Part shown: positions 1 through 64,000 of the stretch, piece by piece
Layout: each line of letters opens with the position of its first letter
Position numbering within the stretch: the stretch's first letter is position 1
Assembly: GCA_023053545.1 (NCBI GenBank)
Contig: JAKZAN010000002.1
Location: 2,154,375 to 2,218,374, forward strand
Source: Lepidurus packardi
Lineage: Eukaryota > Arthropoda > Branchiopoda > Notostraca > Triopsidae
Direction: 5' to 3'
DNA length: 64,000 nt
The notes under the pieces: model-generated
The model's input: the letters and a program-made list of their open reading frames with translations, nothing else
What the model was told of the DNA's origin: nothing
Databases searched by the model: none
Program-made: the position numbers and the translations under genes

Positions 1-2863
1 CTCAAGATAAAAACCTATTGACAACACTTAGCCATGTCCCTGCTTGTAAAGATCCGTCCCACTCGACGCAATGAAAAGGAAAAAAGTGATGAGGCTGTGG
101 CTTTTCTAATAGTCAAGTATTCACTATTGACAAAAGAGTTGCTCGGTGGGGGAGAAGGGACACACAAAACGCACGCACACATACAACCCCACCAAGACAA
201 AACAAAGAGGGTTCCTAAGCACATCACGTTCAGCCACCAGTCACGAAGCACTCTTTGACTTGCTATCCTTATCTTCACCAGTCCTAGAGTCAAACATTGC
301 CAGCCCGCAACCTCGCAAAACTCAACCTCCAGTCAAACAGTTTGCTCAGAATCAACGACCAGGCGATCCCCATACACGCCTCAAGGCTCCCCACCAGAGG
401 GCTCTGGTTCAAGCATCCCTTTGACTTCCGTTAGCTTCAACGTCAGATTATCCAAACAAGTAAATCCTTCTATGTGCTATACCCCATATGGTAGCAAAGG
501 CTTTACCCCAACAAAAAAAGGAATGGGAAACGACTTAAGCCAACCTAAAAAAAACCTAACCCATTCCTTGACCTTGCTCCTGTCAATATTGCAAGTAGGA
601 CTTTCCGGTGGCAATCTTTTCCTGCCACGCCAACTTGGACTCGTATACGTCAAGTCGCTGTCGTCCAAGAATTTAAAGCTGTTTACTTTCAGCTAACGCC
701 TTCCGCGTTCTTGGTTACCTACAACCAACAACCTTCTAGGTTTCTCCGCCTGTGCGACCCTTTTTATTGCCCTCCAGGGTATATCCACATGAATCTTTCC
801 GGTACTCTCGACTCTCAAAGTTCCTTGTTTGTCTTATTCTGAAGGGCGGACACCCGATATGCCTGTAAACCCCTACGCGAACTAATAAGGTCTGGCGTGG
901 TAAGAGAGGGGAAGTGGCGGGTTCTTTGAGGTCGGTCATCTGGACAGTCGATTTTGGAGGCCACGCTAAAAACAGGGGTGAAGGGGTAGCTGGGTCGTAT
1001 CATATCACTCAAGCGGTTTTACACGGCCCCTATCTTAACTACCTTAGCTGGTTTGTCGCCTGAAATAACGGTCGCTCTCGACTTGGGTAAAAGACAAGCA
1101 ACTCCCAACGCTTGGCGGATGTACTCCGCAATCCAATGTCAACTTGCTTTGCCAAAGCCAGCAAACCCAATCAAATCATCTGGATTCATGTTTGGGTGTG
1201 TGTACCACATACATGTACCCGACTCGCAGAATGTCGCCTTTCTCCCTTTAATTCTTAGCTTAATCTTCGTCACGCTGTTAATTATGCTCTCAAGTTTATT
1301 CAAGCAAAGTGCCAAACTTTGGGAGGAGTGGGTAAAATGTCGACTATAACCTTTTGCAAAAACTTTATTACCCTTCGTCCAGAATGGATGACAGGAAGAA
1401 AAACTGAGCCCCTTGACTTTGCCTCACCAACGCCTTTACTACTTGGCTAACTGCGCCGTTAAAAAGAAAAGGGGCCCAAGACCAAGACCTAGAAACCAAT
1501 TTCCAGCCTGGTGAGATGGAGTATTCCTTTTCACCCGACTCGGTTTTCTCTCCTTCTCTTCTGTTTCTTATTTCTAGTACAAAGTCCATCATATTAAATC
1601 CTGGCTGAAACCGCCCCCTCCCCCTAAAAAAAAAAACAAAAAAAAACCTTGACCTCCAAAACGAATTTCGTATACTGGCCATCACGACGAGTGCATCTTA
1701 CATTTTCGATGGCTGCTGTTTACCATCACAATCTACATCCATCACTCTCCCTTCTTCTACTATCAGCAATTTAAAAGCGCGCTCTTTTTCCGCCCAATAT
1801 CCAAACGGTTCCTTTTCTTGGATGAAAGTTTTATTCTTTCATAGTTTCGTAGTCTAGTCCATGTTCCCTTTCAAAAAGATAGCTTCCAATTGTGGTCATG
1901 TTTATCTGATCGCCACCAATGAATCCATTAACCTTCCTCTCCAACTCGTGCTTTAGCCCCGGGTTAAGTCGGGTACCCTGCCAAAGCTGATCCTTTTCGG
2001 ACTCGACCACGACGGTCTCTATCCTATATCTTAGCCCCAGGCAATGGCTTAAAGACGGAAAACGTTGCGTAGGATTTTTTTTTATTTTAAAAGGTGATAG
2101 CCAGCCAAAAAAATTGGGACGGGGAAGTTTTGGTAGGTCGCCAAGGGCGAGGAGGGTCCGAAGCTTGCAAAGATGCATCGATTTATCAGATGGTAATGTC
2201 CCGTGTCTTTCCAGTGCACGGAATCGGATTTCTGTCGAGGAAAAGGCAAGTGAAAAGGGAACGAAAAAGGAGAGAGATGAAGAGGAAAACGGTGGTTGGG
2301 CGGTTCGGTCAGCTCAACGCAGTGGCCAAAAGTCTGCAAACGGAGCAGAGGAAGAGGCCGGAGGGTATGTGCCTCTCGTTCCAAAGGTATACTCAGGGTT
2401 ATGGTGTCTGACCAGTGGAAAATATCGTAAAACGTAAAAAGCCCAAAGAGGCGAAAAATCGAAAGAATTTATTTTCCCTTCCGTATCTCACTCTCGCTTC
2501 TTCTCCTTCCTAACCTCTCTTGCTCTCTCTTACCCCATGTAGAAGCCGGGAAAACCGCTCAAAGTACAGACACCATCAACTTTGTTCAATCTTCACATCC
2601 ATTAATCTCGTAATGTCTTCTTTTGAGGGGGTGGAGAAAAGGCAAAGAAAAAAGGGGGAAACCCCTGATTTAGTGATTTTTTTCAAAGACTGAAGCGAAT
2701 AAGAGGGGTTTGGGTGATGGTGGTTCCTTGCGGGAGGGTCATAAAGCAAACGCATGTAGTTTCTCTTGTCGATTTTATGGGCCCAAGCTTTTCCCTGGGC
2801 TTTCGTTGTCTCCCTGAAGCATCCACACACGCATCATTGATGCCAAAGCCATGAATTGAGTTG

Positions 2864-2916
2864 TGAAAAAGAAAGAGAAAAGGACGGGAAAAGAGGAGAG
2901 AGGGGGGAGAAAAGAC
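2864..2916. repeat. purine-rich tract
   Basis: Almost every base on the plus strand is A or G, with only isolated pyrimidines. Similar but shorter tracts occur near 2230-2300, 6640-6680 and 17450-17510. No coding signal accompanies them. Mirror-like oligopurine stretches of this kind can form triplex DNA, but nothing here shows that they do. Confidence 0.6.
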
Positions 2917-5698
2917 AACATCCTGCAAAGAAAAAGGATAAAAAAAAGTGGTGACGAAGACGAAGAAAAAGAGGCACCCTCTTACTTCCCTTTAGGCGAT
3001 ACCGCCTTAGGGTCCAAATTCCGACCGCTAGGGCAAAAGCTCTATAATGGCCACAGGATTCGATGGTTAAGATCCTCCCCTTTTTCATTCCAGGCTATTG
3101 GACGGGTAAAAACGAAACAAAAAATCCGTCCCTTTCTTTTTACACGCACTCTTGGCTTATGTTTTGAATGCAACATCCGGTAAACCGCGGGCGTTTTGCC
3201 CAGTTGAGGATGGTCCCAACTCACCCTCAGTTCGCCACCCCGGTCTAAGATATGAGTCGCTTTTCGGTAAATTATATTACTAGAGGGGATTGTTGCTAGA
3301 CGATTTGGCTGCTGTGGCCAATCGTGCATAGACAATGAGATCGCTCCTCGTGCATCTCATTGAGCCCATAAACATGAGGGTTTGGGTGCCTTAATCTCTT
3401 TTTTTTGTCTGGTAAACGCCCGCCATTTCAGGGACTCCTTTTCTTACCTTTTGTTCGGAGGGGTTAAAAGGGGAAAAGTCGAACAGGTAAGAAAGATTAT
3501 CTTCGCCTCTTAACGCCCATTCGAGGCCTTCGCGTGAGGGTCCAACACGCCATTTATTTGCCCACATTTAGAAGCTATAATGGCGTGGAAACGGCTCTGC
3601 ATTTACCGGAGGTCTCTCCCCCTCGTTAAAGGTCCAAACCCACGCGAATCCCGTAACGTATACAGAAGGATACAGCAGGCGGGTACGGAATGCAGATTAT
3701 AACGACCAGCAAGCGTGTCAAATGACCAATAACTAGAGGAAAACCCTACGCGATTAAACGTGGCACGAACTACCAGCCCGCAACTCAAGACAGTAAAGAC
3801 CGATACCCTTGTAAACACAACCAAAACAAGGGGAAGAAGTTTTTACTACCTATGTTATTAACGCAAGTATATCTCTGCCAACATAACTAGCTACAGTCTG
3901 TCTTATTTTCCTTAAGAATAGCGAGGGATACCCTGTTCGCCTAAGTGGAAGTAACGCTACAAGTCCGGTTTAGGACCCAAGAACTCAATCGCTTGGCCTT
4001 CACACTTTCACTGTTGGACTTCGCGGTAAGGCGCGCGGGAGTTACGCAAATATCTAGGTCAGTGGCCACTTACCAATCCCGTACTCCGCCAATGTCAATA
4101 ATTGTACTAACGTCTACCTTAAGTAATTTCATTGCTAGGCGCCATTTATTTTCTTTTGCTACTGCACGCCGGAATAAGGCAACGATTAGTGATGGCCTTA
4201 TAAACTTTCATTGTTGGCTGACATTGTTAGAGCCCTGTTTTTTGTTTTCTTTTGCTTAATACAAGACGGAATAATGCAAAGAGCTCCTGTTAGGAACAGA
4301 CTGGGGAAACACCTGAATCCTGAATCCTGAATATTTAAATCAACTTCCGTATCGTTTAGTAACGTCATGTAGTATATCCACCCTCCTTGAGACCCCGAGT
4401 GTATCTCTTAATTCCCTGACAGGTCTTGCGTTCCTGAACCGAAATTAAAAGTGCGCTCATCTTCGGGGCTTGCAGGGTAGTCAGAAAGGGGGGCGGGGAC
4501 GATACCGTGCGGATAACTGAGAATCTGACAAGTTTTATTGTCGACAGGCTGAAAGTATATACCAAAGTTGGGTGACGGAGGCGTAGAAGGCAATTCCGAG
4601 CAAGTTTGTCAACTTGGTGGTAAAGCTCTAGCGATGCATCCCATGAGACCCAATCAATACATCAACACACTGGTGCTGCCAACACTCCTTCTCCCCCGCC
4701 GAAAAACCCAACGCCGGGGGGTTAACACAGTCGCACGGAACTTGGGGCGGTTGGGGTTGGGGTTGTCATGCCCGGCTTCGCAACCATCCGAAAGCCCCCA
4801 GGCGCCGGGGACCTGGGCTACGGCTCTTGCAACTTTTCTTCTCCACTGGCTGTCTTTTCCTCACGAGCGAAATAAGGGAAAAGACTCGATTTTGCTTTTC
4901 CTCTTTTTCTCCATTTCCCTTTTGCTCCCCGAGAGCGAGTTTATAGAAGGTGGGCGAAGAGACAGATAGAGGAGCTTGCTGGAGGGACAAGGGACACGGG
5001 ACAAGGGAATGCTGAGACCCTGCTTGGTTTAAAGGGGGTGAGCTAGAGCAAGGGGTTAAAAAAGAAACACAATAATAATAAAAAAGTGAAGAGGACGACG
5101 AGACTGAGCTTCATCATCACGTTGCACGCACACTTACGTCTTTTTTTCCGGGCCAACAAATAAGGCAACCCCAAGAAAACCCACAACGACAAGCTTTCGC
5201 CATTCTGTCCATGTATGCTGCAACGACTACAGGCTCTCATCTCGAGCCAGAAAACATTTTTATAAAAAACGGAATAGACCGCACATTAAACAAAGAATAC
5301 AACGACATGATAATCGTCCTCCAGCCAGTTTCCATCGCATAAAACTGGCCTAAATCTGAACTAATTTAGAAGAAAAGACGGCGTCTACCATATCACGCGA
5401 TAAGTCAACGTCCCTAATCATCAACAGCTGGTGTTTGCCCGTCAGTATCATAACAATCTTCAAACCCGTAACTCTTGCCACTAAAACCCCTCCCTCTATT
5501 CTGCAGCAAACGTTTTCCTCTTTTTTTTTGTGCTCTTCGGAAAGGACTTTGAGTCGTAAACTAGCGACCACGCGAAGAATCTTAACGTCAAACTTAAACA
5601 ACTGCCTGTTATTGGCTGACAAACAGGCAATTTATAGTCAGACCTAAAGAGCTTCCGCGATCTATAAAAGAAGGGGGTCGCCTCAGGCTATAGCGTCA

Positions 5699-5718
5699 CC
5701 CCCCCCCCCCCCCCCCCC
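5699..5718. repeat. poly-C run (20 C)
   Basis: Uninterrupted run of 20 cytosines following the sequence tagcgtca. It is one of three C runs of at least 17 in the window (also 27100-27116 and 27970-27992). Its length is likely to be unstable and prone to sequencing error. Confidence 0.95.
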
Positions 5719-8700
5719 TTCCCTTTTCAAAACCTTGTGGTCAGTGGTAGACCTACTCAGTACAGTTTGCCAACAAATGGGGTTGCAGGATATCTTAGTA
5801 GAACGTGCGCTTGCTGTGGAAGGCTTCCAAAATGCTTCCTAGAGACCTTAGCGACTTCATAAATGAAAACTTATAGCTGCGTATCACTATTTTGGGTCGG
5901 AGAGAAGGTCTTCCAGCTCATGCATAACTTTATAAAAAGACATTGTGAGTCTTTATTGCGAGGACCGGAACTATAGCTGAACTTTACCCCATTTGGAAAC
6001 TGAATGTGCTAACCTGTGTCATAAGACCATTGAGTTTCCTTACTAGTGCTAGGATAGCTTGGAAACTAAGCTGTTTGGGATAGACGGCGTGAGAATCGCC
6101 TCAGCAATCCCACGAATTACCATCCGGCCCAACTGGCTAAAAATTTTACACCCTAACGGAAACTCATGCATAAAGCTAGTGACATCTTGGACTTTCTTTA
6201 TTTTCTTAATGCTTCCTTACTTTTGTGTAAAACTAGACTAGCTAAGGCGAGCCAAAGGTAAAGGAACGACTGCCGGTCCGAGGAATGCCGAGGAGTCCGA
6301 GTCTTAAAAAGGGAGAAAAAGACTTTTTTTTTTTACCCCGTCCCCTGACTAGCACATACTAAGTTCAACTGGTACATAAGGTCCTGAGGTCTTTTTTTGC
6401 CACTTTTTTGGTGGAAGTCAAAAGCTGCTCCCAGGGTTTAACCTACTGCAACCTCGGTGAGATCCGCTGGTCCAGTAGACTGCGCCTCACCCTTATCCCC
6501 TTCAGGGTCCGGGGCATTCTGGCATTGCAGGGGCTAAGGTTTTCTAGCATTGCCAAATTTTTCAAGCGTTCTTGCTTCGTGCCAGTCCCACTGCTGCTGG
6601 CTTATCTTTTTCTCTTCCTCTCGCACTTCTGCTTTAGCGAGGGAAAGAGAGGGCGGAGAGACAGAAAGAGAGAAAAACCTCCCGGCCTAAAGCAACCAAG
6701 GAATTGTACCCGACGACACAAGAAGAGGGGAAAATGGAGGGCTTGAAACCACCAACTCCTTCGTCTTATTGATTTCTTTAGCTGGCAATGACGTGCGTTC
6801 CCGTTTGCCTCGAAACTTGTCACTTTATGGAGTCGAGCTCTCTTCCTAATTCGAATCACAATGATTCTAAAAACTTGGGAATACCCCAATTTTTCTGCCA
6901 TGGAATCTCATTGTACTCCTACCACCGCAAGTCCTTGGAATACCATCGAAACTATTGCAAGGGACAGACTTACACATTTCCGTCTTTCGCTTTCTCTACA
7001 TTTACTCAGTCTGACTGGAAGGTATAATTTGAGTTCAAAGCTAGTAGCTTTGTCTTCTGGGTAAGATTCTCACAGCTTCGTTTGCTTGCTTTATGATATA
7101 CTTGGTGCTTGGGATTGTGAAACTTGTAGGAAATCATGGACGAAAGAGAAACATGGGAAAAGGATAGAGCAACTATATGAAAGCGGGAGAGGATGGACGT
7201 CGTGGAGAAAATTGCCTCCGCACTGCCAAGAAGTGGCCAATAAATTGTAAGACAATTCCCTTTCCTTCGCTAACACTACTGCTGGAGAACAGTAAGTCTC
7301 CCCTCATTCTTTCCTGGGAAATCCAGGCCTTTTAGCTCGGTAAGGATTGAGAAGGTACCCTACGCTCGGTTCCTAAACCCAACAACCTTGTTCAACCCCT
7401 CCAAGATCCCAAGTAAGCTACGACCCAGTTGTTTCCACATAAGAATACAATCGACCATTACGTCAGGATCCCGGCCAGACCATTCCATGGACCTGCTACC
7501 AGTGCATGTATACAGAAAAGTTGACTAACAAAATGTGATATCCCTCTCTCTGGCAACAAAAAGGGTTATCCAGAAGTTGCGTAATGTGTGCGTGTTTGTG
7601 TTCCCTAAGTACGAGTAGGGCTACCAAGGACGTAAAGAAGCTCCTCTTTCTTATTTGAAGAGTACAGGTATAGCGAAAAGCAACAAAAAAGAACAAACAT
7701 TCTTCACCAAAACTAATTTAGTAAATTATTCCATGAATCTACATTACAGTTTCGATAGTTCGGTTCCACGGATTCCGAGAAAAGAGCTCGGGAAATGAAA
7801 GTGAGACCAAGCCGAAGTTACGTTACGAGTCTCGGTCAGATTGCTCACCCTCGTTCAGGGCTCTAGCTTTATTTCATTATTGCGTCATTGAATCATTGTC
7901 AAAACAGGCTGCAGTAGCGCTAAGATCCTACCCTGAACTCTATTAAGGAGGTCCATAGTCTTCCTCCTTAGATTTGGGAGTTACAAAACAACCATTAGGA
8001 AGCGATACTCTTACGCCAATGAGGGCTTTCGGCTCATTACATAATGGCCGAATAAAATAATCCGATGTGACACTCGGAATCCATTGTAAACGTTGACTCT
8101 TCTGAGTGACTTGATCTTCATTTACTGTTTTAGTAGTGTCAATTCCTACCGACCTAAAAACGTAGTGAGGGTCAGCCAGTACCAGGAAAAAGAAACAGAC
8201 GGTTGCTGTAAAACAATGTAATATTTGTTTCGTCCCAAAGTCCAATTTCATTAACGTCCACATGATCTGAGGTATGCTCTGTCCCCCAAGTCCCTCTCAT
8301 CGTTTCTACATCGGATCTTCAATATCATAAGGCACCCTATCTAACCCTCGGGGCTGTAATGGCCGTCCTGGTTACATATTACGAGCACCAGATACGCTCT
8401 CCTTGGCGACTAATCAAGTTAGCATATGGGGTGGGGGCGTTCGAGAGTCCCAAGTTGGGAGCGACTCCGACGATAGCCATGTGGGACAACACACCATGGA
8501 CACGTCAGCAGTGTCGGAAAGTCATCTGTTAAACTTCCTCTAACCAAAAACTCGCTGACGAACGAGCTACACCACCAAAACTCCCCTCCTTTCTCCATCT
8601 GATGGTAATCGCTGACGACTTGTCAACAATAGTTCAATGTTAGAAAGGACGTACAGTTATCGGTGTGCGACACCCCAAGCACCCCAGCGGGTTGGGAAGT

Positions 8701-9168
8701 TGCGCTAACCTCCACCCCCACCTCATCCCTTACTCCTGATTGGAAAGAAGTTCCACAAACGCTAACGGCGACGAACCAGGCGCCATAGCAATTTCTTTCG
8801 TTTCGCCGAGGTAAAGGTCGCTCGGAATTACAGCGTCGCCGAGTGAAGGTGACCTGGTTCCATGCAAGGTTTCTCGGACTAGACAACTGATGGAACCCAG
8901 ACCAACACATCCAGGCGTTCGGCTTTCAATCAGCAGCAAAAGCCAGCTAAAAAGCTTTTCGCTACCCCCACCACCTACTTGTCGTTTCTTCTCCCCCAAA
9001 CACACCAAACCCCACGCTGGCTGGAGAGTTTCTTTTGTCTGCACCGTGGGGAAAATAAATGCTGACTGGAGCCGATTTTCGGATCGCCCCCGCCTCTTTG
9101 CCAGCAATTTAGGCTAAAACCACACCCTCTGACCTGCCGAAACTTTTCTCTAAGGAGTCTTAGCAATA

Positions 9169-9190
9169 GGGGGGGAGGGGGGGGGAGAGG
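9169..9190. repeat. poly-G run with single A interruptions
   Basis: G-rich block made of G runs separated by single adenines. It could form a G-quadruplex on the plus strand. No gene lies next to it. Confidence 0.85.
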
Positions 9191-10988
9191 GATTGCCTTT
9201 TACACAACTTGCGTTTACCCAACCCCTCTGGCACCCCTTGGTCCTTCTTGCTTCCTACCAATTACCCCGAAAGTACCTGCTATATCGCCAGCACATGGAC
9301 GAGTTATTGATCCAGAGGGCCAAAGTAAACCCCAAGCAAGTGTTCCGTCAAACACTAACATCATCCCCCAGCTTGTCTTTCGTTCGCTTTTGGCTGGTAA
9401 CAAACAGCCAGACAGGACAGATCGGTAATGCTCGTGAGAATGAGGCCTGTGTGTATTACCTTCTGGTTATCTTGTCTTATGAAACGCGGAGCAAAGCCCC
9501 CCAAACCCCGCGGCAGCTTTCCCTGGCTACCTTAACCGAACCCGTGCAGCTGTCATGCCTAAGTGCGGTTTCCGAGCTCAGGGTCGTCTATCATGCCGAT
9601 TACAGCCCTTGGTTTTCGTTCTGAGCTTGCAAAAAAAAGGAGTTTGCTTGGGCTTGTCCGCTAGGAAAACAATCCTCAACCAACCCACACAATAAGGGCT
9701 TCACTGCCTACAATAAAGAAGCCTCTGAGCACAACAATCACTGCTCGACTGGGCCTAACCCGGCACAAGGACGTGAAAGATCTAGGAGACCAGAGAGACG
9801 CAAGAGTAAGAAAGGAGAGAAATACGAAGGGGTTTTGGAGACCGAGGAGACATCGCGACAAGCTCAGCTCATCACTTGCAATCTCAACGGTCCCTCATTC
9901 GTCGTGTGCGCTTCACCGTCTAACGTCGCTACGGGACTCGTCCTATACGTTTCTTTTTTTTGCCTTTTGGATCGTTTTCACCAAACAGAGTTGTCCAGTA
10001 CTGTATAGTCATCCATTAGCTCCCAAAGTTAACATCCTCCACTTACCATCATTGGCCCTTTACTCCATAGTTTTCGAGTTACAAAAGGGAGACCGGTCAC
10101 CACGTACTCACATGCACGTCCATAGCCCGAGGCGTTGACCATTGTATGCTCAACTCCCATTCAGAACACTTTGCTATAGTCTCTTACGCCTGAGAAGTTT
10201 TAACCAGCTTACCCTAAAGTGTTCGTTCAGCATGCGTACTCACGAATCAATAACCATTTACTAAAGGAAATACCATAAAGGAAATTCCACCGTAAGGAAA
10301 TAGGTTTCTTACACTACACTCAACTTTCTTAAGAGAAAACTTTCCCTAGGTGGCTGTTCTCCCTTTCTAGTTTAATGCCCAAGGGAAGTTAATAAAATGA
10401 TCCGGAGCAACACATCACCTCACCAAACGCATAGAAAACTTAGCATACACCGTCTAAGAAATAAAACGGATCAACAACATAACCATACTTGACGCTGCTA
10501 GACGGTTATGTGGCAGCAGCACTACATAACGCCAAACGCGATGGAAATCCGCGTTACTTATTTCCCCTATCCTGAGTTGTTTATGAGCTTGGAAAAGAGA
10601 AAGAAATTTTTTGTTGTTCCAAGTAAGCGAACAGTCTATGCTTTGCTGTCAGGTTACGAGTAAGTACATTTCTCGTACACTGGCTTTTTCATACGTCAGT
10701 CATCAACTCAGGACGGGTCAGGACAACGAGGCTTATTATTACGGGTTGCTTCGATAAAGCTCCCACCTTCACCACCCCCCGTCCTGCCGTCAACACGCTC
10801 TTAATACAGCCATGAATGCGACAATCTTTGCCTTTGGGCTTAAACCGGACACCGTAATATTGGGTACTGGGCTAATCGATACAGTTTTCCTGAAGGAGCG
10901 AGAAGATGAACCAAGCAGAGCAGCTCTCCCAGGCAACAGGCTTATTTTCTTCCCTTTTACACGATTGAATTTTCGTCTTGGAGGTGAA

Positions 10989-11141
10989 AGAGACCACGTT
11001 GTCTAAAGGCTCTCCCAGACAGACGTTTTTTTGTACGTTTTCCGTTTTTCCATGCCCATAAGGAAGGAAAGATCCCTAAATACGGAAAACGTACAAAGGG
11101 TCTGTCGTTTGTCGGGGAGAGCCTTAACACGAGTGGTCTCT
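10989..11141. repeat. long imperfect hairpin (inverted repeat)
   Basis: The two halves are reverse-complementary in three blocks: agagaccac (10989-10997) pairs with 11133-11141, ggctctccc (11008-11016) pairs with 11115-11123, and tttgtacgttttccg with one further base (to 11045) pairs with 11082-11097. The loop is about 36 nt and small internal mismatches separate the blocks. The 153-bp hairpin could be a small foldback transposon (MITE) or a structured RNA. I found no clear target-site duplication, so neither reading is established. Confidence 0.75.
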
Positions 11142-14100
11142 CAATTTGGCTGAACAAGGAGCTTCCTACGTACGTCATTGTGTCATCATACAACCCAAAT
11201 TAAAACCCTACCTTAATAGCTCCTCCCACTCCACCTCCTCCCTCCGCTTCAGTTTAGTTCAGGAAAAAGTCCAAAATTTGGACTGACTGACTCGCTCATC
11301 GCTACCCAAGTTCGTGTATAGGTGAATGAGCTACTTGATGTGCCCCTTTACAACGGAACAACCCAACAAGAAAAGACCACCTGAGCAGCGAGAACTCAAT
11401 CCTTTTACAGTGCACATGCGCGTCGGCCATTTTTGTTTGCTTCCTTACTACCCCCTTAAAGAAGAAGCCAAGAAACGTTGGGAGAGGATAAAAAGGCGTC
11501 TTCGAATTTGTGCCATTTTGCTTTGGCTGTAACAAGTTATATCTTACCCCAGGGTGGGAGGGGTTGCCGGTTATAGACACACCAACAGAGGTTAGATGGA
11601 AAGAGCCCAAGAAGCAACCCCGAGTAACATTTTATGCCGAAGGAAATGAATGCAAAGAGAAAGACAGAAATGAGATGAGAGCCCAGTGTTTTCCGCTTCC
11701 CCCTCATCTCTTGCAAACTTTCAGTCACGCGGGTCTTTCTTCTTGCCGAGAAGTACTATCAAGAGTAACAAGACAAGAACAGCACCCGCGTGGCCGCTTG
11801 CGAACCTTACGGGCGGGGTGCTTACTGACACAGCTTGGCACGGCGCGTGGCTCGCGCTCCACAGCAACTAGGCTTTTCCAACGTTACCTAGCCGAACGCA
11901 TGCAAACCCTCATTTGACTCCATGTCTACTGCATTCCCACCTAATCACTAGGTTCTTTCAAAAGTTTTTAAAGGCCTCCCTCTCTATCTATTTCTGCATA
12001 TTTCCTATTTCTGCATATTAACGCAGAACTTCATTGCCCAAATGTTCCGGCTCTTCCTTCCTTCCCACGGCGTTAAAATAAACAGGTTGGCAGGCTGGTT
12101 TATATAAAAAGACGCCATCCTTGCCACTTAAAAACACCGATACCACCCAACGTACGTCTAACATTGCTGAAACCCACTCATTCTATTTCACTCAATTTAG
12201 CACTTGTTGATACTGTCGTTCCGGAGAAATGTCTTAACTGGCTACAAAATGCCATTTGTTTTGCAGGGCCGGCTAAACTTTTTCCTAGCTAATGTTCGGC
12301 AAATCAATAGCAAAATTTTACCGTATTTACGTATCATCTTACGAAAGTTTACTGAAACCCAAATTTTTTAAATCAATTTTATCATAAAATCGAAATCAAT
12401 TTTTATCGAAAATTCTAGTACAAATTTAAGTAACATACGAATAATTTCAACCAAACCTTACAGCCAACAAACCTTAAATGTAAAATTCTCCCAAATTTAG
12501 TACTTTAATTCCAGATTTACAAACATACTAACATTTCAAAAAGGGGTTTGAGATGTTGTTAATTTTATCAAAGAGGTCAGTTAGGCGTTACTAGTTAAAA
12601 GGACATATCACGCCTTATTACCGGGGAAGAAATTCCAAGGACGGACAAGAAGATTCTCAAGTCTCTGCAGACGGATTTGAGGAGGCACCAACTGTCACGT
12701 ACCCCTTCTCTACGCCTAGGGGCAATTGAGGGTGGCACGCATAGCGTGCGCAACCAGAAGGGGCGAGTGTTAAAAAGCTGTTCGAAAGGGATCTTAGCAC
12801 CTTTTTGCGTATAGCGTGGCGATGCGATTCATTTGTGTGGACTGGGACCTAAAAAAAAAACTGTAAACAAATTTAAAAAAAAAAACGAAAACGGAAACCC
12901 ACGCTCGGATGGGTTGGGAATTCTGCTCGCCCCAGCATGCCAAACTGACATAACTTTGGCACGCCTTCATGCATAAGAATAAGCTCTCGTTTATTCCCGA
13001 GATGGTCTATCCAAAACAAACCAAATAGATTCACTGAATATTTTTTCCTTTCCGCAAAAAAAAAAAAAAAAAAATTAACCGCATGTGGCTGGAACCACGT
13101 TAGCAGAGCGCAATTGGTTCCTGAATAGCAACTTGTAGATAGCGACACTAGCGCCCCCCGCTTCCGTTTCCTTCTTTTTCAATTTAAGAAGAGACCCTAA
13201 GAAGGATCTTTCTATTCCTATAATTTTTTTACCTATTTCCATTTCATCTGTTTTTTTACCCACAATTTTTTTAAGGTTTGGATTGTATGTTACGTGCGCT
13301 TTTGCCTCAAGATTTGTACAGAAAATAAATGGCGGAAAATCACAGGAATATATTTCCACGATCGTTCATCTCACGAGACCGGGATTGAAAAGGGACACCT
13401 TCCATTATGGACGGTATTAATCACACAAGGGTTCGATGCAGTGCTATGCTTGGCATTCACCGATTGCGGCATGTAGAAGAGCGAGAGGAGGCCAAAAGCT
13501 TTCCTACAACTGGCCTCGCTGGCCTATAGCGCCTGCATCATCTCTTCCGTCTTCTTTCGCTTTTATATATTTGCTTCGACACACCACTCACGGATTCCCA
13601 TCCAGAGCTTGCTGTTAGAGTTTCTTTGCCCGACAGTCATACCATACCAGTAGAACCCCCACCCCAAGAGTGCAGTACATGATGTGAATAAGTAAAAAGG
13701 TGGCTACACCCATCGAACCTTACACACAAGCCTAGATGGGCTTTTGTTTGTGTAGGCAGTATGACCGCCGGATTTACGTCCGTATTACCAAGCGGCCACT
13801 GGTACCGGCCGTACTGGTACAATGCGGTCGTACTAATGCGTCTCCTATAAGGCATACGCATCCATCCGTCCAGTAGCATCTTTATTGATCCCTGGCAACC
13901 TAACAAAGAAAAATAAGTTTCACCTCAAAACAGTCTATTTATATGGCGGCCGCTAGGGTCAACTCTGCCTGCCAAGTTTTTCGCTGTTATGCGACCCCGA
14001 TGGGGGTTTATCGCCGATTCGTCAGTCTTGGGATATCTTTTTCCACTATAGCGAGAAAATTTAGCCCGGAGACTTGGTGAACTTCCTGGGGTTCACGAGG

Positions 14101-17100
14101 TTTCGCAACAACAGTGCCAAACGATAACGGATTTGCCAAGAATTTTTTTTCTTCCTTAAATATGCAGCCCATTCAAGTAAACTTTGTTGAAGAAATTAAA
14201 TATCTTTGCCGACCATGTCTTTGCCGACAATATCTTTTTCTCCGGATATTTATTTGCTGTGTTATGTTATTTCTTTACCGGAAAGATTTATTTTGTATCA
14301 AAGTATGAACAAACAGAATTGGAATTTAAGAATAAATAGTTTTCAAAGTATTTTTTTGCGTCTACGCAGCTTGGATAAATTTACTGCGCAGAACATAGTG
14401 CGCCATCATATATTTGTCTCGTAGGACCGAATATGTTGCAGCGTTCGCGACATCTCGGATACAGTTTTTTCTTCGTTTTTGTAAGGAAAAGAGGAGCGAG
14501 AAGGAGCTTAAAGATGTTGAGAAAGCGCATCGTAAAATTCATGAGCTATTTCATTTTGTCTCGCAAGAAATACAGCAATTCTAGCTGTTGACGACCTGCG
14601 AAACGCCCCCTAAATACAACACTTATCGTTGGGAAAAAAATCCTAATGCTATGCTATTAAACTTAGAAAACCGGTCCTAAGATTTTGAAATTAAAAGTTG
14701 AAAAACGAAATTGAATAACTTTCAAATAATTTTTTATATTTCCTAATAAGAAATCTTACTAGTTAATAAAATAATAAGCCAAGATAATAGACAACAGGCT
14801 TGTTAATTTAAAAATAAAATGAAGAAATGGAAAGACCGATCCAGTTCAATCAATTCAATCCTAACTACCCGAAAAAGTCCCCGCACAATCATCGAAATTC
14901 AATGCGAGTTAAGGTGCGCTTGGAATGAAGCTAGATGAAGCGATGGTTGCTCCAATTAAAAGTTTTCTGTAGAAGGAGGAATTTAAAAAATAAATACAAA
15001 AGAAAAAAGGGGGAAAGAACTGAATTGGCCCCCTTATCGGAGTGCAACAATTGTATTGCTTGCTACCTTTTGCCTGCGAAACCGTTGGAAAATTCTGATC
15101 TTCCTCATTCGTCATAACCACAATCTTTTGTGTTCGGGCAAAGGGTTTTTTCCCGCTGAGGCGAGCTTGTCAGAAAGAAGGGGAAAGAAAAGCATCAAGG
15201 GAACCTGCTTTTTTTCCTTGCAGCAGCAAAAGTACTGTAAAAGAAGAAGAAGAAGACGACGACGATGAAGAAGACGAACAAGAAGCTGAGGCTTGCTAAC
15301 TCCCCGTAAGCGAAGACCCCACAAGCAAAGGAAGAAGAGACAGCGATGGCTGCCACTTTGGCAGACCCCAGCAAATCGATGCTTCTTGGTCTTAGCGATC
15401 AGCTTCGGCGCGTGGGGCATGTCAATAGCCGGAAATGGCCCAACCGTTCCCGCAAAATCCTTCTTATACTTATCTAGTTCGTAGTCAAAAGCGGACAAAT
15501 GCCTGAAATCCAACTCACAATAACATGAGCCTCCATATATGACTTTTTCCTGCCCCACGATAACCAAAATTCCCCTATTTCACCCTTTGTGCCTCGTCCT
15601 AGGACTACATAGTCCAGTTTGGCCTCTTGAAACTGTATCGCAACGCATTCCTCTACCTTAATATGAAAGTCTATGATAGGTCTAGGGGAGTACTGTACGG
15701 AAAGTGATGGGCACATTTACAAGTTGTTCAGTGACGAAGAAATGAACCAACACAAAAAGTTGCAAGGACCCAAATACCAAATGGAAATTCCCAAGAACCT
15801 CGCCACAGCAGGAAGTCGCAACTCCCCCGAGGGACGAAGGGGCCCCGCATGCATGCCCAAAAAGCCTGAGGCTAAAGAGAGAAAGAGAAGCTTCTTTCTG
15901 GGCGTCACGTGGTAACGGATTGAGTACTCCAGTCGCAGAAGAACCGTCAAAGTGTCCAATAGAACCCATCGTTGCCATTGAGGAAAACCAAACGCCAACC
16001 AACCTACCCTTGCTCGCCAAGTCAACCCAGTTGTCCTTTCCTACTACATGAAACCCTTGTTCGGACCCAATTTTTTTTATCCCCTCCTACGCAATGATTT
16101 CTATGTAGATTTTCTATTCCATAGCCAAATGATCTGTAGACCATCAATCGACACTTAAAAACGTATTGTAAGCTTTTGTTTTAATAGTATTAGGCTAACT
16201 GAATACTAAATTATAGAATGTAGAAAAGCTGGAATAAAATTAAAGAATTGTGGCATGTACTCATAAAAAGTTATGCCTAGTTCTGTCTACGCATTGTTCT
16301 TGAGGTGGGAAAGGATCTATACGAACGGTTGACTTGTTAGGAAGGTTATCAGATTTTCCAGGTTGAGCTTTTAAGACAAAAACAGAAAAGACTTAGAGAA
16401 TCAAATACTCAGAAGTTTTATTTCTGTAGAGGTGCGAGCATATCCTCTATTCTGTTATATTTTCACCCGCAAGCGTAGTGTTTTAGAAGGTGTTTATACA
16501 GGAGCTTCTAATCCGCCGACCCTCGAACCCCGCGGGGGGCCAAACGCCTGGCAGTAACTCGTGGGTGCCGAAAGCAGAAGGAGAAAGCTTTGAAGATGCA
16601 GAACGGAAAGCAACAAAAAGGAAAAACCTGCAAGCCTGGCGACTACCAAGTCAATAAACATTATCAGCGACTTCTCCTGCGAGATGTTCCACCTTCCCTA
16701 TCCCGTCTTTTCCATTCAGGCTCCTTATTATTTTTTGCTTTTCCTAGGTTGAAACAACGTAACACAGGCATGTCAATCCGCCCGGCCCTTCCTAGCGTGC
16801 CTAGAACGGGCATTAGGACCTTTTCTTACGCACTACTTGTCACAGAGATTACGGTCTCGTGGGTTTGTATGTGTACGTGTGTGTGTTCTCCTGTAAACCC
16901 CTTTATCGCCTGAGGCGCGCAAGTCTTAACCCTCACTAGTGCTGACTAGAACTGCATTGCTTTTGGTTCTTTTTTTTGTGGGGGGGGAGGGGGAAAGAAT
17001 AAGAAGAGACCTGTTCACGCAAGTTGACTTCTTTTGAGGGCCATATTACACTTGCGCTACGACCGACCATAAAAACTTTTACCACTAACCCACTCAACCC

Positions 17101-18872
17101 ATATTGTTTCTTCGAAACGGGGTTAGGGTGGGGTGCAGGAATGTGTTGTCTCAGAAGGAAAGGAAGGCAAATGGGGGAGTTAGCTTAGTGTGGGGAGAGG
17201 GGAGGTAGTGTGCCTTGTTGACGCAGCTTTTCCACCCGATTACCCCGCCTGCCAATCTCGGAGCTCAGAAGACGCGCTCCTCAGCAATCACCCTCGGATT
17301 TTTGGCGACATATAATAACCCTTCAAAATATACTTACATAAACGACCGAATTTCCTTCACATTCCCCCTCCCAGCCCTTCTTTGGGGACGGGGGTACAGT
17401 CAAATAATTTGTTGACATGTCTCCATGGAGAGATAGAAGCTCGAGTGAAGCATTTCGGAAGCAGAGGGAGAGAGAAAGAGAGAGGAAAGACAAGACGGAG
17501 GGAGGGTGAAGTTATTTATGTATTTATCTGAAAATCCCTTGCAAGTCTTTTTCCCTAGCGATGGTCTGGGCAACAAATTAAGACTCTGATTATGCGCGGT
17601 GCATAATAGAGTCCCGTCCATGTACTGTACGGTACTTCTATCTGAAACTACGTAACCTCCATCCTCCATCCCAAAGTATGGGGAGTTGGGGGTGGCTACC
17701 TTGAGGGGGCCATGTGCTACCGTTACCATATCTCGAGAGTACCGGTCGCGTCTGTGTACGCTCGCGCTCTCTTAGATTCTCCGGTTCGGTTGGCTGTCTA
17801 TTACAGATCGGATGACCATGGCCTGAATCTATTGTTAGCCAAGTCCATTAAGCGCAAGCCTCCTCCCTTTTCCCTCCCGAAACTGCCACGTAGTCTTCTC
17901 AATTAATGGTAACTTAAGGCTGTTGCAGCGGGACCCCATCAAAATACCATTGTTTGCGAACCCAACAACAAGTTCCGGATGTTACCACTATCTTAAACCA
18001 ACTCCTTACACCTTCATTATTTTTAACGTAGTGAACTGACGCCCTTTCCAAGCGATGGGGGTGCACAAATATAGTAATTCACGTACTGTACGCTCAGAAA
18101 GTTTTGACTCCAAGAGAAAAGGAAAAATGAGATGAAAAGGAGAGAAAAAAGCCAGCCACAAATTGAAACTAGACAAACCCACGGTGTCTCTTTTGACCAA
18201 GCTCGAAGTTAAGTTATTGATTGGGGAGCGAACACTTATTTTTCGCCCATTTTTTGCCTAAATTAAAACTTGTTTAATCCTTCAAGTACCGTGCTAAACC
18301 CCCAGACAAAGCACGGAAACCACCACGCTTTATGATGTATTCGTATGATTTCGTCCAGTTTGTTATGTAAATAACGTTTCCGGATCAACTATTTCTATAA
18401 TCGAAATCCATGGAAAAGTCTTTTTTCTCGGTATTGTTAATACCGAGATTGTAAATTGCTCATATTTGAGTATCTCATGAGAGGATACAATATATGGTGG
18501 GTGAAGCAGCAGCCCACCCTTAAGAACTCTATAAACCTCTCAACGTCTAACGTTTCCTACAGTTCCGGGTCTGTAAAAACGTGTTCGGTTCCATCAGTTG
18601 TTCGTAGTCGCTATTGTACCACCAGCTTCACTCCCAGTTGCTGACACAATCAATATCGCAGCCCCTTTCAGTCCTGTTTGGCTGCTTTTTTGGTAAAACT
18701 CGATACCCTTGGTAAGGAAGCTTCGTGGGAGTGTATGTCTTCCCTATCGGCAAAACCCCCAAAGAGGAAGAGATACAAAGTTTTGCCAAACTAAAAGAAA
18801 AATGCTAGATGGCGGCAACCAGAGAGAAAGGAAGAAAGCACAAAAAAGCCTTATCAGATCTTGGGTTATTAC

Positions 18873-20288
18873 CTGACACTGTCGACAGGTGGATTTGACC
18901 GAAAAGGTTTGTCCGCAATCATAGCGCCTCATGACTTGATCGAATTCACAAGTAATCCATGCGGCCAGGTCGTCGAGTTCCTGGAGGTACCTCAAATACT
19001 CGTAGCACTGGTCACTGCTCTGGGCAATGCCTTGTTTGAGGGTGTCGCTCAGCACGTGCCACAGGTTGTAATGATAGCAGTGGCGTAGGTACGTTTTGCG
19101 GAGCACGTCAATCCGCTTGGTGCCCGACCCATGGGCACAGATGCAATCGTGGTGCGAGTCAGACAGATAGGGAAGGCACTGGCTGGCGCTGGCAGCAGGG
19201 GTCGCGTTGAAGCCCGGGTCGTCATGAAACAAGCGTTCGGTTTCGCAGCGGGCGGAGGGACAAGCAGGTGACGGAGGATTCCAACTCGATACTCCTGAGG
19301 CTAAGCCAGGACAGGAGCCGCTTTCTCCTTCTTTTCGCAGGCGGTGGTTCGCCCAGCTGGACGTGTGGTTGGCCCGAAGGACGCTGAGCCATTGTGCCGA
19401 TATCCATGGGTTGAGCAAGTCCGCCGAAGGGGGCGACGACCCCACAGTGGTGGCTATCTGATCGGAAGCCGCGGCCGCACCGATCCCTAGCAGAAACATC
19501 CCGAAACACAGGCCACCGAATAAACCCGCCCGCGGCCACCTGCTGTCCGTTTGGGTTTCTTTCCAGCGAACTCGATGTTGGCCCGTCAGTTCCCACAACA
19601 AGCCTAACCAGAGAAACAAGCGACCCAACCATCGCGTGCCGGAAGTACATGCGGCAGTCTGGGTGTTTCGCCCGACTCTCGACGCGAAAGGATTGGTTGT
19701 GTTCTTCTTCTTCTTCTTCTTCCTCCTCCTGCTCCGTCGTCTCGTCTTGCACTTCCGTCTCTGCCGACTGCTTCCTAGAGTCACTTCCAGTTCGGCCACT
19801 ATCACTGACGATTCCCCGACTGGAATGTGAGACAAAGTGGTGGCGATACTCCTGATACCCGTAGATGAAGACCGACATGCTGTCCTTAATCCATGGCGGA
19901 CGAGCGGACGACTCGTAACACGGAGGACATGCGGTTCTTGCACATGGGGAGGACGAGACGCATAACCAACCGGAGAGCCACCCAATGGTGGCATATACGA
20001 ACATGTCCAGCATTGGAGGAGGGACGGCGATCCACCACCATCGCCACCACCACCATCGGTCCACGGGTGGTAATAGCACGCACGGGAACAGGGGGAACCA
20101 GAGCAATAGCAGCCGCAGCATGGCGAGCCAAAGGGCGAGGGCGGGTCCAAGGATCGGCCTGCAACCCGCAGCACCGCCGATCGCCGTTCCAGCATCGTTC
20201 CAGGCGACGTGACGGGGTGCTGGTCCCGGAGTCGAGGCGGACGCCGGGACCGGGGCTGGCCAAGCCTGCGGGCACGGGCCCACAACAA
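18873..20288 (-). CDS. NALCN-channel assembly factor-like protein (NLF-1/Mid1/FAM155 family), partial
   Basis: The frame is open from 20288 down to a splice donor (CAG|gtaata) at 18873/18872, so this is one exon of a longer minus-strand gene; downstream exons were not found. The last ~110 residues carry a cysteine-rich pattern with a CEFDQVMRRYDC core, then a YS-like FSVK and CRQCQ. This matches my memory of the extracellular domain of the NLF-1/Mid1/FAM155 family, ER-resident membrane proteins that help the sodium-leak channel NALCN fold and reach the surface. Upstream are a hydrophobic segment ending in GAAAASD and N-glycosylation sites (NHTS, NAT), which fit a single-pass protein with a lumenal domain. 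The true N-terminus is unresolved: the DNA is GC-rich and all three minus frames are open for more than 200 codons over 19.9-20.3 kb. The frame starting at 20349 carries an acidic E-run and could supply an earlier exon. Family call is from memory and moderate. Confidence 0.5.
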
Positions 20289-20924
20289 GGTCGACGCCTA
20301 CGGACACAGCGGCCAGGAGCGACAGCCAAATAAGAAATGGGAAGGACACTGAGGCCTGTTAGAAGGTCCACCGCTGCTCCGCCCGGCCCAGGCATTGCAG
20401 CAGCTGGGCAACAATCCACAATTGGCCACCACAAAGACAGAAACACGGCCAACAGAATTAGCGGCGAAGCTTTGCACAACGATCGTGGCCACCGTCGCAA
20501 TTACGACCAAAAACCGGGCGGCGACAGCCGCTCGCCACAATCCCTGTTCTTGGCTGAGGTGGCTGTCAAGGCAACGGAAGCTGCTTGCATACCGGCAACT
20601 GTATGGAAGTAGTAGTAGTAAAGTACGACGAAAGCCAGACGCCAGGACGATAATAATCCGAACCTCATTCTTCTGGACGAACAACCAGGTTATTAGGAAG
20701 CCGTCATGGCGGCTGAACTCTTCACTGCAACAAGCAGCGTCCGAATGGATGCTAACGCGATTAAGGACTGGTCCATGCCCAGGAAGAGCTGACAGACTGA
20801 TGACGCTAGGGTATGATGACGGGAAAGAGGCCGGCAAGGACCACGAAGACCAGTAATACGACGAAGAGGACCTAATGGCACTTGACGACGTGGTTGACAG
20901 CCGCATGGAGGGGCTAGCTGACAA

Positions 20925-23367
20925 TCACTGGACTTTTTCACGTGAGCTTCCCTGGTACGAAACTTCCAAACATTGGACTATTCCCACGATTTTTTCACCA
21001 GTTTGGAGTAAAAAAAAACACTCGTCACATGAAAACTTTGATGTTTAGTTGAAATGGGGAAGAACGAGTGGGGTGTGGAGGAGAGGTTTTCTTTGTTAAG
21101 AAAAAAAAAAAGATTGGAACGCAAAAGTTGCTCAACGAATCCGTTTCTGCAGAACCTTTTTTGGGGTAAAAAGGCAGTCTTTTTTAGACAAGAAAAACAA
21201 AAACAAGCGTGCCGGTTACATCCTACCCCGGAAACTACGTCCGCTGCACTGGAAACCCACCCAGGCACCAAAAGCTCCCGGCTCGGCTCCAAGAACAGCA
21301 GCTCCGAGGAATCGGCAGCGCGGAGGAAGACGGCGCATGCAGACAAAAGCTCTGTGTAAAGATGTCTCCGGGGCTGCGCCGTCAAAGAGGCCCAGCGCTT
21401 GTGCTCCACGCTTTAAGACGACACTCTACGTGTTTCAGCTATATTTTGCCAAACTGTTGCCTCCGGTATATTGTGCCCCCGCCATGTTAAGTACCGTGTT
21501 AAAAAGACAGAAAAAGTGTGCTACGTGCAGTTACTCTGTACGCTAGTGAACATGCGATTGTTCTCTCCATGCCGAGGGGAAGTACTTTTGAAACTCAAAG
21601 ACTTGGTTCTTGACTCAGTCGGACTTTAAAACACTGCCTCGATTTTGTCAGGATCGAGATGAAAGAAGCGGCTTTATGCTAGTGAAAAAAGTCCAGTGGA
21701 CTCACAGAACGCTGGTATATCCAAAAGTGACTTTATAAACCCCCTTCCAAAGGAGATGGGGAGGGAGTTGGAACGTAAGAGGCAAGGTTCTAATACGAAA
21801 AGGATATTCCGGAAGGAAGGAAAGGCTAATGAGAATCAGCGAGAAAACGCTCGAGCGCTGGCTGGGGGGCTGGCCTTTTCCGACTCTCTTCCCTAAGACT
21901 CTTCTTCCTCCCGTTCCTTGGTCCCTTTTACTTTGATCGATCGGCCGTTGCCAAGTTGGACAATCAGCAAGGAACAGCGAGCGAAAGGCGACGACAACTG
22001 GGCGAAAGACTGGGGGAGAGTGGAGGGTGGCTGGGCCCAGCAGGGACACCTCTTCATCATGAAGGTAAGCTTATTATATATCCAAACAAACATCTTTCGT
22101 TTACATTGAAGATTCTTTTTGCTGAAACTTTTCCAGCCAAGCTATGGCGTTATAACACCCGCGCTTTTGACGGTACCTAACTACCCCTAAGAACCTTACA
22201 CTCAACTATGTGGTAACCTCATTGTGGTATCAGTCAACTGCCTCTTTCTGCATATTCATTAGGCCAAAAGCTTTCGACAGAATCAGGTCAAACAGTAGAA
22301 ACGAGATCATCTTGTTGTTGCGAACACACCAGCTCACAGATTTCTGCTCAGCGTGCTCAAGACACTCTACCAAATAGAGCCAGTAATCCGACTTCCAGGA
22401 CACCAAATTCGGAAGTTTTTTTTTAGAAAGTCAGTAATTTCTTAATAAAAATGAAAAAAGTAGATACTAAAAGAATTTTCCAAGCATCATCTCTTGATTG
22501 AGGTTATTTACTTCGAAGCCAATCCTATCGACAGCAAAATATCCTAATAATGACACAATAAGCAAAACACTAGAATAAAGATGGTTTCGGAGCATAATCG
22601 CGAAAGCTAATTTCCGTGTCTAAAGTTCATACAGAAGGACGCTGTGGAGCATTAAATTGTCAACCCAGATAGGCAAGTCGCCGTTTCATACCCATGGCAA
22701 CCCAGCCGTTCTTCTTGCCACCAGGTTTGGGTCTAGCTCAGCTGATCAAATAGTTTAATGTGCAGCGGGCGAAACTGGCTTTATGCTTCAAGCAAACTCT
22801 GGTCAAGTTCACGTGGATCGAGTTTAAGGTTGGCCCACCGAATGCAGTTCGATTGGATCAAAACACAGCAGACTTCGGACAGTCCGAATTTATGTAACGA
22901 CAAAAAGTGTATTCGTAACGCTACATTAACTCCCATAGTTCCCCAAATGCTTGCTGGCGGCGCTCTAGTAGGAAGCCAAATTAAATCTTAGACTGACTTG
23001 AATCTGTGGGGAAATAGCATTCTTAATTTTATTTTGTGTGTTGGTGTTGTACATAAAACATACAGAAATATCTGTAAAACACATTTTGATGCTACACGAA
23101 TTAATTTTTGACATCACAAATTTACTTTCTGATGTTACATAAATTCGGGCTCTCTGAGTTTCATGGTATGTGCTGCGCACAATTATTAACGTATAGTAGT
23201 TTTGACCCAAATCTAAGGGCATCCCACCAAGGCCAAAAAATGAGAAGCTCAGAAGATATTCACGTTCGTAACATATTCTCGATCAGTCTTCGCCGAGACT
23301 TGGACGATTCTTCTAGAAGAGCGAGTTTTTTGCTTGTTGGTCAGATTAAGAGTTTGAGTGCTTGCAA
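20925..23367. other. intergenic, nothing recognised
   Basis: No frame here shows a domain or a convincing exon. It separates the minus-strand NLF-1-like exon from the plus-strand allantoinase, so it should contain promoters for one or both if the two genes are divergent. I could not pick out specific promoter elements. Confidence 0.5.
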
Positions 23368-25975
23368 ATGAGTAGGATAACCGGTTTCCGAAGTACGCAA
23401 GTTCTACTGCCAGAAGGTGTGAAACCTGCTACGATCCTTGTACAAAATGGTTTCATTACTGGCATCCAAGATTACGACTATTATCAGCCGCCCAGCTTTA
23501 CTCCCCCAATTGAGGTAATCCTATCAACTTAACATGTTGCCCTTTTACGGAGCTTATCAGATTTCAGCATCAACCTTTGCCCACCCTATGTTTCCTAAAA
23601 CATTGCAGGCCGGGCGTTTGGACCGTTTGAGAACTTCCTTTTTCGTAATAACAAAAAGCGAGTATAATCCTTAGGTTATGGACTGCGGGAGCCATCTGGT
23701 GATGACGGGCTTAATCGACTCTCACGTCCACATCAACGAACCGGGAAGAACGGACTGGGAAGGATTTGAAACGGCCACCAGAGCGGCCGCCGCTGGTGGT
23801 GTCACCACCTTGGTGGATATGCCCTTGTAAGTCCTTTAAATTCTCTAAACCTATTTCACCCAATTGACTTCTATATTTTTTATTTATCTGTTAAAAGAAA
23901 TTCCCTTCCGCCCACTACCACCGTTGCCAATTTGGGGGTGAAACGAACGGCAGCCAAAAACCAGTGTTCTGTTGACGTGGGATTCTGGGGCGGCCTCATT
24001 CCGGGCAATCAGGTAAACTAATTTACGATGTTTTCAAACTTCTTAGTTTTTTTTCCGTCCGAACAAAATTTAACTTGGAAAGAGAGAAACCATATGTGAG
24101 AACAAAAAAATAGAAAATAAGGCAGAAAAAAGATACTCCTCTTACGTGATGACTATATTCCCTACTGAATTAACCGCCAAAAGATAAGAGATTTATGCGG
24201 CTTAAAATTAATTGCACGTGCTAGTTAGCTAAAAGTAGAGAGCAACGAATAATTCCTGAATGTAAATTCCCAGAGCCTCTCCTGTTAAATAATTCCAGGA
24301 TGACCTGCTACCACTCCTAGACGCTGGAGTACCAGGCTTTAAATGCTTCCTCATCCACAGCGGCGTCGAGGAATTCCCTCACGTCACCGAGCCATATTTA
24401 CGCCAAGCTGTGACCCAACTGCAAGGCACCGACGCTGTCCTACTGGTAATTAACTTCAATTCTATCTGTTTCAAATTACGGAACTCAAGCCTCCATTTTG
24501 TTTATGCTGTCTTGATTTTCCTCCTCCCAGTTCCACGCAGAGATGGATTGCGCATGTGCAGAAAGTACCATGACCTTATCCCCTCCTCAGTCCTTCAAAA
24601 CCTTTTTGCAATCTCGCCCTCCCCAAATGGAAACCGAAGCCATTGCTCTCGTCTGCAAGTTATGCCTCGAGTTCAAGTACAATAACATCGTAAAGACCTT
24701 CATGAAAGAAACTAAATAAAATATAAATGCAACCTGTACTACTTACTCCATCCAATTAAACTTTCCCCTAATAAATTATTTCCTTTTGTCTGATAATTTT
24801 GTGTTATTTTTTGCATCCTTTTCTGGCATGGCATGCATAGTGTAAAGTGCCACATCGTCCACTTATCCGCCGCGGGAGCGTTGCCATTAATTCGCCAAGC
24901 GAAAGAAGCGGGCGCACCTCTGACGGTGGAAACGTGCTTCCACTACCTCGTTCTGGAAGCTGAAACCGTTCCAGATGGCGCCACACAATTCAAGTGCTGT
25001 CCACCCATTCGTGACCACGAAAACCGCGTAATTCTTTTCACCCGCGTCTTTCGCGTTCAGTTCACTGTTTCCCCACCCCATTTTCGAAAAGCCTTATGGT
25101 TTCTGTGTTGGAACGTTTGATCCAGTCCTCAGCTTTCTAAAACATGTTTATGGTTTCATTCTTGTTTTCGCCTCCGTTCTTTAGGAGCTGCTGTGGCAAG
25201 GAATCAAGGACGGGACCATCGACATGGTCGTCTCGGATCATTCACCTTGCACACCCGCCCTGAAACGACCCGAATCAGGGGACTTTATGCAAGCGTGGGG
25301 CGGCATTGCTTCCTTGCAATTAGGTAGTAGTCGCGCATGTTTATTCTCCGCTAGAAACTTCTTGCAATTTGTCAGTTTCTCGCTGCCTCTTGCGGAAAAC
25401 TCGGGGGCTAATCAACAAACGTCATAACGTAAGCTTTTTGTGTTGACCTTTTTTGTTTGGCTGGTAGGCTTGTCCTTGTTATGGACAGAAGGTCAGCCCC
25501 GAGGATTGACCTTTGGAGACCTGGAGCGACTCCTGAGCCTTCAACCTGCGCGTTTGGCTCAACTGATAACCAAGGGCAAAGGCTGCGGCATCCAACCTGG
25601 CCAGCAAGCCGACCTGGTCATCTGGAGTCCCGATCAGGAATTTAAGGTAGGTCCAAAACACGAAATCGTGTTTTTGCCATTCTGAACTCTTTCTCCCTCT
25701 CTCTTTCACACATAATAATCGATCTTACTCGCGTTTCAAATCCGCTGGAAGGTGGTCCAGGAAGATTTGCTGTACAAAAACAAGGTGAGAGTCATAACCA
25801 TAATAATGACCTTCGCTTTAATTTTTTTTTTTTGCGTTAGATATCGCCCTACTTGGGGCGAACATTGCGCGGCACCGTTGAGCAAACAGTTTTACGTGGC
25901 CAAGTCGTTTTCTCCCGGAAATCCGGATTCAGCTCCAGTCCAGTAGGTCGCTTAATTCCTCTGCAAGAAAATTAA
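23368..25975 (+). CDS. allantoinase (cyclic amidohydrolase, urate degradation)
   Basis: Hydrolyses allantoin to allantoate, a dinuclear-zinc reaction in purine breakdown. Ten exons join in frame to 459 residues, a normal length: 23368-23514, 23675-23826, 23898-24012, 24299-24445, 24531-24676, 24841-25027, 25185-25323, 25468-25646, 25752-25784, 25841-25975. All metal ligands expected of the family are visible: HVH at residues 66-68, the lysine that becomes carboxylated in GVPGFK (153), H189 in FHAE, H243 in HIVHLS and D316 in SDHSPC. The stretch MPLNSLPPTT, spliced across exons 2 and 3, is typical of allantoinase rather than dihydropyrimidinase. The ATG at 23368 is the first in frame. The product ends in QEN and so has no C-terminal peroxisomal signal. 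Dihydropyrimidinase is the alternative, but it fits the motifs less well. Confidence 0.92.
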
Positions 25976-27099
25976 TTTTGAAAAATGCGACAAAAAGGCA
26001 CATTTTGAAGTTCTTGTAAGGGAGTAGTCAGAGTTTAGTGAACTTGGAATTCCAAAGACGTTTTTCATTTGTATTGTGTCCTTAACTATTGTGTGGGTCA
26101 ATATGACAATACAATACCCGGTGGTGTCTGGGAATCCAAGAACCCTTTTCGAGAAATTTGAATACCATAAGTTGAGATCCAACAGTAAACCAAGGTTAAA
26201 ATCTCTACGTCGTCCAAGTCTGAAAAGCCCGAATGGTTCGTCTTCTTCATTAGGAAGAAGTGAGAATTTCATATGGGTCAAGGCTTCCGCCAGGCTCAGG
26301 AATTTCCCGCCAAAAAGCGCAAGGGTGTGGCGCAAAAGCCACACCATATCTAGTCGAACCCAGGCTAAAACCCTACAGAACGGATGCATTGCGTTTGTGT
26401 TGGCAAAGAAAACTTTCCTACGTGTGAGCGCTTTCGGGCAAGCTTTCTTAATGAAAGTATGGACCGGGCTCTTGTCTTTTTGTAGGCCATGGCCGTGAAT
26501 ATCTCTCCAAAACTGTGCAGGTAATGTTTAACGATCTATTCCTATTCAAGAAAGCGAACCTCTGGGGTTGTCTGCGTTTGTTCCATGCTATTGCTCGTCA
26601 ACGAATTCAGATAAGGCCGACGTCCCGTTGAAGTCTCTCACTCTCACTTTCTCTTACGTTATAAAGGTGACCGCCAAAGAACCAGCCTTCAAAAAATATC
26701 CAAAAAATCTCACCGGGAATATCAGAACCGGTTCGACACTTTCCCTTTCACTTGTTTTAATCCAACGAAAAGCTTTTTTTGTGCATCCTGAACGATAAAA
26801 ACCTGCCGTGGACCCCTCTAGCACTTCTGATTAGCCATGAAAACCGGAACCTGGTGACATCATGAAGGATATCCACGCTGGGCTCCTCACTCCCTCGAAA
26901 AAATCTGAATATGGTCCATCGCGCACCTGAAAAAGGGTCAAGTCTAGGTTTCCCGAAATCCGACTCCTCTCGATGAACAAAGCAGACCTGTCTGTTTTGG
27001 GGGCCTCCCGAAATCGATAACGGGGACGAAATCCCAGGAAATGGTCCTGTTTGGAACTGGAATGCGCCTGTGCGAAACTCGGCAAATGGTTTCTAGGGT

Positions 27100-27116
27100 C
27101 CCCCCCCCCCCCCCCC
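27100..27116. repeat. poly-C run (17 C)
   Basis: Uninterrupted run of 17 cytosines after ctagggt. It breaks no recognised gene. Confidence 0.95.
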
Positions 27117-27969
27117 TTAGAAGTCGGGTTGGCGGCCGAGAATAGCTTCTCCTTGGCAGTCTGTATGGCTAGGTGGTTTCGATCGAGTGTGTGGCAACTT
27201 ACGCAGCTTTCCATGTAGTTTTCTCCCCTCCACACAACTAAAGACTCCAGACTCTTGCCGTCCTCCATTTGCTTTTCTAAAAAAACTAAAGACATTTCCC
27301 AGAAAATTACGAAGTGCGGCCAGACTTTTCACCTATACGGCATCCATGCGTAACATTGAGTGTCCCTTACTGACTCCCAAGTTGCACGACCCCGACGTCC
27401 AATTCCAACACCCATGGACTCTATGTCCAGCCCGTTGGCCAATGGTCGGCACCACCGCAGGTAAAAATTTATACCCAAAAGTGCTTTAAAGCTCCGTTGC
27501 TAAGTATCGGCCCATTTCACCTTGTGTGTGTTTTTTTTCTTACGATTTTTTGCTTACGAAAAACGATTGACATTACTCAAGCTAGAACAATGGGCTTTAA
27601 GAACCACGAAAGCTCAAACGAAAGGATAGACCATGTACAATTTTCTTTCATTTCTCTTTCTCAAATATCCACGGATGCGGTGAAGATATCTTATTCTCTA
27701 AAGGCTAAGAAAAACCTACAACATATTCCCAAAAGCGGCTTGGCTGGCTCAGGGCGTTCTGCTGTGCCGAATCCAGACTGTTGACTTCCAAACGTTGTAA
27801 AGGGGCGCAAAGAGGCCAAAAACGTGGCCTAGAAATCATTGTCTATAGCAAATTTATTCACTCTGTCCATGTTCCCTTTGCATACATTCAGCAGTATCTT
27901 CGCCATTCGCCTAAGGAATTCGGCGAAGGTAGCCCGGAAGGATTTATACGCCAAGTAATGCCAAAAACG

Positions 27970-27992
27970 CCCCCCCCCCCCCCCCCCCCCCC
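27970..27992. repeat. poly-C run (23 C)
   Basis: Uninterrupted run of 23 cytosines following ccaaaaacg, the longest homopolymer in the window. Confidence 0.95.
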
Positions 27993-28411
27993 TCTCTTGC
28001 ACTTCTTTTTTATCTGTAAGGTGTTCATTAAGGGAAACCCCTGAAGAGAACCATTGGAGAGCTTCTTCCCACTCCTTTTTTCCGCCTCGAGGGGGGTTTG
28101 GTTTGTAAGGTACCAGGCAAAAGCCCCGTAAGCATCGAGTTTTTCTATACCAAAAAGTTATGTGACTTTCACGTTAAGCCATAGTGGTTTTTCCTTTGGC
28201 CCCCGTAAGGACTTGGAACTGTTTTCACGAGACAAAACTTCCCAGATTGGGAGGTTCAGTCCGCGATGGTAAGCTCAGGTGCCAACAACAGTCGCTTAGC
28301 AATTTGCAGCAGGTTGCCTTATAGTCGGAACCTTATAGCCAATTCTGTTCGTGTACAAAATCGTTTCCTACAAACTGAGAAACCTAAATCCTTTCTTGGC
28401 GAAAAACAAGG

Positions 28412-28891
28412 CTAAGCTTCGCTTTTCACTGTTCCGTCGTGTAAGGAAACGTGGATAATTGCCCACACCTGTGTGTTTTCGTGTGTTTCTTGTTCCAGTT
28501 TTCTCCGCTGGAGAAAAAGAAACGACGCCAAGTTCCGTTTCACATTGTTCCGTTTATGACCAGCAGGATTGTATTGTTGTCCCTTGTAGCCCAATAAGAA
28601 AGCCCGAGCCAGTATGTCAACTGGGATGAGCTGACGTTCGTCTGACGTCGTCCTTTCTAAAGACACTTCCACCAATTCGGCGTGCGCTAAAATATTACGT
28701 CTGTTATAACGGACCCGGGGTACCTCGATTCGCTTCAAGTCTGACTGTGTCAAGTGTATATTCTTGCTAGGGACGTCGGTAAGTTCGGTTTTACGGGGAG
28801 TCGGGATCGAGTAAAGTTGTCCTCCGAAACATCCGAGCCGTGTAGAAACTCTTTTACACTTACCTAAATCCCCGAAAAAGAAATGGATCAC
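28412..28891 (-). CDS. hypothetical ORF, 159 codons, unrecognised
   Basis: A single open frame of 159 residues on the minus strand, mixed in composition with no long hydrophobic segment, no repeats and no motif I recognise. It is one of the longer unexplained frames in the 26-33 kb region. No matching splice sites or neighbouring exons were identified. It may be a chance frame; it is listed only because its length is above most random frames here. Confidence 0.12.
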   Translation of the reverse strand: MIHFFFGDLGKCKRVSTRLGCFGGQLYSIPTPRKTELTDVPSKNIHLTQSDLKRIEVPRVRYNRRNILAHAELVEVSLERTTSDERQLIPVDILARAFLLGYKGQQYNPAGHKRNNVKRNLASFLFLQRRKLEQETHENTQVWAIIHVSLHDGTVKSEA

Positions 28892-31800
28892 TTAAACACA
28901 TCGTACTTTTGCCGTCACCAAACCTCCGCGTCCCAATATGTGTAAGTTTTATGTTGTTCCCGGTTTTGTTTATTTTCAGCTTATTTTTCTTTTTGCTATG
29001 TTTTCAATGAAATGCCTTTCTAACCTTATGGCCCAATAACGATACCAGAAGTCAGTGCCTAGCGGGGTTTATATAAGGACCGGTTAAAGTGTCGTGTCCC
29101 GTTTCCCTACTCCAAAGCAAAGGTGTTCCGTTATTCCAGGGGTTTTGCTATCAGTGCACACTACGGTACTTGGAAGTAGATCTAGGAAAAAGACAACCTA
29201 CATTACAAAAAAAAACAGCTACATAATGGGTTCTAAATTGACAGTAGGGAAGATAGACGAAGGACTCTCCCTTTCTAAACTTCCAAATGTTTTTGGCATG
29301 GGCGGCGCAGTAGAAAAGTTTGGGTTTCTCTGCTGTGTGGCATAACCGATATGTAGGACGGCCAAGACTTAGAAAGTTGACTAGCCAGCTTTGAGCTTTT
29401 TCTGCGTTACTACCAACTGTTACCTGTTTGTTCTTACTCGCATGTAATAACTTTCCTACAGTTCAGTGGCCAAAAAATCTTAGCCAAAATCAGATACGTG
29501 CTATTGCAAGAACTTTAACCACTTGACATCAATACTACCAAGTCTATAGTCTCCACCCAAGCCAGGTTTATCATACAGCGAGATGCACGCAGCTGCGAAT
29601 TATGTCACTGACCAAATTAAACTATTTCCTGTAGTTTTATACCCAGTAAGATTCCTTCAGTTTTACCCGTTAGGATAATTCTGCATCTAAAATAACGAAA
29701 GATGCCTATGTCTTTGAAATAACCATAAAAGAATAAGTCTTCTCCGTATGACGTCACAAGACTTTTCGAAAGGAAATGGTTAGAATTAGGAAAAGTTTGG
29801 CAACTGAATAAAATAAATTTATAATATGCTAACAGTAAAAGCTATTGTATTTTTAGCTAAGATTTTTCTTTACAGAAGTTTTATATATTCGAACTTATAC
29901 CGCAAAGGTTCGTTAATGATCCACGCTTACATTGATAATCTACAAAACATTGTGTACAGTACAGGGGTAATAGAGGTTCGAACTGCCGTAACATGTTTTC
30001 GCATAATCGGCTAGGTAACGTCCCCCCAGGTTCGAGAAATGAGCGTAAAGAGGTAAGCAATCGCCTAAAGACTTATTTTTTGAGGTCAACTTGCAAGCTA
30101 GAGAAAACGGGTCTGAAGAAAAACTGTCCAAAACTTGATTCTCACTCTCTAGAGACGAGACGAAAACTAAGTTCTATCGGGGCACGAGATCCAGGTTAAG
30201 AAGTTGAAGGAGGAAAAGACGGATACTGTGTTTTTGTTTCATGACAGAAAAACATGCGTATACTTCCAAGCTACAGTGCAGGTCAGCAATGATAAGCGCA
30301 AAGGAACTTTTTGCAAAACATTCATTTCCGAGAGATTTTGAATTTTGTTTTCTTAAGCTGTTTGGCTTTAAAAGCTTCAAAACCTTTCAAAATCCCACTA
30401 TTTAGCTTTTCGCTACTCATCTCTTCAGAGTCGCCCCCAGATGCGAATAATCGTGATGTGTGCAAACTGAGCTGAGCGTAGCAAGAGTCATATAAGAGAG
30501 CCGAGCCTACGTGTCTCGCAACTGGGAGGCCAATAGAAAGCTCGCTCTTGACGTGGCGTGATGCAAACTCGGAATCGATCCAAGAGCTATGAAGGCGTTG
30601 TTCGGTTTGCGTTTGTTCCTACGGCCCCTTTTCACTCCTTTTCCCGTCTGGTACTCTTTTTGTGTGTGTTGTGCTCAAACCAGAGGTCCACGACTTGCAG
30701 GACCGGCATAGAATATCTAGGTCCCGGGTTTGACAATGACATTGGACGCTTGTATCATTGTTAGTCGCTATTGTTGTTATTACATCACTTCGGGTTAAAT
30801 TGAGCTTAAAGAATCCCCCTCAGGTACGAAAACCCCCCTTATTTTTGTTTATTAAGTGAAAAAAGTGTTCGTAGACGCCTAGACGTCACTTGGGTTCAAT
30901 CAAGGAAGATTAGATAGCGACAGTTCATATCGGTCATTTGAAAATTGCTTACAGATGGGTGTACGTAACATCTTTCGCAACATTTTCCTCAAACACAAAG
31001 AACAGCAAATTGGCACGTTTTCAAAAACTTCATACATACAGTATGCCAACGACGTAGACAACAAAGGCCAAAGGAATAGTGCGAACCTAGTGGACAAAGT
31101 ATCGATAGCTGTCAACACGCATAGGAACGATATCAATATTTTAATAGCCAAACTTGTTTAGCTTTTCTTGTTAAAAAAAAGAACGTCGTGAAATCCCCTC
31201 AGGCTACACGCGTTAATTGTAGGAAAAACATGTACACATTGCTTAAGGAAGAATAACTTTACTTTTCTTAGAAATTGTGCAAATATGAAACGGAAGGAAA
31301 ATGCTAATTAAAACACATTCAAATTGGTTACAGAAAACAAAGCCATAATTAAAGTTATCTGATTGTAAAACGTTTTGTCTCAAAAAAGGTGCTGTGCTGA
31401 GTTTGAATGTTGCATATCTAGAAAATACCGCATTGACGTCGATAATTCCCAAGGTCGTTTCCCTCGTGTCGTAAACGGGTCTTAGGAACTTCAAAAGACA
31501 TTAAATCGATACGGTCCCGTCATTAGCGTACATATCTCATACCGATCATAATTCCTAGAAGAGAATCGAAAAAAGTGATTTAATTGTACATCATCCCAGG
31601 GTTTGGTTTTACACAACATTTAATTAACCTAATTTTCTGTAACGACATGGCTCGGCTGCAAAAACAACGAATTTCGCATATCAATGAGAGCTTGTTGACG
31701 TTGACGTGCCAACTTGGTTGTTTTAAGCATTGAGATTCAGTAGGAGTCTAATACCAGGGAACGGCGAGGTTGTTCACGAAAAGTTCATCTCTCAATCCCG

Positions 31801-32411
31801 TTTTCTCCAGCTTGTTACTAGGCCAGAACAGTCTTGATGCTGCAATCGACTATTCAGATTACAAGAGAGGACGGTATAGCGATGTTTTAGCCCCGACTTC
31901 CTGAGTTGCGCATGCGCGGTAAACTGTTAAACATCCCTTCAGTGCAGGCTTTAGCCACATTCTGAGCACGTGATAAAGGAGTTGTAGCTCACCTTACCCC
32001 ACACGGATACCAAGTCTTTTGCGAGTGCAGCTAACCAGAAATCGTCAACTCAGCATCGTACCACCACACGGTTTTACAAAGAGCCAAAAAACCTTTCTAA
32101 GACAGCTGATTCGTTTTTGCTCATTCAGTTGCGCCTTGGCGGAATAGAAGCTTATCGTGAAGTAGTTCCTTGGCACTTTTTGTGACTATCATTTGGTGTC
32201 AAGTTTCCGCTTCAGATAACCGTTATACTATAAGAAAACTTTCTTCCTTTCGACGTCGTTCGTTGTGATCATCCCACTGCCAATGAACCTTTTGGCAAGT
32301 TCTTGTGTGTTAACCATGCAGAATAATGATAGTGAATGTGAAATGTTGCCTGAATCACCGCAGTGCAATCTGGAATGGTATATAACTTTTCCTTAAGACT
32401 TCCCTAGCACG

Positions 32412-32600
32412 GTGACGTCACCTAGCTTCATAACGCGTATGAAGCTAAATGATGCTCTTAATTAGCAGAGTGAAAATTAGGATAATTTGCAATGCGGTCC
32501 TGATATTTGACACGTAAACCCGTTGCCTTTTTTTTAGCAAATTGAAAGCAATCAAACCTGAATATCGCTTTAAAAGTTCAGCTAGTGACGTCACCTAGCT
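32412..32600. promoter_or_regulatory. duplicated CRE-type palindromes upstream of the MID1IP1-like gene
   Basis: The 16-mer gtgacgtcacctagct occurs at 32412-32427 and again at 32585-32600. Each copy contains the perfect cyclic-AMP response element palindrome tgacgtca (32413-32420 and 32586-32593), the binding site of CREB/ATF factors. The first copy runs into another inverted repeat, agcttcata-acgcg-tatgaagct (32424-32446). The sites lie 400-600 bp upstream of the MID1IP1-like start codon, where a probable 5' UTR intron also ends (acceptor at 32995-32996). A regulatory role is inference. Confidence 0.45.
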
Positions 32601-33006
32601 AAAAATTCACTGACCTTAAGAAGTAGTTGACCTTGTACCCATTTGCTACACTCTTGGGTACTCGGTCAAAGAAAGAAAAAAGAGAAGAACAACTGTTTGG
32701 CAAGTTGACATAGAAAACCTACTTTGACTTCTGGTTTCTTTCAAATTCTGGGTTTTTCACTGTGGTCTGATGACCAACAAGGAATAATTTAAAGGTATAA
32801 TTTCATACTTGCTCGATGGTAAAATATTGAGTTATTTCGATGGTAGGAGTCTTTCATTCGTGACGCTAGTCAGGTAATTTTGCATTGTTAGTCAACAATG
32901 AAAAACGATTCATTTCGTTGTTTAATAGAGGGGCGCTGTCTTTTCATTGTCGAGCTCGCTAATAGGATCGTTTTTTCGTTGTTCTGTTTCACACAGGGGT
33001 TCGTGT

Positions 33007-33780
33007 ATGCGGAAAACCATGTCATTTGACAACTCAGTCACGGAATTCTCGCAGCAAAGCGTCGTTTTCGCAATGGAACGTTTCGTGAAAGCCGTGTCCA
33101 ACATGGACGATACCGTGATGGTCCCTTGCAAACTCTTGGACGTGCCGGTGGGGAGCGACCCGGATTTGGATACCACTTTACCCGCCCGCAGCCGCGGCGT
33201 GATCCGATCCATGCAGGCGGCCGACCTACACAGTCTCTTTTCTATGCTCAACTCTGTGAAAAGCGAACTCATTTGGGGTCCCAAAGTCGCCTTACCGGTC
33301 GAGAAACCTCTATCTAGCGCCTATTACCTCACCAGCAACAACAACAACAAGAATAGCATCACCAACAATGGTATCGGCCTGACCTCCGCATCCTCGCCGC
33401 AGCAGTCCTATACCGGCCCCGCCATCACCAACATGAGCATGACGTCATCTGCCAGCATTCGGCGGCCCAGTGTCAACTCGATGAATTCTACCACCTCTAG
33501 TAACACCACTTCGGGCGCCTCCTCGGCCGCCTCTTCTAGTACCAGCACGACCTACAGCGACTCGGAATCCGAGTCTGGAATCGAGCAAGATCCGTGTTCA
33601 TCCGAAGACTCGAGCGCGGAAGTCGGCGACCGCGAAGCAGATGGCGAAGAAAGCGTCCAGCGAGTCGCGAATCAATTCCGGCGCCATCTCCTTGGTCTGC
33701 ACCAGTGTTTGGAGCAATTAGCCGATGCTGCCAATTATCTCACGCACCGATACCAAGTGGAAATCGGGAGCTCGGATTGA
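33007..33780 (+). CDS. MID1-interacting protein 1 / Spot14 (THRSP) family protein
   Basis: Members of this family bind and promote polymerisation of acetyl-CoA carboxylase (MID1IP1) and regulate fatty-acid synthesis in cytosol and nucleus. The 257-residue frame has both conserved blocks: near the N-terminus AMERFVKAVSNMDDTVMVP and at the C-terminus the FRRHLLGLHQCLEQL...ANYLTHRYQVEIG helix region. Between them is a low-complexity insert rich in Asn, Ser and Thr (about residues 105-200) followed by an acidic stretch, making it longer than vertebrate MID1IP1 (about 183 aa). A strong acceptor (tttcacacag) ends at 32996, so the start is taken as the first in-frame ATG after it, at 33007; a second ATG at 33019 is also possible. 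The coding part has a single exon. It sits between allantoinase and malate synthase. Confidence 0.88.
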   Translation: MRKTMSFDNSVTEFSQQSVVFAMERFVKAVSNMDDTVMVPCKLLDVPVGSDPDLDTTLPARSRGVIRSMQAADLHSLFSMLNSVKSELIWGPKVALPVEKPLSSAYYLTSNNNNKNSITNNGIGLTSASSPQQSYTGPAITNMSMTSSASIRRPSVNSMNSTTSSNTTSGASSAASSSTSTTYSDSESESGIEQDPCSSEDSSAEVGDREADGEESVQRVANQFRRHLLGLHQCLEQLADAANYLTHRYQVEIGSSD

Positions 33781-33832
33781 TTTCATTAATTTAAAAAGGG
33801 AAAAATTCAAAGCGTAAAAAAGAGATGATTTA

Positions 33833-33838
33833 AATAAA
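33833..33838 (+). promoter_or_regulatory. poly(A) signal AATAAA
   Basis: Canonical AATAAA 53 bp after the stop codon of the MID1IP1-like gene, suitable for ending its transcript. Confidence 0.6.
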
Positions 33839-36800
33839 AGAATATGGATGACCACTTATAAGATAAGAAAAAGAATTTCCGGATAATTATTATTGATGCT
33901 AATGTTTAAGTTGGTCCTTTTAGCAGGGGAATTTTCACGTTTGTAATATTTTGGCGATGGTGTTTTGCTAAGAGAAAAAAAAATGGAACTGTGCAATTGC
34001 CGTTTAAAAAATTAGCCCCTCCCCCCAAATAAGCCAGATTGAATTCCAAAATTTGTGAATCTGTTTTCACTCGATTTGCATTTTCGCGCTTTCTACCATT
34101 ACTACTACCCGTTCTCTGACTTTTTTATGTTAAAAATAAACTGCCTTGGCGAGGCCGAAATGTCAAAATTTCCTCGAAAAACCTTGTTCCAATGAACTGA
34201 AAAATAACCTAAATTTCCCGACGTCCAATTGTAGAAAAAGCCACAAGTTTTAAGTCATCGCATACCAAATGCTCAACCCCTCTAAGATGATTCATCCCTG
34301 TACACTATATATGGCACGTCATTTAATTTAGCTTATAATATTTTGCAAAAAAATGTTTTGGGGAATCAGATTCTATTGCAAATGGATTATGGTTGCGCAC
34401 ATTGTCTAGGGGGAAGAAAAGAAAAACCGAAGGTTTTTCTTGTCGGTGGAATCTGTCCTTCCCTTTTTCCAAATGTTTTAAATTACACGCTTTCCCGCAC
34501 ACAGTAATGGAAAGCTGCAACAAAAAGTGAAGGTAGGGTACAAGTGAAGTGTGTTGTATGGAAATGAAAGGAAATGATTACAGTATGCATGGAAATATTG
34601 ACTTTTAAAACAAACGTGAAAATTTTTTGTATGTTCAAAGCAAAAAAATGGCCACTATTTTTTCCTTCTCGTTTCACCGGGTCATTTTTACGTACGAAGT
34701 ATTTCTAAGAAAAAAATTAGCATGAATGAAAAAATCCTTTACGACCTTTTATGTGTATTGTTAAAGCGCGCTTGTGAGCCAAACTGCCTTACTCCGTCCT
34801 TGGAATAAAAGATATTTGGAAAAGACCGTTGCTGTGTCTTCTTGTGCCAAGAACCCGAACCTTACGAAGTTTGACAGATTTGAATATCCTAAACCATAGT
34901 TCTTTTCATGTTAGATGTGTTAAAGGAATCTTAGAAGCCGGTACGAGTTAGAATGCGTTCCCGAAGACCTTTTCGGAACAGGAAACACTATCCCAAGGTG
35001 TCCATGAGCTCATCTTTCAGTTACTTTAGAAGAAAAACCTTGAACCGTTCAATGACCACTCAGTCTCTCGGGAGAATTCGAAATAAAACTGTACGCTAAT
35101 GGATTGTGACAAGAGAGCATCTTCTTCCGGGTGTGTCGTAACTTATTTGCTTTTCATGTTGTGTAACCAAGGCTCATCCACAGCGGAAATACTTATCATA
35201 ATGACAAGTTGTACTTAACAACGCAAGTGTGTGTTGCACGTTGTATAAGCTTGCACGTCCTTGGCAAAGAAAAGGTGGTTCCAAGACATGAAAATCTGCC
35301 TGTTTACACTTGATAACTTTGAAATGGTTCCCCACTTTCATCCAATTTATTTTCTCCATAAATTCAAAGGAGAAAGGAGACGTCCTCGCACTATAAAAGC
35401 TCCTTTTTTCTTTAAATAAGCCTTCATTGCGTTCCCGACCTATAGGGAAACAAACGTCGCTATGTCCCCTTCTGTTCATACCAAAAAAAGTTCCCACCTA
35501 TGTGACGGACAAGTGAAATCTCCTTCGAAATTGGGCCATATAGGCTTACGCTTTCGGAAACGGACAACACTTTCGCTGACCTTTACAAGAGCGAAAGTGC
35601 CCACGAAACCAGTACGCACAGTCCAAAGGATCTTCTTGTACCAAAAAATTGACAATGGTCAACAACAACCCAAGAACTGAAACAGAAAGTGAAACTTATC
35701 CAGTCCATCAAAGTGAATGTCTCGGTCCACGAAGCAAGTGCATTATGTTCCTTTCCAGAAACAGTTGATAGTTGGCCTAAACAAAAGTAGGTCTCTCAGG
35801 TACTTCGGAGCTTTTGTTCGTTATAAGGAAATGGATTTGAATAAGAATCTGTCCCATTCTCCTGGTTTCAATAAAAATGAAATTGAATTAAATAATCCTC
35901 AAATAAAGGGGCTTTTCACGTGTTCATCTTCCCACCTCTGGAAGGGGGGGAGCACGACAAGCCGAAGAAGAGAAATCGAGGGTAGAAGACCGACTAGCAA
36001 AAGTTTTCAGCACCAAAATGTTAGGCCACCAGACAACTATGTGGTCATAATTATGCGTCCAAAAGATGCAAGACACTACTACCCAAAAGCCCATGTATCT
36101 CTTGATATACTATTAGCCTACTTGGCAAGTTGCCTAGTAGAACTGGTGGGAAAATTCTGGTAAGGACGGTTTTGAACTAACCCAACCACACATAACAATG
36201 TATATTCCACCCCATTTACTTACCAGGTATATAATGACATGTCATCCTAATTAGCCTACTGTACTGTATACAGTAAAGCCCGGCTTTGGAGGGATTCTTT
36301 ACCTGTTATAACCTCCCCAAAGGCTCAAAATCGTGAGATGTCTGTCAAACATTGCTTTTCCTACCGAAAGTCCGAAGCAATCTTGAGCAATCCAAAAATT
36401 CTTCACGGGAAACAAATGCCAAAGAACCGTTTTTAAAAAAATTGTAATTAGAATGCTCGTCGTTAGTTTTTAACATGAGGACTCAATAACTCCCTGGGAA
36501 ATGGGCGTGTCGTTGATGACTTTTTCCATGTGGTTAATAGAGAATCAATGTTGGTGCAGTGGCACGTGCCCAGCTCAGGGTCACGACAGATTGTCTGCAA
36601 CATCAGCCTATTTTTTTCGTAATATCGACCCATAAGATAAATGAAGCAGATACACCAGAAGAGCAATTTGTCGCTATTGTCCAGGTATCTGAATTGTCTG
36701 GGGTTTTTTTACGGCCCATTGACCTTTCTGTGCTAGGCTGCAGAGGACACGAAAGTCATTGCTTATACCTAGAATGACAGGTAGAAATACGTTGCTTTCC

Positions 36801-37656
36801 TTGGTGTTTCTTCGCGAGGCCTACCTGGTGTCTGTCACGTGATCAATGCTGCTAGACAGCCAGAACTTGGCATGTGACGTGTGGGTGTTCTCAGCGATAA
36901 ACATGAGCTTGGGGACATATTTTTGCTGTCAATGGGTTAATTTTTTTTAAAATATACAGAAAAGACACGTAGACGAAGTTTGCTGCAAAGTCCGCGTAGG
37001 AAAATATACTTCGTTAAACTCTTGTAAGTTACAGAAAGCTTGTCGTAGTGTTAATTCGACGCCCGATAAAAAATACTGAAGAGATAAGGCTGACTACGTC
37101 CTTCCAATTAAATTTAAGGTTACAATTTCTAAAAAAAATTACGATGGCAGAACTTCCCTATCAGTTACGCTACGTTTTTATCAAAACATTTTAGACACAA
37201 TTGTGAAGGGTCTTATCTGTAACAACCCTATGGTCCTTGTCTTAATTGCTTCCTTATTCAGACGTCAAGATTTCGGCCACCAATGGAATAATTTCTGCAT
37301 TCTAAAAAATATTGGAAAAAACTTTAGATCCTCTATCCCCATCCCATCTTTTATTCATTGTCGAGCAACGATATTTCGTTCCTAGAGTCATCTGGTTATG
37401 TGAAGACTAAGCTATTGCGTAAATAAGCACCTGTGAACCCATTATGCACTGCACGTGAAGTCCCGTTTTAAAAACGATCGAAAGAAAATGAGTGCAACAC
37501 ACATGCATTTGATGCACCTAAACGTAAGCTAAATAAGTGCGTACTTGCATTACTAACTCAATTTAATGCTAAATCTGAATGTAAATCATCTAATTTCATT
37601 TCCAAAAGAATTCGTCTTGGGCCAAACATTTGCATACAGTTATTCTACGCATTTAG
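33839..37656. other. intergenic, nothing recognised
   Basis: AT-rich sequence between the MID1IP1-like gene and malate synthase. The longest frame (35717-36163, plus, 148 codons) has no recognisable motif and a composition unlike the neighbouring genes. No RNA gene or mobile element is visible. The malate synthase promoter presumably lies at the right end. Confidence 0.5.
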
Positions 37657-40110
37657 ATGTCGATAGAAGTATTGCCGCCCCCGGCAGATTTGTTTGATGC
37701 ATTCGTACATCTTTTTACCCCTGAAGCGACGAGATTCTTGGCAGAATTAGTCCAAGAGTTCGAACCACATGTGAAACAGGTAAGACAATAATATGTAATT
37801 ATCCCCCTTTTTTCGTTATTAGCCATGATTTTACTGGGTGACTCGCTGTAGGTGCACATTATTCGACGAACTCGGAAACTTTACTTCGACCAAAACACCG
37901 ATCATTTGCCGTCTTTCCCAGCTCGTCGTGAAGAAATCATCCGAGATGATTGGAGCATCGCACCGTTGCCTAAAAGACTTCATAATCGTCACTTAGATCT
38001 GGGAGACGTTGCTCCTTGTCTGCAGTCTGATTTCATTGCAGCTCTAAACACCTCTGCCCAAGGCATCCAAGTTAATTTTCCTATCTTACGAGTCGTTTAG
38101 TTAACTTTAATTTAATGCTATTATTTTGACCGTTTTCTAGATCGATTTTGACGATGGCAACTGTCCCAATTGGCGCAATCAGATTGCGGGACATTACAAC
38201 ATTTATCAGGCAGTTCGTAGTCAATTACCTGGAGCGAAACCCATCCAAGAAGCTCCAGTGTTAATGTTACGTCCTCGTGCTTGGAATATGACTGAATTAA
38301 ACTTGTTGGTAAGTTAATGAAACAATTAAGGATTTAAACTTAATTCTTTCTACTTTCTTAAGAAGAAACTAAAGAGAGATTTAGTTTTTTTATACTTTAT
38401 TTTTCTTAGGTTAACGGAAAAGCAGTACCGGGAGCCTTATTTGATTTTGGTTTGTTAATGTGGCATAACGCTCAAATATTGCTTTCAAAGGAAGCTGGAC
38501 CGTTTTTCTACTTATCAAAGGTGGAAGGTGCGAACGAAGCGAAACTATGGAATGAAATCTTTATCTGGACCCAGTGCAAACTCAACATTCCTTTAGGTAT
38601 CATTCCATTCTCCTTTGCTAGCAGCCGAAATAGCCGAAATAGCCGCAAGAAATCTATGAAATTCTGTTGAAATTTTGTTTTTGTGTTTAGGCAGTATCAA
38701 AACGTGTGTCTTGATAGAAAATGTATTGGCAGCTTTCGAAATGGAAGAGATTTTGTATAACTTGCGTGAACATTGCATGGGACTCAATTGCGGAATTTGG
38801 GATTACGCAGCTTCGTTTATCAGCAAATTCGGTAGACGTTTTAAAACTGGATTGACTTAACTAATGACTTGACATATTTTTCTTTGACAACAATTGTATC
38901 TAACCGAAAACTAACCTACGGATGATCGCCATGGGTACACTGTCTAACTGTCCGGTAATAAGGCTCCATATTCTTACATATTTGCTATTCATTCTGGAAT
39001 TTTTAGCTTGGTTTTTAATACGATGTAAACTAATAAATGTGTCTCTTTGTAAAGGTTTAAAAAAAGATTTTGCGCTGCCAGATCGCAACAAATACGTCAC
39101 AATGGAATCCCATTTCCTCCAGAGCTACATGATTCTCCTGATTCAAATTTGCCACCGTCGCAAAGCGTATGCCACTGGAGGAATGGCTGCTTTATTGCTT
39201 CCCCAAACCGGAAACGAGTGCGTCACCAAATCCATTTTCCTTCTAATGTAACCTAATCATATAAAAAACTTTACTAGATGTCAGAAAGTTTTGGACAGAG
39301 TTTTATCCGGAAAACTAAAAGAAATCCAAGCAGGAGTCGACGGATTTATGGTGTATGATCGACAATTGGTCCCTTATATCCATAAAGTACTATGTATTTA
39401 TTTTTATTCATTTTTAAACACAGAAAGCCACTCGTCTCCGGTCGCGGGGCTTATTTTTCGTTTTAGTTAGTTAGGATATCTAACATATAATTTCATTAGT
39501 TATGGGATGAACACGCTCCTGGAATGAATCAACTCCACGTGCAGCATCTCGGAGTGGAGATCCAAGCGAACGATTTATTGCATACGCCCCCAGGCGGTGT
39601 GACTATGGCAGGCTTAGCGCATAACGTTGCCGTAGGGGTTTTGTTCATCAACGCATGGCTGAGAGGCTACGGCACGTTCGTTTACCAAGGTGCCGTTGAA
39701 GATTCAGCCACGGCTGAGATTTCGCGTTCTCAAGTGTGGCAGTGGATTCGACAGCAAGTTAGCCTAACTTTCATTCCAACTTAAATTCCAAGAGCTTTGG
39801 AGTCTGTAGTGTATAAAATATGGGTTAGCTACTATGGTTTTACTTTTAGGTGCGGTTGGAAGAGACGGGAATGTTGGTAACGAGAAATATAGTCATGGCC
39901 CTATCTCGTGACGTCATCTCCAAAGAATCAAGAAAAGGGAATGCTGCTCAACGAAAAGATTTGTGGCGGGCTGGTAAGATTTTCTTGGATCTTGTAAGTG
40001 AGCGCGATTTTCCCGAGTTCATAACGACGTACTTGACCACACGTACCAATGCGTACGAACCTTTTTCAAGGGCGTACCTGGAGGATGCTGCTGGTCAAGC
40101 TAAGCTTTGA
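37657..40110 (+). CDS. malate synthase, probably peroxisomal
   Basis: Condenses glyoxylate with acetyl-CoA to give malate, the second glyoxylate-cycle enzyme. Nine exons join in frame to 542 residues, as expected for the A-type enzyme: 37657-37779, 37852-38070, 38141-38308, 38410-38596, 38691-38831, 39055-39217, 39278-39386, 39500-39757, 39850-40110. Conserved blocks seen: [10 protein letters not shown] (from 116; family DFEDGN/ANSPTW), MLRPRAW (from 156, holding the catalytic-arginine region), GGMAALLLP, and [18 protein letters not shown] with the D at 438 in the place of the catalytic aspartate. The protein ends in AKL, a type-1 peroxisomal targeting signal. Eight introns rule out bacterial contamination. 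Malate synthase is patchy in animals and, as far as I know, generally missing from insects. No isocitrate lyase is seen in the window, so glyoxylate may come from elsewhere, for example urate breakdown. Confidence 0.95.
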
Positions 40111-41557
40111 CGTGGCGATTCTACGCCAAAAAACTATATAGAAAATGCCAATTTTTGTAGGTGTTAATATTTAACATTTAACGGGACCAGACCAGGGTTT
40201 ATAATCTATATTTACCAAATACCTAACATTAACTGAGTTAAGCAGAGTGGGACTTAAGGATGTAATACAAAGATTACAGTTAGAAAAGGTTCGAAATAGG
40301 GGTAGGGAAGAAAAGCGTCAAACAAGCTTGAGCTACAGGTAAAGGGGAGAGGGAGCGTTCTCGCTTACCACTGGCTGCACTCCTCGAGTCACGTACGCGA
40401 CGCGGCTTCCAAGGATGGAGGGGGAGAACCCAGACGAAGGGAAAAGCAAAAGGGTCTTCTTGAGAGAAACGAACGTTTTTAGGCAATAACGTTTGGGGCA
40501 AACTCGTTGGCGTTTGAAAGTTTAGGATTGAGAAGGAAATGTATTTCACAATAGTTTTATATTTTTCCGTCTTTGAGCTACAGAATTGACAATCCTAATG
40601 GCGTCCGAATGCGCACGTATTTGAGTTAGCTGGCCCGCGATTGAAAACACGTTTTTGTCGATTAATGGGATACAAGTTTTTCGAAAATGCCGTGAACAGA
40701 GTACGAATTTTTAGACACTTTTACATTTTGGTAATTACTATCAAGTTTTAAGTTGCGGAATATTCGTTTAACCGCATGTAAAAAAAGCCCGGAGGCCAAT
40801 TTCAAGTTCACTTTACCTGCGAATTTCTTCGTACTAATTCGTATTTGCATGAAACACTAGGCTTAATTTCTAACAGTTTCACTAGACTTAACTTCGTGTT
40901 TGCATGAAACACTAGACTTAATTTCGTAAAAATGTTCTTTTGTAATCATCATTTTAGTTAACTACGTTAGCTTCACGTCAGTACATGTTCGTAGCACTTC
41001 CAGATGGAAGCAACAAGTACACCAGGTATAGCACGACAAACGCATGGTAAATCGCACGAACCACCCACTATTTACACAAACCGTACGGCTTCCCATAGAC
41101 AGCGGAATGCTTTAGCGAATTACGAGCGTGTATTTGTGGCAACTGGAGCTAGTCCGGATGACGTAGATAGGGACGGTTAAACCGTGTTATTAAACTGATC
41201 TAGGTGTGAAAAACAAGACCGACTCATTGAAAGAAACGGGGTTAAGCAACAAACGGCATAGGGTACCAAAGCAGCGAAATGCGCGCGGAGGCGTCGCCGG
41301 TGTGTTTTCTACCCGCCCCTGGTTCATCCAAACAACGAGGATCAGTGTCAACAAAGACAAAAGTCACTGAAATTGTAAGAGGGTTTGCGAATAAAGGGAA
41401 ATGTGAGTAAAAAAAACCTTTCTAACAGAAACACAATTACCAACTCGTCGCTTCACGCTTGAGGCGCAGTTCATTCCAAAACAATCAGCGTCAAGAGACG
41501 CTTTCTAATATCAACAATCTACTATCTAGCAAGAACGATGTCAGCCCAACCGCAAGA
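40111..41557. other. intergenic, with a short tandem duplication
   Basis: No gene recognised. A 33-bp segment containing ttgcatgaaacactag at 40838-40870 is repeated at 40893-40925 with two substitutions (55-bp period). The rest shows no clear feature; the 5' UTR and promoter of the phosphatase gene presumably lie near the right end. Confidence 0.55.
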
Positions 41558-43238
41558 ATGAAGAAATTTATGTGTATTTTTGCGTTAACGATATGGGTAC
41601 TGTTGCTCGTTTTAGGTAAGCATTTCATTCCTTTTCGCTTGGCCCATACACATATTACAAAATCCATCTGCCCACTACATCAGTTATCCTGTACCTATAT
41701 ACCTAGCTATAGCTATAGCTCCATATCCGAAATGTTATAAATGATTGTCATTGCAGGGTATTGCTGGTACTTAAAGCTCGAGATACCTCGAATCAACAAC
41801 ATTGGAGAGGTCAATTCCAAACCTTTAACTCTTGTGATAAACGCCGAAAGTCCACATAAAAACTATTCTGTTACTTTCAATTCATTGGTGGCTGTTAAGC
41901 AGCCATTCCAGGATCTCTGCAATTTTCCTGATACTATACAAGCAGAAGAAGAAGGTATATTATGTAAACGCTTGATTATGTCAACGAACCAAATTTATTT
42001 AGGTAAACCCATTAAGAACGCAAAGCTCAGAGGCCTGATTATTGTTATACGGCATGGAGATAGAGGACCTCTATCGTCCATCCGAAATTTGGAGGCAATT
42101 AAGTGTACTTACAGCTCTACTTTAATAAGTGAGTATTCTCGTTTCATGCGGCATTTTTCCAGCTCTAAAGAGTACTCTGAGGTTGCTGGTTCCTTAGCAA
42201 ATTTCGCAGTTTTACCCAACAGGTAAGTCAAAACGGGATTCCGGATGTATTGCCTGTATTTTCTAACTTTGATCTGTGTATTTTAATTATAGGAAAAAAT
42301 GCGACATTGGTCAACTTACTTACCAGGGATTGGCTCAGTTATTACAATTGGGACAAACTTTACATCTTGCGTACAAAGAATTCCTAGAAAGCATTCCAGC
42401 GACATCAACCACGTTGGTATCGACACCCTATGCACGCACATTGCAATCTTTATGGGCGTTAGTGTATTCTTTTTGGGACGCTAATTCGGCTTATATTAAG
42501 CAATTAAAGGTGCAAAGTGGTTCAAACGTCGAATTTTGCGGACATTTCTGTAATTGCTTGCGAGCTGAGTATCTCGAGAAGCAATTCAAGCAAGAGTGGT
42601 ATAGTTATACCCATCGGAATAAGTCAGTATTAAGAAAGCTTGCTGAAATTGGACAGGTTGCTCTGCCAGGCCGACCAGCTTCTGATCAGTGCAATGCCCA
42701 TGTTCTCAAAGACGTCATGCTCACTTATGTTTGCCATTCCTCCCCATTTCCGTGTGATCAGCACTCTTGTGTTACGCAAGCACATCTTCAGGCACTAGCC
42801 AGTTACTTTGAAGCCGAGAGATCGTTTTATTTAAGAAATACTGCTTTGCAATCTGCTTCATATTTAATAGGCTATGGATTCTTACGGACCATAGTATCAC
42901 AAGTTACCGATATGGTAACCAACAAAGGTGCCAGGGTGATCGTTTATTCTGCGCACGATAAAACCTTGTTTACGCTTTTGCATGCTTTAGGTCTTTCGGA
43001 TGGTTCTTTGCCCAAGTACGCGTCTAGATTTGTCTTGGAATTATGGGAAGGCGAGTCTCTTTCGCAGAAATACTTTGTACGTTTCATGTTCAACGGGGAG
43101 AATGTAAGTCATCGTTTCTGTCAGTCTAAATTTGACCCTGATGTGATGTGTGAACTTGAAGTATTCCAACAATATGTCGATACTCTGTTAATGGAAAAGT
43201 TTAATGCACAAAGTTTTAAAGAAGGTTGCGCAGTTTAG
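41558..43238 (+). CDS. phosphoxylose phosphatase-like (histidine acid phosphatase family, type II membrane)
   Basis: Three exons (41558-41615, 41757-42222, 42293-43238) join to 489 residues, close to the 480 of human PXYLP1. PXYLP1 is a Golgi enzyme that removes the 2-phosphate from xylose in the glycosaminoglycan linker of proteoglycans. The histidine-phosphatase signature is present as VIRHGDRGPL (RHGDR about 118-122) with the nucleophilic His, and the partner acid-base motif as SAHDK (HD about 396-397). Residues 4-20 form a hydrophobic signal anchor, split by the first intron just after it, which fits a type II Golgi protein. The ATG at 41558 is the first in the frame that precedes the anchor. 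Several paired cysteines lie in the middle. A lysosomal acid phosphatase is an alternative but would need a cleaved signal peptide and a C-terminal membrane anchor, which I do not see. Confidence 0.82.
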
Positions 43239-43317
43239 GTTGCCGGACTAATTCGTCGGAATGATGATTGTGCTTAACTTTCTAGTCTGTTGCGAATTTT
43301 CCTTTTCTATACTAGAT

Positions 43318-43633
43318 CAGGGCTGTCCAACTGGCGGTCCCAGGGCCGGATTGGCCCCGAGAAGCCTTTATCCGGCCCCCGACCACTTCGACAAAAGTGT
43401 TTGTAAATTTACACTGTTAAATGTATTAGGTCTATACTTTTGCCAAAAGTATAGCGAAGCAATAAAATAACTTTGCGTAATCGCAGAAAACTTGAAAAGT
43501 CGAAAGTTATTACATGTATTCTATCCAAAGTGTATGATGTTAACGGACAAAAGTTAACGGACTTCGTACGGCCCCCGGGTTTATGCTTGTGTGGTTTCGT
43601 AGCCCTCAGCGGGCCAGAAGTTGGACCTCGCTA
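43318..43633. mobile_element. hAT-type MITE with 8-bp target duplication
   Basis: The left end begins CAGGGCTGTCCAACTGGCGG, a pattern typical of hAT (Charlie-like) termini. The right end is its degenerate reverse complement (cgggccagaagttggacc...). The element is 316 bp and flanked by a perfect 8-bp direct repeat tactagat (43310-43317 and 43634-43641), the target length expected for hAT. It has no coding capacity and is best described as non-autonomous. It lies 79 bp downstream of the phosphatase stop codon and carries an AATAAA at 43461. Confidence 0.85.
43461..43466 (+). promoter_or_regulatory. poly(A) signal AATAAA inside the hAT MITE
   Basis: The first canonical AATAAA downstream of the phosphoxylose-phosphatase-like stop codon (223 bp after it). 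It lies within the inserted MITE; no AATAAA occurs in the 79 bp before the insertion. Use of this signal is inference. Confidence 0.4.
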
Positions 43634-44250
43634 TACTAGATGGTTGGATACTTTGTAGTTTTTCGGAGTTTTAGGATTACTTCTGATTGTATTTAAATAA
43701 AGGGAGGAGAATATGGCCTATTCCAGAAGCTATCAAAATGCCGCTATTCTTTAGGGTTGCATTATTTCGCAAGGTTCTAGGGTTACATTTTAGGGTGCAA
43801 TGCTCGGCACTAAAAGGCGACCCCCGTGCATTTGGACGCTTGCAGTCATGTTAAGATAATTTTTTTTTAGCGCTTGCGAGTATTTTTTTTTATAAAGTTC
43901 ATGTTTCAAAGTGAGTCGTGATGCAATTAAGAAATGACAATAATAAATTTTTTTATTCATAATGTCGAAATGTTGGTTACGCGTTTCTACCGTTTTGTGT
44001 TTAGCTCTTTGGATGTTAATCTATACCGTCGTTCAATTTTTAGTAGCTCCCCTACTTTTCCTTTCCGCGTTCGCGGTGATCCGGAGTTTGTTTACGAGGC
44101 AATAGATTGTTTGCCAAATTACGCCTCTGGTGGCAAGAAGTGACAAGTCCGCCATCTTGCGCAATGCCTCTTTGTTTGGTATACGGCCGTGTAGTGAGTG
44201 CCTCGTTTATTCTCGAAAATAAACATATTTAGCAACAAGTTTGTTCTGAA

Positions 44251-45997
44251 ATGCCTTATTGCTGTGTTCCTCTGTGTACGTCGCGCACGTGGGGGTCAAA
44301 TCGGTTGAATCAGAGCCCAAAAATCTCGTTCCATAAAGTTCCAAAAGATCAGCAGTTACTAAAGATATTTGTGTTGCGGATTAGACGAGACGTCGGTCCA
44401 AATTTCACGGTAAATTAACTCAAATCCACAATGTTTCATTTCTAAATGACTAAATTTTTAACAAAATTTTCAGGTCACTGAAAGAACAGTAATATGTTCC
44501 AGGCATTATGAAGTCAAGGACTTTTATGTTTACGAACCTCCATCAGGAAAAAGAGAACTAAAACCAGGGGTTTTGCCCTCAGTTTTTGACTTTAAACCAA
44601 AAGCCAAGCCTAGGAAGTCACCAAAGAAGCAAGAGTTACCCAGCGAAATATTTCTTGGGCACGAAGATCTCAGCCTTCATGTAGAGACTCCTTTGCCAGA
44701 GGACGAAATCGCTTCCTCTTCCAGCTGCGAATGTGTTGAGCCTGCTGATCAACCGGAAAAATTTCCTGAGACATGCAATATGAAACTAGAAGACCCCACA
44801 GGCGATGAATTAAAGTCCCAGTTAGAAGAAATGAGGAAAGAGAAATTCTCATTACTCCATGTTTTGGCAAAAGAAAAACAAGCTAGGAACAACGCTGAAA
44901 ATCAAATCTCCGCACTTCAAAATTCTTTGCAAGAAGTGCGAAAAGAACTTTCAACGGCTCGTATTGAAATAGAACGTTTGAAATCGTGCCAAATGTCGTA
45001 TGCATGATTGAAAGATAACCGAAACTTGCTTAAGTTATACACCGGCATGGAATCCGATAAGGAGTTTGAAGGCCTGTTGAATTACTTAGATCCCGGGAAG
45101 AACGGCGAAAATATCATCCAGTGGCGTGGGCCTGAAGCCACGAACCTGAATGCCTTACCTACGTCACGAGGGAGACCTCGAAAGATGAGTTCTGCTGACC
45201 AGCTTTTGTTGGTGCTTTGTCGGCTTCGCTTAAACTTTTTAGAGAAGGACCTGGCGCATCGATTTGGTATTAGTTTATCTACAGTCAGTAGGACATTCAC
45301 CAGCTGGATAAACTTTATGTATTATCGCCTTGGATGCTTACAGCTGTGGCCACCGAAGAAGTACATTGAAGAAACGATGCCAGAGGAGTTGCGGGAAAAT
45401 TATCCATCTACAAGGGTGATTATCGACGCAACGGAACTCAAGTGAGAAAACCCTTCTTCTTTCATGCTCAAGACTGGCCTTTACTCGTTCTACAAGGGAA
45501 CGCATACTTTTAAGGGCCTCCTCGGAATTGCACCAAATGGACATGTAACTTTTGTTTCCGCGCTGTACTCTGGGTCAATCAACGACGAAGAAATCACAAA
45601 GCGATCCGGAATCTTGAATCAGGTGTATGATGACGGAGACTCGATCATGGCGGATAAGGGTTTCAATATAGAAAAGGCTCTGCCAGAGGGTGTATTGCTT
45701 AACTTCCCACCATTCAAACAAGGGAATCGACAATTCAGCAGAGCGGAGATACAGAGAACACAAGAAATAGTGTCCCTACGAGTTCATGTCGAAAGACGCA
45801 TAGCAAGAATTAAGAACTACAGAATCTTGTCACAGGTTATTCCACAATCCTTAACATGCCTCGTGAACCAAATATGGACGATTTGCTGTATTCTGTCAAA
45901 CTTCCAGACTCCCCTCATTAAGCAGCAGACGGAAGATCCACTGGAGTCTGTAGTATATTTTTCGGACGAATACTGTAGTGATTCAGAGGAAGATTGA
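44251..45997 (+). pseudogene. THAP-domain DDE transposase with two in-frame TGA stops
   Basis: Exon 1 (44251-44409) starts at an ATG and gives CCVPLC, the first half of a C2CH THAP zinc finger. Exon 2 (44474-45997) completes it with VICSRHY. An acidic and Lys-rich linker, a coiled coil (about 44810-45000), a helix-turn-helix region and the DDE_Tnp_4 catalytic domain follow. The catalytic acids are visible: D in VIIDATEL, D in IMADKGF and E in HVERRI. The frame is continuous from 44474 to 45997 except for TGA at 45005-45007 and 45443-45445; the residues around both stops continue the family sequence, so these look like point nonsense changes. AATAAA follows at 46057. The protein would bind the transposon ends and cut them. 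The stop positions leave no intact catalytic protein. Confidence 0.88.
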
Positions 45998-46669
45998 CAG
46001 CGTTTCTGAGCAAATTATGTAAATTCATACAACTTTGTATTATTGCGGTGCATATTAATAAAGTCCATTAAGTCAACTTTAGTTTAAACATACATCTGCA
46101 TTGTTCACTCATAAATTTTTTATTGCACTTTTTAGAAAAAAACTTATTGCGAAGAATTATCACAAAACGTAGGAATTATTAACTGGACGTTGCACTAGAT
46201 GATAACTGAAGACTATTTTTTGGCAGTCGTTGACGGCTCCGGAGCGTCAATTTTGGTGAAGTAAGGGAGCGCATGCATGAAATAGACACTATTCAATTTC
46301 AATGACATATCTTTCCATTTTGTGAGATCAAAAGCTATACGTTCTATAATCAAACCTTTGTAGGTAAACACGACAAAGTCGCGCCACTGAGTGCCAGACA
46401 AAGCCATTTGGCCCATTACTTGGAAGTAATATCCATGAGAGCGATCTAAGCAAGGAGACCCTTTAACTAATTTCATGTAGAAAATGGGTGATGACAAACA
46501 CATTTTTGCAGTTTGGTTCCGTAGCGAGTAAGGGCACTTCAACTCAGCCAAGCCATGAGGAGGATTCTCCAAAGGATCAAATACTCTTCTATCGGGGCTT
46601 GCAGCTAGCCAAAAACACTTCGGATTTATCACAAGGCCGCAGAAGTCCACGGTGACACGATGACTAAGG

Positions 46670-46723
46670 CGATACATAGTACCCTGATAACGCTAACGAT
46701 ACATAGTACCCTGATAACGTACC
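46670..46723. repeat. 27-bp tandem duplication inside the YqaJ-protein gene
   Basis: A 27-bp unit (46670-46696) is followed directly by a second copy whose first 23 bases are identical (46697-46719). The unit length is a multiple of three, so the frame is kept, but the junction creates a stop codon on the minus strand. Confidence 0.85.
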
Positions 46724-47819
46724 CAGGCTGCGGCTATTACTTCAAACTTCTGACCAAACCTGACCTGCCTTATTCAGCTCAAGTCATTGTCCTCTAGGAT
46801 ATTCGACAATCTTGCCGATGTCCACACTGTGCACCGTTTCACTACCTGTCCAAAGGTACTCGCCGTTAGTCTGCAGAATCGAGTAAATTCATCAGTGTAT
46901 GTAAATGTTTGGGTACTGCACCTTTGTTTCTTTACCTGAATAAACGTTCTTGTTTCCATAAATCGCTGGATGACTGTGAGCGGCTGTTTTTTTCTACGTG
47001 TCTTGCCTTGGTAATGTCCAGTTTAAGTTTCTTTAGCAAAGCACATTCGGACGGGTTTTTTGGTGAGTATCCAGATTCTTCAGGTACGTGCTGAAAACCC
47101 GTTCCAAGCGTTTTGGGGTAAAGAAGGAATTGACACTCTTTGGCGGATGTTTGTTTGGATCTACGAAGATAATGACTTCAGTCATTGCATACTCATAATG
47201 GATTAAAACGGATAGTTACTTACGTCGTAGTCAGACTCGTTAGTATTTAGTTGGTACGTAAGTGTTGACGACCTTGGTACCTCCCCGAGACAGGTTAGCT
47301 CTCCCGAAGTGGAGGCCAGTGTTGCTGCGGTCTTAAGCATTTTTGCAAAATCGCTGTTCTCTGATTTAATAACCTCAGTTATCCCGATCATAGCATCCTT
47401 GTGTTCCAAACCAAACCGAGGCTTCTTGTACGGCTGGTACGAAGAGCAACCGGTATGGCTTCCGTCAGTAACACGGAACGTAAAATCATTCCGACTTCGG
47501 TAGCGGTCCCATTGCTGTGGTTTGCTTGTACAAGAAATCTCTGGGGGTACTTCATTGAATCCCTCTTTCTGACAATTATGCAGCAGTTTTAAGACAGCAA
47601 TTACATGGTTACAGTATCCGGGCTGTCCCACAGTGCATGAACAAGTGGCTGATTCAATTGCATCTCGCCACGAGTTGCAGACTAATGATGGCTTAAACGC
47701 AAGCTCTACTTGATGTGTTGCATCGTTTTTTCTGGAACTTCTAAAGCATTTTGCCAGAACGCATAGTTTTTTTCCACAAGGAAGAAGTAGGGTCTCAACT
47801 TCCGTAACATAGTGGTCTT

Positions 47820-48886
47820 TTAAAGGGGGAGTAAGGTACGAAAAAATAAAAAAATATGTTATAGAGGAGACCAAAATAAGTGTTCTGGCTGAAGAACCCC
47901 TATGTCAATTATGCATATTAACCGAGTAATTAATTATTTAGCGGTTTAAGCTCCGCCCCTTTCCGCCAAATTTCAAATTTTCCTATCCTTATAACATTGG
48001 CGGACAGTTGGCCGGAGGCCTAGCGACTTTACCTGTGAGCGCATTCAAAATCGATCCCAGATCTCATAGGGACCGTACCGTGACCTTTCTTTTGAATGCT
48101 TAAGCAGTTTTTTACGCGCTTTGGTTACTTCACAAACTTAATCACAAAAAACCACTTTTTCTTCGCGCCACGACGGGAATGTTCCGTTCTGTGGCTCAAC
48201 GAACGTCAACGCCGCGAGCGTGGAGCTCACAACCTGTGTCAGGATAGCCTGCCGGACTAACCGAAGAATCCGAAGAATCGCTTGAAACACTATCGTTATC
48301 ACTCATTTTAATTCAAAGCTTATGAAGACACAAACTAATAAACTAAACAAGCGAATAGTCAGCACGTATACAAGACCACGCTTTGGAATGTCGACTTTGG
48401 ATAACACGCGTTCCAAGGCTTCTTAGCCTAGCTCTCCCCAATATGTTAGTCCGGCAGGCTATCCTGACACAGGTTGTGAGCTCCACGCTCGCGGCGTTGA
48501 CGTTCGTTGAGCCACAGAACGGAACATTCCCGTCGTGGCGCGAAGAAAAAGTGGTTTTTTGTGATTAAGTTTGTGAAGTAACCAAAGCGCGTAAAAAACT
48601 GCTTAAGCATTCAAAAGAAAGGTCACGGTACGGTCCCTATGAGATCTGGGATCGATTTTGAATGCGCTCACAGGTAAAGTCGCTAGGCCTCCGGCCAACT
48701 GTCCGCCAATGTTATAAGGATAGGAAAATTTGAAATTTGGCGGAAAGGGGCGGAGCTTAAACCGCTAAATAATTAATTACTCGGTTAATATGCATAATTG
48801 ACATAGGGGTTCTTCAGCCAGAACACTTATTTTGGTCTCCTCTATAACATATTTTTTTATTTTTTCGTACCTTACTCCCCCTTTAA
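47820..48886. mobile_element. palindromic foldback element at a TTAA target
   Basis: Two 442-bp arms, 47820-48261 and 48445-48886, are exact reverse complements in my line-by-line reading, with no gap or mismatch, around a 183-bp non-palindromic spacer. The outermost bases are TTAA on both sides, then AGGGGGAGTAAGG and its complement. Treating TTAA as the target duplication, removal of the element plus one TTAA joins the flanking YqaJ-protein exon in frame without a stop. That is strong evidence for insertion into an existing gene. It has no coding capacity. TTAA preference is known for piggyBac, but the terminal bases do not match the usual piggyBac CCC start, so the family is unassigned. 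Confidence 0.93.
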
Positions 48887-49447
48887 GAAAAGCTCGCTAC
48901 GGTTAAAATGCCTATCCGATGTAGTTTGTGATTGAAAATACTCTTTGATCAACTGCTCTGAGATCCCTGGAAGCTTTTCTATACATTTACACCACACTTG
49001 ACTATTTACATGACTCATAGTTGTGCTAAAACTAAAAAAAAAAAGAAAAAAATAGGAGCTTCTACACTGAACCTTCTACACTGAACCTACACTGAAAGGA
49101 CTAGGGAGTGCTATTGCGCAAGATGGCGAATCCATAGTTTACATGCGCTTCACTAGATGCCACTGGTGAATTTGGCAAACGCTCTATAAGCAAAAGTAGG
49201 TGCTTCCGTGGCGTACCTTACAAACATGAAGCTGTTGGTACCTCCGCATCGACTTGTGGCGCTGTTTTTCACTAAATGTGTAACGAAAAATGCGTCTCGG
49301 AAATAGGCTTATCTTTAGACTTACATTGTAGGGTAAATTTAAATTACCTTGGTACTTATGTATAACTATTCCTAAATGTTACTAACTTTTGCAAGTTTGA
49401 TATTTTTCTTAACACGTTAAACTATGGCTCTTTCTGCTACAGCTACA

Positions 49448-51140
49448 TTACTTCTTTAAGTGTATAATAAATTCTAACTCGAACGAACAAATTAAGAAAT
49501 AATCAATTGGAAAAGCTTCGCGTGTCAATTTAGATAAACCAAGCAGTTTAAGTTTACCAATAATAGCACTAACAACTCCTGGCTCACTAAAGGATTGGAT
49601 TCCGGATAGGTGTCCCGAAAAACAGACCCACACTTCGCAAAGAGATGGAACAAAGGCTTCGCTCGGGACTATTAAACTTCCACAAGAAGGTCGCTTACTG
49701 TACGCCCTTTCCTCGGTATACGTATGAACTGATGCTGGGTTACACTGTACAGTACGAGACTTGCAAAAGTGACAATCATGGCGTTGCAAAATTGTACCCA
49801 AAAAATACTCAACAAGGTAAACAAAACCCGTCTCCTCTGACTCGTCCGGATGCCACTCATCTTCTTGTGTTAGCGCTTCTGTGCCCTCGCCAAATTTGGC
49901 ATCTTCCTGAAAATCTCCTAAAGACAAAAACGGAACGGAAGACCGGATCTGGAGAGCTACTATGAATTCGCAATTCTCTGAATTATTGTTAGATATCCGC
50001 TGAATCTTGGCGAGCAAATTCTTGTTGCACAGGTTAATGAATCGAAGTGGTGTAAGGTTATGGGAAAGCCCACCGCTCGCTCTAATGCTACCGAAGAAAT
50101 GTTCTAAGTTGTCCTGGTTGAAGTTTTTTAGCGGAGATTCTCAATTACATTGTCATTATATAAATGCCTAACTAAACCCTTCATAGCATTAACAGATAAC
50201 AGACAACCATTTACACATTTAATACGTTTCGTAACATCCTTACCAGCCCTAGAAATAGCTTTAATGTAACGCAGAAAGTTTGAAAGCCTCTGAAGTGTTA
50301 TCCAGTGAGCGCTACTAAAAACAGTGTGGATGAAAATTGGACGTCGCAAAGCATTGCGATCAGCAAATGACAAACTATTAAAAATATCTAATAAACTGCC
50401 GAAATTTAATAGGAATTCTACGGTTTGAAAAGCTTGAACCGGAAGTTTGTTAAACCGAACTGAAGTTCGGATTCCTGCGGCATTTCATCTTCAGAAAACG
50501 AGTTGTGTTAATCTGCTGTAGAGTTAACTTCCTAGCTAAGCAGAATTTTTGTTTACGATCTATTTAAAAAAATCTATGTAAGTGACCCCACTTTGCTACG
50601 CTAATTTTGCCCGAACCGAATACCACAGAATACTTAATGAGGTTGTTTCTGATACTTTTTAACAAAAAGTATCAGAAAAGTATCAGAGGGGTATCAATGG
50701 GGTGCTTTGAAAGAAAAAATTACTTTTTTTAGAATTGTGTTAAAAAAGGAGTTTAAGAACAGATACTTCCGTGTTCCTAGCAACTTCGCTAGCCACTTCC
50801 ATACTATCTAAAGATGCATGAAAACCGTCAGAATCGACAGTCTCGGGGTGAATGTCCGGAATACTATGAATTTCTGGGAAAGCTGGGGAAAGAGACGCTT
50901 CTATAGAACTCTGTTTTTGCGCGTAGTTGTGCCCAGCAGAAATGGATGTCGAAGCTAGCTGGGCTGTAAAATGCCCGTCGGGTGGTTCGCAAACAGGAAT
51001 AAATGGATGTCGACAGTAAGAAGATGGCTTACAACTTCGAAAATGCTCTGAGCATATGCGTAAACCGTTTTTTGGTAAAATTAGTATCTTTTTACTAATA
51101 ACCTTCAACCATAATTCTGAACAATTGTCATTCAGAATAT
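49448..51140 (-). pseudogene. P-element/THAP9-like transposase relic
   Basis: Pieces on the minus strand, 5' to 3': the second half of a THAP domain (51140-50740) with SELWLKVISKK and ICSEHF; a fragment from about 50475 to 50128 with VRFNKLPVQAFQTVEFL; and the C-terminal part down to 49448 with NQDNLEHFFGSIRASGGL, a signature of P-type transposases, then a GFVYLVEYF...CHFC segment. A one-base shift near 50126 breaks the frame between the last two pieces. Only about 265 bp separate the THAP piece from the second fragment, so most of the catalytic core is deleted. The first THAP cysteines were not found. It lies just outside the right end of the ISL2EU element and upstream of MED14. Confidence 0.75.
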
Positions 51141-51157
51141 GAAAAATTCAGAACCAA

Positions 51158-51660
51158 CGCGCCTCCGGAGGTACCACGCGCCTCAGGGAGTTACACATTT
51201 GGTGCAAGTCTCTTAAAAACATGCACCCTTGCACATTTAGTGCTAACTCCCGGCGCCACCGTACTTCCGGAGGTACCATTACTATATTATATAGATGCGC
51301 ATGTCCTTTAAGCATAAGCAACTTTACACATTTAGTGTAAACCAAGAGCCAACGCGCCTCCGGAGGTACCACACGTCTCAGGGAGTTACACGTTTCGTGT
51401 AAGAAAAAACATAACTTAAAAATCTAGTAGAACACAGAATAATTTAAAGTACAGAAGAATTAAGATACTAAAAAAAGAACAGAATAAGGAAAAGAAAAAA
51501 AACATGGACAGCATTGAACACTCCCCTTCATAATTTAAGTGTATGTCTACACCCACTACACCACTTCTACTATTGTATGATGGTGTGCCCGTCCCTTAAG
51601 AACAAGCACCTTACACACTCCATCTAACTCCAGACGCCACCGCACCTCCGGAGGCACCAT
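51158..51660. repeat. dispersed short repeats upstream of MED14
   Basis: A segment beginning cgcgcctccggaggtacca and followed by a cagggagttacac block occurs at 51158 and again at 51353 (195-bp period). Related cores, cttccggaggtaccat near 51264 and cctccggaggcaccat near 51645, sit between and after them, with recurring tttacacattt blocks. The cctccggagg core is nearly palindromic. It may be remnants of a tandem or MITE-like repeat, possibly part of the adjacent P-like element; no function is evident. Confidence 0.7.
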
Positions 51661-51779
51661 TAGCAACACTGACCTTACAAGACAGACAGACAGTTTCACT
51701 CATGCAATTTACAAACCAGTGTTATGATCTAAATAGTGGACTAATTCATTTACCCTGTTACCCGTACATAGGCCGTTAA

Positions 51780-54700
51780 ATGGCCCCTTTGCCCCTACCC
51801 TTGGAATCACACGGCCCAAGTTCTTCAGCAGCCATGGCTTCGGTTGGGGGTGGAAATGGTCCAACCATCTCGTTAGCAATGTTGATGGATTTCATTATCC
51901 AGCGCACTTATCATGAATTAACCGTGCTTGCTGAACTCTTGCCTCGAAAAACAGATATGGAACGCAAAATTGAAATCTTTCAATTTGCTGCCAGGACGCG
52001 ACAACTCTTCATTCGACTCTTAGCTTTGGTTAAATGGGCCAACAGTGTTTCCAAAGTTGAAAAGTCTTCGGTACACTGTTACCTTCACAATTTCATTCCT
52101 TTACTATCTGTTTTTGTTTTCTTTAGACTATCATGGCATTCTTGGATAAGCAATCAATGGTCTTTGTGGAAACCGCAGATGCTTTATCTCGAATGGCAAG
52201 AGAAACTTTGGTTCATGCCAGACTCCCAAATTTCCATCTGCCAGCTGCCATAGAAGTTCTCACCACCGGCAGTTACTCCAGGCTGCCGCTTTGCATCCGA
52301 GTAAGGCCCGTAAAACTCACTTGTAAACCGTTTCTAGGAAACATTAACTTTCCCCCAGGAAAAAATCATTCCTCCTGACCCAATTACTCCAGCTGAAAAA
52401 CGAAGTACTCTATTGCGCCTTAACCAAGTTATAGAGCATCGTTTGGTCACTAATCCCCTCCCGTTGCTAATGAGAAACTTGAAAATTGAAAATGGAAGAG
52501 TCAAGTTCATTGTCGAGCATGAATTCGAAGTTTCTTTGACCGTCATGGGAGATGATCCCAACATCCCTTGGCGTTTGCTCGAAATAGACTTCTTAGTTGA
52601 AGACAAGGAAACTGGAGGTAATAAGAGAAGTAGTTTAAATAAATTAAGTATTGAAATGTACCCAATTCGCTTTTAGTAATCGCATCTTTGCTCTATTTTC
52701 AGATGGCAAAGCATTGGTGCATTCCTTACAAATCCATTACATTCATCAATTAGTACAAACGCATCTCATTGATCACCCTCAACCCTTGGCGGAGTTGTAT
52801 ACAGTCTTGCATAATTTCTGCCAATCTCTTCAGTTGGAGGTAGAAATCGATTCTTTAGTTATCGTCACACAATCTATAGTTAGCTTCTTTACTTACCCTA
52901 TTTGTTTTCGATAGGTATTGCACTCTCAAACGATGCGATTATGCCAAGATCGTTTAGGAGACATGGTACGGGTGGAAGAATACGTTCCTGCGAAGCATCT
53001 AACTGTCTCTTATTGGAGAGAATTGGCCAGTCGCGAGCTCAAATCCGATTTAGGCTATCGATTGACAGTCCATGTTGACGCTCATGACCCTAGTCGCCTT
53101 CTTATGGTAGCCCACCATCCCCCACTGGCCTCTAAAGTAACGTTCTCTTTTTTGTACTCTTCTTTTATTCAATTTTGTTTGGTTTCGCAGGACTCGGAAC
53201 AAGCAGAAAAGGCAATTCGCTCCGACCAGCTTTCGATGGAGAAGCTGCTCATCCATACGGTCCACATGCGATCCAAAACGAAATTGACTGAGCTCAAACA
53301 AGAACTGCAAGCTAAATTAGGCAGCGATATTGAATGTAAAATGTGTACTTATTCCTGAAACTTCTATTTATTGTGTTTAAATGTTTGATTCGCTAAGGTT
53401 TGGTCCAAGGATCACCTGCTGTGCTCCACGTCCCTATTTTGCAGCCTTGTCTACGTTCGGAGCAGCTTCTCGTTACGGTAGACAGTCATACTGGCCACTT
53501 GCAAGCTCATTTGCCCCAAGATGATCCGCCAGCCAACTTAATGCATGATCTCAACCAAGCGCTGAACAACAATCGCGCGCAGTTCGATTCTTTTGTTTCA
53601 GAATTGCGCTTCTGGATAGTCCAGAAACGCTGCGAAAAAACCCTGCAACATTTGCCCGTTTCGTTGTACGATAAACTGCCATTGCTGATGAGCGCTGATC
53701 ATAGGTTGGCCAAGCTGGAGAAACATCGGCTCATGCTTCGACTCTACAAACATCCCAACACTGTTGTCGTAAGTCTTCAAACTTAAAAATATATTTTACA
53801 AATTTTTTACTTTCGAAAAAACAATTGAAATTTTGTTTCTCTCCAGGTTGTCGAGTTTAAGGACAAACCTGATTCTCCTTGCGAAGTGCAGTTCGTCTAT
53901 CACCTCATTACAGTACGTCCGTGTTCCATCGAAGATGATCCCCAAGATGAAGCGCCACAATCAGATCTCCCTAAGATGTACTTGCGAGTCTTAAATATTA
54001 TCGACATGGACTCATTTCTGCTCACGCATGGTCCCTTCACATCCCTTGATGGTAATAGCTCTTAAAACCCTTGATTTTACAAGAAACGGAAAGTTTTGCT
54101 TTGTTTTTCAGGTCAAGATGTGTCCGAGAAGATTCTAGGCAAACGAAAAGCCGCAATTGTGGGCAAAACAGAGGCGCTCGTGAAGAAAAGTCGGTGTCCT
54201 TCTTATATCTTCCCGGATTTGGCACATATGGTGGCTTTGTGTGATGAGCGCATCTCTTTTGCTGCTTTGGCAACCGAAGTAATGAAATCGTACCCAAATT
54301 TTTATTCTTTTTATACTTTATTTATATTTTAGCTGACCGAGAAGGAAATTCTGCACCAAGGGTTGTGCGTAGAAGCCCCAGGAACGAATTTAGCACTCAA
54401 AATCATGCAAATGCCCAACGTGGAAGGGATTGAACGCTCAGCCATGGTGCATTTACAGAAAACCTTGCTCTCCCTCACCTTCCGCATGCATTGCAAAGGA
54501 GCACGAGCTTGGATTGCTGAATTACTCTTCTATGGCACTCCTGTGCCCACGGTTGCCCCTACAGAGCAAAGTAAACCTTCTTTTCTTAGTTTAAGCCTGG
54601 GTATTTACGGTCTAAAATTACTAGGTAAACGTTTCCCAGTGTATTTGACTTATGAAATGAACAATGCAAGTGAAATGTCGCGCACAGTTGAAGCATTAGT

Positions 54701-57694
54701 TCAAGATTGGTCCCAGATTGCTCACCTATTTGCTATTGTATCGGATTTCGCCGATTATTTCAAACAAGGTAATATTATCAAGCTTGTTCAGTGATCCTTA
54801 AGACAAGTTCTGTTAATTTTCCAGAAAGGATTGGTCTGTCCAGTATGGTTACGCTCAAATCCTATAATTATCGTCGATTAGTACTGGCTTATGGTCCTGG
54901 TGGTATTGCTACTGCCCTGGTTGCCTGGAAAGCTTCAGAAAAGAGATTTTCTATCCAGTTTGGTACCCTTTATCATTAACGTTTAGAATATAAAGTAGTA
55001 CGGATATTGTTAGGCTCCACTACTCAACAAAGGAATCCTCACCGTTTGCTAAAAGAACAGCTGGAACTGTTCCTGAACCAACGGAAGAACCTGAGCTATT
55101 TCGTTAGAGTTTTGCACGAAACGTATCTACCCTTGACTTCCCTTTGCAAATTGTCTTACTTGCCTCAGTTGGGCACTATTGCTGGGGTAAGTAATTATTT
55201 TAACACGTTATATCATAAAGGAATTAAATTTCATTCATTTTTTACTTCTAGCGTGTGATGCAGCCTGTATTGACCTTTACATTATTGCCCCAGTCGCCTT
55301 CCCATGTGCGTTTGGCGTACCAGAACATGTACTGTTTGGATATTCACATCAGAGGCGATGGTTTAGTGTCCATTCGGGACGGAGCGTACAGTCTGTTTGA
55401 CAAGAGCAAAGTCATTGAGGAATTTTCGCCCACCCAGGGCTTAAAAGTAGCCTTCTTTTGTTAAAAATAAGCCTTTCCCAAGGTGTAATTTTGTTTTTAA
55501 TTAAATTTTTTAGGCGTTTTTGTCCAAATACGTCACAGAAACTTCAATTCTACGCCGGCGTTCGCAGTCTGAAGATGACCATCCGCCATCACCAGTTACT
55601 CTGGAGTCGAATGCTGATGCAAGTAACATGGGCAATCAAGTGGGAGGCAGAGACGGTCGTTTCCACGCCCCAATGACTCCTCCTCCCATGAGCAGCAATC
55701 CAAACACTCCAGCCAGCGACTTAAACAGTCTTTCTCAAGTAACTTTGTGATTTTTTAATTCCTCAATCAGATTTGGAAGTTTTTTCTTACGTCATAGACA
55801 AATCATTTTGGAACGAGCCCAGCAGCAGTCTCATTTCCGTTGCCTTCGCCACCTTCTTTGTCTTCTGCCATTAATCCCTCGCCTTCGACCCTGCCTCACC
55901 CGTCTCCCAACCCTAACGCATTCTTAAACTCTCCGCTGAACCCTCTTCACGCCCCAAGTCCTGCCAATATGCTCCCTATACCTTCCCCGAACCCTAATTC
56001 GGTTGGAACTCCAGGCTCCGCCCAAACAATGCAACTGGGACACTCCCCAGCCTCGTCTTTCTTGCAACACGTGGAAAGCAGTCCCTTTCCCAGCAGTTTA
56101 GCGTCGCCAGCACCGCCAGCTTGGCCTAATTCACCTTCTTTGCCACGCCCTTCACCGAGAGGAGCAACCACTCCCCATTCAATGGCTTCTTTCCCTCCAC
56201 CGACCCATTCTGTAGCCAGAGTTCTGCCCCAACGCTCTTGGGCGGGTGCTATTCCTACATTATTAGCTCAACCGTCGTTTGACACTTTATGTACGCCTGC
56301 AACTTTGAGTATGGAAGAATCCGAGTCAACTGGAGGCAAGTTATCGCCCTTGGAACGATTCCTGGGATGCGTTTATATGAGGCGGCAGCTGCAACGTGTC
56401 ATCCAAGAAGAAGATTTCGTAAGTTTATAGCGTAATTTTCGTAGTAACTGGGAGTAAATCTCTCCTGTTTTTTTTTTTTTCGTCAGTTGACGGCCTTGCC
56501 TTGCAGTGAGCCTGGATCGATCCAGTTTCGTTGTGAAACGCTACAAGGACGAGTTTCGGTTAATTTACAGCATTTGCAAAGCTTGCATCTTAAGTTGACT
56601 CCCACTCCCGAATTTAAAGATCAGTGGGCTATGGAAGAGCTGCAGGTGCGTTTGTAGTTCTAATAACGAATTCAGACTCTAAAATTAAAATTAGTATACA
56701 ATTTAAATGAACTCACAATATTTTCTTTCTAAATTCAAATGATAAGTGAAAAATAATTGCAATATTCGTTTAGGTGGTGGAGAAGTTTTATGAAACACGA
56801 GTTATGGCTCCGCCCTATAAACCTTACGCAGTAGTAGCGTTTGGCAAGCTAATTAACGTACCTTTCCGCATTCTTCGCGATTTGGTGCAGATTATGCGCT
56901 TAGATCTGGTAAAACGGTTATAGTCTACACTTACTCCTTACTAATGATATTATTTTTGAATGTTTAGTTCCCAGCATTGATTCATCAACAAAATTGGAAG
57001 TGGACCTTGAACTTGTATTTAGTGGTTCCACCTTCAGCCAGTCCTATTGTTCCTATTGGCATGAATGCTGTATTAACGGCGAAGAACAAAGTGCTGTTTT
57101 TCGTATGTTTTTCATTCGAGAAAGTAAAACTTAAGAATAGAAACTAAAGCTTTCATTGTAGTTGCATTTGAGACGGATTGGGATGAATCCAGAGGCTGAA
57201 GGAGCGTCTTTAGTGTTACCGTTGGTGTACGATATTGGCACGAATGTAACGCAGTTGGCTGAGCGTCGAGATACGTCTCAAACAGGGGGAATGGGTCCTC
57301 CTTCTCATGCCAACCCAGCTATCCATGCGGCGTCGCAAATGCTCAAGCGTTACGCAGAGTATTTGGGCATGCAACCGAATGGAGAATGTTCCATTTTCCC
57401 TGCAGTACGCGAACTTTTAGCCAACCTCACCTTACCGAATGAACAGCCCATGCAGATGCAGATGAATATGGGGAATATGGGGAACAATATGGGTGCTCAA
57501 GTCATGCCCCCTATGTCCATGCAAGTACGTATTCAAGAGTAATGTAATTTGTACGTCAAGTAACGGATTCTCTGTTGTAGAACCAGGGAAATCCGATGAT
57601 GGGAATGCAACAAACAGGCATGCAAATGCCTGTACAAATGCCCATGCAAAGTCCATACGGAGGACAAGGAATGGGACCTAATATGATGCAGTAG
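51780..57694 (+). CDS. MED14: Mediator complex subunit 14 (MED14/RGR1/TRAP170)
   Basis: Central scaffold of Mediator that joins its head, middle and tail modules and so links activators to RNA polymerase II in the nucleus. Twenty-one exons join in frame to 1,536 residues (human about 1,450): 51780-52070, 52127-52300, 52359-52617, 52703-52839, 52915-53136, 53191-53335, 53398-53768, 53847-54051, 54112-54278, 54333-54570, 54625-54768, 54825-54962, 55014-55186, 55252-55446, 55514-55738, 55798-56418, 56487-56645, 56774-56908, 56968-57102, 57162-57524, 57581-57694. The N-terminal block [19 protein letters not shown] is diagnostic and close to insect MED14. Exons 15-16 encode a Ser/Pro/Asn-rich disordered linker, followed by [15 protein letters not shown] and SPLERFLG. 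The C-terminus is a Met/Gln/Gly-rich tail after the NLTLP motif. The ATG at 51780 directly precedes the conserved MAPLPLPLE start. Intron sizes are mostly 50-130 nt. Confidence 0.97.
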
Positions 57695-57738
57695 ATTGTT
57701 TTTAAAGACACGTTTGATATTGAAGAGGAATAGTCGGA

Positions 57739-57744
57739 AATAAA
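57739..57744 (+). promoter_or_regulatory. poly(A) signal AATAAA of MED14
   Basis: Canonical AATAAA 45 bp after the MED14 stop codon. Confidence 0.7.
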
Positions 57745-60498
57745 CTTGTTTAAACTGTATCTGAGATTTCTAAACAATTTTACTACGATGAGGGTCTCCA
57801 GTGTAGTTAAGTTCCCTTGCATATGGTCGTGGTTCGCGAAATTAAAGAGATTGAGAAATACCCCTCTTGGAACGCGAACCTTGTGTATTTAATCAGCTTT
57901 AGTTTTTTTTGTCGAAAGACGAATTGGCATCGCACCGTCGTCTGCTGCTTTCTTAATAGATGCCGCTAACGTTCTCGAATTGTCTTCGCAACAGGTTCTC
58001 CAGTTTCCGAATCCGGAGATAAGAATGCCACTACGTGTGTATGATAGAGTTTTTTCCAAATGTGAACGGACCTGAGTAACTGCGTTGGCCAGTTGGCTCA
58101 ACTGGCACTTTCGCGTGGACGGGGATCAGCTGGACTGGCGTTTTATCGTGAACAGCTCAACGGGATGGCTTGGCGCGCAACTCGAAAACCGCCTTCCGTT
58201 CAACCGCATCCTAGTTGCATTGTAGAACTCGGGACAATCCCTAAGCCCGCCCCTAAGCTTGACGGGCGTTTTACTGTCAACGCTCGTTCAATTCAGCCAG
58301 TTGAACGGCGACCTGCAGAACATCCGTTTTATTGTCAATGAGAGCTGTCCAACGGACGATTTCAGATAACGCGAGACTGGACATTTGCTCCTTGCCTTCA
58401 TTTTATAATCATTGAAGTCCTTTCTGTCATCTTGAAGATAGTTTATTGCCAATGAAGGATATGTAAAACATATCTAATATTGTCACGCCTCATTCCCAGA
58501 GGATGAAAATAGCCCAGGAACAAATCGTAATTTAAGGAAGGGTGGATTTATACAACTGTATTCGGTTAAATGCAGGGGTGGAATTGGGGGGACTAAATAT
58601 ATGTAAAACAGGGTACTAAAACACAAGGGACAAATACACAAGTCTACTTGAGAATTCTACCATTCTAACCGACCAACTCAGACTCTCACCGACTAGACTA
58701 CTTCGCATGCAATAGCCCTGGTTCTAGGGATCCATCCTGCCTCGTGTACCTTTACAGGACGCGTAAGCCGGTACACAGGCGGACGGATCCTCTGGCATTA
58801 CATTTAGCAGGCTAAAATGGGGAAAAAAGCCTGGGAAAATCAAGCAATGCGAAATATAGCTGTGACAGCATAATAAACCGCTCGAATTCCTTCACCTTTA
58901 TAGGCGCTGCTCTTGAATGATTTGACAAAAAAGAAAGGCAAGAAAAACACAATAAAAAATAAACAAATAAAAAATAATTCATTTCTTTGCAATTCAACAA
59001 TATTTTCTTTTTATTTCGATACATATATCACTGTGAAAAAGGGCCAGAAAACTGCAGCTTGAAAGTGCTTCACTTACTGCACAAAAGCTACAGATTCTGC
59101 AGTGCTTGCTTCAGAATGCGGATGTAGGGAAAACCGAGAATAAAGCCACACTTTTGGCAGTTCCAATTTGCACTTTCAGCGGAAATCTTTTCAACTTGTG
59201 AATATGAAAAAATAAAGAAGAGATGTGTCGAAATGTGACAAAAGATTTCTTTCCTAAACATAAGTCACATATAATCGAAAAGTCCCATTGATTTTTTAAA
59301 TAATAATAGTAGGCGTAGGCTTGAAACCGGATTGTCAGCTATTGATTTTTTTTACACAGTTCAAATCTATTTATTCATCTTGTCGTACATAAACCCCGCC
59401 TGTGGAGTACGTGCCCAGTATGCTCCAACACTCATATTCACACACTGATCAACGTTGACTGTTCGGGCGAATGCATTAGGACAAAATAGAACCATCCTAA
59501 TAAGAAAAAAAAACTATTTAAAGAAATAAGAAAATATAAGCATGAAAACAAAATTGAACCAGGAAAGTAAGGCTGAAATTCGATATATCGTCATTATTTT
59601 TTTAAAGTCGTAAAATCATAATTACATTAATGTAACAATGTTGCACAACGGTTATTGTTCAAGCAAAACAGAAGAAAGGCTCAATTAAAACGTGTGTCGT
59701 TTGGCCGAAATTTGCTCAGTTCGAAAAACCCTTTTCGTAGAAAATTGGGGGACAAGGACAAGCTATAGTTTTCGTAGAATTAGAATGTAAAAATCGTCGA
59801 GGAGACGGACGAGTTTGAAATTCATTTTCGCAGTGACAAAGGGAAGAGAATATACGATTTTCAGCTAGTTCGTGATGGACTTAAGAAAAAACGACTCTCT
59901 TTGAAAAATGCCATGGAAAATTTTGACGTACTTTTGAAAATAGCCAGTGAATCGATCAGTGGGAGGCAGACATCAATTGGCGAGAACTCGCCCATCAAAT
60001 CTGGCAGCAATTAGTAAAGGGGGCATCGATAGGTGGCAGCATGTATTGCTTGAAACCGAGGGAAACTTTTACCCAAAACCCGTCAAGTTGTTACGTGTTA
60101 TAAGCTAGTAGCTTAGTAGAGTTTAAAAGTTATTTTTTCGGGACAAAAGGAGCTTAAAAAAAGCGAAATTTTTTATTCGAAAGTGTCCTCGTCATCTTCC
60201 GTAGCAAAATTGTCTTCATAATTTTCTTCAAAATTTTCATCCATATTTCCAATGTCTTCAAGAGAATTATTAGGCTTATGTTAAGAGACGAAATTCACAA
60301 AACTTATTTTGAGAGTGATAGATAGCTGATAGAGTGGTAGCTTACTAAAGAGTAGTATCTTATAGTAAAGAGTAGTAGCTTAGTATAGAAATAGGAGCGC
60401 CACCAGGCGGTGCATATGTACCAATAGCTTTGTTTATATACGCCGGTGTTGCTATCGTAGTTTAAATTAAAATTTAGCGCTTGTTTATGTGTTTTAAG
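57745..60498. other. intergenic, possible unassigned exons
   Basis: The left end (57889-58341) is less AT-rich than its surroundings and open on both strands: a minus frame of 70 codons at 57889-58101 preceded by an acceptor-like gtgccag, and a plus frame of 82 codons at 58093-58341. Neither is recognised; a terminal exon of an unseen minus-strand gene or an old transposon fragment are both possible. The rest is AT-rich. Near 60318-60385 there is a loose repeat of agtagtagctta. No other feature is seen. Confidence 0.35.
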
Positions 60499-63400
60499 AT
60501 GGATACGGAGAGTAATAGTGTTTCTAGCTTGGTTTTGAAGCTGTGTCGTTTAATAGCTGCTCCTGACGACAAAAGTAACTAGAGCGTTTTCATTTACACC
60601 ACCAAACATGAAATGATTTTATGTCTGCATTGCCGTTCCAATCTTGTAGATATCACCTGCCTTCATATATCTGCTCTGAACTTACTCTCCATGACAACCT
60701 CCACAAGTGATGAGTCAGACGATGAATTCGTCGTGGGCGAAAGGATTAGGAAGAAGTTTTTGCAAGCTGGGAAGATCGATGAAGCCGCCAGATTCAACGA
60801 GCTCCACAATAAGCTTCAGAAGAGCGTAAATAAAGCTTATTTCCTACACTGTAAAAAGCTTATATGCCTTTCAGTTAATCAGAAATAAGAGAGCTGTATT
60901 AGCATTGATGGAAAAGATTTGCCAAGTAGGAACAGAAGTCAGAACGCACCTGGTCGTTGAGCTACCTCCTGTGCAGCTAACACCCATATCAATCGCTCCT
61001 ATCCCGCCAAAAGTACTCTATCCAAATCTGTTCGAAATTACCATATAATTCTTGTTTCGTGTAGAATGACCCCAGGCCAGAAGCTCCGAAATTGTTCCTA
61101 CCCCTTACTTCGGCCCCGGATTCGTTGTCAATGAATACTTTCAAGCAGCCAAATCTCGCACAATGTAATTCTACTGTCTTAGAGCTTTTTATAACTAAAT
61201 TATTAATTTCGTTAGCTTACAACGGTTTTTCCATGCAACAAATCATCCGAGAGCTCATTTTTGCATTCCAAGGCATTGAAGGAAGGATTATTAAATGGGA
61301 CCCAGCTAAGGAGAACTTTCTTATCGATTTAAAGGTACCTACATGAACCTATTTGCTTCAAATTGTATTAGTATTATTACCTTCGAATTATTTCTTTAGG
61401 CTCGAGTGCCATACATCCTACAAGAAAGAATCCGAAATTTAGCAGTAGTGGGTCAACTCTTTGCCCGCATTCAAAGAGTGTGTGATCGTCAAAAAGGGGA
61501 CAGATCTTTGGGCTTAGCTGCTCAGAGCTTCGTCACTGCCTTACAACAAAACGTTGCTGAATATTATCGACTTCTCTCAGTCTTAGAAGATCAAGTATGT
61601 GTTGCTTTCCATTAGAGCGTGAACTTTGTAATGATATCATTTCTTTGTTTAGCTCAAAACTACTCACGGAGACACACCAATGGATGATGAATCCATTTCC
61701 CTTACAATAATGCGGCTGTCAGTTTGGATGTACGAACCTCGGGACAGACTGAAGTATTTGTTGGCCTTAGTGGAAGACTGCAAAGGTTTAAAGGGTGGTG
61801 CTTTGGTATCCATGATCTACAAGTACTTAAACTCCGGTAGTCCGACTATGCAAAATATGGTTCGAGATATACTCAACCAAGTAAGAAAGATTTTTGCGTT
61901 CCAAAAATTAAGTTAAATACAGACTTCTTCTGTTTTGGTTAGGTTTGCAAGCCGTTGTTTGTAATGGTCATTCATTGGGTCTTTGAAGGTGATTTAACCG
62001 ATCCTTACAGCGAGTTTTTTATTGCCGCAGATATGGGTGTGGCCGCCGATAATATGTGGCATCAGAAATATCGTTCTAGGTAATATAAACTCAGGGTGTA
62101 CAATTTTATTTCAAATTAAGTTGTATATTTGAACAGAAAATCCATGATTCCAAGCTTTTTTACTGCCGACCAAGTAGGCAAGTTAGTTACGGCAGGGAAA
62201 AGCATTCGTTTCCTCCGAGAAGCATGCCACGATAAAGCTTCTATTCCTGGTTTGGAAGTATTGAAAGACAAACTTAAATCCTCTGAAGGTACACATGCAA
62301 TTCTGGAGATTATTGTCCTAAAAGTAACTGATTTGAACAGGTTCTTTGGCTAATATCGAGTGGGAGGTGCTAAACCAAGTCTACATTGTCACTTCCAAGC
62401 ATTTATTGCAGGTGCTTTGCGACAAGTACAAGATGAAGTGCCATTTGCAAGCCCTAAGACAGTATTTGCTGCTTGGACAAGGGGATTTTGTCCATCAATT
62501 GATGTATTTGCTCGAGTAAGTTAAATTGTGTATTTAGCGAACCAATTAAGCTAAAGTACATTTTTGATAGACCTGAGCTAAACAAACCTGCGACATCAAA
62601 TATTAAAGCTAACTTGGCTTGGACGTTAGACACATGCATTCGGTCCACAAATAGCCAGTACGACGATCCTGATGTGCTTAAACGCTTAGATATTCGCACT
62701 GAAGAAGGCGATGCCAATCCTGGTGATATGGGTTGGGATATTTTTGTGCTGCACTACCATGTGGATGGACCTCTATCGATTGTAAACTCATTACAGTCCC
62801 CTTTAGTCGTGTTTTAAGTTTTCTTTCTCACCTAGATAATGACCGAGGAAGTGAAAATGCGTTATGCTGAATTATTCAAGTTCCTGTGGCGTTCTAAACG
62901 CATGGAGTGGATGCTGTGCAAATTAAAGCAAGAACAGATCACTGTCGGACGTACCTTACGCAATATTCCTGGTATTAAACAAGCTTTTTCTCTCTTGAAT
63001 GATATTTTAGTGTGGATTTTGTAGAAATGGCGGGCCTATTGCATCGAGCGGGGTTGCTATTGTCAGAAATGATCCATTTTGTGCAGCAAATGGCCTATTA
63101 TGTTACCTTTGAAGTGATGGCTTGTTGCTGGGAGCAATTGCGGTTGGATATAGAAGAAGCTCAAGCTTTTGACGATATCTTAACCGCCCATCACAACTTC
63201 CTAGAGACGGTTCGGACTCGACTTTTACTTGACGAGCAATCTGAGGTAATTTTTTCTTATATATTGAAGCGTTCGAATTATCTTTTGAGTACTTCATTTT
63301 AGAACCTAAAGTGCCTGCTAATCAGTGTGCAAAACTGCTTTAAGGATTTCGAGCAAGATCAAGAGACTTTACACACTCTCGCTTTCACTGCTTTGGAAAA

Positions 63401-63749
63401 CAGCCAAAAGCGGTGTGAAACTTTTGATACCGCAACTGAAGTAGATTACCTTACCAGAATCAAAGAAGAGAAGGGTAAATTGGGCTGGAAGCATCGATCC
63501 TATCAAGTACTTGGCTGTCATGTTTGGAAATCTTGTAAAATTGTAACTTTTTTGGGGGGTATTTCACAGACTGCCGTTAATGAATTCCTGACCGAGTTAT
63601 CGAAGCACGTGGATCCTACCTTACAAGGGCTCAGTTTCCGGTTGGATTTCAATGAGTTTTACCATCGGCAAGACTCGAGGTTATCTATGTCATTGACTTT
63701 CGGTCATCGCCGCCTAACGACTGCTTCTAAGCATACGCAAATCTTGTGA
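60499..63749 (+). CDS. TUBGCP3: gamma-tubulin complex component 3 (GCP3)
   Basis: Subunit of the gamma-tubulin small and ring complexes that nucleate microtubules at centrosomes. Fifteen exons join in frame to 815 residues (human 907): 60499-60574, 60650-60825, 60875-61012, 61065-61164, 61216-61334, 61400-61594, 61653-61880, 61943-62079, 62137-62288, 62341-62515, 62571-62781, 62836-62971, 63025-63245, 63303-63506, 63570-63749. The N-terminus gives an LVLKLCRLI helix and EFVVGERIRKKF. The GRIP1 region has AFQGIEGRIIKWD, QSFVTALQQ and KSMIPSFFTADQ. The GRIP2 region has LLLGQGDFVHQLMYLLEPEL, YHVDGPLS, FLWRSKRMEW and, at the end, LSFRLDFNEFY. Exon 13 begins at the second acceptor (63025), which restores an E matching the human NMPEFSG position. 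Exons 3-4 cover a poorly conserved linker and are the least certain. The start follows the only in-frame ATG upstream of the N-terminal helix. Confidence 0.95.
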
Positions 63750-64000
63750 AAACGTGTCACAGCTCCACTCCTTCTTATTTCCCAGTTCAGTTTCAGTTAT
63801 TCTTTTGCTCTCTAACTGTCTTTCAGGTGCCATTTTACCCGAAGCGAAAAAACCGGAAGGTTTTCATATTTGCTGTTGTACTAACTTGTTGCATACAAAG
63901 ATCGAAGTCATTCTGACAACTTTTCCGAAATTTCCGAAAATAACGAAAAGTAGCGAATTTGCATTTATGTTAAACAGATTGGAAGCAAATTCAGTACGTA

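Follow-up and report, generated by a model that had tools for sequence, protein, structure and literature searches.

A palindromic insertion in Lepidurus packardi is very probably a non-autonomous Kolobok transposon whose long inverted arms appear to change in concert

The window analysed here is a 64,000-nt stretch of contig JAKZAN010000002.1 of the Lepidurus packardi assembly GCA_023053545.1 (forward-strand positions 2,154,375 to 2,218,374). Within it, a 1,067-bp palindrome interrupts an exon of another transposon. An earlier note, made from the letters alone, had described exactly complementary arms with TTAA at both outer ends, and both statements hold: positions 48445-48886 are the exact reverse complement of 47820-48261 (442 nt per arm, 100% complementary), a 183-nt spacer lies between them, and each end carries TTAA. 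The arms make up 884 of the 1,067 nt, giving the long inverted arms of foldback-like elements. As a single DNA strand the palindrome has a predicted fold of -603 kcal/mol, a value without a shuffle control (length >1000 nt). Without the outer TTAAs, the element proper spans 47824-48882; it is 1,059 bp long, and its TIRs are 438 nt each. The division between TTAA and arm is conventional only, TTAA being self-complementary. The element ends are 5'-AG...CT-3' (AGGGGGAGTAAGG...CCTTACTCCCCCT), and a search of its arms for direct repeats of at least 20 nt was negative. The features are as follows, alpha and beta being the two subfamilies described below.

44462..45997, plus strand: host-transposon transposase ORFs with a partial, weak THAP match and with HTH_Tnp_4 and DDE_Tnp_4 matches (Pfam)
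46213-46692, minus strand: YqaJ match in a separate host-transposon ORF (Pfam E 0.0011, below cut-off)
47203..47819, minus strand: interrupted host exon, 3' part, its frame read through the empty site
47820..47823, no strand: left TTAA, target-site duplication (the empty site in a paralogue has one TTAA, here there are two)
47824..48261, plus strand: left TIR arm, 438 nt (442 with TTAA), beta haplotype (20/20 informative sites beta)
48262..48444, plus strand: spacer, 183 nt, without a recognised gene
48262-48265: 4-nt junction in the spacer, resembling short templated filler
48266-48444: part of the spacer, equal to element positions 4882-5060 of the full-length alpha copy L095 (0 mismatches)
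48445..48882, minus strand: right TIR arm, 438 nt, beta haplotype (20/20 informative sites beta)
48883..48886, no strand: right TTAA, target-site duplication
48887..49018, minus strand: interrupted host exon, 5' part, with a possible ATG at 49018

The interrupted host gene is itself part of a transposon, which we take to be ISL2EU-like. The THAP match on its plus strand is below the Pfam cut-off (E 0.004), and a SWIM-like Cys/His motif in the exon at 47203..47819 was recognised by eye, without a family search. A cellular gene lies about 2.8 kb from the nested transposons, represented by a MED14 exon at window 51783-52253 (Pfam E 2.8e-18). The host transposon exon (window 47710-49000) is multicopy: over about 220 nt, 15 further contiguous stretches match it at 95-100%, and another 8 do so at 72%.

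When the window element and one TTAA were deleted, the minus-strand frame stayed open across the joint, starting with MSHVNSQ and continuing through the interrupted host exon. This bears out the in-frame joint described in the earlier note. Moreover, the joined flanks with one TTAA exist intact in a paralogue of the host gene (C1:4152423-4152646, 224/224 nt, 100% identical), an empty site verified letter for letter in L099. A further 14 places matched the joined-flank query at 95-97% over at least 222/224 positions; among these 15 matches, the sequence was read for the first (C1:4152423-4152646). The empty site has one TTAA and the window element two, the 4-bp target-site duplication characteristic of Kolobok. 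The intact 224-nt site in a paralogue thus agrees with the earlier reading of a mobile element inserted in the YqaJ-associated gene of another transposon.

One arm, used as query against the genome, found 287 candidates. Scores were obtained for 40 of them, so that our copy counts are lower bounds. All 40 span the whole arm, and 33 reached the top score at 100%, the two arms of the window element included. The earlier note had proposed looking for other copies and their flanks: 14 further complete loci of the window type were compared, and all 15 copies, the window element included, have TTAA at both ends, with flanks that differ between sites. Thirteen of the 15, again counting the window element, are identical over 1,067 bp. 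Of the other two, L044 carries a single 1-nt difference, located in the spacer; in L048 a 7-bp unit is deleted at corresponding positions of both arms, and there is also one single-arm change. A half copy (L034, G000:C2:3017031) retains positions 433-1067 with 2 mismatches and has lost the other arm.

The terminal 17-mer TTAAAGGGGGAGTAAGG had at least 105 exact matches (54 + 51) in the 108.6-Mb assembly and its reversed-pattern control had none, which excludes chance. Among the matches listed, 36 were beta (rows without mismatch) and 45 alpha. The 17-nt pattern includes TTAA and is blind to copies lacking it; the arm search is able to detect such copies, and all 40 matches scored among its 287 candidates start at TTAA. 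One near-match to the terminus, at window 11443-11459, had no further similarity to eight family sequences and was set aside. The window element shares its ends with a full-length element, holds no gene and occurs in many near-identical copies, as a MITE or other non-autonomous element does. In the same assembly, G000 contigs C52, C43 and C214 gave COX1 matches without internal stops and are probably bacterial contigs; on other contigs, numerous COX1 fragments have in-frame TGA and are probably nuclear mitochondrial DNA copies. The assembly also contains innexins, a family that sponges and placozoans are not known to possess.

A relative with the same termini, another of the checks suggested earlier, is present as the 5,584-bp element L031, which has identical arms and a candidate transposase. 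Full-length relatives have about 4.5 kb between arms and 517-nt TIRs with TTAA. Two complete beta copies (L031 and L032; 5,584 bp) lie in opposite orientation, one nt apart; the arms of L031 are perfect over 517 nt, those of L032 have one mismatch, and over the outer 442 nt at each end L031 does not differ from the window element. A third beta copy (C8) has the same transposase stretch as L031 and would extend beyond its contig end. The alpha subfamily is represented by L095 (5,502 bp, arms 95% identical) and by an interrupted copy of similar layout, L094. Both complete beta copies lie inside a minisatellite with a unit of about 20 bp containing GAATTAATTCCTTACGGACT (by eye; L031:1204-1323 and 6908-7027, L032:1219-1338 and 6923-7042).

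L031 is laid out as a THAP exon, a transposase in two ORFs and a KolX-like ORF on the opposite strand. The THAP exon (L031:2083-2304; PF05485, E 4.2e-9), a feature of Kolobok, has a C2CH pattern by regular expression, and no AVPTIF box was seen in it. The KolX-like ORF matched P2RX7_C below threshold in L031 (E 2.8e-4) and L094 (E 3.4e-4), at 21.3 and 21.0 bits against a cut-off of 23.5, and had no match among PDB sequences. In the alpha transposase (L094), GDGQCDSPGH, ATDRH, DVWH, an H-H-C-H stretch and GEIEVHHS follow in order, by eye or regular expression; the assignment of these motifs to Kolobok is a match by eye rather than a phylogeny. Two genome relatives, 34% identical, retain the DG..DSPGH.AKY block. 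No Pfam or NCBIfam model matched by the transposase names Kolobok; in Pfam it matched PF20700 Mutator (E 0.018, below cut-off), and the NCBIfam search returned nothing useful. A single-sequence AlphaFold model of the alpha transposase had a pLDDT of 33.

L031, L094 and L095 each have a single break in the transposase frame, a frame change in beta and a TAA in alpha (present in 3/3 alpha copies). The break falls at roughly corresponding positions in the two subfamilies, with coding retained on both sides. Judged from sequence, a short intron of different length in alpha and beta would fit best; loss of function is possible.

Kolobok elements, as described in PMC9587614, are TTAA-specific, have 5'-RR/YY-3' ends and a C/DxxH motif and, in almost all members, a zinc finger before the last E; the Kol0 lineage adds a KolX protein with a P2X7 ballast fold. 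PMC6004289 reports THAP, DDE and H2CH motifs in Xenopus Kolobok, and T2-MITEs with TTAA and AGGRR ends. The ends of the window element follow the 5'-RR...YY-3' rule. Because of these termini and of the THAP exon, transposase motifs and weak KolX-like ORF of the full-length relative, we place the palindrome in Kolobok: it very probably belongs, as a non-autonomous (MITE or foldback-like) element, to a Kolobok family that has long TIRs and was active recently. The undescribed TTAA-targeting family suggested in the earlier note is thus unnecessary, and a new TTAA superfamily was rejected on the same features.

Comparison of alpha and beta revealed a second level of structure in the window element. 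L095 (alpha) and L031 (beta) differ at 20 sites per 442-nt arm, and the window element is beta at 40/40 of these informative arm sites. At the next 7/7 differing sites inward on the right, which fall in the spacer, it is alpha, and its remaining centre (179 nt) has no mismatch to L095. The breakpoints lie at arm positions 361-442 on the left and 361-449 on the right. Three of the four similarly sized alpha-arm MITEs (L050, L081 and L082) share this 183-nt spacer exactly; in L049, the remaining one, the arms are 454 nt long and the spacer departs from it by 7 substitutions and a 3-nt gap. The alpha MITE equals the full-length alpha element minus element positions 443-4881, plus 4 nt of filler. 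Read from these sites, the window element is a chimera, with an alpha-MITE centre between two beta arms. The full-length elements also look mosaic: compared by 250-nt steps, the divergence of alpha from beta is less than 2% at element positions 501-1250 and 8-18% at 1501-3500. Another element with alpha ends, L093 (C33:6430-13600; 7,092 bp), has about 5.6 kb of unrelated sequence inside, either a nested insertion or captured cargo. Compared with L092, its ends are 100% identical over the outermost 837 bp and 99.3% over the outermost 610 bp. The unrelated sequence contains three long plus-strand ORFs (1680-3032, 3002-4267 and 4316-5374), which have no Pfam match above cut-off (Agenet, E 3e-4).

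The full-length alpha and beta TIRs differ at 28 sites on the left and 27 on the right, with 27 common to both arms. The 28th is private to L095; another alpha element, L092, has perfect 517-nt arms. With 27 of 28 differences in both arms, independent drift of the two arms does not fit. The arms therefore appear to change in concert, but not in every copy. Perfect arms of at least 424 nt were found in 10/21 listed elements; in the others the perfect stretch is shorter. Single-arm changes occur in L032 and L048. Four of the five copies of the 1104/1105-bp alpha subtype are mismatched at one and the same arm position, 126, and the remaining copy has an indel. The arm match of L093 is broken at position 82, and L089, L090 and L091 have a perfect arm stretch of only 20-32 nt. 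In five older relatives (L089 and L100-L103) the arms are 62-82% alike, with uncertain right ends in L100 and L103. Such imperfect and older copies indicate that homogenisation accompanies active lineages, incompletely; assembly polishing may have removed some single-arm variants. At the other extreme, the alpha-arm element L088 (C2:3604681-3605628; 868 bp) is nearly a pure palindrome, its perfect 424-nt arms enclosing a 20-nt loop. The earlier note had offered recent insertion or homogenisation as the source of identical arms; both apply.

Perfect arms are typical of assembly fold-backs. However, 15 differently flanked copies, full-length relatives with about 4.5 kb between arms, other subtypes carrying other spacers and the intact empty site all argue for a real insertion, as the earlier note had held; we rejected the artefact, which has almost no probability left. 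Equally improbable is a non-autonomous piggyBac, likewise TTAA-specific and compatible with the TTAA duplication seen here. The ends are of the RR/YY type, which is that of Kolobok rather than piggyBac according to PMC9587614 and agrees with the earlier observation that they are unlike piggyBac termini. In addition, L031 encodes THAP, its alpha relative has DVWH and HHCH-type motifs, and general Pfam searches, not specific to piggyBac, had no piggyBac family among their hits. We rejected this identity on the RR/YY ends and the THAP domain, neither termini nor transposase being those of piggyBac.

Two further alternatives concern history rather than identity. The arms might be identical solely because each element type was born recently with freshly duplicated arms, without ongoing homogenisation. 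The multi-copy types with perfect arms are indeed young and their copies identical, the arms of old relatives are unlike, and 4 copies of the 1104-bp subtype still carry a mismatch in one arm. Yet alpha and beta each have perfect or near-perfect 517-nt arms while differing from each other at 27 sites in both arms, meaning that equality of the arms was restored, in one lineage or both, after the alpha/beta split, and L048 carries its 7-bp unit deletion identically in both arms. We therefore regard recent birth alone as unlikely and favour concerted change of the arms. For the chimera, the arms of an alpha MITE could instead have been converted to beta, first one arm and then the other by arm-to-arm copying. 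This accords with the concerted arm change observed and with both breakpoints falling within one short arm interval (361-442 left, 361-449 right), but it needs two conversions against one for a swap of the centre; it is a real possibility, though the less favoured one.

In the centre-swap account, the common arms may have let gene conversion or homologous gap repair form the chimera, most simply if an alpha MITE served as repair template for a broken beta element, whose centre was thereby replaced. Transposase from full-length copies would move the window type by cut-and-paste into TTAA. Arm-to-arm copying, by gap repair with template switching or by hairpin mismatch repair, would keep the arms of active elements alike and would cease to work in old copies. 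For the mechanism of homogenisation, be it gap repair, template switching or hairpin repair, we can offer inference only. A stronger proposal, that Kolobok transposition itself rewrites the arms, with excision and gap repair copying one TIR onto both ends, we consider a long shot.

Kol0 elements (PMC9587614) resemble this family in TTAA duplication, 5'-RR...YY-3' ends and THAP and, less securely, in a second ORF (here weakly KolX-like) and in the DDE motifs, where DxxH and a zinc knuckle ahead of E were assigned here by eye. Unlike them, the present family has 517-nt near-perfect TIRs and foldback-like short offspring. Xenopus T2-MITEs, as given in PMC6004289, are likewise non-autonomous, presumed Kolobok kin, with TTAA and AGGRR (here TTAA-AGGGG); arms here are 442 nt and perfect, and the Xenopus table gives 16-nt TIR ends only. 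The foldback-like Galileo, of the P superfamily, has long TIRs through which its authors propose exchange, two-TIR copies, and chimeras with both TIRs from one subfamily and another centre, according to PMC3573991; all three are found here. Galileo has 7-bp duplications, whereas ours is a Kolobok family with TTAA. The foldback element Tetris (PMC4079207) shares a short gene-less centre within long inverted arms, but its arms hold tandem repeats of about 220 bp, whereas direct repeats of at least 20 nt were not found in the arms here and a candidate source transposase exists in the same genome. No title describing a foldback-like Kolobok was found in a search with Repbase and most subscription papers outside its scope, which is weak evidence of absence. 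In the accessible parts of two other papers, the long TIRs of PMC6428116 belong to a mariner, and foldback occurs in PMC8268682 in the reference list only.

We conclude that the window element is real, recent and for the most part ordinary: it is a new member of its family, one that documents arm homogenisation well. It warns that perfect palindromes of such size in assemblies may be genuine young transposons. For Kolobok, the family offers a clean natural case of concerted long TIRs and centre swapping in one genome with candidate sources present, paralleling the suggestion made for the P superfamily from Galileo that long TIRs evolve together while centres are exchanged. If transposition does rewrite arms, active elements would retain perfect 0.5-kb arms and only retired copies would diverge, arm haplotypes would travel between elements as cassettes, and arm identity would serve as a clock of last transposition as well as a source of new subfamilies.
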